This document shows positions 1-64,000 of a stretch of DNA of 64,000 nucleotides, one piece after another (within the stretch, counting starts at the first letter, position 1; each line of letters starts with the position of its first letter). This stretch comes from Apostichopus japonicus (taxonomy: Eukaryota > Echinodermata > Holothuroidea > Aspidochirotida > Stichopodidae). The stretch is taken from NCBI RefSeq assembly GCF_037975245.1, contig NC_092566.1:9714001-9778000 (forward strand), written 5' to 3'. A program made the position numbers and the translations under genes. Under the pieces are notes generated by a model. The model ran no database searches and was not told the DNA's origin. It saw nothing but the letters and a program-made list of their open reading frames with translations.

Positions 1-2330
1 GTGTCGTCTCCATATGCTATATTTCTACAGGAGATATTAAGTGTCTCCGTAAAATTTACAGCTCCAGTCAGAATTGTATACTCCAAGATTCCAGTTTCAA
101 ACATATCGGTTTCGCCGTCAGTTCTAACAATGATCATCGGTATAAAGAATGCATGGGAAACATGGATTAGTAATGAGATGAACAGTAATGACGCCATTAT
201 GAGTATAGAATCGTATGTTTTACGAACTCACAGTTTATATGTCGTTTAACAACGCGTACGTGGACCTGAATTAAGGTTTCTGTGAAGTTCGTTTAAAGAC
301 ATAATTTTGGTGTTGTTTGTACTGCTTCCTTATTCGATCAATGCTATACTACTCTATATAGTATTCGACTGCAACCTGAGCCATTATTGCATTCGTGCAT
401 GAGGGACTTTGATTGCTCCATTATTGTATTTGTGCATATATAGTTGTTTCATCATCATATGGTATAGCAGACGCCATCTACTTTACGACGCAGCACTTAT
501 GTAGTCTGTTAGTCCCCGTAGATTAGCTTTCACTATATAGGTAAACATAAACCCGTCGCAGGATAGCTGAGGCGTTGGTCCTTATGGCACCTTTAAGTTT
601 CCGTAACATAACCAATGTAACCTTTTAGCTACAAGACACAGACATTTATACGTAGAGGCCATATCGTATGGAACGCCAAAAGGATCACAAGTGGCGTTGC
701 TAGCCTTAACAGGAAGTACTACTACCCTAAACAAGTGGTGCTACTACTCCTTAATGACGATGCTGCTGTAAAAAGGTGGCACTATACCACCATTAATCCG
801 TCAGAACCGTATATTCTAAATAAATGACTCTGAAATACGTCGAAATGACGTCAGTGTATAACAACCACAGAATTTAATGCATAGAAGTCATATCTTAACT
901 GCTGACAACAATACGCTTTACAGCTATTCGAAGGCCGCTCGCGCCAAAGGATGCCTACGGACGTTATACGTAACGGGGTTTCGACGAAATCGTGATCTTA
1001 TCTTCAAAATACCTTTCATTTTCACATATAGAAACACTTGATGCACCAGATTAGTGCGAATTTTGTGGGGAAAAAAAGATATACTAGTTGAAATAAATTA
1101 CAACTGTCGGGTATTTAGCCACTGCTTACAAATTGTTCTCGTTTTTTTTTTATCAAAAATCCTAACATGTTCGCAAATGTATACATCTTACGTTTGGCCC
1201 TTAACGAGATACATAGGGCACAAAGCCCAACCGCGGTCGATATCGTTCACATTGCTATGTTTGATTAAACCGAAATGATGGGAAGATGGCTTTACAGAAA
1301 TGTTTGAGCCCCTGGGAAGCTAGTACTCCGAGTTGGAGGGATTCGGACACCGACAATTTACCGATAATTATCTGAGGGGCATTAAACTCTTGTGCTGTTG
1401 CTTGTTCACGTCATGGTGGGACAAATTGAGGCAGCGGGGTGGGAGAGCACTAGTCTGCGAGTGGAGGGCATGCCCCCTGGGTCCAGCCTGCATGGCTACC
1501 GGACTGCTGAAAGCGGGGGGAGGGGTGGGTGGAGTCTTATAGCCACTAGAAGAAAGCTCAGTCAATGATAAAAACTGATATACACTGCAAGTCGACTTGA
1601 TCGTGTTGGGGTAAAACTTTTTTTTTTAACTGAAAGGTACGTCAAAGTAATGTAACAACCAAGATGTCATATTTTTGTGTATTAGTTGATGATGCAAGTG
1701 CTTGGAAAATAGGTCAACACGGAAAACAATTTTGGATAGAACTTCCCAAAATGTATTTCTCTGTATACTTTCTATTTTCAATAGAGGTATCATATAGTCC
1801 AAATGGAAACTGGTTAAGTATATATATATACTCGCAAAATGAAAGTCAATATGGAAGAAGAAATAGATAACCTCTCCACACAAATATCCCCCTCCCCACC
1901 CCCACCCTCGGTTATAGGCTTCTTTTTTAAATATATCCCTTAACAATGATTGCGATGCTGTTTCTAATATTTTACAATGTGCATGCAGCTTTTGTTGAAG
2001 AATATTAAAGTGACAATGGAACAATTATGCACCACTATCATAGATGTAGGCCTATAAACGTGTGTTGCAGCATATTTAGCAAGCTGCGAAGCTACTAACG
2101 GAGAGTTGTCAGCGTGATACAATATAAACGATCAAATAAATGTGCATGGAAAAATATTTCCAAAGTTACAGAAAATTCATGGAAACCTTTTTCTGAATAT
2201 TTTGGTATTTATCTTGTAATTTATCACAGTAGCCTGAAGCTGTTGTTGTGATTGATTCGTGATGGTCAACATTGTCATGTAATTTCGGGACCTGCTGGTA
2301 TGTGACGTCAGAACTTGCGTTGAACTTTCA
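1..2330. other. Unassigned single-copy-looking flank
   Basis: I recognise no gene, RNA or element here. Open frames are short (longest 132 aa) and lack conserved motifs. An 82-codon frame is open from the window edge to position 249; it could be the end of an exon continuing leftward but resembles nothing I know. Confidence 0.4.
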
Positions 2331-2496
2331 TTTGACTCTGAACTTGAGGAAACGTTTCTTCATCTGGAAACTTTGTATAGTTTGAAGATGACCAATATCG
2401 CGGTATTCAAAGTGAAAGACAGTATGACTGCAATATACGGTATCTCACCCTGGACCAGCATGGATTCTAACTTCCACTTTTAAAGTCGTCGTCGGT
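2331..2496 (+). repeat. Left-edge block of the duplication
   Basis: About 165 bp matches 44735-44895 with few differences and marks where the duplicated unit begins. In copy A it is separated from the next shared repeat (from 2805) by about 310 bp that copy B lacks, including a (TA)n run at 2622-2641. Confidence 0.7.
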
Positions 2497-2639
2497 ATCC
2501 ACAACTTATGTTCAATGCTTCTGCACGCAGTGTTTGTGTATATTGTGTGTGAAACAAATTACTTTGGGTCGATGTTTTTGCTTCCAGGATCGTCTTCAAT
2601 GATACTGTTTGGTGTCAATCTTATATATATATATATATA

Positions 2640-3165
2640 TAGTGTAGTTCGCATATAGATCCTGGTCTCATTCCGAAATGCATCATGTTCCTTAACGACT
2701 CGGTCGAGTTCGAGACCAGCCACAATTGTTTAAGGCGTCCTACACACACGCGTTATTATAGACCATATATAGTATTAATATATATGTATATTAAGTAATT
2801 TAAGTTAGAGGAAAAATACAGAGAGGAAACATGGAAACGTAAAAATAGGAGTTATCAGTGTAAGGAGTAGGGTGAGGGGCACGCCCCTCCGAAATTCTCG
2901 ATCCGTCACTGGCTACCCTGTGTATATTATAGGGATCAGAGCTGTAATTATGTCACTGATCCTCTTTCTCTTCCCGGTGTCTTGGCGTTTTTCTTCTACT
3001 CCCTCTTTTTCTCCTTTTTCTCTATTTCTATTTCTTCTTTTTCTTTTCCTTCCTAGCTCCCCTTCCTCCTCTTCCCCCCCCCCCCTCCTTTCTTCCCTTT
3101 TCTATTCATTTTTTTCTCTCCTCTTTTTCTTACCTGGGGGGCGCGCGCCCCCACCCCCTGGTTCA
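2640..3165 (+). repeat. Dispersed repeat R1 with pyrimidine tract
   Basis: R1 has other copies at 38026-38500 (inverted) and 44898-45200 (direct, lacking the first ~160 bp). The unit has a segment ending near a GAGGGGCACGCCCC palindrome, a block around 2910-2970, then a long C/T tract closed by a G-run and GCGCGCCCCC. The 112-aa open frame across the tract is low-complexity and not a gene. Family unknown; probably a non-autonomous mobile repeat. Confidence 0.65.
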
Positions 3166-3184
3166 CATTTCGGTAAAATAATTA

Positions 3185-4020
3185 AATTTAAACACCATAT
3201 CTTGACTTGATTTCATATCAAATTTAAAGCCTGGACTAAACCTTCGTCGAATACCACTTTTGTCTCGAGAGAAGCGTTCACTGGGTTCTGGGAATCCGTA
3301 ATAAGTATCACGACGAAGTTTGAGAACTTTTATTTTGGCCAAAATTTGGCAATTTTGTAAGGCTACACCCTTCGATTTTGGCCAAAATTACGACTTTTGG
3401 AATTCTTCTTAAATTTAAACACCATATGTTGACATGATTTCATGTCATATTTAAATGACTAAAATTTCGTCGAATGCCACTTTTGTCTCGAAAGAAGCGT
3501 TCACTGGGTTCTGGGAATCCGTTATAAGTATCCTGACAGAAATTTGAGAACTTTCATTTTTGGCCAAAATTTCGCAATTTTGTAAGGCTATACCCTTATG
3601 ATTTTGTTCGATTTTGTCCGAATTCTTCCCATTATTGTACCTGCGGTGTGTGGGGCCCTTTTGATTCATTTCCAGGTGATCAGAGTAGAATAAAGACTCA
3701 TATTGCGGTGAAAAATAAAATTGAAACACCATATCTTGACGTGATTTTATATCAAATTTAAATGACTAAACTTCATTGAATGCCACTTTTGTCTCGAGAG
3801 AAGCGTTTACTGGGTCTGGGAATCCGTTATAAGTATCCTGACAGAAATTTGACAACTTTCATAACTTTAATTTTTGGCCAAAATTTTGCCATTTTGTAAA
3901 GTATACATACCCTTATGACTTTGTTCGATTTTGACCAAAATCACGAGTTTTTAATTCTTCCCAAAATTGTACATGCGGTGTGTGGCGCCCTTTTGATTCC
4001 TTCCCAGGTGATCACAAACA
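3185..4020 (+). repeat. ~300-bp satellite, copy A array
   Basis: Tandem units begin with a shared AACACCATAT(C/G)TTGAC word at about 3188, 3416 and 3724. Each runs through a GAAGCGTT(C/T)ACTGGG block, TTTTGGCCAAAATT words and a TGCGGTGTGTGG block before CCAGGTGATCA. The first unit is shortened (228 bp); the next is about 308 bp. Copy B carries the same array at 45230-46300 with more units. Open frames inside it are not conserved between units. Confidence 0.75.
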
Positions 4021-5900
4021 AGATGCCATTTGTGTTATCAATTTTCCTTCGGTTTACGATTGTCACCTGCAGCAAAGATCCTTCAATGACCCACAAAAAA
4101 AGACGTAACCATGGATGGTTTGTGATGCCTCATGTTCATCCAAAGCTTTTTTTCTGTCTGTTGCTGTTCTTGATTTTGTACCTGAAATGTGTATCCTATA
4201 AAGTTCGCTAAATTGATGCTGCTGTTGACATTGAACAGATGCTTGTTATATATTCTAGAGCAGTTCAGGCGCTTCGTGGGGAGGGTAGGGGGGGGGGCAT
4301 TTTTACCCCAACCAGATCTGGCATTTATCGTAAAATAGTCGTTTGTATTTGGAAGAGCTTCCAATGCCTAACTAAGTCCACAGCTAAACAATTTGTATTG
4401 GCTCAAAGCTTTTGTCAAACTTCGAAAACGATACTTGCTTGCAATAAAATTGCAATAATTTAGGATGGTTAGATATGTGAAAATTTGTCAAATGATAGCA
4501 CCATTTTGCATCTAAGTCAAAAACGATAGTACACACTTTCTTGCTATAATACATCTACATAGCATGTATGACAAATATCCATCACTCCTTTGTTCAGTTA
4601 ACTTGGATCCAAGCAAGTATCAGACACATACACACATACACATGCCAACCTGACTGCAAAGGTTCTGTTGCTTCCAGCAAGGAACCAAATAGGGGGATGG
4701 GGGGGGGGGTTGAACAACCACAGAAGCAGTCTTATTCCTCCCTCAGTGGAATGCCAAATATCCCTACATTAACTATTCCCCTGGCTAAAATGGTTTCATA
4801 TCTCTTGGTCTACTGTTTCCAGATAATTCATAAAATTCACCACACTTATAGCTGGAACCATTTCAGATCTATGATGGATCCTTTTAGGATATTTCCAGAC
4901 CAAAGACTATCAAAGTTTAACTACAAGGTTCAACCATGATAAATTCCTCTCCCCTTCCCTCTCCTTCGATTTGCTTTTGGGTGTGCCAATGTATTCATTC
5001 TAAGAATGGAAAAAGCAACTATACACAAGTGACAAATTCTCAGGTCATATCTTTAAAGATTATTAAAAGGACAAAGTAACTGCCAAGATTTTGGTTTATT
5101 TTTCTTCTTTAGTCTACAAATGGAAAGAACCAGAGATTTTAATACAAATGGTTAAAGTGCAAACTATTTTACTTTAATTTTAAGAGAAAAATTTCCCTAA
5201 GAAAGAGCAGGGTCACAAAATTAAATACCAGACAAAATCTATCCACTCTCAAGCCCAGTCACCTAACATTGAGATCATGTACCCATGTGATCATAAACTT
5301 CCAACTCTAGTTAGGTATCATGAGACCCTTTGGATGGGAAAAGGTGCTTACACTAACAGCGAAACTTTTTATGCTGTCATTTACACTTTATACACCACAT
5401 TCCCCTCGGTTGAAGTCATTTGAGTATACATATTCAACAAGAGCAGACATTTACTTGCTTTGGTTGAGTAAATTCCCCAAAAAAGTAAAAAATATAAAAA
5501 ATATTCCATACCAACAAACGTAGTAATATTGATTGAGTACCTTCTATTCTCTTTTGTAAAACGAAAACCGGATTTATGCTTTCTTTGGAAAGATGATGTT
5601 TTGCTATTATTAAAGCAAGAACGAGAACGTGAATCATTTCAAGTCAAATACTGATGATTTTATGTGATTTGTTCCTTTAAATACAAAAGCGCCTCCTTTG
5701 TCAGTGCGACGGATTTACACAATTTTTATTTCGGCAATGCTACCTTGGCTACTTGATGAAGTAACTTAATTGAACACATTGCTGGACATTATAAAAATTA
5801 TTCTTCATTATAAAAAATATAATTACATATTACCTGCTACAAGAGCTATGAATAGCAGAATCACCTAATTATTTAATTATCTAATTATTTAATTTACCTA
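4020..5900. other. Duplicated intergenic DNA, no gene seen
   Basis: This stretch matches 46290-47750 of copy B almost throughout. It contains poly-G runs near 4290 and 4700 and AT-rich sequence, including a TAATTATTTAAT tandem run near 5866-5910. No conserved coding frame is visible. Confidence 0.5.
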
Positions 5901-6865
5901 ATTATTTAATACATGATCTTTTGAAGTTTGGAATTGAACCATGGTTAACATATTGGTGTGCCAACTTTCTACAAGGGTGGTCCAGACAAATTATAATACA
6001 GAAAGGTCTTTCAGATATTAAAATTGGTGTTCCACATTGAAGTCCGCTATCTGCGTTACTTTTTATTATGTATACTGACAAAATACAGTCAAAATCAAAT
6101 TGTTCTGTAATCAAGTGTGTCGATGATACTGCCATATGATGCAAAATTTTGAAGCTCTCACACGAGAGAGATCTTAGTATGTATAAATCGTTTGTATCTA
6201 ATTTTACTGGTGTGTGTGATCAGAAGAATCTTATTTTCAATCCCAAGAAATCAAAAGAAATGTTTTTTTGGGAACAAACACATCAAGCATGAATGTCTCA
6301 TTAAAATAAAGTCAGAAAACCTAGTAATTGACGATTCGACTGTTGAACATGTGTCTGAAGCTATATACCTTGGTGTTCGCATTGCTGACAAACTAACATT
6401 CACCAGTCATATTTGTAACATATTGCAAAGAGTTTACTACATTGTAATACATTTTACATCTACGTTTTACAGGTTAGAGGTGAGGAAACAAATATTTGTT
6501 ACATCTATTCCGCCTCTTTTCGTTCACGCTGTCCCTGTTTGGTACCATTACTTATCACCTCGTGATAAACAAAGAATGAGAGTTTCTTAAAGTATTATGC
6601 TATAAAGATTTTTAAGTTGGACTGTAAGAGCATTACTGATAAGGTTAACGGTGCAGCTAAAAATGAATTTGTTAAAATCACCAGGAATATTCATAAGGAT
6701 AGTAAAAAACACCCTCTTAATAAAGAACTGAAATCTCTTTGTCTACTAACTAACTATAATTTACGAAATTGTGCAATAAAAACCAAAATATATGGTTCAA
6801 ATTTTCAAAAATTCATAATTATACAGAGCATCTATTTTTCTTCAAAATGGAATATTAAATGATTT
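5900..6865 (+). pseudogene. Dead non-LTR retrotransposon (LINE) RT fragment, copy A
   Basis: The plus strand holds the end of a reverse transcriptase in broken frames. A VPH-stop remnant of the PQGSPLS motif lies near 6033, and a VDDTA form of the catalytic YADDT box near 6118-6135. Then comes a 132-codon frame (6192-6590) with the post-catalytic YLGVRI...LTFTSHI and VPVWYHYLSP blocks typical of LINE RTs. A further 81 codons (6617-6862) continue the C-terminal region. Stops and frameshifts make it non-functional. The same fragment sits in copy B, so it predates the duplication. Confidence 0.8.
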
Positions 6866-7145
6866 GATTTAATGTATCCTTTTTGATATTTCCTTATCAT
6901 TCCCAGTTTAACTTTAAATTTTTCAAAACTGTTGATTGTGTTACTTATACCTTTTAAATGTCTTTAATCGCTTTCCTTTTTATTGTAATTTTTGTATCAT
7001 AACTTTTTATTCTCTCCTATTTATAAATTGTATTTTATGCTATTTATACTGGAATGAAGGCAACTGAAACGGTATCACCATTGTGACCAAATCCCTGAAT
7101 TACTGATTGCTTTACTAAAATGTTACCCGTGATAATGTCTCAAAA

Positions 7146-10100
7146 TTAAGATCTCTTTGTGACGATAACTTCGTACCCCTTCAGGACTGGAGTTAGGGAA
7201 GTTTTGTCCACGAATGAGTAAACTTCCTTCTCCTTACCAGCTGGTTTCTTAAAACTGAAATTCTGAAACAACCATGTGAACATCAGAAACAGTTCTGCTT
7301 TAGCCACAGATTCACCGAGGCAGACTCGACGACCTGTCGAGAAGGGCAGAAATCCCTCCGGATGCTGACGCATGGTTCCTGTTTCATTCAGAAAATGTTC
7401 TGCAATGAAAATAATGAAAGAGAACAAACACTATAACAGAATTCAGAGAACAATAAACAACACCCACGTGGCTTACATTCTCCGAAACGACCATACCCTC
7501 ATGACTTACACTTCCCAAAGTGACTACAGATCTAACGATGCCCGCTGACTATAGCCACATGACTCATTTACCTCCCTACTCATTACTACACTTCCCAGAC
7601 TGACTACTACGACATGATTTACACTTTCAAAACTGGCTAAGCTAACATGACAAATACCTACCAAACTGACTAAATGCCTTACAATTCCATAAAGACTATA
7701 TCCACAGGACTCATTACTGACTAACTAACTCACATGAATACACTTCCCAGACTGACTACTACGACACGATTTACACTTTCAAAACTGGCTACGCTAACAT
7801 GACAAATACCTACCAAAATGACTTAATGCCTTACAATTCCATAAAAGACTATATCCTCAGGACTCATAACTGACTAACCCAATGAATTCACTTCCCCGAC
7901 TGACTTCTACGAAACGATCCACACTTTCAAAACTGGCTACGCTAACATGACAAATACCTACCAAAATGACTAAATGCCTTACAATTCTATAGAAGACTAT
8001 ATCCACAGGACTCATAACTGACTAACTCACATGCATACACTTCCCAGACTGACTACTACGACACGATTTACACTTTCAAAACTGGCTAAGCTAACATGAC
8101 AAATACCTACCAAAATGACTAAATGCCTTACAAATCTATAAAAGACTATATCCACAGGACTCATAACTGACTAACTCACATGCATACACTTCCCAGACTG
8201 ACTACTACGACACGATTTACACTTTCAAAACTGGCTAAGCTAACATGACAAATACCTACCAAAATGACTAAATGCCTTACAACTCAATAGAAGACTATAT
8301 CCACAGGACTCATTACTGACTAACTCACATGAATACACTTCCCGGACTGACTACTACGACATGATTTACACTTTCAAAATTGGCTACGCTAACATGACAA
8401 ATACCTACCAAACTGACTAAATGCCTTACAATTCTATAAAAGACTATATCCACAGGACTCATAACTGACCAACTCACATGCATACACTTCCCAGACTGAC
8501 TACTACGACACGATTTACACTTTCAAAACTGGCTAAGCTAATATGACAAATACCTACCAAAATGACTAAATGCCTTACAATTCAATAGAAGACTATATCC
8601 ACAGGACTCATTACTGACTAACTCACATGAATACACTTCCCGGACTGCCTACTACGACACGATTTACACTTTCAAAACTGGCTACGCTAACATGACAAAT
8701 ACCTACCAAACTGACTAAATGCCTTACAATTCCATAAAATTCCACAGGACTTATTTACTTCATTATACTAAGTCACAGCCTAAACTGACTAAACCTAAAA
8801 TGACTACTACAACATTATTAACACTTTCAAAACTGGCTTTGCTAACATTACTACCAACCACCTACCAAAATGATACGAGTCTTACAAATTCCCTGTTTGA
8901 CTACACACCCGTACACAATTTCGACAAGTGAATTCAAGCAATGCAATTCTAGCCAAATAAGGATCTTTCACTGGGTACACAGCAAAATGTTTACAGTCGT
9001 TGCAACAGTGTCAGAGACAGGACTAGTCATGTGTGAGGGTAGCCATGGTGATAGTGAAGATCTGTAACAGACACACAGACAGAAATGCTAGAAATCAATG
9101 CTGCCGTTTTGCAACAAGAGATTGAACTCACCTGGTCGGAAATTCTCAGGATCTCCCCACAATTTCTTGTCAAAGTGCATGGAGTACACATTTGGCAGGA
9201 TCCAAGTACCTTTGGGAATGAAATACCCACCTGGCAAACAAAGAAAAATTCATTTCATGTCGACTGTCTTAAAATAAAACAATTGGTTAAATTTCATTGC
9301 TAACCTTACATATCTGGATTCTACTTCCATACAAATCAGTTGAGCAATTGTGTATGTATTTTTCTGTACAAATGCTATGTTGTTTCTCCTTTCCATGTCT
9401 CCCTGAGATGGGTGCACTAAGCTGGTAGTGCACTAAACTAACCTATTGATGACAGATGATTACATACAGACCAGGTAAAACTGGTACGAAATGCTGTAGG
9501 CTTTACTACATGTCCAAAGTGCTCTCCTTCTTTTTTTAGGGGGTGGGGGATGGGGATGGGGACTGACTTTCTTGAGGTATAAACCAATTGTTCTAATATT
9601 AATGTTACATGCAGGGATAGGGATCTGAGCTGAACCGACATTCAGCTGTTGAGACTCAATGCACTGTTAAAGGTCACTTGGGACAAATTGGGAGGGATAA
9701 ACAGAATGATAACAGAATGTAATTTATCACTGGTTCTACCTGCCTTTTGCTTTGTTGTTTAATGGCATCTTCCTTTTCACTACTCTATAATCATTATCCC
9801 AATGTACATACTTGAGATGATAAATCATATATAAATCCATTGGACGGACGTGCACACCTTGGTGGCATTTGTGTGCATCCCAGAGATATTATTTAACATG
9901 GCATTTCAGCCTAATTTGTCATTTGCCATAATTATTTTGTCCCCAGTTGAAGTCTATGCCTAACTCTCTATAAATCATGTTTTATGTGAAGATGTTCGGA
10001 CAGAACAAAGAATGAGTCCAAGTTTGATCGAGACTTGTCCAAAGAATCGCTTACCAAAGTTCACATCTTTCGTGGTAGCGTGTGGCAGAGCCAGAGGTGT

Positions 10101-13100
10101 AATACTACTGTACCGAAACACCTCGTAGAGGGTGCTCTCCGTGTAAGGCAGGGTCCCACGGTCGTCCATCTTTGGTCGTCTGCCACTGCCAATGACATCG
10201 TCGATCTCCTTCTGGACTTTCTCTTGGACCTCCGGGAAATCAACCAGGCAGGCTACGGCCCAATGCAGCGTGAAGATTGACGTATCGGTACCGGCTGAAA
10301 GATGGAGGTTATTATATCAAAGAAGGACATGACTAACTTTTCTTGTCCCCCCTCCTTCTCCCCTTGTCCCCCCCCTTTCACTCCTCTTCGCATAGCTCTC
10401 TTCCCCCTGTTTTCTCCACACCTTTCTGTCTTTCTCCAGTTTATTCCCTAACCCCTTCCCTTAATCCTCTCTTTGTCCCTCCACTGTTTATCTCCTACCT
10501 CTCCTCTTCCCCTGTTGGTTTCTTTCTCTCTTCTCTCCATCCCTTGTCTACTTATAATACCCTTACATCTATCTCTTTGAGTTCACCACGCTCATTAACC
10601 TGTCTGTATTCTGTGCGTGTTTTTGTCCCTTCTGTGACTGTTACTTGTCATTTAGCCTTTGAAGAAGAATCTGGAAGGATCGAAACGTCAGGCTAACTTA
10701 CTTTTACACATTCTCCTACACAGGCTTTTTAGTGGATAAGCAGTTTGCTAACAGTTTTATTTTATTTTGTTATTATATCGTGTCAGACTATTATTATGGA
10801 TGATAGAAAAAAGAACCGGCCGAAGGACTGTTTTAAACTCACATACCTGTTGGTGCCATATTCAAACATACACTGTGACTGTGCATATTAAAAAAACCAA
10901 AGAAAAAAACTGACAACCACTTATTCTTTAACAAAATTCCAAATCTCAATTCTTTATTTGGGTAATGTTATTATCAACTCCTACAGTAGACAATTTTAAT
11001 TGTGCAGGATCATCTGATAAAATGAATAGAATAAAAAATTGTCAGAAAGTTTCTCCTCATTGAAAATGGAAACTTATCAAGTCGACATTGCCTGTCAAAC
11101 GTTATTGTCAAGGGATACATCATACTCTTACACAAACAAGAAAATAATGCAAATAACGCTTCATCGCTAATTTTGCAGGCAACAAGACCCTAAGAGGGAG
11201 TGATTGTATTTTATGTAATCCCTAACAACCCCCCTAAAACAACCCCCTAAAACAACCCCCTAAAACAACCCCCTAAAAGCGATGCATTTGAAGTCTCTAT
11301 ATAATACTAATAACCTATAGTACAAACTAAGAAAGTGGTTAAATGTTGTTTTGCATTTTTCCGGTCATCTATCTAATAACAATTAATGAAAACAAAACTT
11401 CAGACAGTATTTGTCCATTTTTTCCCCTCCAAATATAACTTGTTCTTGAAATATGACTCTCTTACCACTAAATATATCTAGAACTGTAAACTTTATGTGT
11501 GTCTCAGAAATCTTGTCGATGCCTTCTTCTCCTGCATCGATCATGTCCTGTCTCGCCTTGAACAACATTTCAACCACATCTTTGGGTTCCTCTGCCAAAA
11601 AAAAATACAAACAAAAACTTAAAATGAACTGTGAAGTTGTAACAAGGCTCTTAGACCATGGTGAAAATACAACAGAAATGTTCATTTCTTTGTGATCTGA
11701 GGCTAAAGCAGGTAACAATGGGCAGATCCACCCTACCCCCCTCCCCAACCCCCTCTAAGTCTTGACATGTCATGCCCTCTAATATGTACACATACATTCT
11801 CCTCCTCTCTTCTTGAAATCTTATGTTCTGGGTGATCACTGACTTCTTTTCTTCTTCTAAATCAGCTATGATGAGGATGAATGAGGGCTGGGTAGGGGTT
11901 GAAGTGTCCTCAAATAAAACCTACTAGCACCATCTAGATGAACAACGATCAGATGAGAAGACTTCAACAAGTATACCAGAGGCTGAAGATGATTGCCGAA
12001 CATCATTGCTGGAAATTTTCAGCATAGTTAAAGTCAAAGCCACATTCTCAAAGCGTTTTGAATGGAAACGTAATGATTTTATTTCCTTCAAATTTGGTGG
12101 TATTTGTGACTGCCTCTCCATGACTAGAATTTCTAGGTAACTACCTCAGCAGAGAAAGTTTGTGAATCCTTTGCCTTTGCACCATTTAAACCACATGGTC
12201 TTAACATCCAAGAAGGATATGACTAAACCTCTTTCTCCCTGCCCACCGCCTTGTCTTACAGCCGCTATCCTCTTTTCTACTAACATTCACAGGTTTTTCT
12301 TCCTAATCCCCTTTCCTTCCTTTTTACCTCCATTACTAATTACCTCAGAGTTGATCTCCACAATCCCTAAACCTCTACTCATCTCACCAGTTTCATCTTA
12401 CCTCTCCTTTGTTGTGTCTAATTCTGCTCAGGTATTAATCACTCATTTGTCCAATTTAATTATCTGTCTGTCCTTCTCTGTGTCTCTTAATTTGCTTTTA
12501 GTTTATTTTTGCTACTGTTGCCACTGAAGAAGATCCTGCCCGGATCACAACGTGTGTTCCCCTCTAACTTTTACGCAAACGACACTTACACTAGAAATCA
12601 ACATAGACAAAATCAATAAAAGGTAAAAAGAAAGGAGAAGTTCATCTTTTGTAGGTCAACCCAAACTTTGCCATGTCCTTTTCCCGGAGGAAGAACTTAC
12701 CATCTGGGTTGTAAGTTTCCTTGTGCCGAGATATCTCGTCATTCAATAGTTTCAAAAAGCGGGCCATCAGGTCATGCAGCCCTCTCACTCCACTCGATGG
12801 GAAATATTGCATGATGGGGAAAAAGTCCGCCATCAGTCCGTTGCCAAAGACTTCGATGGATTCCTCACTGAGGCTTCTCCATTCGATGAGATCTGGGTCG
12901 TCCAGTTCGTACCTGTTCAAACAAATAACACCCTTATGTGGTTTACGGTTCAAGACAGACTTGTAGTACCCAGTTCAATGCGAGAGCAACAGTGGACTTC
13001 CCCCTTGGTTATGAGTTTAAGTACAAGAGTAAAGAGCTCTCAGCATGAATGCAAGTACTTAATTCTTGCACTAAAACCTATACTGGATTTCAATGATGGC

Positions 13101-16100
13101 CTGAGTATCAGCAAGGGCGAGTCAAGTATGATGGTTATACCGGAAATTCCCGATAGTAATTTGAAATTGCTTTAATTAAAGGTTCTTTTAGAGGCTAGTG
13201 ATGATGATCTTGCTGATTTTGCTCAGCTGTTTAGTTCTATCCTAATTTAGCAAGGTGACTTCATTGAAGGTTTGACAAATTCCGCTGTACAAAGAGAAAC
13301 ATTGCTTGTAAAGGTCTGGAGTCGAACTGCACGCAGCAAGGAAAAAAGTTCCCTAACTTCCCACATGCGTTAGCGTTTACTGTACATAAGTCACGAAGGT
13401 GTCTCAAAACACCAAATTTATGTTTCTTAGTTTCACCATGGGATGTTTGGCAATTTTCGGTAAGGCTTTGTAGATTCAAACTGCGATTGAAAAAGTGGAT
13501 ACAATTTTGATCGACGAACAAAGCAATTACGGTGCCTATCAGTGCAGCTGTATATACATAACACAGTACAGGAGGTAGGGGGGAGGGAGGGAGGGAGTTG
13601 GCTAGGCATTCAAGCTTCCAGTTGTGTTCTATACAAAAAAACAAGTCATCAACATCACTTACTGTTTTCCAAACACCATCTGAGCTATGAAATTGTAGAC
13701 GGCTAGAGAAATGATGTTCTTGGGGTCAAATTGTTCACTGCCTTTGTCGGTTAGCATGTTGCCCACTTTTTCGGTGACACCGAAAACGAGATTCTCAAAC
13801 TTTTCGTTATTTCCGGTAGCCAGGGTCCTGAAAAAAATCAAGAGGAAACGGAGGGTGAGGCTAGGTTTCACCTTTCTACAACCACTTACGATACTGACCA
13901 TGTGACTGCTAAGTTCCTGTGGAAAGTATATGTAAATTTTTACCCTAACAATACCTTTGATATTAAACAAGGAAGCTTGAAAGTACAGGACAGGCTATAG
14001 GGGGAAAAAACAAGATGAACTGGGGTTGGTGGGGGGGGGGGGAGGGGAATGCTACAAAATGCAAGGACCACAGTTGTATAGGCTGGTTCCTTACAGTATT
14101 TGCTTTCCACCACTGCATTGAAATAAATCAATGAGTACGTCTATTCGTCATGTTGGCCAAAGCATTCTATAAGGACCGATATTTACACCCATCATGTATA
14201 AACTAACGTGACAGCTACCTAGTCACATGGAAACAAATTCCCTCACCATGAGCAAGCAACCCCCCCCCCCTCCCCCTCACCCAACCCAACTTCCTCCTCT
14301 CCAAGAATACAAAAAAAGAATTGCTCCTTGTTCACAATATAAATAAGTTACTCCAGCCCCCACCCTCCCATCCTATCCCTCCAACACAAGAAATCGTAGA
14401 AACCGACAGATGAAACAATTTAAAGGCACTATTAATGCACACTCTGTAAATAAATACTGTACCACCTTTCAACGTGTATCTACAAATCATAAAAAATCTG
14501 TCACTGTTAACTTCACACTATTGAAGCTGATTTCTGTTTCTGCGAATAACACGAAAACGAACCTGAAAGCAGTGTGTGCCAACTTTCTGTGCAGTTTCCA
14601 AGTTGGAGTATACTGGCTGAAAGCAATGTCCTTCCCTCCCTCAGTGAATATATCACCTAGAAAAGATAAAATGTAGTCAAAGTGAAATCAGACCATTGGT
14701 CACATTACAGTTGTACTTACCAGCTATACACTCAAGTACCTAACTCAAATCTTAGACCCATCTTTCTCAACCAGGGGTCCATGAATTTTTATTTTTATTT
14801 TTAGGGGGTGAGTGTGGGGGAAGCTGAAGGGCCTGGTAACATTTTACCAACTATAAACCCTGTCAAGATAGTCATAACAAGTCCAAAAGTGCCATTTCTG
14901 GCAAAGAAAACAGACATTTCCCTACGATGCTACAACCCAGCCTCAGCAATTGTCTAGCTGAGATCATTGGTGGTACTCCTTATGTTTCGGAAGGAGGGGG
15001 GGGGGGGGGTCCCTGAACATTACTTCATTGTCACTAGTGGTACCCTTGGACAAGGTTCACTTCCCACAACATTCACCCCAAGTAACTTGTGGAAATGTTC
15101 TCTGTAAATGCAATAAAGTAATTTTACTGGCTGCCAAAAATGATACAGAACTGTTATATAGCATGGTAGCTTATTGACAGTACTAAGCTGGTTAATGATT
15201 CAAGTCCATGGACGTTACAAAGCCATATTCCACGCCCTACCACATTCATTAAAAATCGCTTGTCATTGTTCCATATAAAGAACTCTCAATTACCTTACAG
15301 AACAGCCTTCTGGATTTAATAATGTCCGATCAGGAAATATATATGGTTTCTAAGACTAATAATAACCTCAGACCTATAGATGGTACATGATTGTTTTAAC
15401 CATCTGTATCTATATCACAAATAGATACTTACCACTGAACGTGCGTGGTCTGCCTGCAAACTCCACTGGATATTTGATCAGGGCCTCTTTTATTGTCTCG
15501 CTACCATTCAGAATTACATTCCAGTGAGCCCCAATCTTCATCGAAAACACATTTCCATATTTCTCCGCTAGAGACATGAACAGATGGTGAGGTCCAATAC
15601 CAACAAAATCTGCAATGATGAAAGGAAATCAAACAGAAAATAATATATCCACACAAATCGTTGCCTACCGTGATGGCTCTATATTATGTTTACTTTTTCC
15701 TAGCTTGGCAGGTGTCCCTGGTCACATGATGAGAAATGATGAGGAATTAGCTCTTTGGTAAAGATTGAGCAAAGAGAATATTTGTTTATAAACCCACTAA
15801 CACTATATATACGAAAACAAGCCTTTATTCTCTGTCATAATCATAGTCATTATATATGTAAATGAATAATGGAATACTGACTGGGAAATTAGACACCAAA
15901 TAAATTTCTTAGGACTTTGTCTCTTATAGCTGTATCATAGCTTGAGGATCAAGGATCAAACAAGGATCAAACAAGCAAGGATCAAACAACCTGCAGCAAA
16001 TAAATGTCTGTATCATGGGTATTCAATTTTCTGTAAGGGCCAGGGGGGAAAACTGGTTGGAGCAAAAGGCCTGAGAGAACCAGAATCTTGGAAACTATAT

Positions 16101-16593
16101 ACTGTATATAGCTAGATTGACCAATGTGCAGGGTAGGCTGTTAGGATGTTCAAGCCTAAGGTACTTTTATGAGCCTGCAGTTTGCAAGAATGCTCGTCCA
16201 TATTTTAGTCGGGACTTCTTGAATCTTTCATGGGTTGGACTTGGCCAGGCTGGCCGTCTTCTGATAAGCCCTTGTTCGTAATTTATACACAATTATCGAG
16301 AACTATTTCCCACACCGACCGAGTTCATAATCCAAGAAATGAAGGTTTATCAGTGCTAGGAAATTGCTTGAATGGTCATTGTATACATACAGTGCATTTT
16401 TTACTGATAAGTCAGTATTGGAACATGGTTATCACACCTAATACTTACCCAACATGTTACCTATAATGGGCCATCCTTTTGGTCCAGGAGGAAAGTTTGG
16501 ATGGGGCTTCTTTTGAAGCCAGTACCAGAGGCCTGCCATTAAGGAGACAGTCATAACCACAAGCGTTGGGGTTACTGCTTTCTCTACCTCCAT
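7146..16593 (-). CDS. Cytochrome P450 (CYP2-clan-like), copy A
   Basis: Nine coding exons, in transcript order: 16449-16593, 15433-15609, 14563-14656, 13663-13827, 12701-12912, 11466-11591, 10055-10294, 9132-9230, 7146-7399. All junctions are GT-AG and phases close, giving 1512 nt (503 aa), a normal microsomal P450 length. Residues ~8-26 form a hydrophobic membrane anchor, followed by basic residues and the [11 protein letters not shown] hinge. The I-helix has AGTDTS (307-312), the K-helix E364-V-F-R367, then PENFRP, and the haem loop [11 protein letters not shown] with ligand Cys446. By family this is an ER-bound, NADPH-P450-reductase-dependent monooxygenase. Motifs and nine-exon layout suggest the CYP2 clan, though CYP17- or CYP1-like is possible. 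Substrate is unknown. Introns hold tandem and dispersed repeats described separately. I chose the ATG at 16593 because it precedes the anchor and is kept in copy B. Confidence 0.93.
7591..8740. repeat. 149-bp tandem repeat in P450 intron 8, copy A
   Basis: Eight units start with CTTCCC(A/C/G)GACTG at 7591, 7743, 7891, 8040, 8189, 8338, 8487 and 8636, with steps of 152, 148 and then 149 bp. Units are highly similar. Diverged unit-like sequence continues to about 8930. Copy B has only two clear units at the matching place. No conserved reading frame. Confidence 0.9.
10340..10735 (+). repeat. Dispersed repeat with C/T tract and GAAGAAG...CGAAACGTC end
   Basis: About 300 bp of pyrimidine-rich sequence ends in TTTGAAGAAGAATCTGG, a short hairpin-like segment and GGATCGAAACGTC. 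A second example with the same plan lies at 12220-12580 in the next intron. The copy B equivalent is about 51920-52330. The closing motif resembles ends seen in many metazoan mobile repeats; family not assigned. It lies in P450 intron 6. Confidence 0.5.
11226..11277 (-). repeat. Short minisatellite with four G-runs, copy A
   Basis: Four tandem 13-bp units of CCCCCTAAAACAA on the plus strand put four runs of five or more G, separated by TTGTTTTA, on the minus strand. That is the sense strand of P450 intron 6. Such spacing is compatible with a G-quadruplex. The array is kept at 52809-52863 in copy B. Confidence 0.7.
12220..12580 (+). repeat. Second pyrimidine-rich GAAGAAG repeat, present mainly in copy A
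   Basis: A C/T-rich segment ends in CACTGAAGAAGATCC, then a GATCC...GGATC stem and CACAACGTGTG. Copy B (54790-54890) joins directly across about 280 bp of this sequence (A 12300-12580), so it was gained in A or deleted in B. Lies in P450 intron 5. Confidence 0.5.
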
Positions 16594-17260
16594 GTTGTTA
16601 GTTTTACTGTAAATATTACGAGAAGTGATAAAGTATATCAATCGGATTTTCTCTCATGCCTAATTTCAAATACCCACCAATATTCCTATCAAAGGGCCAA
16701 CTTTAACATATATATATTGCAATCCCTCAGTTTAAATAGTACTTGAACAGTTTCCAGTGGGAGACTAATCTTTTGGGGGCAATTTATTGATGCCCTTAAA
16801 GTTTAATTCATCAATTTGAAAAACAATTGGAAACACTAAAAGCACAATACTGGTACTAGATAATGCCTAACAACATTAGGGCAAGGGCAGCATGGCAGTG
16901 GACGTATAAGTTTGTTCATAGAACTTTTGTAATTGTCATCAATTTACTAACATTACACTCGTTAACAGCTGACTGTACCATCTAAGATATACTTCATGGC
17001 ACAGACCTGGGCCTCGCTATGACCATCAAATTTCAAGATATTTATATGTTTTAAATGGTCTCTCTTATATGGGATACAGTTTTAAGTAAAATAGGTTGGT
17101 GATAATTCTTGTCTAAAGGCTTCAGTCATATATCGCATCCGAAAGGATAGTCATACGTAGCCAGTCTAGGGCCTAGGCTAACTATATCCAGGGTCCAGTG
17201 AATACCGGCCAATACAGCAGCCGAGCAGACGACTACTTTCCTATGCAATGGCTTCTACTA
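16594..17260. other. P450 copy A upstream region
   Basis: This is 5' flank conserved with copy B (58869-59345 and 61597-61770) and no coding frame. Near 17060-17090 copy B carries about 2.25 kb that is absent here. Confidence 0.5.
16708..16717 (-). promoter_or_regulatory. Candidate TATA element of P450 copy A
   Basis: An alternating ATATATATAT stretch lies 115-124 bp upstream of the P450 start codon and is kept at the same distance in copy B (58984-58993). The position fits a TATA box with a ~90-nt leader, but simple AT runs are common here, so this is an inference. Confidence 0.25.
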
Positions 17261-17920
17261 GGGACAAACTTAAAACGAATGACAGCGATTGACCGACAAC
17301 AGAGGACAAATTGAATGACAACAGAGGACGGTGGTGAGTGGAGATAGAATGATTAACGGAGTGGAGTAAATGCGGTTATTGGTTTTCTGCACAAAAAGGA
17401 TTTGTGGAAAATGGCATGTTACGTGGTTGCAGGGTTTTGGTGTAGTTTACGGATAGAAACCACAGGGCCGCCCCATAACTGGCGCAATTTTTTTTCTTTT
17501 TCAGTCCTTTTTGCACCCCTCCCCCCTAAAATTTTTTCCCTTTTTTTTTTCATAGAAATGTCCAATATAAGGACTCTACCTGTAATTTTTAGCCGTTTCA
17601 AGACGACAGTATTGTTAGAAAAACTTTTCTCGGAAAAATGACGTTAAATTTACTTTTTAAAATCAGACTTACAATTTCGCTTAATAGGTGCGTTTGTATC
17701 TTGTCCGAACTTTACTTGATGTGTAAGCCACCCACTTCGCGTCCACTCGGTTTGCGTGGTTTTAATATACCCACGAAGTCTGAACTGTGATATCCGGTTG
17801 AAGCATATGTCTGTGCTGTCATTCATTGTCATTCTGTTTAGTCAACGCAAATTTTTAGTGTGTACAGCATATTGTCATTCGTTATGTTTAACGCAATTGT
17901 CATTCGTTTTAGTAACACCC
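17261..17920. mobile_element. 660-bp non-autonomous TIR element, 8-bp target duplication
   Basis: The element is flanked by perfect copies of TTCTACTA (17253-17260 and 17921-17928). Copy B has one related site (TTCTACTT near 61768) and no insert, which gives a paralogous empty site. The ends start GGG and share AAAACGAATGACA in inverted orientation. CATTCGTT/AACGAATG words recur inside. An 8-bp duplication suggests hAT or a related superfamily, but the usual hAT terminal bases and target pattern are not a clean match. No transposase frame; a short non-autonomous element. Confidence 0.75.
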
Positions 17921-17928
17921 TTCTACTA

Positions 17929-18917
17929 TTGTTTCCTAAGAATTACCTGTGAAATTGCAGTTCACTGCCACATTTTTGATGATTTAGGAACCCAAATGCG
18001 GCACACAATATCACCATTTGAGTGATTTATGTCAACTTTATCACTTTAGTTATATATGTCAAATACGTGGTGTTTGTATTAGGGACCGGTATTTTCTTGC
18101 CGAACAAGCAAAGCATCGCTCATTGGATGAGTAGCTTCATTATATGTCGCATCACGTCATGCTTCCTAAATTCAATTTCAATGGCTAGGCCTAGTCAAAT
18201 CCTAGTTAAAACAACATTTCTTTCAGAAAAAAAAATTATCTGACCTAGCCTTAGTACATTCGTTCAAATGAACTTGGATACACAATCCAAAGAAATGACG
18301 TTTACAGGCCTTCATGACTAAATAATTTCTAGCAGCTTGCTAACTATGCCTAGTGTTTCACCATCGTGTTGTAATCAAATAAATAACTAAGTAGTACCAG
18401 TACTAGTAGCATATATAGGGCCTTACCTAACCTAGCTTAGGCATAGGACTCCCTTAGCTTTCATCAGTTTTTCGAATGAGATTGGACACAAAACCAAAAG
18501 AAACCACGTATATGTCCTAGACATTCACGCCTTGGCCTACATGATTTTCTTGCCGAAATATCTACGAGAAGGACCTAAACTTTTACCTCAAATTCTTCTG
18601 GTTTCAGGAAGGTGAGCTCTTTGATTCTGACGCTGAATCCGTCACTAGTTCATATGGAACTTGGTCCCATTGACTTACACCAAATATATCCGAAGGTGAA
18701 ATATCTTTGTTTACACACTAAATCACAAGAGTAATGTGGCCTCAAAGTCTAGATAGAAGTTCTCACTACCTAGTACCTAACGCTAACCATCACTAGATAG
18801 CTGACAAGTTGGCCTTTCATGGCACCATCAATTTTCCGTATTATGACTGTGCAGATTTTTAAGTCACTTGTAAACAAACCTCCTCACTAAGTAGTACAGT
18901 AAACAATTTTCGTACGC
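17929..18917. other. Duplicated upstream DNA without genes
   Basis: Matches 61780-62830 of copy B. Contains many TAGGCCTA/CTAGGC palindromic words but no supported coding sequence. Confidence 0.5.
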
Positions 18918-19109
18918 TGCTCCTGGGAGGCCTAAAGGGGGTCTAAAATTGCCTTAATTGACCAAATTTTGCACCACATGTACTTCCATTCATGCTTTTC
19001 AACATGCCACAATAAAAACTGATGCTGATTGATAACAGGTCAAAAAAGATGTTCTCCTGCTTCTTTTTGGCACTTCTCCTGATATAGAATAGCAATCGGT
19101 CGGATGGAT
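18918..19109 (+). repeat. Dispersed repeat R3, left half split by the transposon
   Basis: The sequence from CCTGGGAGGCCTAAAGG to the ATAGTA target site is repeated at 37905-38010, 42790-42960 (inverted) and 63043-63245. Its right half continues at 37797-37905 beyond the transposon. The transposon therefore inserted inside an older repeat. Confidence 0.7.
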
Positions 19110-19115
19110 ATAGTA
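19110..19115. repeat. Target site duplication, left (ATAGTA)
   Basis: This 6-bp direct repeat is identical to 37791-37796 and abuts both ends of the transposon exactly. Confidence 0.9.
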
Positions 19116-19160
19116 TATGGTTGGCCGTTTGGGTCATAACGTCTGAATGAAACGCGTAAC
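19116..19160 (+). repeat. Left terminal inverted repeat
   Basis: These 45 bp match the reverse complement of 37746-37790 at 42 positions; mismatches are at TIR positions 14, 35 and 45. A 21-bp core starting ACGTCTGAA recurs 42 bp further in (19139 and 19181), so the left end has a duplicated subterminal module that the right end lacks. Confidence 0.92.
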
Positions 19161-19296
19161 GTATTTTTTTACGCGTAAAGACGTCTGAACGAAACGCGTA
19201 AGGTAATTGTTTACGCGTAAAGAATTTGGCCAATCAAATCGCACCATTCCCTGAACGTGGGAAGATATTTATATTACACGTAACAATTATGATTCA
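19161..19296 (+). promoter_or_regulatory. Putative transposase promoter in the left end
   Basis: The 181 bp between the transposon tip and the transposase ATG contain two perfect 12-bp palindromes TTTACGCGTAAA (19168-19179 and 19210-19221) and a CCAAT box (19230-19234). The right end has the same order: a one-mismatch palindrome (37726-37737) and an inverted CCAAT (ATTGG, 37714-37718). The TIR regions thus look like both transposase binding sites and promoters. That role is inferred. Confidence 0.5.
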
Positions 19297-22200
19297 ATGT
19301 GTATGATGGCAAATTCACGACGAATCAATACAATTCACGAACGCCTTAATCAGACAAGACAAGAACCTGTTTTTATGAGGCGTATGTTACGTGTTGTGGA
19401 TGATTGTGTGCGACTATCCTCATCAGATAATGTCCCGAACGAGACACTAGATTACTGCATTTTAAGGTATGATACTAGGAAAAACTACGAATAACGTAAG
19501 TTTAAGCCTAGCCTAGTGTTAGGCTAGGAACCACAATGTATAGCCTAGGCCTAATCCTAGGCTAGGACTTAACACATTAGGCATAACTTTTTAGCCTACT
19601 GTAGGCTAGCATAATAGTTGACTGATATGTATATTACGCACTTAACAAATGATTCATACTAAAGTTAGGCCCTGGACATTAGGCATACAGCCCTAGGCTA
19701 TCATATTCATAGGCACAAAGTAGAACTAGCCAACAGTTACCTTAGGCCTAGACTGAAATAGCCAGTACGATGCTGCATTAATTGGTGTTAAAACTGTTAT
19801 ATTGATGTTGGGTTATAAAATTAACGTAATTATCAATGACATTTTCATATATCTTTATAAAAATTTCCTGGATCCACCCTTGTATGTACCAGTCATGATC
19901 CTTGAATCATGATCAGTGCATTAGCCACACGGCCTCCACAGTCCACACTATCACACATACATAATCACCCTATTCCATAGATGCATGTTTCTTGCCAAGT
20001 TGCCAATATAATATTGATGTTGTTATGCACTGTTTATAGGGAAACAATTTTAATCTTTCTTATACATGTGATACAGTAGAATATTATTGTTAAGTGACAT
20101 CAGTATCCCCTCTACATTTGAATTAATTTATTGATCATGTTTTTCATGTTGTCTTTTAAAGACTTGAAGCATTGGAGAGAAGTGTCCAGCGTGCACGTGG
20201 AACTGTTGTAGATGATAGAACGTATGATGACCTCAATGAATTACTCAAAGGACTCATTGAAGAATTTCACAAAGGGAAGCATGATAATATTGGTAAGTAC
20301 ATTTTCCACTACATTACATGCCCACTTCAGAATAAATTTTTTTTTTTTTTTAAATGAGCTATTTAGCATCAAAATAATTCTTCCCCTGTTCTGTGAAAAA
20401 AATAAAAAGGGAATATACACATACCAATGTATTAAATACAACAAAACAAAGATTATTTGGTTGCTAAATTCTAAGAATTTTGCTGTTGTAACTGTACACA
20501 TTTCTGAAAAGTATATATCTGGTCACTATAGATGACCTACATACATGTAAGAATGAGGCATGCAGGTGTGATGTGTGCGTCAACATTCCCAACCTGACTT
20601 AGCCGGAATAAAAGGTTTTTGTGTTTGACCCTTGTTATTCTCAAATATCTTGAAAAAAAAGCAAAATAGCAAGGGTACACCTTAGTCACTTTAAGACATC
20701 TCAATAACAAGTGTTTCCTTAATTTTAACTTGACCCATGTTGATCTCAAATGACATTTGACCTCTAAAGAAAGGATTTACCTACTACGAATAACCATCTA
20801 TTACCCCCAATTTTATGCAAATTGTCACACACATATGTATGCACGGAGCACACACAAAAATCAGCTACATTTCTACGTTCACCCTTTTTTAATATATTGC
20901 TTTTTGTCTTTCAGTTCACACAGGTTATCAAGCTGAAAGGACATTACAAACAAGAGGGGCTCCAAAATACAACATCAGCAGAGATCAACTTTCATTTCTT
21001 CTCCATTGTGGCTTTGGCACATCAAGGATATCAGAACTGCTGGGAATTTCAGTGAGCACAGTAAAAAGAAGAATAAGGTACCATGTTGTGTTTTTTCACA
21101 AGTTTATAATTTAAATTTTTTTTTGATGATTAAGGAAAAAGGTCCTGTCCAGAATAAGGCTTTATATATCTTGCTTGGTGGGCAAATTATAGCATATGTG
21201 TGTGCCTGTCTGTGTGTGTTTCATTGGCTAAATTACATAATTTATGAATCTGAAGCAATGAAGCTTTTTAGCATGTTATGATCAGAACTATGTGACTGCT
21301 GATGGCAAAACCTTCTAGCAAAGCTAGTAGTTCTCGAAACTGACCACTCTTTGTCCATAAAATATGCCAATTAATTCGGCTAATTTTGCATAATTTGTGA
21401 AGGTTAAATGGTACCTATACAACTACACTAAATCAGCTATATGCTTAGTTTCTTACCATGTTGCACCTTTTCCCCTAATTCCATGGGATGGGGTTAAGGC
21501 AAACGTTGATTGGCTAAGTTTCATTACTGATGATGTAAATGAACTTGACATCTTGACTAGACAAAATTTCGCCCATAATGGTGCAATATTTCAGTTTAAC
21601 AGAGAGTTAAAAAGATGATACTTGCATTGGTGATGACCTTTTAGTACAATAGCATTGATGTTTATATTTTATTTTATTCTCAGAACATTTGAATTACAAT
21701 CTCAAGCTGAATATAGTGCCATCGGTGATGATGAACTTGACAACTTTGTACGGCAGGAGATAAGTAGCAACCATAGGATAGGTCCAAATGCTGTGAGAGC
21801 CAGACTCTTCTCACACCAACATAGAATTCAGAGATGGAGAGTTCGTGAAAGCATGTTACGAGTTGACCCTGGTGGAGCAGCATTAAGAACAGCTCCATCA
21901 ATGCAGCGCCGAACATATAGTGTTGCTGGGCCCAATTCCCTTTGGCATATTGATGGAAACCATAAACTGGTTAGGTGAGTTCAAAGATAAGGTATCATGT
22001 TTCGATAATTATTAGTGTTTGCACCGGGTAGCAAAATTGGAATAATCCAAGAAACTGATAATGAAACTGTTCGAACATCTTCACATCATGTGACAGCTTG
22101 TACACTAGCTCATTAATATACAAGTTATGAACACAAGAAAGCAAAGTGCAAATATTCATGAGGCATACAAAATTGATCTAATATATCATTTTGATATACC

Positions 22201-23249
22201 ATCTTTGACAGATTGTCATAACATGCACACACTACTATATAAATGAATCTGCCTTTGACATTGTAACCGAAAAGATAAATACATATGTCATTGCCGATGA
22301 TATGTGGTATGTGTAGCCAAATCCATTTTAGTATGCTACATGTCGCTAACATGGCCACAGATATTGACTTTACATATGTGATTTACCCCAAACTCCCATG
22401 TCCTTTCTTATACTCCTGCTACTAATGACCAGCACATACACAAGCATGACTTCCAGTGTTCCTGTCTTGACATATATGACATATTTTTGCATGTTTATTT
22501 TCAGGTGGAAGATGGTTATCCATGGAGGAATAGATGGATTTAGCAGGCTAATTGTTTTCCTGCATGCATCTAACAACAACAGAAAAGAGACGGTGTTTGA
22601 ACATTTTGTCACTGCTACAACTCTCTGTGGTATTCCTTCTCGAATTCGAGTTGATCATGGAGGGGAAAATAATGATATCTGTGATGCTATGGAGCTACTC
22701 AGAGGACCCAACAGAGGTTCTGCAATACGTGGTCGTAGTGTCCACAACCAACGAATCGAGCGGAACTGGGTAGATCTTTGGAATGGAGCTACACATTTTT
22801 TCTATGATTTATTTCACTTCATGGAACAGAGTCACCACCTAGATGTAGATAACCATACACACATGTGGGCATTACATTACATTTTTTTGCCTCGTCTAAA
22901 TGCAGAGCTCAAAGCATTTGTAGATCAGTGGAACAACCATGGTCTACGTACAGAAGGTCATCAAACACCAATGCAGCTTTTTGTTGGCCATGCTTTGGAA
23001 CTTAGTAATGCAAGATTAACTGCAATGGAGGATATATTTAGATCCACAGATACTCAAGCTGTGTTGTTTGATGGTGAAGAGTGGGATGATCAAGGAATTG
23101 TGGCTGTTGATGAGCTTTGGTGTCCACTGGAAGAGGAAGCCGTGCAGAGATTGAGAGAATCAATCAATCCACTTTCTGAAAATGACCAACTTGGAATTAC
23201 TTCATACTTGAATGTGCTAACATTTATTCACGAACACATGCAAAGATAA
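19297..23249 (+). CDS. Integrase-like DDE transposase, 499 aa
   Basis: Five exons, 19297-19466, 20162-20292, 20915-21077, 21684-21974 and 22505-23249, join in phase to 1500 nt. Residues ~125-154 form a helix-turn-helix-like segment ending in ISVSTVKRRIR, probably for DNA binding. A conserved region follows (YSVAGPNSLWHIDGNHKL), then an RNase H-fold integrase core with D245 in WHIDG, D302 in RVDHGGEN and E337 in NQRIERNW. D302 and E337 are 34 residues apart, as in DD34-35E enzymes. The core resembles the integrase-core proteins widespread in fish and invertebrate genomes and is distantly like IS3/retroviral integrases. Expected role: nuclear cleavage and strand transfer of the element. No stops or frameshifts; catalytic residues intact. 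ATG at 19297 is used; another in-frame ATG follows two codons later. Confidence 0.9.
19500..19760. repeat. Left subterminal cluster of TAGGCCTA-type palindromes
   Basis: Transposase intron 1 is packed with overlapping CTAGGC/GCCTAG words in both orientations. A matching cluster lies near the right end at 36650-37450. The same words also occur outside the transposon (18420-18450, 60290-60400, 62030-62300), so they are not exclusive to it. Confidence 0.5.
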
Positions 23250-25267
23250 AAATGAATTCCTAAACAAAACACAAATGTGTGTCAAGATTCCTTGTCCTAA
23301 AGTATACAAGAAATCAATGTGGGTGACACAGACCAATAACCCCCCCCCCACCAATTGGCCACCATTGACCCCCCCCCCCCCCATATGACCACATCAGACA
23401 CTATTAAGCCCCAGTATGCATGTGTCCAGGTTATTAATCCCACCAAAATATTTAATACTTTATTGATCCCTTTCTGACCCCAGAAACCTTATGACATTAT
23501 TTATGTCATGAGGTATGTAATCCACCCCCCCCCCCAAAAAAAAAAAAAATTGACCAAAACAAGTTACCAAAAAAAATTGAACACAAAAATTGATTTTGTT
23601 CGGTTTTTAACAAATATTTGTGTATGTTCAGTGGAAATTTGACTGTCTCTTTTTACAATGACTTTTTCTTGGGAGATGCTACTCTTATCTGTAATTGTTT
23701 TGCTTTCTAAAACCACAAAATTGCCTAGCCAGCCCATTTAAGGATTAGTCTAGTGACAAATTAAACTGGACTGAAAAAAAGTAACCTATGCAATTAAGTT
23801 GGAATATGCAATGTATTTGTTGCGATGATTTGGCATGTTTGTATGTTGTGATCGAGTTGGCATGTGTGTATATGTATGTTGAATAAATAGCTGACTCAGA
23901 CAATTAAAGGGATAGTCTATAGTGAAAATAGGTAATGAACTAAATCTGGTATTACATGTACCTATAGAGTATAGGGAAATCTTATGTGAGTGGGGTATGA
24001 TTAATGTGTTGATAGTAAGGTGTGAAGCTGGTAAAATGTGATGGGTGGGGGGTGGGGGGGGGACAGGTGGGTAGGGTGATGTCGGGGTTGTATGATGGTA
24101 GGTAAGGCTGCAGGTGGTATGATGGTAAGGGTTGCCTCTGAGTTGGGGATATGGGTTGTGCTGTATACTGATCCCCAGGTGGTTGTCTCGAGAGGGGGGG
24201 TGGGGTGGTGAAATGCCTTTAGTCAACTATATCACTTTCTTCAACTTTAATATGTTCATCAATTGAGGCATTAATTTTTGGTTTTGTTCATGATGGCCAG
24301 GTAACCTACAGGTTAGCATGTTTGCAAGTGTATGTGTACTTTTAAAATATCTGTAAATATATTGAACAACTGGTAGATATGCTCCATGATTATTACATGG
24401 ACCTCATTGTTTTTGTTGTCCATTACATGAATATGTGGATGGGGCTTGTAATCAAATTCTTAAAATGTCAATATTTTTTCAAATATATGTCTGATCACCT
24501 TCATACTTGGTGGGTTGGTAGTGCCACATGATAATGAAATTTCATTTATATTCATGAGTGCAACTATGTCTGATCAGCTTCAGTTTGGGTTCAGTTGTCT
24601 GGCAATAAGTACAATAAAGATATTACAACAAAAAATCTGACTTAAATTATTTCACAAAACTCTCATCGGAACCACCAAACCTTTGGGTTTTCTAGAGAAG
24701 ACATAATAACTACTGTCCAGTAAATTCAAAGATCAGACCTTGTGGATTTTTTTAAATGAATATATACAGTCCTGCATGTATCAAGTATTAAATTAATAAC
24801 TTGTAATGTTTAACTGATCTTTTATTTTAGACCACTATAAATTGCAGTTTTCATCTAAGTAATGCACTCAATACCACAAACAATATTAATAGTTGGTTAA
24901 TAGGCTGTTTGATCGTAATGACTCACATTTGTAATGAAGTAGGTTTAGCCCAACACCTTAAGATTGTTTTGATGCATGTTGTTATTTTATAGTCTGTTCA
25001 GGATTTTTAAACTTATTTTCATTATGACTTATTTGGTAGATGAAAAGATAATATAATTCTTGAACAAAATTCTTGCATTTATATGCATCAACATGTCACA
25101 TCCTATTATATGGGGCTTTGACCACTCTCATTTCATGTAAAAGGTTGGCAAGGTTTAATATATTGAAATCATATAGAAAGAATTCAAGATGCAAAGTTTC
25201 TGGTGTAGTGGAAATATATGATGGACTGGTAATTAACAATGATGAAGAGACACATTTCAAGGTTTTT
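23250..25267. other. Transposon interior between the convergent genes, 3' of transposase
   Basis: No supported gene. Holds poly-C runs (23340-23390, 23525-23535), an AATAAA at about 23881 that could serve the transposase transcript, and a G-rich stretch at 24040-24200. The antisense 146-aa frame over that stretch is His/Pro/Thr low-complexity and rejected. Confidence 0.45.
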
Positions 25268-26330
25268 GTAAAAACTTGGCTTTTATAAAATACCATGGAT
25301 AAAGAAAAATTCATATGCAAATCTACTATATATGTTACACAAACAGCATGAGTTAAAATTGTACTGCTAGACAACGATTGGTTTTTTAAGAAATGTAATA
25401 AAAGTCTGCCTATAATAAAACATCATGGAGGGATAGAATATTGTTTAAGCATGGCATTGGATGAGTTGAAAATACCAATTGCAAACACATTGCTGTTCTG
25501 GTCATGAAGCTTTTGCATATACCAGTTTAACCTACTATATGATATATATGGTAATATTCCATATGTATAAATACTGCTTATGAAAAATGTACATGTGAAA
25601 CTTTATGAAATACTATGGACGGATAATAGTTCATATTACACAAACAGAGCACAAGTTAAAATTGAGCTGCTAGATGACTGTGGACTTTTTAAGAAATATA
25701 ATAAAAGTCTGCCTATAATAAAACATCATGGAGGGATAGAATATTGTTTAAGCATGGCATTGGATGAGTTGAAAATAGCAATTGCAAACACATTGCTGTT
25801 CTGGTCATGAAGCTTTTGCATATACCAGTTTAACCTACTATATGATATATATGGTAATATTCCATATGTATAAATACTGCTTATGAAAAATGTACATGTG
25901 AAACTTTATGAAATACTATGGACGGATAATAGTTCATATTACACAAACAGAGCACAAGTTAAAATTGAGCTGCTAGATGACTGTGGACTTTTTAAGAAAT
26001 ATAATAAAAGTCTGCCTATAATAAAACATCATGGAGGGATAGAATATTGTTTAAGCATGGCATTGGATGAGTTGAAAATACCAATTGCAAACACATTGCT
26101 GTTCTGGTCATGAAGCTTTTGTACATACCAGTTTAACCTACTATATATGTATAAATACTGCTTATGAAAAATGTACATGTGAAACTTTATGAAATACTAT
26201 GGACGGATAAAAGTTCATATCACACAAACAGAGCACAAGTTTCTATGTTAAAATACTGCTTTTCCATGGATGGATAATAGTTAATATCTACTATATATGT
26301 TACACAAACATACCTTCAATGAAAGTATAT
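25268..26330 (+). repeat. 303-bp tandem repeat inside the transposon
   Basis: Two complete units (25508-25810 and 25811-26113) begin at AGCTTTTG and are nearly identical. A diverged partial unit precedes them (from about 25268) and partial units follow (to about 26330). Each full unit has a 76-codon open frame starting MKNVHVKLYE, at 25580-25810 and 25883-26113. The two differ at one residue (A versus P) and resemble no protein I know. Strand assignment follows that frame. Confidence 0.85.
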
Positions 26331-26803
26331 AGCAGTTAATAAAGCTAAAAATGAAAGTGTAACATGAGCATGTAAATATATTTAAAAATGAAGGCAACTC
26401 ACCAGCATTTTCATTTTTTTTTAACAACAGAGTAAAGGACATTTTAAGTGGAACCACGGGAGCACTAATGGTGCATTAGATCATATAAAACTATGAAATG
26501 TACGGTTCTAGCCAGTATTTTGTTTAAACCAGGCAGAATTGAATATTTACTACCCAATCCAATACCACTGGCTTATAGTACTGATAACAAAACATAATCA
26601 CTACTTCTGATTCTAACTGCAATAAATTCTGCAGGCTTTTAAGGTGTTTCAGAAAATTACCAAAAGAATGTTCAACAAAGAATTTTGAAAGTGTGTAGGC
26701 AGACAGTGAGAGTGAGACAGCACAATCTTTTAGGCTCCACTGGTATGATTAAGAGCCAAAAAATTACATGAGTGCTGTGTATTAAGGTTATTGCACATGG
26801 CAT

Positions 26804-29800
26804 TTACACAAAGCCAATTTCCCAGAAGTCTGAGTTTAACTGGCGTACCAGTTCATTCTTAAACTCCTTGTAACTGGTGTAACTCACAGGTACCTCAAGA
26901 GTGCTGGTACATGTATGAGCAACAAACCGTCGCTGAAGACCAACGAATGAATTAAAATAAACCTCTATATTTGGCACTGCCATAGCATCACTCCCTGTAC
27001 AAAATCTCAGAAACTTCATGAGAAGTTCCCCTTCAAAAGATCTTACAGCTCTGATGAGGTACTCCAAAACCTTTTGCTGTAGGCTGTTCTCAGGCTCAGC
27101 TTTCAGGGACTTTGCTACACTCTTACCAGTCGGTTGTAGAGAGTTGTATAAATCAATAATGCCAGAAATTGTTCTGAATTCTTGAATTTCAAACAAAATT
27201 TCAAGATCCATTGAAGCAAGGGCAAAACTGGGCTTCTGGATAAGTTCAACCTTTGCACATTGTAATGTGATGGCCGAAAGTGTTTCTGGTGTGATTTGGC
27301 AGGTGACACCCAGCCTTCCAAACAACACCAACAATGTTTCAAGGGTGTCTTCATCAAATGCATGCATGTCAAGTGCCTTCCTCAAAACATCACCTTCATT
27401 CCTACTGAGAGTTGCAACAAAGCCCTCCATCAGCAGATCATCACAGACTTCATTATCGCCATAAATTGCAGATATGAGGCATGCTTTGCTAAACTGTATG
27501 GGGAAGTACCCCACACTATTAAATCCAATATACAGGATTTTCCCCATAGTTTTAAAATCTCTTGGGGTAAGATGTGGGTGAACTGTGGGTATAAACTGAC
27601 CATCACCTACAAAGTATCTAGCAGAAACTGTCTGCCAGAACTCTGTCAGTGCATCCCTAAATATGCCTTTAGCATCCACACCCTCTTCTCCAAAAAATTT
27701 AATTCTAAATACGCACTCCACATCGGCATCTCTGAACAATTCCAGCATATCTTTTTCAATGTAATTTCTTCTCACAGTGAAAAACCTGAAAGGTCAATAA
27801 AAAAGAAAGTCTCTAATGAATATAGAAAGTATACCTCTTCATATAAAGGTGAGACATGGTAATTGTAAAAGTGAGTAAACAATAAATCCCCTTAAAAATT
27901 ATTGTGCATCGCACTTTGACTTATATGCCAAGCCCTTTTAATATATAAATCTGGTTATATCGGTCAATAGGCCATGTTTGTTTTGAACATTAGGTGACCT
28001 TTGACCTAAAAATAGTATCTGTTCAATTTTGGAGTATGCAACTCATTTATATACTAGCTTAATTTAAGTTTTACTTATTGAGTTAACATGATTACAATAT
28101 TTTTACTATTTGACCTCTGGTGACCTTTGACCTCTTGTAAAACAAATAGCGATTATATACTAATTATGGGCCTATGTGCCATCTATCAGATTTGTCCCTG
28201 TTTCTCCTAATGAGAAAGCATTCTTTGAGGATTTGGGAATAAACATTTACAATACATTAAATTCAAATTTTTGCTTACCTTGGGGTTGGTACCCATTCTG
28301 GTGGTGGTGATGGAGATCTTGGTGAGGATGGTTGTCTTGGTGAGGGTGGTGGTCTTGGTGAGGATGGTGGTCTTGGTGAGGATGGTTGTCTTGGTGAGGG
28401 TGGTTGTCTTGGTGAGGGTGGTTGTCTTGGTGAGGATGGTTGTCTTGGTGAGGATGGTTGTCTTGGTGAGGATGGTTGTCTTGGTGAGGATGGTTGTCTT
28501 GGTGAGGGTGGTTGTCTTGGTGAGGATGTTGGTCTTGGTGAGGATGGTGGTCTTGGTGTTGAGTATATCAATGCATGAGTTTGTGACCTTAAGAGGGAAT
28601 AGAAAACTGATATGAAAACTCTCTATAGGAAACATACATATGAGAATGAGACATTCAATAAGCTAGTTCGTAGATAGCCTATAGACATTATACGTATAGA
28701 GGTCACTGGTCCGTCTGTGAGAATTTTCTTTTTGGCACACGACTCGCAAGCACCATATATGTGTACACACTATTTTGCATTAACGAAAACAAAACAAAGA
28801 AATGTAACATTCCCGAAATGGATGGAATTGGATCCTACATACATCCATGAAATACAGCTATGGAATGTCACGACACCCCAGGAGTTCTTGAGGGAACATT
28901 TTCGTAGAGCATATCCTAGCTGCGTTTGATAGGCCTAAGAACTACTTGCAAAAGGTAAATCAGATTTATTGGTGCAGAGATTGGGGTTAGGATATACATA
29001 ATATTGGTCCAAACGTTAGGATACACTATAGGCCTAGGAAATGTAACGATGCGGTGATTGACCGTGGATTATCAATTTTAACTGTGAGGTTATCATCGAT
29101 TAACTCATGGTCAGCTGACTATAATGGACCAATCAGATTGTAGAATTGTAACTAGGTATGAATTAATAAAACTTTAACACCCAAATTTAACGTCAATGAC
29201 CAATAACTCACGGCGGGTTCGACGTCAAGACTGGTGGCGTCGATGTGACACTTGGTGCAGGCCTTTGAATTGTTGGGAGGACTCCAGCTTGTGCTGATTT
29301 GAACTGGACCTTCAAAAGAAATAGTAATTTGTATGTTGGTATTTGAACTATTTTAAATAAGATTACAAAATACAAAGAATGTCTGCATACAAAAAAAAAA
29401 ACAGAAACATCGAAAACAATGAATAACAAAGTGCTCAATAGCTCTTAAGTGCACCAATGACAACAAATGATCCACTATTATCCAATGTTAATTGCATTCC
29501 ATTAATTGCATTGTGGCCAGACTCCATGACCATCAATAACACTTGATCTAAAATATCTCTACCACTGGAGTTTCTTGAAAATCTATGAAAGACTGAATTC
29601 AATTTTTTTTAAATGAAACATTTTAATTTGCACATTCTGATAAATTTATTTTTGTTGTACAAGCCCCAATTTTATTCCTTGTTGGAGGTGTAAGGAATCT
29701 ATGCAGTCATGCATGTGTGTCTGTCTGTACATATGTCTGAGACACTTCTTTTAAACACGATAAGTGGAAGACGCAAGGTCGGACATGGCTCATACTTGGG

Positions 29801-32800
29801 TGGTAGATTACCCATAGTGAGTAGATGATCCCAATTGTTTTGGTGGAGGTCAAAGGTCAGCAGAGGTTAAAAGATGAAAACATTGTAAACACCATAGCTT
29901 CACTAAGGAAACTTCAATTGAGTTCATACTTAGTATATATGTTAGCCATGGTAGATGATCCCTATTGTTATTGGTAGGGGTCAAAGGTAATATGAGGTCA
30001 CCAGTGGTCAAACACTGAAAACATTGTAACTTATCAAAGTAAACTTCAATTAAGTTCATATTAGGCATATATGTTAGTCGTAATGAGTATATGGTCCCTA
30101 TTATTTGAGAAATACTTAATCGACCTTCACTTATCTGATGATTTGAATACCAAAGACAAGGAATCATGTAGCCCTCGGTTCTTGTCTCTATAGTGCTACA
30201 TGTTTTCATGCTGAATCTGCCATGTGTATTTTCTATATTTGAGAATGAAAATCAACAAAAACAATTGTAGCAATACCACTGTTACATATAACCATACTTA
30301 CACTTGGTGTTCCTGCATCAACAAATGTACTTCCCTCTTCATCAGTGGAATTATTTTCCTCCATCTCTCCATCCTGTAAACAAGCACAAATTGTATGTGC
30401 ATGTTGTCATTCCTTGTCAAAGTACCTGTACACCTTTATTATAAATTCATTGTCAATGTCTTGACATGTACCATATATATTTTTGCCATTACAATGTTTT
30501 TGATGCTTATATCTTGTATATGTTGTCCTCATGTTATCTCTGACCAAAAGCAATATGGCTCTTGTACTCATGGCCAACCTACATACATGCTAAATATGCA
30601 CTTCATGTTCACCTTATTGAGTTATGTTTATGCATAACTTACATCATCAATCCATGATACTGTAAAAGTTGTAGGCCTTGTTATTCCAAGATCCTTCAGC
30701 TTTTTTTTATTGCTGGGAATATCCTCCACATTTTTGAAGCTTGGTTGTCCCCCAGGGCAGGCTATTGTGAAGGCCTTCGTTGCAGAGGATTGACACCCTA
30801 CAAAAAGCATCAGTTCCTGAAAGAAGGCGTATTATGTAATATACATTCAAGTTGTTATTCTATTGATGAATATTGTACAAAATTTGTTTGAGACCTGGCC
30901 ACCATCTCAACTTCAATCCTGTTATTTTCCCTCATTTGTTTGTGACTCAATGATTGTGACTCTCAGTTTGACTACATGGGTCTTAGTTAAAAATGCCACA
31001 TTTATTAAGACATTTGTAGCAAAGGTGTTTCCACTGGCTCAGATGGGATGAAGGATTCAGATAATCATATCCATCACCATATTCTATCAAGGTTTTTGGT
31101 TACGATGCCAAAGACCAAGTAACCTATGCGATCATGTTTAGGAATTCACAAAATCTTGGAAACTATAGTCCAACTAGTGGCTGCCCATGATGATTAGAAT
31201 GGCCCTATTTTTTGTATCTACAGTCCTTGCCAAAAATGTTTGGCCCAAACAGTCATTAAACAGCATACTGTTAATTTGCCATCAGTGCCCCCCCCCACCC
31301 TTTCTTCCTGATATTGTAGCAAAATCCTTTCAGAACATGCAAGACTGATATGGGGAGTGGTTTTGTCAAGGATTGTATGGATGTATTGTACCAAGGATTG
31401 TCTGAAGCCTGTACAAAAGTATAGGTTACATATTTAATATTCCTGACAAGCCTAGTTGCATTAGCCAAATGAGACATTTTGAAGCAGTTCTGTTGATTTC
31501 ATGTTAAATGAGGGATGCTGTTATACAAAAATGATAAAAATGATAGTATAAATTTCTTTTTTGCATAATACATTAATTAGGTAATAAAATCCCTATTCAA
31601 TTCATGTTCCTACTTCTACAACTTTTTCTATTTTCTACAACTATGTGCCAGTGCAGGGCTAATAAGGACAAAGGAAATAATAACATTAACTCACATCAAC
31701 AGTGCTGTCCTGAGTAACTCTTCTTAATCTGTGGGTACCACTTGGCAGTATAAACTTAACTGGGAATCCAAATGGCGATTCATCCTCTGGATCGAGCATT
31801 TGTGACCGTCTCTGCAGCAGGTTTGCCTTTATAAATAAAACACAAATGTTTGTAGCGATGCAATGGGATACAAATAATATTGTCTGGATAATTTCATCAT
31901 GACTTATAGTGTAATGGCAACAAAGAAGCAGAATATGAGGCAGAACTATTATACTATGAGATTCATCTTAGTTTCCCCCACTGAGTTAGCCTGATTACAA
32001 TGTTTTCAGTGTTTGACCCATGGTGACTTTAAATGACCTCTTATAAAATACTCAATATGGCTGACCTACATACAAAATTTGAATTTCATCCACCTTTCCT
32101 CTTCATTGGGCAAGGTGTCATACAAACATATTACATACACAGGTGAGCATTACATTCACTCAGTATGAGGAATTCATTCAAATATCCAATATCCTAACCT
32201 AGTAGGATAATAGAAATGGATAACCTTGACACTACCATAAACTTTGTTTATCTAGAGAGGACTTGGATGTATTGTATTCCTTCTGAGGACTTAAATTTCC
32301 TTTGACTGAATACCCACACACACATGCTGATGTGATTACATAGATCCCTTTTACCTTTGGCAAGGAATACAAAATTGATGAATCGTCTTAATGCTTACAA
32401 GCTGATCTCGATTTTGGTGTTCTTCTTTTGGCAAAGGATCCCCTGTTTCAAATACATCTGGAAGCTATATTAGAAACAGATTAAACAAATATTTTTTATT
32501 ATACTAGTTTGTGTTTAGTTCTAAAGAGTTCTTATAGTTCTTATTACATAATACATATGTAGCAGAGTGCTATTTTAGCCACTGTTACTATTTTCCCCCC
32601 ATGTGGTCAAACTCTCCCATTTGTACTGGTAACTATGTCATGTACATAGGGCATTGACTTCTAATACAATTGATGTCTGTTGGGAGTAAGTAGTGGTTAA
32701 CTAGAGAGAGACAAGGAGTCTATCTCTGGCCTGATTGTTTATCTTTTATCCACTTTTCTTTCTTTGTTTCCCTTTATTAATTTTTTTGGCTCTGATTACT

Positions 32801-35800
32801 TCTGAGCTTCCTGTTCTCACCCCTTACGCATTCCTGCGCTCCCAATGTGTGTTTTGTGGTAACACCCCTTATGTTATACCTGTTAGGAAGCAGCATCTGG
32901 CTTCTCTCAACTGTAAAGGCAAAACAACTCTTCTTTGTTTGTGGTCATCGGCCACCCTATAATTCTAAGTGTGAAGTTAAGATGTTTAGGGCTTAAAAAC
33001 CTAGCTACATCCAATGGATGCATCTCTCATCTGCCGACACAAACAGAGGCAACACCTTTACCACTCCTGAGAGAGAGTTGAAGACAATTTCATATGTCTT
33101 CATGATATACTGCATATTCTGATTATTCAGGTCCTACCGTATACATGTACTCTGAGATACACACCCTGGTGATGGCCTTGGACATTTAGACGCCTGGTAA
33201 TACTTATAGACGCCGGTTGTATTGAAATACCTAGGGAAGGGGCTACTCCACCCAATGGTCCCCCGAGCGGTCTAGAAACGCTGGATTGGCACGACTGCGC
33301 ACATGTCCGAGTGCAGTATTTTCTAGTTTTATAGTGTCAGTAGTCGTAACAGACTACAAGAGCGAGAGTATATTGTATTTTTATCAGTTCGTAGTTGTGG
33401 GAATGCTACAATGCATTTGTATCCACACAAACTGAGTCATTATTATTATTATTTGTGTTTATGATCTCATGTGTTCATATTCAGACCATATAGTTTATAG
33501 TAGAACAGTACTGCTCCTTGATGGTATGTGTCGTTGCGTGGTTACTGGACTTTGCTGAATATAGAAGCCAGTCGTTACCCTATCATAAATGTTTCTGCTT
33601 ATTGATTTGTGTATGTTTTTTATTAATTTCTAAGCTTCCGTCCCTATTCTAGCTGACAATTAGAGTCATTGTAAACACCCCTAACCCCGCTGCTCCTATG
33701 TCGTAGGTACATGGCGAGTAGTCGTTACACATATGTAATACACTGATATTTGTAATGTTCATTCCTAAGTATATCAAGCACAAATGCCTTCTCACATAAG
33801 TAGAGGTTATCCCCTGGCAGAGATTAATCTACCATAGCACTTGAGGTTGATTGTGGGCCCATTCCTAAAATTGCCTGCCACAAGTTATTCATACTGGTCA
33901 GTCTTTATTCCGGCACCAAATACTTCACATTACAGGTTATATATAGTCAATCAAGATGAAGTATCTTGCAAGAAACACAGGTACATTGACATATAGTTCA
34001 ATGAATGATAAATATGATTAATATGTACCCCTGTATTTTGATCTGCAATCAGGGATTCCTGAAACTCTGCATCCTGCTGGCAAACAAGACAAGCATCTTC
34101 AACAAATGTTCTTCCACAGTCTGAGCATATCTAAAAAAAAATATTCAACAATCATTTGTCAACAAGCAACAAATGGTATCTTCAGACGATGCCCCATGAT
34201 ATAGGAGGGGCATGAAAAGCTTTGAGTAAGCTTGGGTCGCCTTTGTCCAATTGATATATCATTTCAGTGCCCCGACCAGGCCCCAGTCTATCATGACATA
34301 TTATTTTTAGCTATGAACTCGGGCAGTGTGACCCTGTGAGGCTCAAACCTGATGTGCCAAGGTTTAGTGGAGAGTGGACCAGAGTGGGCCCTCAGGATGC
34401 AGGGTCCAGAAACATGCCAAGGTCCTAAGATTGTAAGTTCCGTAAGTGACTGGTCTTCTCAAACTATGGTGCTGAAAGGTCTGGGGAATTCCCCCCCCCC
34501 CCCCGCATGTTGAACCTACACTTCGCTTAGATCTCCCTATGAAAATTAACTCACCGTGGAGGTTCCAACTTCATCCTCATTAGTAGCCTCATCAACAGCC
34601 TCATTAGCATTATGTTGAACCTGTTATTTAAGCACAAATTGTATAGTCATTTATTAACAGGGTAACAAAGTAAGTTTTTAATTATAAATAACAACATGAA
34701 ACAACAGTAAAACATGAATTATTTTACTACAAAATGCATAAATATGTCTCAAAGGCTGTAAACAAAGTACTCCATTTAATAATCTTAAATCTTTAAAATG
34801 CACTATACCTCTGTAAGTGGTCTTATATAAATGCATGAGCGTTTAAGCCCAACCCACGTCTTGATGGCATGAGGGCAATTAACACCTTCTGGGAAAGGTT
34901 CCAGCTTTCTGCCACTGCTTGCTGGTCCACAGCGACACAATTCAAACTGAACACCTTCCAGAGATGGAAATTCTTGTCTCAGGCGCATTAAAAAGTTTGT
35001 GCAAGACAGCTGCAAAGGAAGGCATAATTTCTTTTTATAACCTTGGCTGGTGTCAACTGTTGGAAGAAGAGATAAATACATGCAATTATTCATGAATCAT
35101 TGCTTTACAAGTTAAGTCAGATGATCAAAGTTGATTTTAGTCAGTTAAAGATATATAGCTATAGTATAGCTATAGCTATGAGTTTCATCAAAGTTTCCCC
35201 TATTGAGTGAGTCAGATTACAAGGTTTTACGTTTTTTACCCATATTGATCTTAAATGACCTTTGACCTCTTATAAAATAAATGTAGTTCATCGGCGCAAT
35301 ATGGCTATCATACGTATGAATGTTTGAATTTCATCTAGCATTCCCCTATTGAGTTATCCTGATAACGAGCAGGCATCACAAGGTGGGTTTTGCATTTAAT
35401 CTGAGAACTCCATAGAATTATCCTCTATCATAACCATGACAATAACCTAACCATTGTTTAAATGTCCGACTACCTTTTGTCCTATTTAATTTTTCTTCCT
35501 CGGACCTGAGGCTGAAAGTCCTTTTACAGGTCCTCAGACCTGCTGCAAAATCTGTCCACACACACATACACGCCAACGTGATGACATAGATTCATTTTAC
35601 CTTGGGCAAGGAATAAAAAATTATCGCTACAATCCCTACAGCATGAGAAGGTATTCAATTGTTTTATGATGTCCTCTAATCTCTATGATCCATGGATTAT
35701 GACATTTGACCTGGTAAACTGAAGGTAGCACTACCCATGTATCATCATTTTGACTTACATTAAAAAGAACTAAAGAAAATTATGTAGGCTTTCAATTGTC

Positions 35801-37517
35801 CTTTGTACTAAAATTCCCTAAGCCCAACAATGGCATACAACCCATAATCAATGGGTCTACTGCACCATCAAGATCCATGAAAGCTTGATTGCATGGTACC
35901 TATTTACACAAGTGAACAGATATATAGATAATGATAAATATTAGATAAATAGATAAAGAAAGAGCACAGTCACAATAGCTCAACCTTGCAGCAAACTTAT
36001 ATCACTTACCATTTGTACCTTTGACATTGTTTTTCGTTGTGCCCGATCTGACTAAAATGTAAGTATTTGTGTAAGTTTTCTGTTTTTTCTCCGCTTGTTG
36101 TGGTCTTCTCGATACAGCTATGGGGACACGTTGGAAATTGTTGAATCTTAAAATAGGAAAAATGAAATAAGTTTATAAGTATATATAGCTCCATAAATGT
36201 GTGATAAACATAAATTTTTAAATAAGGTACGTTTTCTGCAAAAAAAACATGAATGACTTATTCATCAGGCTGTAAAAATAGCGAACATTCCTTGAATTAT
36301 TTAAAAAGTCATGTTTAATCCTGCACGCCACTCACTGTTTCCCTATTTTTCAGCATTTACATATAGCATTTATATCTAGGCTACCAAAACATAATTGCAA
36401 AATGGATTTTCTGAAAATTGTTTACAGTATGTAAAAATACCTCAGCCCAGCTTGGGCAGAATAGGCTACACCAGAATGATCGTTTAAATAAGCAGTAAAA
36501 CTCATGGGTGCAAGGGCGGCGCCAGTAGGGGAAAGGTTTGGGGGCTGTGTGTGTCCCAAACTCCCCAATCAACAAATGCTGCCCCCCCCCCCCTTGGGAT
36601 TGGTCATTACCATAGTAATATAACTGATGATCAATCGAATAGGCAACGCAATAGTGATAATTTAACTACACTCTCTAAAGTTAGGCCTTGGGGGCTTAGG
36701 CCTACTGTGCCGCATCTAATTCATGGATGATCAGTTAAAATAAACAGCATAACAGTGCCCATTCAACAGATGATCAGATAAATCAGCAGCAAATTCAATC
36801 ATTTTGTTGTACTTTTGGACTCACACATCAATCCAACAATGCACCGTAGGCCCCTAGGCTACAAGCGATGTTTCAGGCTATAGCCTAAACCTAGGCCCCT
36901 ATAGCCAAGGCCTTACATTATGTAAAAAGGTCTGGGCCTAGCCTATAGACCTTATCGCAAATAGGAGACCACAAAGCATCTTGGGAAGAAATATTCTGAA
37001 TGGTCCAGCTTGGCCCCATACACAAATGGCAAATTGTAAATTTACTTTCGTCTATTACATTCGGTGATTTTCTTAAGAAAATTGTTAGGTTTCTTTTGAC
37101 TGACTCAGAAAATTTGTGGGTTTTCTTTGATCCATAGTGGTCTGTAAACATTCTTGTGGAATGATTTTACATTGCCTGGCTACGACAAGATCGATGGGAC
37201 GGACAGTGTTCGTAATAATCCTTCCCAGAATGCAATTATAAAAGCGCACTCTTCCAATTTGCGATAAGGTCTAGGACCTATGCTGTTTTTAATAGGAATA
37301 GGGCCTTTTAAGTTTAGGCCTAGGGGCTGAGCTAGGATTAACCTAACTTATTATTGTGTCCTCGCCAATTCAGGCACTGTTACTGTAACGTTAGTGTTAG
37401 GCCTAGAACTATAGCCTAACTTAGAGCCTAGCTAGGCTAGGCCCTAACCTGGGGCCCTAACGTATTTACTTACTCAGCAACGAAATCGGTGGGAAAATTC
37501 CTTGAAGTTGTAGGCAT
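26804..37517 (-). CDS. UBX/zinc-ribbon/HECT E3 ubiquitin ligase-like protein, 809 aa
   Basis: Twelve exons in transcript order: 37474-37517, 36010-36146, 34809-35056, 34555-34620, 34029-34130, 32399-32464, 31695-31826, 30643-30816, 30302-30373, 29212-29309, 28279-28587, 26804-27785. All are GT-AG and sum to 2430 nt in phase. From the N-terminus: a basic region, a conserved unknown domain (~60-143), an acidic linker, a zinc ribbon CSDCG...CLVC (Cys167, 170, 179, 182), a FAF1-like QDAEFQESLIADQ helix, a UBX-like fold (~242-323, FPVKFILPSG), a proline/serine-rich SPRQP linker (~390-475) and a HECT domain (483-809). The HECT domain opens FFTVRRNYI and keeps the catalytic cysteine in AHTCTSTLEVP (Cys775). 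It is closest in style to G2E3-like HECT proteins. By family it should take ubiquitin from an E2 and pass it to a substrate; UBX folds often bind p97/VCP. Its role in transposition is unknown. Confidence 0.87.
27950..28200 (-). repeat. Dispersed repeat with DR1 nuclear-receptor-type motifs, copy 1
   Basis: The reverse strand carries AGGTCAAAGGTCA perfectly at 27995-28007 and again at 28121-28133. Related sequence, including CCC-ATTGAGTTA-type words, recurs at 29830-30130, 31960-32110 and 35150-35400, all in introns of the HECT gene. Confidence 0.55.
28310..28560 (-). repeat. 18-bp coding minisatellite (SPRQP repeats)
   Basis: About thirteen 18-bp units (plus strand GGTGAGGATGGTTGTCTT and variants) lie inside HECT exon 11. 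On the minus strand each encodes a six-residue SPRQPS/SPRQPP/SPRPPS unit. Because 18 is a multiple of three, other frames and the opposite strand are also open; those long frames are artefacts. Copy number is likely variable between alleles. Confidence 0.9.
29830..30130 (+). repeat. DR1-bearing dispersed repeat, copy 2
   Basis: A perfect AGGTCAAAGGTCA lies at 29847-29859. A degenerate second copy of the ~105-bp unit with GGGGTCAAAGGTAA follows near 29976. Shares its layout with the repeat at 27950-28200 in opposite orientation. Confidence 0.5.
31960..32110 (-). repeat. DR1-type dispersed repeat, degenerate copy 3
   Basis: Shares CCCACTGAGTTAGCCTGATTAC and TTTGACCCATGGTGAC-like words with the other copies, but the DR1 core is decayed here. 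Confidence 0.4.
32465..34028. other. Largest intron of the HECT gene (intron 5)
   Basis: I see no exon with matching phase and no recognised element in this 1.56 kb. The flanking exons (34029-34130 and 32399-32464) join directly in phase 0. Confidence 0.5.
35150..35400 (-). repeat. DR1-bearing dispersed repeat, copy 4
   Basis: A perfect DR1 on the reverse strand spans 35256-35268. Flanks share the CCCCTATTGAGT and CTTATAAAATAAAT words with the other copies. Lies in HECT intron 2. Confidence 0.5.
36650..37450. repeat. Right subterminal cluster of TAGGCCTA-type palindromes
   Basis: HECT intron 1 carries many TAGGCCTA, CTAGGC and AGGCCT words, mirroring the left cluster at 19500-19760. Position near both ends is suggestive of subterminal binding sites, but host DNA nearby has similar words. 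Confidence 0.4.
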
Positions 37518-37745
37518 AACTGATGAGTGATGTGGTGAATGAGGCCTGTTTGCCACTCGATTGGAAAGGTTATGAAGTCTTTGTTGAAATTCTTGGATCC
37601 TATTTGGGTCCATTTTGTGTTGCTCTGTCGTTACAGTCATTAACTGTCTTAAAACTATACACCTTGCACTTGTATGTTGTACTAACGCGTCACAGGTGGA
37701 ATTGCGTGCTTTGATTGGTCAAATGTTTACGTGTAAAGGATTTAC
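37518..37745 (-). promoter_or_regulatory. Putative HECT-gene promoter in the right end
   Basis: Between the HECT start codon and the right TIR lie an inverted CCAAT (ATTGG, 37714-37718) and a near-palindrome TTTACGTGTAAA (37726-37737), in the same order and spacing as at the left end. The start codon is 273 bp from the transposon tip. Confidence 0.45.
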
Positions 37746-37790
37746 CTTACGCGTTACATTCAGACGTTATGACCCACACGGCCAACCATA
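37746..37790 (-). repeat. Right terminal inverted repeat
   Basis: The reverse complement matches 19116-19160 at 42 of 45 positions. It ends CGGCCAACCATA immediately before the ATAGTA duplication. Confidence 0.92.
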
Positions 37791-37796
37791 ATAGTA
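37791..37796. repeat. Target site duplication, right (ATAGTA)
   Basis: Identical to 19110-19115. Confidence 0.9.
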
Positions 37797-38025
37797 TAGG
37801 AATATGTCGCCATAATGATGCAATTCTGCCTGTGAAGTGTAACTACATTACGTAATAGCAGTGTCTTCGTCCCGACCAACCTGAAGCAAGCCACACAAAA
37901 CACTGCAATCCACACAAAAAACTGATCCTGGTTGATAAAAGGTCAAATAAGATGTTCTCCTGCTGCTCTTTAGCACTTTTCCTGAGATAGAATTACAATC
38001 GGGCGGATGGATTGGACTCTAATCA
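37797..38025 (+). repeat. R3 right half plus a partial second R3
   Basis: 37797-37905 continues R3 after the transposon (GATGCAATTCTGCCTGTGAA to CCAACCTGAAG). 37905-38010 is another partial copy of the R3 left half, ending at GGCGGATGGAT. Confidence 0.65.
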
Positions 38026-38500
38026 GGCGCGCCCCCCGGGTAAGAAAAAGAGGAGAGAAAAAAGAGAAGAAAAAAGGGAAAAAAAGGGGGAAAATGAGGA
38101 GGGGGAGAGGAAGGAAGGGAAAAGAAAAAGAAGAAAGAGAAAAAAAGGAGGGAGTAAATTAAAAACGCCAAGACACCGGGAAGAAAACGAGGAACAGTGA
38201 CATCATTATAGCGCTGATCCCTATTATATACACAGGGTAGCCAGTGACGGATCGAGGATTTCGGAAGGGGCGTGCACCTCACCCTACCCTTACACCTACA
38301 ACTCCATTTTTGACGTTTCCATTTTCCCTCTCTCACTCATGATCTATATATATATACTATATATGGTCTATCATAACACGCATGTGTGTATGGACGCCTT
38401 AAACAATTGTACAATAATTGTGCTATAAAACCAACTGTGGCTGGTCTCGAACTCGACCGAGTCATCGGGAACATGATGCATTTCGGGAAGGGGGCGACCG
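38026..38500 (-). repeat. Dispersed repeat R1, inverted copy
   Basis: Reverse complement of 2660-3165: the G/A-rich tract here (38030-38160) is the complement of the C/T tract there, followed by the GGGGCGTGCACC block and the CTGGTCTCGAACTCGACC segment. Confidence 0.7.
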
Positions 38501-38589
38501 CCCTCCCCCCTGAGCATATATTTTTTATGATATCGCTAGTAATTTCAAAATAGAAAATGCTTAGTTACAACTAGCAAGGCCTGGGAAGT

Positions 38590-38705
38590 GTCATATCCAG
38601 CGATCTGGGAGGCATTTTCGGCCAAAATTTTCTTGTACGCTTCGCGCCAACTCATGGTGGCGCTACGCTTAGATAGTTTGCCAACAGACTTCGCCCCTCC
38701 CTTGA
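38590..38705 (+). repeat. Dispersed repeat R2, partial
   Basis: Shares AAAATTTTCTTGTACGC and CGCGCCAAC-CATGGTGGCGCT words with 39820-39925 and, inverted, with 63590-63660. Confidence 0.55.
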
Positions 38706-39499
38706 CATATTCCTCGCTTATTAAGCACCTGTTCGAATTTGTAAAGCAAACAGCCAGATATGAAATCATATAAGTGAGCATGAAAATGGCGTTCCAGGAT
38801 GAACAGCTTCAAAACTGTCTGTGTGTGTGTAGTCAAAGGCGAAGGAGACCAATTTGATTTGGGGAGCTGTAACGACTTGCCCGAAAAATATAACCAACAT
38901 GTTAATGTCAATATCATATAAACGAACATCGGTTATTACATCGCATGCCATCGTGTACCGTACGGTCCGTGAAAGTTGCGCAATACACCGCGGGATGCCC
39001 ATCTAAACAACGAAATGTCTTATGTAGATGGAGAAAAAGCACGGAGGTCCAATTGTGTCAAAACTCTCTTTACATTAGTAATGGCTAATTAGTCGGCCAA
39101 GCTTAGAACTTTATTTTAATTACCAAGGAGATGATTTTTAATTAATTTCCTTTAGATGTAGCTATGTATTGCAATTTATTTTTCTTTCAGTAGGCGCCCG
39201 AAAAATTCTCAGCATATTGCCCGAATTTTCAGAATAAAATATTGGGGTGGGGGGGGGGGAGTTGCAGCCCCCGCCTCCTACGCCTATGTGTGTAGTGTTC
39301 GGTTTCGGAAATATCTGGTATTTGTTTCATTTCCTTCAACGAAGTTTTATAATAGCCGTTATAAGAGGTTTTAATATTTGTACACCAATAAATTAACTGT
39401 GTCTGAATTTTCGAAAATTTCCTGACCAACATTCTTCATCATACTTCCTCTACTCGTGCAATTTTGGTCGGTCTGTTAGGGTTCAAGGAGGTTTTTCTA

Positions 39500-39930
39500 T
39501 TTTTTGCAACATTATGGGTATGTTTTGAAGCGAGTTTATTCACGAGAAACGTGAATTTTCAAGTTCTGAACAATTAATGGGCTTAAAACCTATAAAAGTA
39601 GGGCTGTCGGGTATTGTGGGCCGCGACGTAGAATCACCTACAAAAGCAATGATCCACAGAACATGCGATGAGGTCGAACATGATGTGTGACTGGTGGCAA
39701 TCTTCAAAAAGGTTATGGATGGAAAAAAAACTATTGGGAAATACTTGGTTCTCAGGCAAAAAGTGTACATCTGGTTGGTCATTTTCAAGCCCGAAAAGTG
39801 CCATTTGCGGTGATCTGGGGGGTATCAAAACCCGAAATTTTCTTGTACGCTGCGCGCCAACCGATGGTGGCGCTCCGCTTAGATAATAATTCGCGCCCCC
39901 TGGATTAGAAAATCCTGGATACGCCCCTGC
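39500..39930 (+). repeat. Dispersed repeat R2, longer copy
   Basis: About 430 bp match the reverse complement of 63562-64000 throughout, ending at GAAAATCCTGGATACGCC. Several short open frames cross it on both strands, but none is a recognisable protein. Confidence 0.75.
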
Positions 39931-40200
39931 TAATAGTAATAGGAGTATGCCACGTACCATCATAGAAAATCCTTATCAATTCCTATGGCCACCATATATA
40001 TGATGCAATTCTGCCTGTGAAGTGTAACTACATGTAATAGCAGTGTCTTCGTCCCGACCAACCTGAAGCTATCCCAGTATTCATCCCAGGATTCAAACTC
40101 ATAACAGGATTCATTCTCAGGTTCAGATTTATCCACTGGATTCATGTCACCAGATTCATGCACGGTTTTAGTTTATCACAAGATTCACGAGGGTTTTCAT
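39931..40200 (+). repeat. R3, downstream portion
   Basis: From CCACCATATATATGATGCAA through the CCAACCTGAAGCTATCCCAG block it matches 63285-63490 and, inverted, 42650-42750. On the minus strand it reads as an acidic peptide with SEPENESCYEFES and SWDEYWDSFR; significance unknown. Confidence 0.65.
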
Positions 40201-40645
40201 ATATATGATTTTTTACCTTCTGCACGGTTAACCATGGGAAATTCTTCTTCTTTTTTTCTTTGATGGACCACATTCTTAGAAAATAAGGTTGTCATCGTAT
40301 ATCCTTTAAATTACAGTGCAGGCTGCAGCACAAATACATATAGGCAAAGATATCTTTGACATAGGCTACACTGAGCCGAAATATAGTTCCCGACACGGTC
40401 TCTGCACGCGCTAGACTGATGAATCTGTATAGCGCCTTATACTAACTACCGCTATTGAATTTGGAAGGATGTACATGATCACTGGAAGTAAGTTTCTAAC
40501 GCAAGCCTATCAGTGCAAACACGAAAAATGTTCTGAATTGTTCTTCATTATGAATTCGTTATACGCAATAACGAATTATTACCTCTTAATTACGAATTAA
40601 TCTTGCTATTTCGTAATAATAAAAATGTTGAATTCGTTACAAACA

Positions 40646-41025
40646 GTGGCGTAGGAATGTACTTTTGAGTGGGGGGGGGGGGGCTGAAGACTGGTGGGCG
40701 GCCTGGGGGAGGGGTCTAAGGGGAGGGGGTGTCCCCTCCCCTTTGGAATTTTTTGTATTTCCAGGTGGCCTCAGATGCAATTTGGTGCAATATAGCACAC
40801 TTCAACACCCACTCCATTTTGTAAACTTAATTTTGTATTTTCACCTGGCCTTAGATGCAATTTGGTGCTCCAAATGAGATTTTTTTTTCTCATTTGGAAA
40901 TGAAAAAGGGGTTTTCTGACTTGCTGCCAAGCGGGGGGGGGGGGGCCGGAATGATACTTCCGCCCCTCCACATTTTTCACTGGGAGGCTGGCGCCCCCCC
41001 AGCCCCCCCCCCGGTTCCTACGCCC
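40646..41025. repeat. Poly-G-bounded repeat with short inverted ends
   Basis: Begins GTGGCGTAGGAA and ends TTCCTACGCCC, with G-runs at 40669-40682 and 40935-40945 and a C-run near 41008. Inside, a ~60-bp block ending TCAGATGCAATTTGGTGC occurs twice. Looks like a short non-autonomous repeat; family unknown. Confidence 0.45.
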
Positions 41026-42639
41026 TTGGTTACAAAGGATTACTTATACTGTGTTGCAGAGTTTCGAACACAGCATACCAGACTGAGATGTCAACAAGTC
41101 TTCTGGGCAAATCTCAAGTGAAGTGTCGAGTCTTAAAATATGTCGGACTGGGGGTCCGACTCGAGTCCCACAATAGAACATCAACATATGCTTTATTTTT
41201 CGACAGGCTCTCCTCTCACTTTACCCACCGGCACGTTGGCTCAGGACCCGGGCCTAATACACATGATCATTGACCATGTAATCATAATATTCTCCAGTGT
41301 TTCCTGACGACAGGCGTGAAAATGCAATGGGAATGATATTATGGCTGTCGGAACGTGCGCGCGTTATACTTCAATGTGTATGCCGCGGGATGGATTTTGT
41401 ACACAATGCGTCGCCCAGATGTTTCTATATATATCAGTGGTATATACACATGGTGACAAGACAACACAATAAGTATAAAGAGAATGGCAGTATCACTATA
41501 TTCAGAAGTTTCGTAGATCAATCGCGAGCCGCTCGGAGGAAGGTAACTCTTTTTGACCTCTAACCTGCTACTAAACCATAATAAGATCCAATGGCTAAGC
41601 GAGAAGCGTTGGCAAAAGTCACAACAATTTTGTGGGCAAATAAAGCGAATGGTTTTTACTCTAATATACGAAGTAGGGGTCACAGAGAGTCCGGGCCTTG
41701 CTAAGTCAAATATATTAGTGATTGCCTGTCATATTTTGGGTTATGGCTCGGACACCCTACCGGGGAGCTATTAAAAAAAGTCCGCCGCCATTTAGAGCTC
41801 CTTTGTAGAGAAGGAACTCTACCGTCAGGCAGAACCGTATAGAGAGAGTTTGGCCAACCATGTAACCGATTTGGATTGGTCGAGAGGGAAAAAGCCCACA
41901 CAGGGCGGTAAAATAGGTCCACTTCCGAACTTTATAGCAGGCAAATCATAGCGCCACCACTGCCGTGATGTGCCAACTCAGGTTCATTGCGACAAGTTAT
42001 TTCCAACTGATGGTGGCGATCAGCGTATAGAGTGCTACGATGGTCCTTTTTTAGCAAAGATGTGCTTTGATTAGTTGTATTAGCAGTGATGGTGGTGGTA
42101 CGGATAACAGGGGTAAAACGAATTCGTAAGCCAGTTTAATACCTGTTCTCCTTATTTTCCTTGTTGGGGGGAGGGGGAGGTCCCAAGATGCCCGAATAAA
42201 GGCAGGACTTTAGTATTTATACTGGGGACTTTCGGATGGACATCAACAAGCTCGAAAAATATTTTCAAAGCTCGACTGACCTGTTATAGGCATAGATACA
42301 CCGATTTGTGACTATTTCCGAGGAGATTAATTTCAATTTGAGTGATTGCATGTCATGATGTTTTCCTCGGACTCCCTTCGCGGAGAGAGAGTTGCTGAAG
42401 TAGAGTCTTGGCACCAAATGTGGAAACTCTGATGGTTACAAACTATAAAAGTTCATTAATGTTATTAATCGAACAGGAAATAACGAAGAAAGACAATCGA
42501 CTTAATGCATAGGCCTAATTAATTGAGAATGGAAAAGTTTTCGAAAATGGTTGTACAAAGTAGAAATACATATCCACTGTCCTTGCAAGCTGCGCAGAAC
42601 CGGGGTTATTATAACAAATATAGGATGCAGCTCATGTTA
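41026..42639. other. Unassigned intergenic DNA
   Basis: No recognised gene or element. Open frames are at most 114 codons, overlap antisense frames and carry no motif. Confidence 0.45.
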
Positions 42640-42960
42640 CAAAGTGGCGTGAAAACTCTGGTGATTAATCTGAATCTGAGTTTGAATCCTGTGATGAGCC
42701 CTATGATGAGTTTGAATCCAGGGATGAATCCTGGGATAGCATCAGGTTGGTTCGTCCCGAGAAAATGTTATGGTGGCATGCAGCTATTAGAGTCTACATC
42801 AGTGTTCTCCTATCTCAGGAAAAGTGCCAGAGAGCAGCAGGAGAACATCTTTATTGGTATGTTATGGTTTGTTATGGAAGTACATATGGTGCAAAAATTG
42901 GGTCAATTTAGGCAGATTTAGACCCCTTCAGGCCTATCCAGTGTCGGGTAGCGATTATGA
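42640..42960 (-). repeat. R3, inverted copy
   Basis: Reverse complement of the 39970-40150 and 18918-19080 portions joined. On its plus strand it reads an acidic repeat (DEFESRDESWDSIR) related to the peptide in the 39931-40200 copy. Confidence 0.65.
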
Positions 42961-43429
42961 ATGACGTGAACTTTAATCATGCTATAATTTAGCACATAAT
43001 TGGCTATAAAGGGTGTTTGCGATGAGACATGCAATTCATTGCATTTGCTCTTCTTATAGTGGGAGTTTTTGGCTCATGTGCATGGTTGGAGAATAAGACC
43101 CTCCAATTGAATTGAAGTTTGCACAAGGTTGATGGTGGCATCTTTGCCTTCAAGAGCGAAATGCCATACACACATAAGTTCACAGTCTTACATGCAACAC
43201 AGTCTGGGGTGAGAAGGAACCAGGGTAAGGCACACGTTACAGGTAGGCTGTTTAATGACATCTGTACAACAAGTAACATATTTACACGGGTTGCATGCGC
43301 CTCTCACGACTAAGACTTAACAAAATATTGAGAAAACAATCCAACGATACCATACAAACTCATGGATCATTATAGTTATGGTCCGGGTGGCCCATTTAAT
43401 AACCGTACTTTTTAAAGTCTTTTTCAAGA

Positions 43430-44350
43430 GGCTCTGAACATTGATTGATCGATTGATTGATCGAAATGATTTTTTGGTAGCACATATATGACCGGAGTGC
43501 GGATCTTGTGGCTATATGGTGACAAGTACTCGAAAGTGCTTTTATCGATTTCTTTTGCAGAGAGCATATCTATTAGTGTTTCCTGGACTAAATTTTTAGT
43601 TTGAAACGTCATATCACTTTCTATATAACTTTTCGTAGTGGTGACTAGCTAATTGCCTTTCAATTTCGGCCTGATAGTCTAAGTGATTCATTATAGCAAT
43701 GCCTCTACCTTTATCGAAGGGTTTGACAATAATAGAGCGTCGTTTTTAATTGCATTTAGTGCAAAGCGCTCCGCTTTAAGGTACGTGTTGCTATTGGCGT
43801 TTCGGATAGTAACACGTGCTATTTCAGTTTGTGTTGCTTCCAAGTACTCCTCTAGGTTTTTACTAAAAGTCATGTTAGGTGACCATGTAGAGGGGAAAAC
43901 GGAATTTTGTAAACGCTTTTTGCTTTTTATTTTGCATGATGAAGCGGATTCAAGTTCTTTTTAGGTCTTTCAATGACTTGAGAAAATCACTTTTTTTAGG
44001 TTTTTCTGGAGTTGCTTTGAACTTCAGACCTTTTCCCAGCGCAATAAACTCTATATTGGACATGTTTCTGTCTGATAGGTTCTTCACGAACTTTTTTAGT
44101 GTTTCTGCTTCTTTTCGAATATTTCGGGTTTTTGAGTGACTACGTGTAGTCTGTAGCTCCCTGTTGGTAGTGCGGATTTTTCGGAGCTTTTAGTAGCTTT
44201 CACTGATCGGACATATTTGCGTTTTTTTAGATAACGAGGAGAGAGGTAGAGAGAGAAAGTACATTTTGCATGTTGGAGGAGAGGAAAGTAGCTCTTTCTG
44301 GAAAATTTGTTGGTGCTAAAAAGGGCCGTTTTTTTGAGCAAACTCCTACT
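43430..44350 (-). pseudogene. Decayed Penelope-like element reverse transcriptase region
   Basis: Broken minus-strand frames carry, in order, an ALGKGLKF-KATPEKPKK block (~44060-43990), a KAERFALNAIKND block (43770-43720, aligning to the usual LKAL-ND-V-KPADKGG motif) and a FEYLSP...RTPVIYVLPK-H block (43530-43470, matching the TPVFYLLPKIHKP motif). These are hallmarks of Penelope-like RTs. Multiple stops and frameshifts, and the catalytic palm is missing. Not functional. Confidence 0.65.
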
Positions 44351-44897
44351 TCTACCTTTTATAAGGTTGCTTTCGATGATTGGCCTTTGGTCGGCGTGAC
44401 ACTCTGGTTTCCTCTCTTTTTGCTGACTTTTGGAGGATGGTCGTCAAAAGCCTGTGTGCCTCCGGAGCTTCTATCGTTGACTCTAAGTAGGTCTCTGCTC
44501 AAGATTTCTTTTTTTGTTTGCCTTTACGGACGTTACTGAGCAGCTGTAAACCATTGTTATTTTGGTCAGCTGATCTGCTTGGGAGCAGCTCTTATGTTAT
44601 AGAGTTGGGTTCTGGAGGAGGCAGTGAAGTCAAGCAGTGACGGCCTGTGATTGGTCCAATTTCTGTTGTAGAAGCCTTTTTATCATAGGCTACAACGTGG
44701 TGACGCACACACACTCTTACGGTGTATTTTTTAGTTGACTCTGAGCTTGAGGAAACGTTTCTTGATCTGGAAACTTTGTATAGTTTGAAGATGACCAATA
44801 TCGCGGTATTCAAAGTGAAAGCCAGTAAGACCGCAATATACTGTATATGACCATGGACCAGCATGGATTCTAACTTCCACTTTTAAAGTCGTCGTCG

Positions 44898-45200
44898 AGA
44901 GGAAAAATGGAAATGTCGAAATAGGAGTAATCAGTGTAAGGGGTAGGGTGAGGGGCACGCCCCTCCGAAATCCTAGATCCGCCACTGGCTACCCTGTGTA
45001 TATAATAGGAATCAGCGCTGTTATTACGTCACTGATCCTCTTTGTCTTCCTGATGTCTTGGCGTTTTTCTTCTACTCCCTCTTTTTCTCTATTTCTTCTT
45101 TTTCTTTTCCTTCCTCCTCTCCCCTCATTTTCTTCCCTTTTCTATTCTATTTTTTCTCCTCTTTTTCTTACCCGAGGGGGGGGGGGGGCGCCCCCCTAAC
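44898..45200 (+). repeat. Dispersed repeat R1, copy B
   Basis: Matches 2805-3165, including the palindromic GGGGCACGCCCC block, the C/T tract and the closing G-run. Confidence 0.7.
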
Positions 45201-45229
45201 AACCCATCCCTGGATATGCGCCTGAATTA

Positions 45230-46300
45230 CGAAAAGTAAAATTGGTGGGAGTTTCCTCTTCTTATGGTGCTTTGAATCTAATGATTTTTTTTTCGATTTT
45301 GGCCAACTTTACGACTTTTTAATTCTCCCAAAATTGTACCTGCGGTGTGTGGCGCCCTTTTGATTCCTTTCCAGGTGATCAGAGTAGAATAAAGACTCAT
45401 ATTTCGGTAAAAAAAAAATTAAACACCATATCTTGACGTGATTTCATATCAAATTTAAATGACTAAAACTTCGTCGAATGCCACTTTCGTCTTGAGAGAA
45501 GCGTTTTCTGGGTTCTGGGAATCCGTTATAAGTATCCTGACAGAAGTTTGAAAACTTTCTTAACTTTCATTTCGGCCAAACTATGGCAATTTTGTTAAGC
45601 TATACCCGTATGATTTTGTTCGATTTTGTCCAAAACCCGACTTTATGAATTCTTCCCATAATCGTACCTGCGGTGTGTCGCGCCCTTTTGATTCATGTCC
45701 AGGTGATCAGAGTAGAATAAAGACTCTTATTTCGGTGAAAAATTAAATTTAAACAACATATCTTGACGTGATTTTATATCAAATTTAAATTGACTAGACC
45801 TTCGTCAAATGTCACTTTCGTCTCGAGAGAAGCGTTTACTGGATTCTGGGAATCCGTTATAAGTATCCTGACAGAATTTTGAGAACTCTTATTTTAGGCC
45901 AAAATTTGTAAGTCTTCACTCTTATGATTTTGTTCGATTTTTCGAATTCTCCCCAAAATTGTACCTGCGGTGTGTCACGCCCTTTTGATTCCTTTCCAGG
46001 TGATCAGAGTAGAATAAAGACTGATATTTCGGTGAAAATTAATTTTAACACCATATCTTCACGTGATTTCATATCAAATTTAAATGACTAAAGCTTCGTT
46101 GAAATGCCACTTCTGGGAATTCGTTATAAGTATCCTAACAGAAATTTCAGAACTCTCATTTTTGGCCAAAAATTGGCAATTTTGTAAGGCCTTTATGATT
46201 TTGTTCGATTAAGGCCAAAATCACGATTTTTTTAATTCTCACCAAAATTGTCCCTGCGGTGTGTGGCGCCCTTTTGATTCCTTTCCAGGTGATCACAAAC
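45230..46300 (+). repeat. ~300-bp satellite, copy B array
   Basis: Units with the AACA(C/A)CATATCTT word start at about 45420, 45751 and 46044, preceded by a partial unit. Spacing is 331 and 293 bp. More units than in copy A. Confidence 0.75.
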
Positions 46301-47750
46301 AAGATGCCATTTGTGTCATCAATTTTCCTTCGGTTTACGATTGTCACCTCAACCAAAAACTCTTCAATGACCCACAAAAAATGACGTCACCATGGATGGT
46401 TTGTGATGCCTTATGTAAGATGTTCATCCAAAGCTTTTTTCTGTCGGTTGCTGTTCTTGATTTTGTACCTGAAATGTGTCAGACATATGCACACATACAC
46501 ATGCCAACCTGACTGCATAGGTTCCTTTGCTTCCAGCAAGGAACCAAATAGGGGGATGGGGGGGGGGGTGAACAACCACAGAAGCGGTCTTATTCCTCCC
46601 CGGTTGAATGCCAAATATCCCCGAATGAACTATTGGCTAAATAAGGTTTCATATCTCTTGGTCTGCTGTTCCCAAATAATTCATCAACTTCACCACACTT
46701 ATAGCTGGAACCATTTCAGATCTATGATGGATCCTTTCGGATATTTCCAGACCAAAGATTACCAAAGTTTAACTATAAGGTTCAACCATGATAAATTCCT
46801 CTCCCCTTCTCTCTTCTTCGATTTGCTTTTGGTTTTGCCAATGTATTGATTCTAAGAATGGAAAAAGCAACAATACACAAGTGACAAAATATCAGGTCAT
46901 ATCTTTAAAGATTATAACACGGACAAAGTAACTGCAAAGATTTTGGTTTATTTTTCTTCTTCAGTCTACAAATGGAAAGAACCAGAGATTTTAATACAAA
47001 TGGTTAAAGTGCAAACTATTTTACTTTAATTTTAAGAGAAAAATTTCCCTAAGAAAGAGCAGGGTCACAAAATTAAATACCAGACAAAATATATCCGCTC
47101 TCAAGCCCAGTCACCTAACATTGAGATCATGTACCCATGTGATTATAAACTTACATATCTAGTTAGATATCATGAGTCCCTTTAGATGGGAAAAGGTGCT
47201 TACACTAACAGCGAAACTTTGTAAGATGTCATTTACACTTGATACACCACATTCCCTTTTGTTGAAGTCATTTGAGCATACATAATCAACAAGAGCAGAC
47301 ATTTACTTGCTTTGGTTGGGTAAATTCCCCAAAAAAGTAAAAAATACAAAAATATTCCATACCAACAAACGTAGTAATATTGATTGAGTGCCTTCTATTC
47401 TCTTTTATAAAACGAAAACCGGATTTATGCTTTCTTTGGAATGATGATGTTTTGCTATCATTAAAGCAAGAACGGGAACATGAATCATTTTAAGTCAAAT
47501 ACTGATGATTTTATGTGATTCGTTCCCTTAGATACAAAAGCGCCTCCTTCGTCAGTGCGACGGATAAACAATATTTATTTTGGCAATGCTACCCTCGCTA
47601 CTTGATGAAGTAACTTAATTGAACACATCGCTGGACATTATAAAAATTATTCTTCATTATAAAAATATAATTACATATTACCTGCTACAAGAGCTATGAA
47701 TAGCAGAATCACCTAATTATTTAATTACCTAATTATTTAATTATCTAATT
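46300..47750. other. Duplicated intergenic DNA, no gene seen
   Basis: Counterpart of 4020-5900. The 148-aa plus-strand frame at 46403 is not preserved as one frame in copy A, which argues against a gene. Confidence 0.5.
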
Positions 47751-48725
47751 ATTTAATTTACCTAATTATTTAATACATGATCTTTTGAAGTTTGGAATTG
47801 AACCATGGTTAACTCATTGGCTTGCCAACTTTCTACAAGGGTGGTTCAGACAAATTAGAATAGAGAATGGTCCTTTCAGATATTAAAATTGGTGTTCCAC
47901 AGGGAAGTCCGCTATCGGCGATACTTTTCATTGTGTATACTGACGAAATATAGTCAAAATCAAATTGTTCTGTAATCAGAGTATGCCGATGATACTGCCA
48001 TATCATGCAAAATTTCGAAGCTCTCACACGAGAGAGATCTTAGTATGTATAAATCGTTTGTATCTAATATTACTGGCTTGTGTGATCAGAAGAATCTTAT
48101 TTTCAATCCCAAGAAATCAAAAGAAATGTTTTTTGGGGAACAAAAATATCAAGCACGATTGTCTCATTAAAATAAAGTCAGAAAACCTAGTAATTGACGA
48201 TTCAACGATTGAACGTGTGTCTGAAACTATATAGCTTGGTGTTCGCATTGATGACAAACTAACATTCACCAGTCATATTTCTAACATATTGCGAAGAGTT
48301 TTACTACATTATCATATCCTTGTCCTGTTTTTTTCAGGTAAGAGATGAGGAAACCAATATTGTCACATCGATTCTGTCTCATTTAGTATACGCTGTCCCT
48401 GTTTGGTACCATTTCTTATTATCTTGTGATACACAATGAATGAGAGCTTTCTTAAAGTATTGTGCTATAAAGATTTTTAAGTTGGATTATAAGAGCATTA
48501 CTGATAAGGTTAACAGTGCAGCTAAAAGTGAATTGATTAGAATCACCAGGAATATTCATAAGGATAGTAAACACCCCTCTTAATAAAGAGCTGAAATCTC
48601 TTCGTCTAAAAACTAACTATAATTTACAAAATTGTGCAATAAAAACCAAAATATATGGTTCAAATTTTCAAAAAATCATATTTATAACAAAGCATTTTTT
48701 TTTTATTCAAAGAATTTTAAATGAT
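47750..48725 (+). pseudogene. Dead LINE reverse transcriptase fragment, copy B
   Basis: Same fragment as 5900-6865. Copy B keeps the VPQGSPLSA motif (near 47893) and a YADDTA box (47982-47999), but in different frames. The C-terminal frame is interrupted at the YLGV motif. Non-functional; mutations differ from copy A. Confidence 0.8.
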
Positions 48726-49006
48726 TTGATTTATTGTATCCTTTAAGATATTTCCTTATCATTCCCAGTTTAACTTTTAAATTTTAAAACTGTTGATTGT
48801 GTTACTTATACCTTTTAAATGTCTTGAATCACTTTCCTTTTTATTGTAATTTATGTATCATAACTTTTTAAACTCTCCTATTTATAAATTGTATTTTATG
48901 CTATTTATACTGGAATGAAGGCAACTGAAACGGAATCACCATTATGACCAAATCCCTGAATTACTGATTGCTTTACTAAAATGTTACCCGTGATAATGTC
49001 TCAAAA

Positions 49007-52000
49007 TTAAGATCTCTTTGTGACGATAACTTCATACCCCTTCAGGACTGGAGTTAAGGCAGTTTTGTCCACGAATGAGTAAACTTCCTTCTCCTTACCA
49101 GCTGGTTTCTTAAAACTGAAATTCTGAAACAACCATGTGAATATCAAAAACAGTTCTGCTTTAGCCACAGATTCACCGAGGCAGACTCGACGACCTGTCG
49201 AGAACGGCAGAAATCCCTCCGGATGCTGACGCATGGTTCCTGTTTCATTCAGAAAATGTTCTGAAATGAAAATAATGAAAGAGAACAAACACTTTAACAG
49301 GATTCAGAGAACAATAAACAACACCCACGTGACTTATATACTCTGAAATGAACATACCCTCATGACTTACACTTTTAAAAATTTTTTTTTTTATAAAAGC
49401 CCATGAAGATTGACATAAGTCAAGAGCTAATATAGGCTGTGAGGCACTATAAAATAAATCAACATGGGCCAATCAGTGGTTTACAGCAGCTTAGGAACTA
49501 CTGACGGGTGGGGTGGTTGCTGGCCCCCTCACCCCAGAAGCACACCTAAGCGGTGTGGTGGGAGGTGTGCACTATGCATGACTTGAACTGAAAGCATCCA
49601 GAGATTCAGAACAGTTTGGGCATCCCCAAAGTACAGATCTAACAATACCCGCTGACTATAGCCACATGACTCATTTACCTTTCTACTCATTACTGACTAA
49701 ATCACATGAATACACTTCCCAGGCTGACAACTAGGACACCATTTACACTTTCAAAACTGGCTTAGACAAATACCTACCAAACTGACTAAATGCCTTACAA
49801 TTCCATAAAACACTATTTCCACAGGACTCATTACTGACTAACTTACATGAATACACTTCCCAGACTGACTACTACGACATGATTTACACTTTCAAAACTG
49901 GCCACGCTAACATGACAAATACCTACCAAAATGACTAAATGCCTTACAATTCCATAAAAGACTATATCCACAGGGCTCATTAACTTCTCTATACTATGTC
50001 ACAGCCCAAACTGACTACACCCAAAATGACTACTACGACACGATTTACACTTTCAAAACTGGCTAAGCTAACTTAACTACCAACCACCTACCAAAATGAT
50101 ACAAGTCTTACAAATTCCCTGTTTGACTACATACCCATACACAATTTCAACAAGTGACTTCAAGCAATGCAATTCTAGCCAAAATAAGGATCTTACACTG
50201 GGTACACAGCAAAATGTTTCCAGTCGTTGCAACAGTGTCAGAGACAGGACTAGTCATGTGTGAGGGTAGCCACGGTGATAGTGAAGAGCTGTAACAGACA
50301 CACAGCAGAAATGCTAGAAATCAATGCTGCCATTTTGCAACAAGAGATTGAACTCACCTGGTCGGAAATTCTCAGGATCTCCCCACAATTTCTTGTCAAA
50401 GTGCATGGAGTACACATTTGGCAGGATCCAAGTACCTTTCGGAATGAAATACCCACCTGGCAAACAAAGAAAATTTTATTCCATGTCAACTGTCTTAAAA
50501 TAAAACAATTGGTTACATTTCATTGCTAACCTTTCATATCTGGATTCTTCATCTCTGCAAATCAGTTGGTTGAGCATTTGTGTTGTTGAGATACAAAATC
50601 ATACAGTTTATTCACTTTATTTTAATGAGTGCATTGCATAATAGTCTGTGATGTTTACTCACAATCAGCTAGGCTTGTTTTGCTGTAAAGCTGAAATGAT
50701 GATACATTATATCCTAGTGTTTCTTTGTATGTGCTCTGTAATATAATTTTTCTTGAAATTTTCAGGAGAAGATATGTATGAAGTTCTTATGAAGTTCGAT
50801 CAAGCTGGAATTCTTGAACTACAGTCTTTACAAGATTCGAGGTCTGCTCTTTGTTGACCTGACATGACCTCTACACCAAACAGCAGTGGTGTGGTACTCA
50901 CAATGGGGAATATTACATAGCTATTATGAGGTTCAAACCACTGTAATTTTTTTCTTAGTAAACCCATTTTAGATTTTTAAGATCAACCAATGTTTGCCTC
51001 ATTTAACCGTTCAGTTCCACTCATTAGAAATTTATCTTTGAACTCAATAAGTATATCCCAAGTATGAATTTCACCAAAACCTGTAATTTATGGCGGCCTT
51101 GACGTTTTCAGACTGCATCATCTGTTCAACTTGACCGACTTTTGACCTCACCCAAGACACATCCACATAACTAGTATCAAGTTCAAATCCAAGGTGTATA
51201 TTTTCAATTATCATCTACATTATCTTTAGGGGAGAAATTGCTGCATATTGTTAACTTCAGTTACTCAGTAGTTAAAAAATAAGAGGAGAATCAGACAAAT
51301 AACAGAATGTAAGTTCATCACTGGTTCTACCTGCCTTTTGCTTTCTTTTTTAATGGCATCTTCCTTTTTACTACTCTATATTCATTATCCCAATGTATAT
51401 ACTTAAGGTGATAAATCATATATAAATCCATTGGACGGACGTGCACATCTTGGTGGCATTTGTGTGCATCCCAGAGATATTATTTAACATGGCATTTCAG
51501 CCTAATTTGTCATTTGCCATAATTATTTTGTCCCCAGTTGAAGTCTATGCCTAACTCTCTATACATCATGTTTTATGTGAAGATGTTCGGACAGAACAAA
51601 GAATGAGTCCAAGTTTGATCGAGACTTGTCCAAAGAATCGCTTACCAAAGTTCACATCTTTCGTGGTAGCGTGTGGCAGAGTCAGAGGTGTAATACTACT
51701 GTACCGAAACACCTCGTAGAGGGTGCTCTCCGTGTAAGGCAGGGTCCCACGGTCGTCCATCTTTGGTAGTCTGCCACTGCCAATGACATCGTCGATCTCC
51801 TTCTGGACTTTCTCTTGGACCTCCGGGAAATCAACCAGGCAGGCTACGGCCCACTGCAGCGTGAAGATTGACGTATCGGTACCGGCTGAAAGATGGAGGT
51901 TATTATATGACACGGCTAACTTTTCTTCTGTCCCCCCTCCTTCTCCCCTTGTCCCCCCCTTTCCCTCCTCTTCACATAGCTCTCTTCCACCCTTTTTCTC

Positions 52001-55000
52001 CACACCTATGTCTATGTCCTTCTCCAGTTTACTCCCTACCCCCTTCCCTTAATCCTCTCTCTGTCCCTCCACTGTTTATCTCCTACCTCTCCTCTTCCCC
52101 TGTTGGTTTCTTTCTTTCTTCTCTCCATCCCTTGTCTACTAATCCCCTTACATCTATCTCTTTGAGTTGACCAAGCTCATTAACCTGTCTGTATTCTGTG
52201 CATGTTTTTGTCCCTTCTGCTCCTGTTACTTGTCATTTAGCCTTTGAAGAAGAATCTGGTAGGATCGAAACGTCAGGCCAACTTACCTTTACACATTCTC
52301 CTACACAGGCTTTTTAGTGGATAAGCAGTTTGCTAACAGTTTTATTTTATTTTGTTATTATATCATGTCAGACTTTTATTATGGATGATAGAAAAAAGAA
52401 CTGGCTGACGGACTGTATAAAACTCACATACCTGTTGATGCCATAGTCATACATACACTGTGACTGTACATCTTAAAAGTATATACCGAAGATAAACTGT
52501 CAACCACTTATTCTTTAACAAAATTCAAAATCTCAATTCTTTATTTGGGTAATGTTATTATCAACTCCTACAGTAGACAATTTTAATCGTGCAGGATTCT
52601 CTGATAAAATTATTAAAATAAAAAATTGTCAGAAAGTTTCTCCTCATTGAAAATGAAAACTTCTCAAGTCGACATTGCCTGTCAAATGTTATTGTCAGGG
52701 ATACATCATACTCTTACACAAACAAGAAAATAATGCAAATAACTCTTCCTCGCTAATTTTGCAGGCAACAAGACCCTAAGAGGGAGTGATTGTATTTTAT
52801 GTTATCCCTTACAACCCCCTCAAACAACCCCCTAAAACAACCCCCTAAAACAACCCCCTAAAAGCGATGCATTTGAAGTCTCTATATGATATTTAATGAC
52901 CTATAGTACAAACTAAGAAAGTGGTGAAATGTTGTTTTGCATTTTTCGGGTCATCAATCTAAATAACAATTAATAAAAACAAAACTCCAGACAGTATTTG
53001 TCCATTTTTTCCCCTCCAAATATAACTTGTTCTTGAAATATGACTCTCTTACCACTAAATATATCAAAAACTGTCATTTTTAAGTGTGTCTCAGAAATCT
53101 TGTCGATGCCTTCTTCTCCTGAGTCGATCATGTCCTGTCTCGCCTTGAACAACATTTCAACCACATCTTTGGGTTCCTCTGCCAAAAAAAATACAAACAA
53201 AAACTTAAAATGAACAGAGAAGTTGTAACAAGGCTCTTAGACCATGGTGAAAATACAACAGAAATGTTCATTTCTTTGTGATCTGAGGCTTTAACAGGTA
53301 ACATTGGGCAGATCTGCCCACCCCCCTGCAGGTCTTGACATGTAATGCCCTCTAAGATGTACACATTCATTCTCCTCCTCTCTCTTGAAATCTTATCTTC
53401 TGGGTGATCACTGACTACTTTTCTTCTTCTAAATCAGCTGTGATGAGGATGAATGAGGGCTGGGTAGGGGGTAGGGGCTGAAGCGTCCTCAAATAAAACT
53501 TATAGTCAGGTGGCTTAGCAAATTTAACGTTACCGGCCGAACAAAAGTACCAAATTTGGCATGGAGTTTCTTTTCGACCTATCTATCGAGTTTATCCGTG
53601 GAACCCACTTGATCGGTTCCGATTTTTCAAGATGGCGGCCAAAATCCAAGATGGCCGCCAGAAAAAAGGAAATGTCATATATCTGGCTGTAAAAATCAGA
53701 AATGAACTAAAGAGGGGTCAATTCAGGTGTTTCCAGGGTTCACTGAAACAGATGATGGTCATGGCATGTTGCTTGGGCCATCCATGTCCAAGATGGCGGC
53801 CAAAATCCAGGATGGCCGCCAGAAAAAAAGGAAATGTCATATCTGGCTGTAAAAATCAGAAATGAACAAATGAGGGGTCAATTCAGGTGTTTCCGGGGTC
53901 ACTGAAACAGATGATGGTCATGACACATTGCTTGGGTCACCCATTTCCAAGATGGCGGCCAATATAACAGAAAATACACTTGTTGTCACTGTTAAAGGTC
54001 AGTGGAAGTGTAGACTTGAATTTGAAGATTCTGATTCCTTCTGATTAGTATTTCAAATCTAACCACCAGACTGACTTTTAGTCCATGGGGAACGCCGTCC
54101 TGATAGTAGACGACAGGCTTGCGCCAGCGTCTACGAAAGGCAGTCACGGTCGTGAAGCCGTTCATGGTCTGCCCCTATGCGCAACGTAATGTCACTTTGC
54201 ATGAGGGGGACGACAGCCTGGGCCCTCCAGACGTCCCCATCAAAAACTAGGCGGCATCTGCTGTTCCAGATGTGTCTCCTGATGATAGCGGCAAACAACA
54301 ACAGCAGATGCCTAACCCAGGTTGGGCACACAGGGGGCAACAAACCATACAAAACAAAATCACTACTAATGGCCCTAGTGGGTTCCACGGATAAAATCAA
54401 TATATAGGTCGAAAAGAAACTCCATGCCAAATTTGGTACTTTTGTCCGGCATGTAACGTTAATCCTGAAAATTGTTGCTTAGCCACCTGACTATTAGTAG
54501 CACCATCTAGGTGAACAACGATCAGATAATAAGACTTCAACAAGAATGCCACCGTCTGAAGATGATTGCTTAACATCATTGCTGGAAATTTCAGCATTGT
54601 TAAAGTCAAAGCCACACATCCTCAAAGCATTTTGTATGGGAATGTTATGATTCGTTTTCTTCAAATTTGGTGGTATTTGTGACTGCCTCTCCAGGAAAAG
54701 AATTTCTAGGTAACTGCCTCAGCAGAGAAAGTTTGAGGATACGATGCCTTTGCACCATTTAACCACATGGTCTTAACATCCAAGAAGGATATGACTAAAC
54801 CTCTTTCTCCCTGCCCACCGCCTTGTCCTACAGCCGCAATCCTCTTTTCTACCAACATTCACAGGTTTTTCGACACGACACTAACACTAGAAATCAGCAT
54901 AGACAAGATCAATAAATGGTAAAAAGAAAGGAGAAGTTCATCTTTTGCAGGTCAACCCAAACTTTGCCATGTCCTTTTCCCGGAGGAAGAACTTACCATC

Positions 55001-58000
55001 TGGGTTGTAAGTTTCCTTGTGCCGAGCTATCTCGTCATTCAATAGTTTCAAAAAGCGGGCCATCAGGTCATGCAGCCCTCTCACTCCACTCGATGGGAAA
55101 TATTGCATGATGGGGAAAAAGTCCGCCATCAGTCCGTTGCCAAAGACTTCGATGGATTCCTGACTGAGGCTTCTCCATTCGATGAGATCTGGGTCGTCCA
55201 GTTCGTACCTGTTCAAACAGTTAACACCCTGATGATGTGGTTTACGGTTCAAGACAGACTTGAAGCACCCAGTACAATGCGTGAGCAACAGTGGACTTCC
55301 CCCTTGGTTATGAGTTTAAGTACAAAAGTAAAGAGCTCTCAGCATGAATGCAAATACTTAATTCTTGCACTAAAACCTATACTGGATTTCAATGATGGCC
55401 TGATCGAGTATCAGCAAGGGCGAGTCAAGTATGATGGTTATACCGGAAATTCCCAATAGTAATTTGAAATTGCTTTAATTAAAGGTTCTTTTAGAGGCTA
55501 GTGATGATGATCTTGCTGATTTTGCTCAGCTGTTTAGTTCTATCCTAATTTAGCAAGGTGACTTCATTGAAGGTTTGACAAATTCCGCTGTACAAAGAGA
55601 AAATTTGCTTGTAAAGGTCTGGAGTCGAACTGCATGCAGCATAGAAAAAAGTTCCCTAACTTCCCGCATGCATTAGCGTTTACTGTACATAGGTCACGAA
55701 GGTGTCTCAAAACACCAAATTTATGTTTCTTAGTTTCACCATGGGATGTTTGGCAATTTTCAGTAAGGCTTTGTAGATTCAAACTGCGATTGAAAAAGTG
55801 GATACAATTTTGATCGACGAACAAAGCAATTACGGTGCCTATCAGTGCAGCTGTATATACATAACACAGTACAGGAGGTAGGGGGGAGGGAGGGAGGGAG
55901 GGAGTTGGCCAGGCATTCAAGCTTCCAGTTGTGTTCTATACAAAAAAACAAGTCATCAACATCACTTACTGTTTTCCAAACACCATCTGAGCTATGAAAT
56001 TGTAGACGGCTAGAGAAATGATGTTCTTGGGGTCAAATTGTTCACTGCCTTTGTCGGTTAGCATCTTGCCCACTTTTTCGGTGACACCGAAAACGAGATT
56101 CTCAAACTTTTCGTTATTTCCGGTAGCCAGGGTCCTGAAAAAAATCAAGAGGAAACGGAGGGTGAGAAGAGGTTTCACCTTTCTACAACCACTTACGGTA
56201 CTGACCATGTGAGTGCTAAATCCTGTGGAAAGTATATGTAAATTTTTACCCTAACAATACCTTTGATATTAAACAAGGAAGCTTGAAAGTACAGGACAGG
56301 CTATAGGGGAAAAAACAAGATGAACTGGGGTGGGTGGGGGGGGGAGGGGAATGCTACAAAATGCAAGGACCACAGTTGTATAGGCTGGTTCTTTACAGTA
56401 TTTGCTTTCCACCACTGCATTGAAATAAATCAATGAGTACGTCTATTCGTCATGTTGGCCAAAGCATTCTATAAGGACCGATATTTACACCCATCATGTA
56501 TAAACTAACGTGACAGCTACCTAGTCACATGGAAACAAATTCCCTCACCATGAGCAAGCAACCCCTCCCCCTCACCCAACCCAACTTCCTCCTCTCCAAG
56601 AACACAAAAAAAGAACTGCTCCTTGTTCACAATATAAATAAGTTACTCCAGCCCCCACCCTCCCATCCTATCCCTCCAACACAAGAAATCGTAGAAACCG
56701 ACAGATGAAACAATTTAAAGGCACTATTAATGCACACTGTAAATAAATACTGTACCACCTTTCAACGTGTATCTACAAATCATAGAAAATCTGTCACTGT
56801 TAACTTCACACTATTGAAGCTGATTTCTGTTTCTGCGAATAACACGAAAACGAACCTGAAAGCAGTGTGTGCCAACTTTCTGTGCAGTTTCCAAGTTGGA
56901 GTATACTGGCTGAAAGCAATGTCCTTCCCTCCCTCAGTGAATATATCACCTAGAAAAGATAAAATGTAGTCAAAGTGAAATCAGACCATTGGTCACATTA
57001 CAGTTGTACTTACCAGCTTTACACTCAAGTACCAAACTCAAATCTTAGACCCATCTTTCTCAACCAGGGGTCCATTAATTTCTTCTTCTTTTTAAGGGGT
57101 GGGGGTAGGGGGAAGCTGAAGGGCCTGATAACATTTTACCAACTATAAACCCTGTTAAGATAGTCATAACAAGTCCAAAAGTGCCATTTCTGGCAAAGAA
57201 AACAGACATTTCCCTACGATGCTACAACCCAGGCTCAACAATTGTCTAGCGGAGATCATTGGTGGTACAGTACTCCTTATGTTTTGGAAGGGGGGGGGGA
57301 GAACCAGGCCTGAACATTACTTCATTGTCACTAGTGGTACCCTTGGACAAGGTTCACTTCCCACAACATTCACCCCAAGTAACTTGTGAAAATGTTCTCT
57401 GTAAATGCAATAAAGTAATTTTACTGGCTGCCAAAAATGATACAGAACTGTTATATAGCATGGTAGCTTATTGAAAGTACTAAGCTGGTTAATGATTCAA
57501 GTCCATGGACGTTACAAAACCATATTCCACACCCTACCACATTCATTAAAAATATACTTGATCATTGTTCCATAAGAACTCTCAATTACCTACAGAACAG
57601 CCTTCTGGATTTAATAATGTCCGATCAGGAAATATGGTTTCTAAGACTAAAAATAACCTTAGACCTATATAGATGGTATGTTTGTTTTAATCACAAATTG
57701 GTTCTTACTACTGAACGTGTGTGGTCTGCCTGCAAACTCCACTGGATATTTGATCAGGGCCTCTTTTATTGTCTCGCTACCATTCAGAATTACATTCCAG
57801 TGAGCCCCAATCTTCATCGAAAACACATTTCCATATTTCTCCGCTAGAGACATGAACAGATGGTGAGGTCCAATACTGACAAAATCTGAAATGATGGAAG
57901 GAAATAAAAGCAGAAAATAATATATCCACACAAATCGTTGCCTACCGTGATGGCTCTATATTATGTTTACTTTTTCCTCGCTTGGCAGGTGTCCCTGGTC

Positions 58001-58868
58001 ACATGATGAGAAATGATGAGGAATTAGCTCTTTGGTAAAGATTGAGCAAAGAGAATATTTGTTTATAAACCACACTAACACTATATATACGAAAACAATC
58101 CTTTATTCTCTGTCATAATCATAGTCATTATATATGTAAATGAATAATGGAATACTGACGGGGTAATTAGACACCAAATAAATTTCTTAGGACTTTGTTT
58201 CTTATAGCTGTATAATAGCTGTATAATAGCTTGAGGATCAAGGATCAAACAAGCAAGGATCAAACAACCTGCGGCAAATAAATGTCTGTATCATGGGTAT
58301 TCAATTTTCTGTGAGGGCCAGGGGGAAAAACTGGTTGGAGCAAAAGGCCTGAGAGAACCAGAATCTTGGAAACTATATACTGTATATAGCTAGATTGACC
58401 AATGTGCAGGGTAGGCTGTTAGGATGTTCAAGCCTAAGGTACTTTTATGAGCCTGCGGTTTGCAAGAATGCTCGTCCATATTTTTGTCGGGACTTCTTGA
58501 ATCTTTCATGGGTTGGACTTGGCCAGGCTGGCCGTCTTCTGATTAGCCCTTGTTCGTCATTTATACACAATTATCGAGAACTATTTCCCACACCGACCGA
58601 GTTCATAATCCAAGAAATGAAGGTTTATCAGTGCTAGGAAATTGCTTGAATGATCATTGTATACATACAGTGCATTTTTTACTGATAAGTCATTGGAACA
58701 TGGTTATCACACCTAATACTTACCCAACATGTTACCTATAATGGGCCATCCTTTTGGTCCAGGAGGAAACTTTGGATGGGGCTTCTTTTGAAGCCAGTAC
58801 CAGAGGCCTGCCATTAAAGAGACAGTCATAACCAGAAGAGTTGGGGTTACTGCTTTCTCTACCTCCAT
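49007..58868 (-). CDS. Cytochrome P450 (CYP2-clan-like), copy B
   Basis: Nine exons in transcript order: 58724-58868, 57709-57885, 56856-56949, 55970-56134, 54997-55208, 53053-53178, 51646-51885, 50358-50456, 49007-49260. Exon lengths equal those of copy A exactly, giving 503 aa with hinge, I-helix AGTDTS, ExxR and haem Cys446 intact. By eye about 17 residues differ from copy A, among them I297L, F299M, L302F and H317Q around the I-helix and G108S at the exon 2/3 junction. The exon 2 donor reads A|GTAAG instead of G|GTAAG, slightly weaker but still canonical. Intron 5 holds a 991-bp TIR element absent from copy A. Both copies look functional; whether both are expressed is not visible. Confidence 0.92.
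49375..49625. other. Copy-B-specific block in P450 intron 8
   Basis: About 255 bp stand between the shared TGACTTACACTT and CCCAAAGTACAGATC words that are nearly adjacent in copy A (7501-7530). It is GC-richer, with a GGGTGGGGTGG stretch. Probably an insertion; no clear target duplication or termini found. Confidence 0.5.
49690..49990. repeat. 149-bp repeat in P450 intron 8, copy B (two units)
   Basis: Units start at 49715 and 49856 (141 bp apart), followed by a diverged part-unit also seen at the end of the copy A array. Compare eight units in copy A. Confidence 0.85.
50550..51290. other. Copy-B-specific sequence in P450 intron 7
   Basis: This ~740-bp stretch replaces the unrelated A sequence at about 9330-9690. 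No motif recognised except TTGACCTCACC-type words. Confidence 0.35.
51920..52330 (+). repeat. Pyrimidine-rich GAAGAAG repeat, copy B
   Basis: Counterpart of 10340-10735 in P450 intron 6, ending in the same TTTGAAGAAGAATCTGG...GATCGAAACGTC motif. Confidence 0.5.
52809..52863 (-). repeat. Short minisatellite with four G-runs, copy B
   Basis: Same CCCCCTAAAACAA-type units as 11226-11277, with four G5 runs on the P450 sense strand. Confidence 0.65.
53628..53970 (+). repeat. ~160-bp tandem units with YY1-like motifs
   Basis: AAGATGGCGGCCAA, an exact YY1-type AANATGGCGGC site, occurs at the start of each of three units (about 53629, 53791 and 53949). The first two add an AGGATGGCCGCC or AAGATGGCCGCC word, and the rest of the unit is shared. 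The third unit diverges after the motif. Confidence 0.75.
54131..54350 (-). pseudogene. LINE RT C-terminal fragment inside the TIR element
   Basis: A minus-strand frame with [18 protein letters not shown] and a following SDITLRI segment resembles the post-RT region of non-LTR elements (xxxAIWxxRN...). It is GC-richer than its surroundings, suggesting capture by the MITE. Fragmentary. Confidence 0.5.
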
Positions 58869-58983
58869 GTTGTTAGTTCTCTGTAAATATTACGAGAAGT
58901 GATAAATTATATCAAATGGATTTTCTGTCATGCCTATAATTTCAAATACCCACCAATGTTCCTATCAAAGGGCCAACTTTAAC

Positions 58984-58993
58984 ATATATATAT
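58984..58993 (-). promoter_or_regulatory. Candidate TATA element of P450 copy B
   Basis: Same ATATATATAT run 116-125 bp upstream of the start codon as in copy A. Confidence 0.25.
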
Positions 58994-59936
58994 TGCAATC
59001 CCTCAGTTTAAATAGTACTTGAACAGTTTCCAGTAGGAGACTAATCTTTTGGGGCAATTTAATAATGCCCTTAAAGTTTAATTAATGAATTTTATAAACA
59101 ATTGGAAACACTAAAAGCACAATACTGATACTAGATAATGCCTAACAACATTATGGCAAAGGTAGCATGTCAGTGGACGTATAAGTTTGTTCTCAGTTTG
59201 TAATTGTCATCAATTTACTAACATTACACTCATTAACGGCTGACTGTGCCATCTGTCCACCTAAAATATATATACTTCATGGCACAGAAGCCTAGCTATT
59301 ACCATCTAATTTCAAGATTTTTTTTTTTATGTTTTAAATGGTTTCCTGATATAACTTATTTTGGTACATATCTAATACATATTTCAGAAACTTTGTTTAA
59401 ACATAAAGTTCAAGTTTTGTGAATTGATGATCATCGTCATCGTCATCATCATCATCAGTTACCAGCTAGTTTTCTCATCACTCTTATACATCAGGCAATG
59501 TAGATTGCTCACCAGTCTTTAACCTGATCACACTATGCTACTGTATGATACTCACCTGGCATAACCTCGTCATGATCATACCATTACTAGTCTCAATTGT
59601 AACTTGTAAGGGAACTGGGCTTGAAAGTTGATAACCATGTTTGGTTTTCGTGTCCAGGCTCTTATCTTTCGTGACTTTTCTCAAGAACTACTGATAACTG
59701 ATCCAACGCTCTAAACATTTATCTCTTTAGATTGTAATTTGTGTTTACTCTATCAGGCTTTGATTGCAATTCTACATTTAAGGAATTATAGTGTTGTCAG
59801 CATCGTTATTCTATTGCTGTTGTTTCAGCACTGGTCAGTATTCTATCACAATTGCTGAGCTTGTGATCGAAATACGATCAATTCTTCAAAAAACAGGACT
59901 CTTTGGAATAAGCAGTTTATATAAGACAAGTCTTTA

Positions 59937-60170
59937 GGAGTGTTAGCTCAGTGGTTAACGCCGGTGCCTTTAATCATAAGGTCCCCGGTTCGAGTCACTC
60001 CAAGATTAATGTATGTCGTCCAGTTACAGAGTTGTTGACATATTTATAATCATGGACGTTAAATATGAATCTAAGAGACTGACTTCAGCTTGCGGCTTTG
60101 ATAACCCAATGAGGCTTCTTCACGAGTTCCTGCTTGCAGGAGGATCTAAAATACATACAAGTCACCCAAC
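59937..60170 (+). repeat. tRNA-derived SINE candidate
   Basis: A tRNA-like head (59937-60001) has a good A box (TAGCTCAGTGGTTAACG) and B box (GGTTCGAGTC) and a mostly pairing acceptor stem (GGAGTG/CACTCC). It is only ~65 nt, the T-arm 3' strand is missing and position 33 is not T, so it is not a working tRNA. A ~165-bp unrelated body follows. Target duplication not found; the end is approximate. Confidence 0.6.
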
Positions 60171-60522
60171 AGAAAGAGCCTGAGCACAAAAGCCAAACTA
60201 CTTGATCCACTCTCAACCCCTAGTCCCCTTTCACCGGGACTTTACCTGTGACTTGTGAGATCATTACGGTGCTACAATCAGGAATTCCTTAGTAGCCTAG
60301 GCTAGTCACCGTAAACCAACTCTAGTATGAGTAGCCTAGCTAGGCTAGGCCTAATGAAAGCATAAGGCTTAGGTCAGACTATGACTAAGTTAGGCCCATA
60401 GAAATTGCACTAGGAAGAATGCTGACACAGTGTATGGCTGTGTGTTTAAGCATTGTAGCCTTGAAAAATGTGTGGGCCCTTTGCGTTTTACGGCATAAAG
60501 TCTGCATATCATTTGTATGTCT

Positions 60523-60963
60523 TCATGCATACATTTGTGCATTCGACTTTGAAATTGATTTTGATTTTACCCGTTTTTCGAAAGAGTAGGTGCACTTTTC
60601 ACAACAGAGACATGTAATGGCAACCAGAGTAGTATGTACAATATACCCTGGCTTAAGAACAAACTTTGAAAACTTTTCTTTCGCCTCTAATGATTCGAGC
60701 AAGTAGGGTGTTTTATGCAATTTTGAATGTTTGGAAGTGTCATTTCTGGTATCCGAAAGGAATATAGCAAACATTTTTTTTGCTTGTATTATTTTAGTGC
60801 TACACTCAGTTGTCCCTGGAAAATACTGTGAAAAAGCAACCCTCTTGGTCTTGGTCTTGATACTGCACAAATCGCCCCTGATGTGGCTGTTGACGTGAAG
60901 TCCCTTGAGTTTAACCCCCCTCTCCTCCCCCCTCTCTACCCCCCACCCCCTTCGTTCACACAC
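60523..60963 (-). CDS. Unassigned 146-codon open frame
   Basis: The longest frame in the B-only block. Its C-terminal half is cysteine- and lysine-containing (TCLCCEKCTYSFEKRVKSKS), which gives a CxCCxxC cluster; the N-terminal end overlaps a G-rich tract and may not be coding. I recognise no family. It could be an exon or transposon-derived, and may equally be chance. Confidence 0.2.
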   Translation of the reverse strand: MCERRGWGVERGEERGVKLKGLHVNSHIRGDLCSIKTKTKRVAFSQYFPGTTECSTKIIQAKKMFAIFLSDTRNDTSKHSKLHKTPYLLESLEAKEKFSKFVLKPGYIVHTTLVAITCLCCEKCTYSFEKRVKSKSISKSNAQMYA

Positions 60964-62834
60964 CTACTTTTGTGTAATACTGTACTTCCATATTAGTCTG
61001 TGCGTGCAGTTCTCATTTTAATGTTAATGTTGCACACTGGATAGTAGTTTATGCAGGATAATAGATCCAATCTTATAAATGTGAGAGTCCAAAATGTTTA
61101 ATGCATGTCTACATTCAGTCACAGTCACCAAAGGATGAGATGTTAGCAAGAGTAGTAGCTTGAGTGTTGTTTTGCCTACTAAGCTTTTGTCTGAACATGT
61201 TTAGTGATTATCATTAGGCCTTCAAATCATAGTTGAGTAAACTTAGACAAATAGCCTTACTGTCCAGAAGTTACATACCTGGCTATAGGCTGAGGTTTTG
61301 GCCTACCTCGAAACTCAGACTACCGGCTATGCCCTTTTGGCACATTTACAGTGTTGGGAATATGTTGCAAATGGAGGATGCATTTGAATATTTGTACAAT
61401 TTTAGATATCTTAATAGTCTGACATATTCTAGGCTTCAGTTATGACCTAGGCTAACTCACTTTGACCAAGGCCATGGCTACATATACATGCCTAAGTTAT
61501 AGGTTATAAGCCTATTTTCCTAGTACTGAATTGTGAGCCCAGGACATCATGACCGTCATCCCATGTTATTTCTGGCATGTGGATCTATCGTTAGGGTAAC
61601 AGTTTTAAGTAAAATAGTTGTCATTAGGCTTAAGTATATCGCATCCGAAAGGACAGTCATACATAGCCAGTCTAGGGGCCTAGGCTAACTATATCCAGGG
61701 TCCAGTGAATACCAATACAGCAGCTGAGCAGACAACACTAGTAAAGTACTTAAATTCCTATGCAATTGCTTCTACTTTTGCTTCCTAAGAATTACCTGTG
61801 AAATTGCAGTTCACTGCCACATTTTTGATGATTTGGGGACCCACAATATCACCATTTTGACTTTTTGAGTGATTTATGTCAACTTTATCACTTTAGTTAC
61901 ATGTCAAATACGTAGTGTTTGTATTAGGGACTGGTACTTTCTTGCCGAACAAGCAAAGCGCAAGCAGTTGGATGAGTAGCTTCAGTATATGTCGCATGAC
62001 GTCATTTTTCTTAAATTCAATTTCTATGGTTAGGCCTAGGCTAGTCAAACCCTAGATAAAACAATATTTATTTCAGGAAAAAAATCCATCTGACCTAGCC
62101 TTAGTAGCCTACATTCGTTCAAATGAACTTGGATACACAATCCAAAGAAATTACGTCTACAGGCCTTCACGACTAAATGATTTCTAGCAAGTAGCAGCAT
62201 ATGCTAATTATGCCTAGTTTACGACCGTTGTGTTGTTATCAAAACTAAGTAGTAGCATAGGGCCTACCCTAGCTTAGCCTAGGACTCCTTAGGCTTAACG
62301 CTTTAAGCTTAACCGAAAAAAAGAAATCCATCACAGTTTTCAAATGATATTGGACACAAACCCAAAGAAACTACGTATATGTCCTACACATTCACGCCTT
62401 GGCCTATATGATTTTCCTGACGAAATATCTAGGATACATCGGACCTAAACGTTTACCTCAAATTCTCCTGGTTTCTGGAAGGTGAGCTCTTTGATTCTGA
62501 ACCTGAATCCGTCACTATGGTAGTAGTACAAGACTTGTATCATACGCCCATTGACTTACACCAAAGATATTTCACCTTCGGAGGTGAATAATCTTTGCTT
62601 GGATTTGTAAACACACTAAATCACAAAAGTAATGTGGCCTCAAGAGTCAAAGTTTACATAGAAGTTCTCACTAGCTAACACTACCCATCTCTAGATAGCT
62701 GACAAGTTGGCCTTTCATGGCACCATCAATTTTCCGTATCATGACTGTGCAGGTTTTTTGCTATCAGAGCCTGAAATTTAAGTCACTTGTAAACAAACCT
62801 CCTCACTAAGTAGTACAGTAAACAATTTTCGTAC

Positions 62835-63033
62835 ACTTCTCGGCCTTTTGGCTAAGAAAGTAAGATCATGCGTAGTATATGTTCCCTTTCGAGGGGAATA
62901 GTGATGCATATCTGGCGATGATCACACAGTCACAGTCCTGATGCAATGGGATTGGGGTTGAGAGCGGATCCGTCGTTCGGTAGTTTGGTTGTCGTGCCCA
63001 AGTTCTTTCCTGGGCGACTTTTTATTAAAAAGT
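62835..63033 (+). mobile_element. 199-bp SINE with U2 snRNA-derived head
   Basis: Flanked by a perfect 10-bp duplication ATTTTCGTAC (62825-62834 and 63034-63043). Copy A has one copy of that word at the same place and no insert. The head reads CTTCTCGGCCTTTTGGCTAA, identical to the start of U2 snRNA, followed by GATCATGCGTAGTATATGTTC, which closely matches the next U2 bases. Similarity fades after ~50 nt. The remainder, with an ACAGTCACAGTCCTGATGCA block and a CCCAAGTTCTTTCCTGGG hairpin near the 3' end, is not U2. It ends in T-rich then A-rich sequence. Confidence 0.82.
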
Positions 63034-63042
63034 ATTTTCGTA

Positions 63043-63500
63043 CGCTGCTCCTGAGAGGCCTAAAGGGGTCTAAAATTGACTTAATTGACCCAATTTTGCA
63101 TCACATGTACTTCCGGCCATTCATGCTCTTCAACATGCAAGCCACAAAAAAATTGATCCTGATTAATAACAGGTCAAAAAAAATGTGTCATTCTGCTGCT
63201 GCTTTTTGGCACTTTTCCTGAGATAGGATAACAATCGACCGGGAGAATGCATGCATATAAACTCTAATAATACAAGTATACCACCATATATATGATGCAA
63301 CTCTGTCTGTGAAGTGTAACCATAGAAATACAATTTCTATGAGTGTAACTCATAGAAATTTATTTCTATATGTTGTAACTACATTACGTAATAGCAGTGT
63401 CTTCGTCCCGACCAACCTGAAGCTATCCCAGTATTCATCCCCAGGATTCAAACTCATAACAGGATTCATTCTCAAGTTCAGATTCATCCACGCATGGGCG
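63043..63500 (+). repeat. R3, copy B (empty-site allele of the big transposon)
   Basis: Matches 18918-19109 followed by 37797-37905 and 40020-40150 with no transposon between, across about 63240-63285. A ~58-bp stretch at 63320-63378 of mutually inverted ATAGAAAT/ATTTCTAT words is an extra insertion here. Confidence 0.7.
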
Positions 63501-63561
63501 GTGATCGTGGGGGGGGGCGGGGGGGGGGCGGGGGCATGCCCCCAATATTTTAGGTGGGGGT

Positions 63562-64000
63562 TATCAGGCGCGTATCCAGGATTTTCTAACCCGGGGGGCG
63601 CAAATTACTATCTAAGCGGAGCTCCACCATCGGTTGGCGCGCAGCGTACAAGACAATTTCTGGTTTTGACACCCCCCAGATCACCGGAAATGGCACTTCT
63701 TGGGCTTGAAAATGACCAACTAGATGTTCACTATTGCTTGAGTAACCATGTATTTTCCCAATATTTTTTTTCTCCATCCGTTACCTTTTTGAAGATTGTC
63801 ACCAGTCACACATCATGTTCGACCTTATCGCATCTCCTGTAGATCATTGCTTCTGTAGGTGATTCTAGGTCGCGGGCCACAATACCCGTCAGCCGCACTT
63901 TTCAAGGTTTTAAGCCCATTATTCGTTCAGAATTTGAAAATTCACACTTCTCGTGAAATCAATTCACTTGTAAACATATCCATAATGTTGCACAAAATTT
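63562..64000 (-). repeat. Dispersed repeat R2, inverted copy at the window edge
   Basis: Reverse complement of 39500-39925. The 177-codon plus-strand frame that spans from 63309 into it is a chance composite of R3 and R2 sequence. Confidence 0.7.

Follow-up and report, generated by a model that had tools for sequence, protein, structure and literature searches.

The window analysed here, a 64,000-nucleotide stretch of the genome of the sea cucumber Apostichopus japonicus, contains a transposase gene and a gene for a HECT ubiquitin ligase-like protein, and raises the question of whether both belong to one mobile element and, if so, whether the ligase gene is a working part of it or an accidental passenger. 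A sequence-only reading of the locus had proposed a two-gene DNA transposon, bounded by an exact 6-bp duplication and by terminal inverted repeats (TIRs) identical at 42 of 45 positions; both boundary observations hold, the same count being recovered for the TIRs (45/48, or 94%, over the 48 nt) and ATAGTA flanking both ends. The boundaries rest on the TIRs, the duplication and the homology between copies:

19116..37790, no strand assigned: whole transposon, of apparent IS3EU type, 18,675 bp
19110..19115, + strand: target site duplication ATAGTA, left
19116..19163, + strand: left TIR, 48 nt, starting TATGG
19181..19206, + strand: internal second copy of part of the TIR, 26 nt, 92%
37743..37790, - strand: right TIR, 48 nt, finishing CCATA
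37791..37796, + strand: target site duplication ATAGTA, right

Two more full-length copies, which with the window element make up family A, lie elsewhere in the A. japonicus genome. The three are 99.4-99.6% identical across aligned positions, their homology begins and ends within 3 bp of the window element's termini, and each is flanked by a different exact 6-bp duplication (ATAGTA, GTCGTC and GCCGTC), of which GTCGTC is the weaker evidence given that it sits within a microsatellite. In all three copies both genes are free of stops, with every splice site intact, and the HECT gene lies between the same TIRs, the check that the earlier reading had proposed. The interval is thus confirmed as a two-gene DNA transposon of A. 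japonicus; it is of the cut-and-paste type and recently mobile.

The two genes converge, tail to tail, with the transposase on the + strand and the HECT gene on the - strand. The transposase gene has the following features:

19297..23249, + strand: transposase gene, 5 exons, 499 aa, introns GT..AG
19297-19466, 20162-20292, 20915-21077, 21684-21974 and 22505-23249, + strand: its exons
residues 233-425: integrase core, Pfam rva_4
residues ~127-160: helix-turn-helix-like stretch, with matches under Pfam cut-offs

The predicted protein is identical over 499/499 aa to an NCBI entry named 'uncharacterized protein [Apostichopus japonicus]' (P0002), and its core matches rva_4 at 2.2e-85, with the rve match falling under its cut-off. 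The three acidic residues attributed to it by the earlier reading are present as D245, D302 and E337 and are invariant in a 15-sequence alignment. A protein search with the transposase returned 1406 matches, and a profile search of the PDB yielded no solved structure at E <= 0.01.

The HECT gene was modelled by hand from splice sites and reading frame; no independent annotation of the 12-exon model was found:

26804..37613, - strand: HECT E3 ligase-like gene, 12 exons, 841 aa
37613-37474, 36146-36010, 35056-34809, 34620-34555, 34130-34029 and 32464-32399, - strand: exons 1-6
31826-31695, 30816-30643, 30373-30302, 29309-29212, 28587-28279 and 27785-26804, - strand: exons 7-12
30643..31826, - strand: exons 7-8, taken as the claimed UBX region, without a profile match
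28279..28587, - strand: exon with an in-frame 18-bp minisatellite encoding an SSPRQP-type linker, its length varying between copies
26804..27785, - strand: HECT domain exon with the catalytic-type cysteine C807

Twelve exons had been claimed and twelve are found, but the product is 841 aa rather than 809 aa, and the minisatellite exon gives it lengths of 841, 871 and 847 aa in the three family A copies. The claimed catalytic cysteine stands: C807 lies within the HECT domain in the motif VAHTC and is of the catalytic type. Membership of the HECT family is indicated both by this conserved cysteine and by a match of the window protein to Pfam HECT (PF00632) above the cut-off (E 7.8e-07, 29.5 bits against 23.9). 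Across nine aligned sequences, comprising seven families of the A. japonicus genome and a metagenomic relative, T294 and C295 are invariant, and the cysteine is retained even though these relatives are only 27-32% identical to the window HECT. The best PDB matches of the domain are TOM1 (E 4.4e-05) and HUWE1 (E 3.3e-04), a similarity that is weak and confined to the HECT domain; a profile of the family matches HUWE1 at E 4.8e-15, the match spanning positions 2-316 of the 323 in the profile and aligning the HTC motif that holds the cysteine. The ligase is presumed to be catalytically active. With residues 510-841 as the protein query, a single metagenomic relative was retrieved. An alignment led by the family G HECT protein retrieved 45 matches, some unnamed or metagenomic; the named relatives are uncharacterized proteins with a HECT domain from fishes and beetles, among them Danio rerio P0129, Xiphophorus P0130 and Phaedon P0145.

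Nothing in the 841 aa outside the HECT domain matched the HUWE1 and TOM1 ligases. The UBX domain that had been read into exons 7-8 finds no sequence support: the stretch matches no Pfam family at E <= 10, a PDB sequence search with it gave a single chance match (E 1.7), and a profile search with the conserved N-terminal region of eight relatives (from the sea cucumber, fishes, beetles and unnamed sources) gave one insignificant match (E 1.5). A SAM-like domain in the first 60-70 residues of three relatives was also considered and rejected, the best profile E being 0.039 with no SAM protein recognised.

By its termini, duplication and TIR length, the window element appears to fit the IS3EU superfamily, which is also named IS3EU/GingerRoot. 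IS3EU elements are described as having 6-bp duplications, TA..TA termini and a DDE transposase related to IS3/IS481-type integrases, and the fungal TET+ families as having termini TAYGG..CCRTA and TIRs of more than 30 bp (PMC12730594, PMC10045372). Here, the termini are TATGG..CCATA in families A, D and E, 6-bp duplications are found at five elements of these three families (ATAGTA, GTCGTC, GCCGTC, CTCCCG and CGGCCG), and the TIRs of the window element measure 48 nt. The element differs from these descriptions of IS3EU in having a HECT gene. A literature search outside Repbase Reports found no paper joining IS3EU with HECT, the two papers matching IS3EU and ubiquitin were unrelated by title and abstract, and among the matches listed from wider searches none was titled as dealing with a transposon-borne HECT gene. 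A parallel in arrangement is found in the fungal TET+ elements, in which a second enzyme gene likewise opposes the transposase; there, however, that gene is for an alpha-kinase, and a TET/JBP gene separates the two (PMC12730594). Pfam detected no alpha-kinase in the two gene models of the window element, and the only alpha-kinase (PF02816) locus of the genome is on C19 near 15.91 Mb, the closest of the listed transposases being ~0.4 Mb away. Ginger1 offers a parallel in content: it too joins an integrase-like transposase with a ubiquitin/SUMO-pathway enzyme, but its OTU or Ulp1 protease, which removes ubiquitin or SUMO, is fused as the C-terminal domain of the transposase and its target sites are 4 bp, whereas the predicted ligase of the window element would add ubiquitin and is a separate gene (PMC2836005).

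The same gene pair recurs in other families. Elements of family D (C17:6325041-6345475, 20.4 kb, duplication CTCCCG) and family E (C1:12260970-12283636, 22.7 kb, duplication CGGCCG) carry matches to both genes between TATGG..CCATA termini; ends and duplications are established for just three families, A, D and E. Across the whole genome, a transposase lies no more than 20 kb from 34 of the 58 Pfam-HECT loci, in every case tail to tail, against a mean of 0.22 and a maximum of 3 HECT/transposase pairs under random placement (2000 trials), and with two protein queries added the figure becomes 44 of 80 loci, again all tail to tail. The recurrence of this pair in related families suggests that the HECT gene is a working part rather than an accidental passenger. 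Pairing is not seen everywhere. A HECT partner accompanies 18 of the 22 intact transposase frames, none being found for the other four, and for 38 of all 83 transposase loci a search of the surrounding 20 kb showed no HECT match lying tail to tail; many of these are decayed or may be past detection, and some elements may do without HECT. Conversely, 24 of the 58 Pfam-HECT loci have no nearby transposase; 16 of them have at least two Pfam matches, as expected of multi-exon genes, and these loci are taken for putative host HECT genes. The genome also holds 626 exact 15-mers of the family D and E TIRs, and among the 100 places listed many form pairs spaced 0.2-3 kb apart; such pairs look like non-autonomous derivatives, since the spacing is too short for either gene. 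The claim that HECT is a component is therefore upheld by the three full copies and the 44 tail-to-tail loci, and qualified by the TIR copies without HECT, the HECT loci without a transposase and the four unpaired transposases.

Comparison between families gives a correlation of HECT and transposase distances (Mantel r 0.50, P 0.013, nine families). Families A and I depart from it: their transposases are the most alike among the nine (66% identical) and their HECT domains, compared over only part of their length (160 aa), are 25% identical, a mismatch that suggests an exchange or an unrelated neighbour. In the comparison of families D and F, synonymous sites have reached saturation, with dN at 0.30-0.32 for HECT and 0.37 for the transposase. 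Among the three family A copies, synonymous to nonsynonymous codon changes number 4:4, 2:2 and 2:6 in HECT and 1:1, 4:1 and 3:0 in the transposase. HECT dN/dS within families, each value resting on 15 changes or fewer, is 0 for C (one change), 0.05 for E, 0.11 for B, 0.38 for G, 0.61 for D and 0.97 for F, and between the window and its C17 relative it is 0.76. The signal of short-term selection on HECT is mixed.

Given that HECT loci resembling host genes occur in the same genome, it could be argued that a host gene was captured once by an ancestral element and brings it no benefit. The 38 transposase loci without a detectable HECT partner and the HECT changes among family A copies, which show no clear constraint, are in keeping with such a passenger. 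However, this is improbable: a passenger would be expected to decay over such divergence, and instead the gene is intact in 3/3 full-length family A copies, is paired in one orientation at 44 loci and keeps its cysteine at 27-32% identity to the window sequence. On the strength of the intact copies, the one-orientation pairing and the invariant cysteine, HECT has most probably been a component of these elements for a long time. That a transposase relic merely lies beside a host HECT gene, with coincidental TIRs, is refuted by three copies in three places with three duplications and by 34 of 34 tail-to-tail pairs where random placement gave at most 3. It is also very improbable that the element is a Polinton/Maverick with a captured HECT gene, a class suggested by its length, its integrase-type transposase and its 6-bp duplication, the size given for Polintons (PMC10045372). 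Its termini instead match those published for IS3EU, and its transposase matches rva_4 rather than rve. Polintons/Mavericks carry a protein-primed DNA polymerase B and other virus-like genes; Pfam found no DNA polymerase or capsid-type domain in the two genes and four further reading frames of 108-198 aa, and it is on the absence of such genes from the scanned proteins, together with the IS3EU-type termini, that this class is rejected. An IS3EU-type transposon with HECT as a component is the identification made, with considerable confidence.

As for what such a component would do, the transposase would bind the TIRs, excise the element and reinsert it with a 6-bp stagger, and the HECT enzyme, steered by its N-terminal half, would ubiquitinate a protein that limits transposition, the ligase presumably being retained for its help in spreading the element. 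The target ranked most likely, at somewhat less than an even chance, is a factor of host silencing or repair. Ranked next, and rather unlikely, is the transposase or its post-integration complex, with the ligase limiting transposase dosage or stripping the strand-transfer complex from DNA after integration. The complexes of other transposases are disassembled after integration by unfoldases, and a ligase that is encoded by the same element, travels with the transposase and has family distances that correlate with it behaves as expected of a touching partner; against this, the most similar transposases (A and I) go with very different HECT domains, compared in part, and a p97-binding UBX domain was not found by sequence. 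A wider reading may be offered tentatively, as one that could well prove wrong: HECT would be an ancient, near-obligatory second gene of the animal branch of IS3EU, standing where the fungal elements have their alpha-kinase, and a transposon-encoded weapon by which silencing or repair proteins of the host are tagged to be destroyed, its fast-changing N-terminal half choosing the target.

Among enzymes already known as transposon cargo are the Ginger1 proteases, which take off ubiquitin or SUMO (PMC2836005), and others whose action is on DNA methylation (PMC12730594). A conserved ligase encoded by a transposon would do the reverse of the Ginger1 proteases, and the proteins that it tags would offer a tractable route to what limits a DNA transposon. 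The authors of the Ginger1 study proposed a part for the ubiquitin pathway in transposition (PMC2836005), and such a ligase offers a direct test of that proposal. Uncharacterized HECT proteins in animal annotations could be re-labelled as mobile-element genes and, if the animal-wide IS3EU-HECT reading is true, many of those of fishes and beetles would be transposon genes. Among viral contigs, 35 pattern matches to possible relatives were obtained, none of which was confirmed. Three short contigs (3.4-4.2 kb) attributed to a sponge's bacterial symbiont encode IS3EU-type transposases and presumably represent host contamination; within that length they gave no significant HECT match.

The element is delimited by terminal inverted repeats (TIRs) of 48 nt, identical at 45 of 48 positions, with the hexamer ATAGTA on each side, and the coordinates proposed for it in the sequence-only reading, 19116-37790, are exact. 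It starts with TATGG and ends with CCATA, and its termini and duplication agree with the description of the IS3EU superfamily of DNA transposons in two published accounts (PMC12730594, PMC10045372). Within it two genes converge, their stop codons facing each other with approximately 3.6 kb between:

19116-37790: IS3EU-type transposon, whole, bounded by inverted repeats and a flanking hexamer
Left part of the element, + strand: transposase gene, 5 exons with GT..AG introns, 499 aa
Right part of the element, - strand: HECT gene, predicted model, 12 exons, 841 aa

Outside the element lies a 103-bp direct repeat (86% identical; window 19007-19109 and 37910-38012) and, given this repeat, the element seems to have landed within a duplicated stretch. 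The intergenic region holds tandem, near-identical blocks of ~300 bp (window ~25330-26250), of which the other two full copies of the family seem to have one fewer.

The five-exon transposase model is supported by independent annotation, given that an NCBI protein of Apostichopus japonicus (Japanese sea cucumber) is identical to it over 499 of 499 residues. The protein carries a helix-turn-helix-like stretch and an integrase core (Pfam rva_4, PF24764, E 2.2e-85) and has the three acidic residues attributed to it from the sequence, D245, D302 and E337, the last two separated by 34 residues and all three invariant among 15 aligned proteins from animals, one fungus and metagenomes. A DDE transposase, TIRs and 6-bp staggered integration are established for the family. 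The transposase matched 1406 proteins, and among the 120 listed are relatives from fishes, mussels, corals, a sea urchin, a hemichordate, a priapulid, a tardigrade, a sponge and Rhizophagus. Three contigs of a sponge-derived assembly of a Cycloclasticus symbiont (L079, L080 and L081) also encode IS3EU-type transposases, at 43-47% identity; these contigs are probably leftover sponge DNA in a bacterial record, and on visual inspection further reading frames of L080 resemble those of retroelements.

For the 12-exon HECT model, no matching independent annotation was found. The HECT domain, typical of E3 ubiquitin ligases, forms the last third of the protein (PF00632 scores 29.5 bits, the cut-off being 23.9), and C807 lies within a VAHTC motif. 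The 12 exons and catalytic-type cysteine of the earlier model stand, its length being 841 aa rather than 809 aa, while the UBX domain also assigned to it is without sequence support, which leaves a link to p97 baseless here. The domain shares 27-32% identity with those of a metagenomic relative and of seven other loci in the genome, which represent six other families, and the motif residues T294 and C295 are invariant in 9 of these 9 sequences. A profile built on these sequences matches nearly the whole domain of HUWE1 (E 4.8e-15), and a search whose query alignment had family G, a related transposon family of this genome, as its first entry gave 45 hits, some unnamed, with relatives in fishes and beetles among them. 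For one relative, P0155 of Neoarius graeffei, the database lists PF14291 and two more domains, unlike a Pfam scan of the same protein, which gave no domain at E <= 1.

The element is mobile: its family, family A, has three copies with their own 6-bp duplications. The two further full copies in the searched genome (671.6 Mb, 35 contigs), on contigs C12 and C3 (18,474 and 18,357 bp), have the duplications GTCGTC and GCCGTC, the former being weaker evidence as it sits inside a microsatellite. Family A copies are 99.4-99.6% identical over aligned positions, their homology starts and stops within 3 bp of the TIRs, and in all three both genes are stop-free with every splice site kept. Exon differences number 2-5 per 1500 bases for the transposase and, for the HECT gene, 4-10 per ~2500; those in introns number 8-18 per ~2430 and 41-57 per ~8275, respectively. 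HECT exon 11 contains an 18-bp minisatellite that varies in copy number with the frame kept, giving proteins of 841, 871 and 847 aa. Contig C17 carries damaged, more distant relatives.

That the HECT gene is a component of these transposons, as the sequence-only reading held, is strongly supported by tail-to-tail pairing across the genome and by the intact copies. The window HECT domain has 43 genome matches and the main part of the window transposase 88; independently of the window sequence, the Pfam models gave 96 HECT matches and at least 143 transposase matches (150 of 224 candidates scored), which cluster into 58 and 83 loci, the latter from those at least 143 matches. A transposase locus lies within 20 kb of 34 of the 58 Pfam-HECT loci, tail to tail in 34 of 34, and random placement of HECT loci on their own contigs, with the largest coordinate seen taken as the extent of some contigs, gave 0.22 pairs on average and never more than 3 across 2000 trials. 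Once matches to the window HECT domain and to the relative P0122 are added, 44 of 80 HECT loci are paired at 20 kb (44 of 44 tail to tail), and at 30 kb there are 47 pairs, 46 of them tail to tail. Counted by transposase locus, a tail-to-tail partner was present within 20 kb at 45 of 83 loci and absent at 38, and among 22 intact loci, hand-picked from the Pfam-match table for a stop-free match and an open frame of 250 aa or more, 18 have a HECT partner and 4 have none. The 24 unpaired Pfam-HECT loci are probably host genes, 16 of them having at least two Pfam matches as expected of multi-exon genes.

Ends were determined for families A, D and E, and the D and E elements each hold transposase and HECT matches:

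C17:6325041-6345475: family D element, duplication CTCCCG
C1:12260970-12283636: family E element, duplication CGGCCG

The left end of family D, TATGGCAAGCCG, was placed by comparing two copies; its right end with the expected duplication occurs at two places in the genome, one being downstream in the same element. The second exact match, at C21:14390224-14390241, is perhaps another insertion at a similar site. The 15-base terminus of D and E has 626 exact copies in the whole genome (299 forward, 327 reverse), the backward control having 0. Among the places listed (C1 to C3) many termini are paired 0.2-3 kb apart, too short for either gene, and these therefore look like a large set of non-autonomous derivatives; given that both genes are absent from them, they are no argument for the HECT gene alone being dispensable. 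At four loci (L073, L075, L076 and L077) D/E ends have short-palindrome arrays adjoining the TIR. DNA identity within families, over aligned parts, is ~87-99.9% on the HECT side for B-H, and 97-99.9% on the transposase side for B, D, E and F, the families with several transposase loci compared.

Among family A copies there is no clear constraint on the HECT gene, given synonymous to nonsynonymous changes of 4:4, 2:2 and 2:6 in the three pairs; for the transposase these are 1:1, 4:1 and 3:0. Fifteen HECT exons from seven families, chosen among the better copies, have zero stops, and other HECT loci do contain them (e.g. L023, L024, L027 and L031). Within-family HECT dN/dS is 0 for C (one change), 0.05 for E, 0.11 for B, 0.38 for G, 0.61 for D and 0.97 for F, and the window compared with the C17 relative gives 0.76, every value resting on at most 15 changes and deciding little; transposase values are 0 for B (one change), 0.26 for D and 0.22 for E. 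In the comparison of family D with family F, synonymous substitutions have reached saturation and dN is 0.30-0.32 for HECT and 0.37 for the transposase, which points to long-term constraint. Distances between families correlate for the two proteins (Mantel r 0.50, P 0.013, 9 families, the HECT of family H being taken from unpaired L023, 94-98% identical to paired L038), and the groups C-G-H and D-E-F are present in both trees, whereas families A and I have transposases 66% identical and HECT domains 25% identical (partial match). Taken together, these comparisons suggest that the genes were mostly inherited as a pair, and that an exchange may have occurred at least once.

In fungal TET+ IS3EU elements, transposase and alpha-kinase genes are oppositely oriented with a TET/JBP gene between (PMC12730594), and on that description the HECT gene occupies the position corresponding to their alpha-kinase. 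The A. japonicus genome has a single alpha-kinase site, with no listed transposase nearby. Domains of the OTU or Ulp1 type are found in Ginger1 transposons, for which the authors proposed that the ubiquitin pathway takes part in transposition (PMC2836005). A literature search outside Repbase Reports, where such a frame may be noted, gave nothing joining IS3EU and HECT, and the papers listed for IS3EU and ubiquitin held nothing relevant. The reading reached is of an IS3EU-type element whose second gene encodes a predicted HECT ligase.

Mechanistically, the HECT protein would accept ubiquitin on C807 and then hand it to a target picked by its N-terminal half, which by eye differs between the window protein and those of families C and G. 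A host silencing or repair factor is tentatively favoured as this target, with the transposase or its complex somewhat less likely, given that accessory transposon enzymes can aid host escape, as the fungal TET/JBP genes are interpreted to do (PMC12730594).

The loci are unevenly distributed: C17, 5.5% of the genome, has 35 of the 83 transposase loci and 19 of the 58 HECT loci, and 32 of those 35 lie at 15-26 Mb, an accumulation zone that is perhaps heterochromatic or low in recombination.
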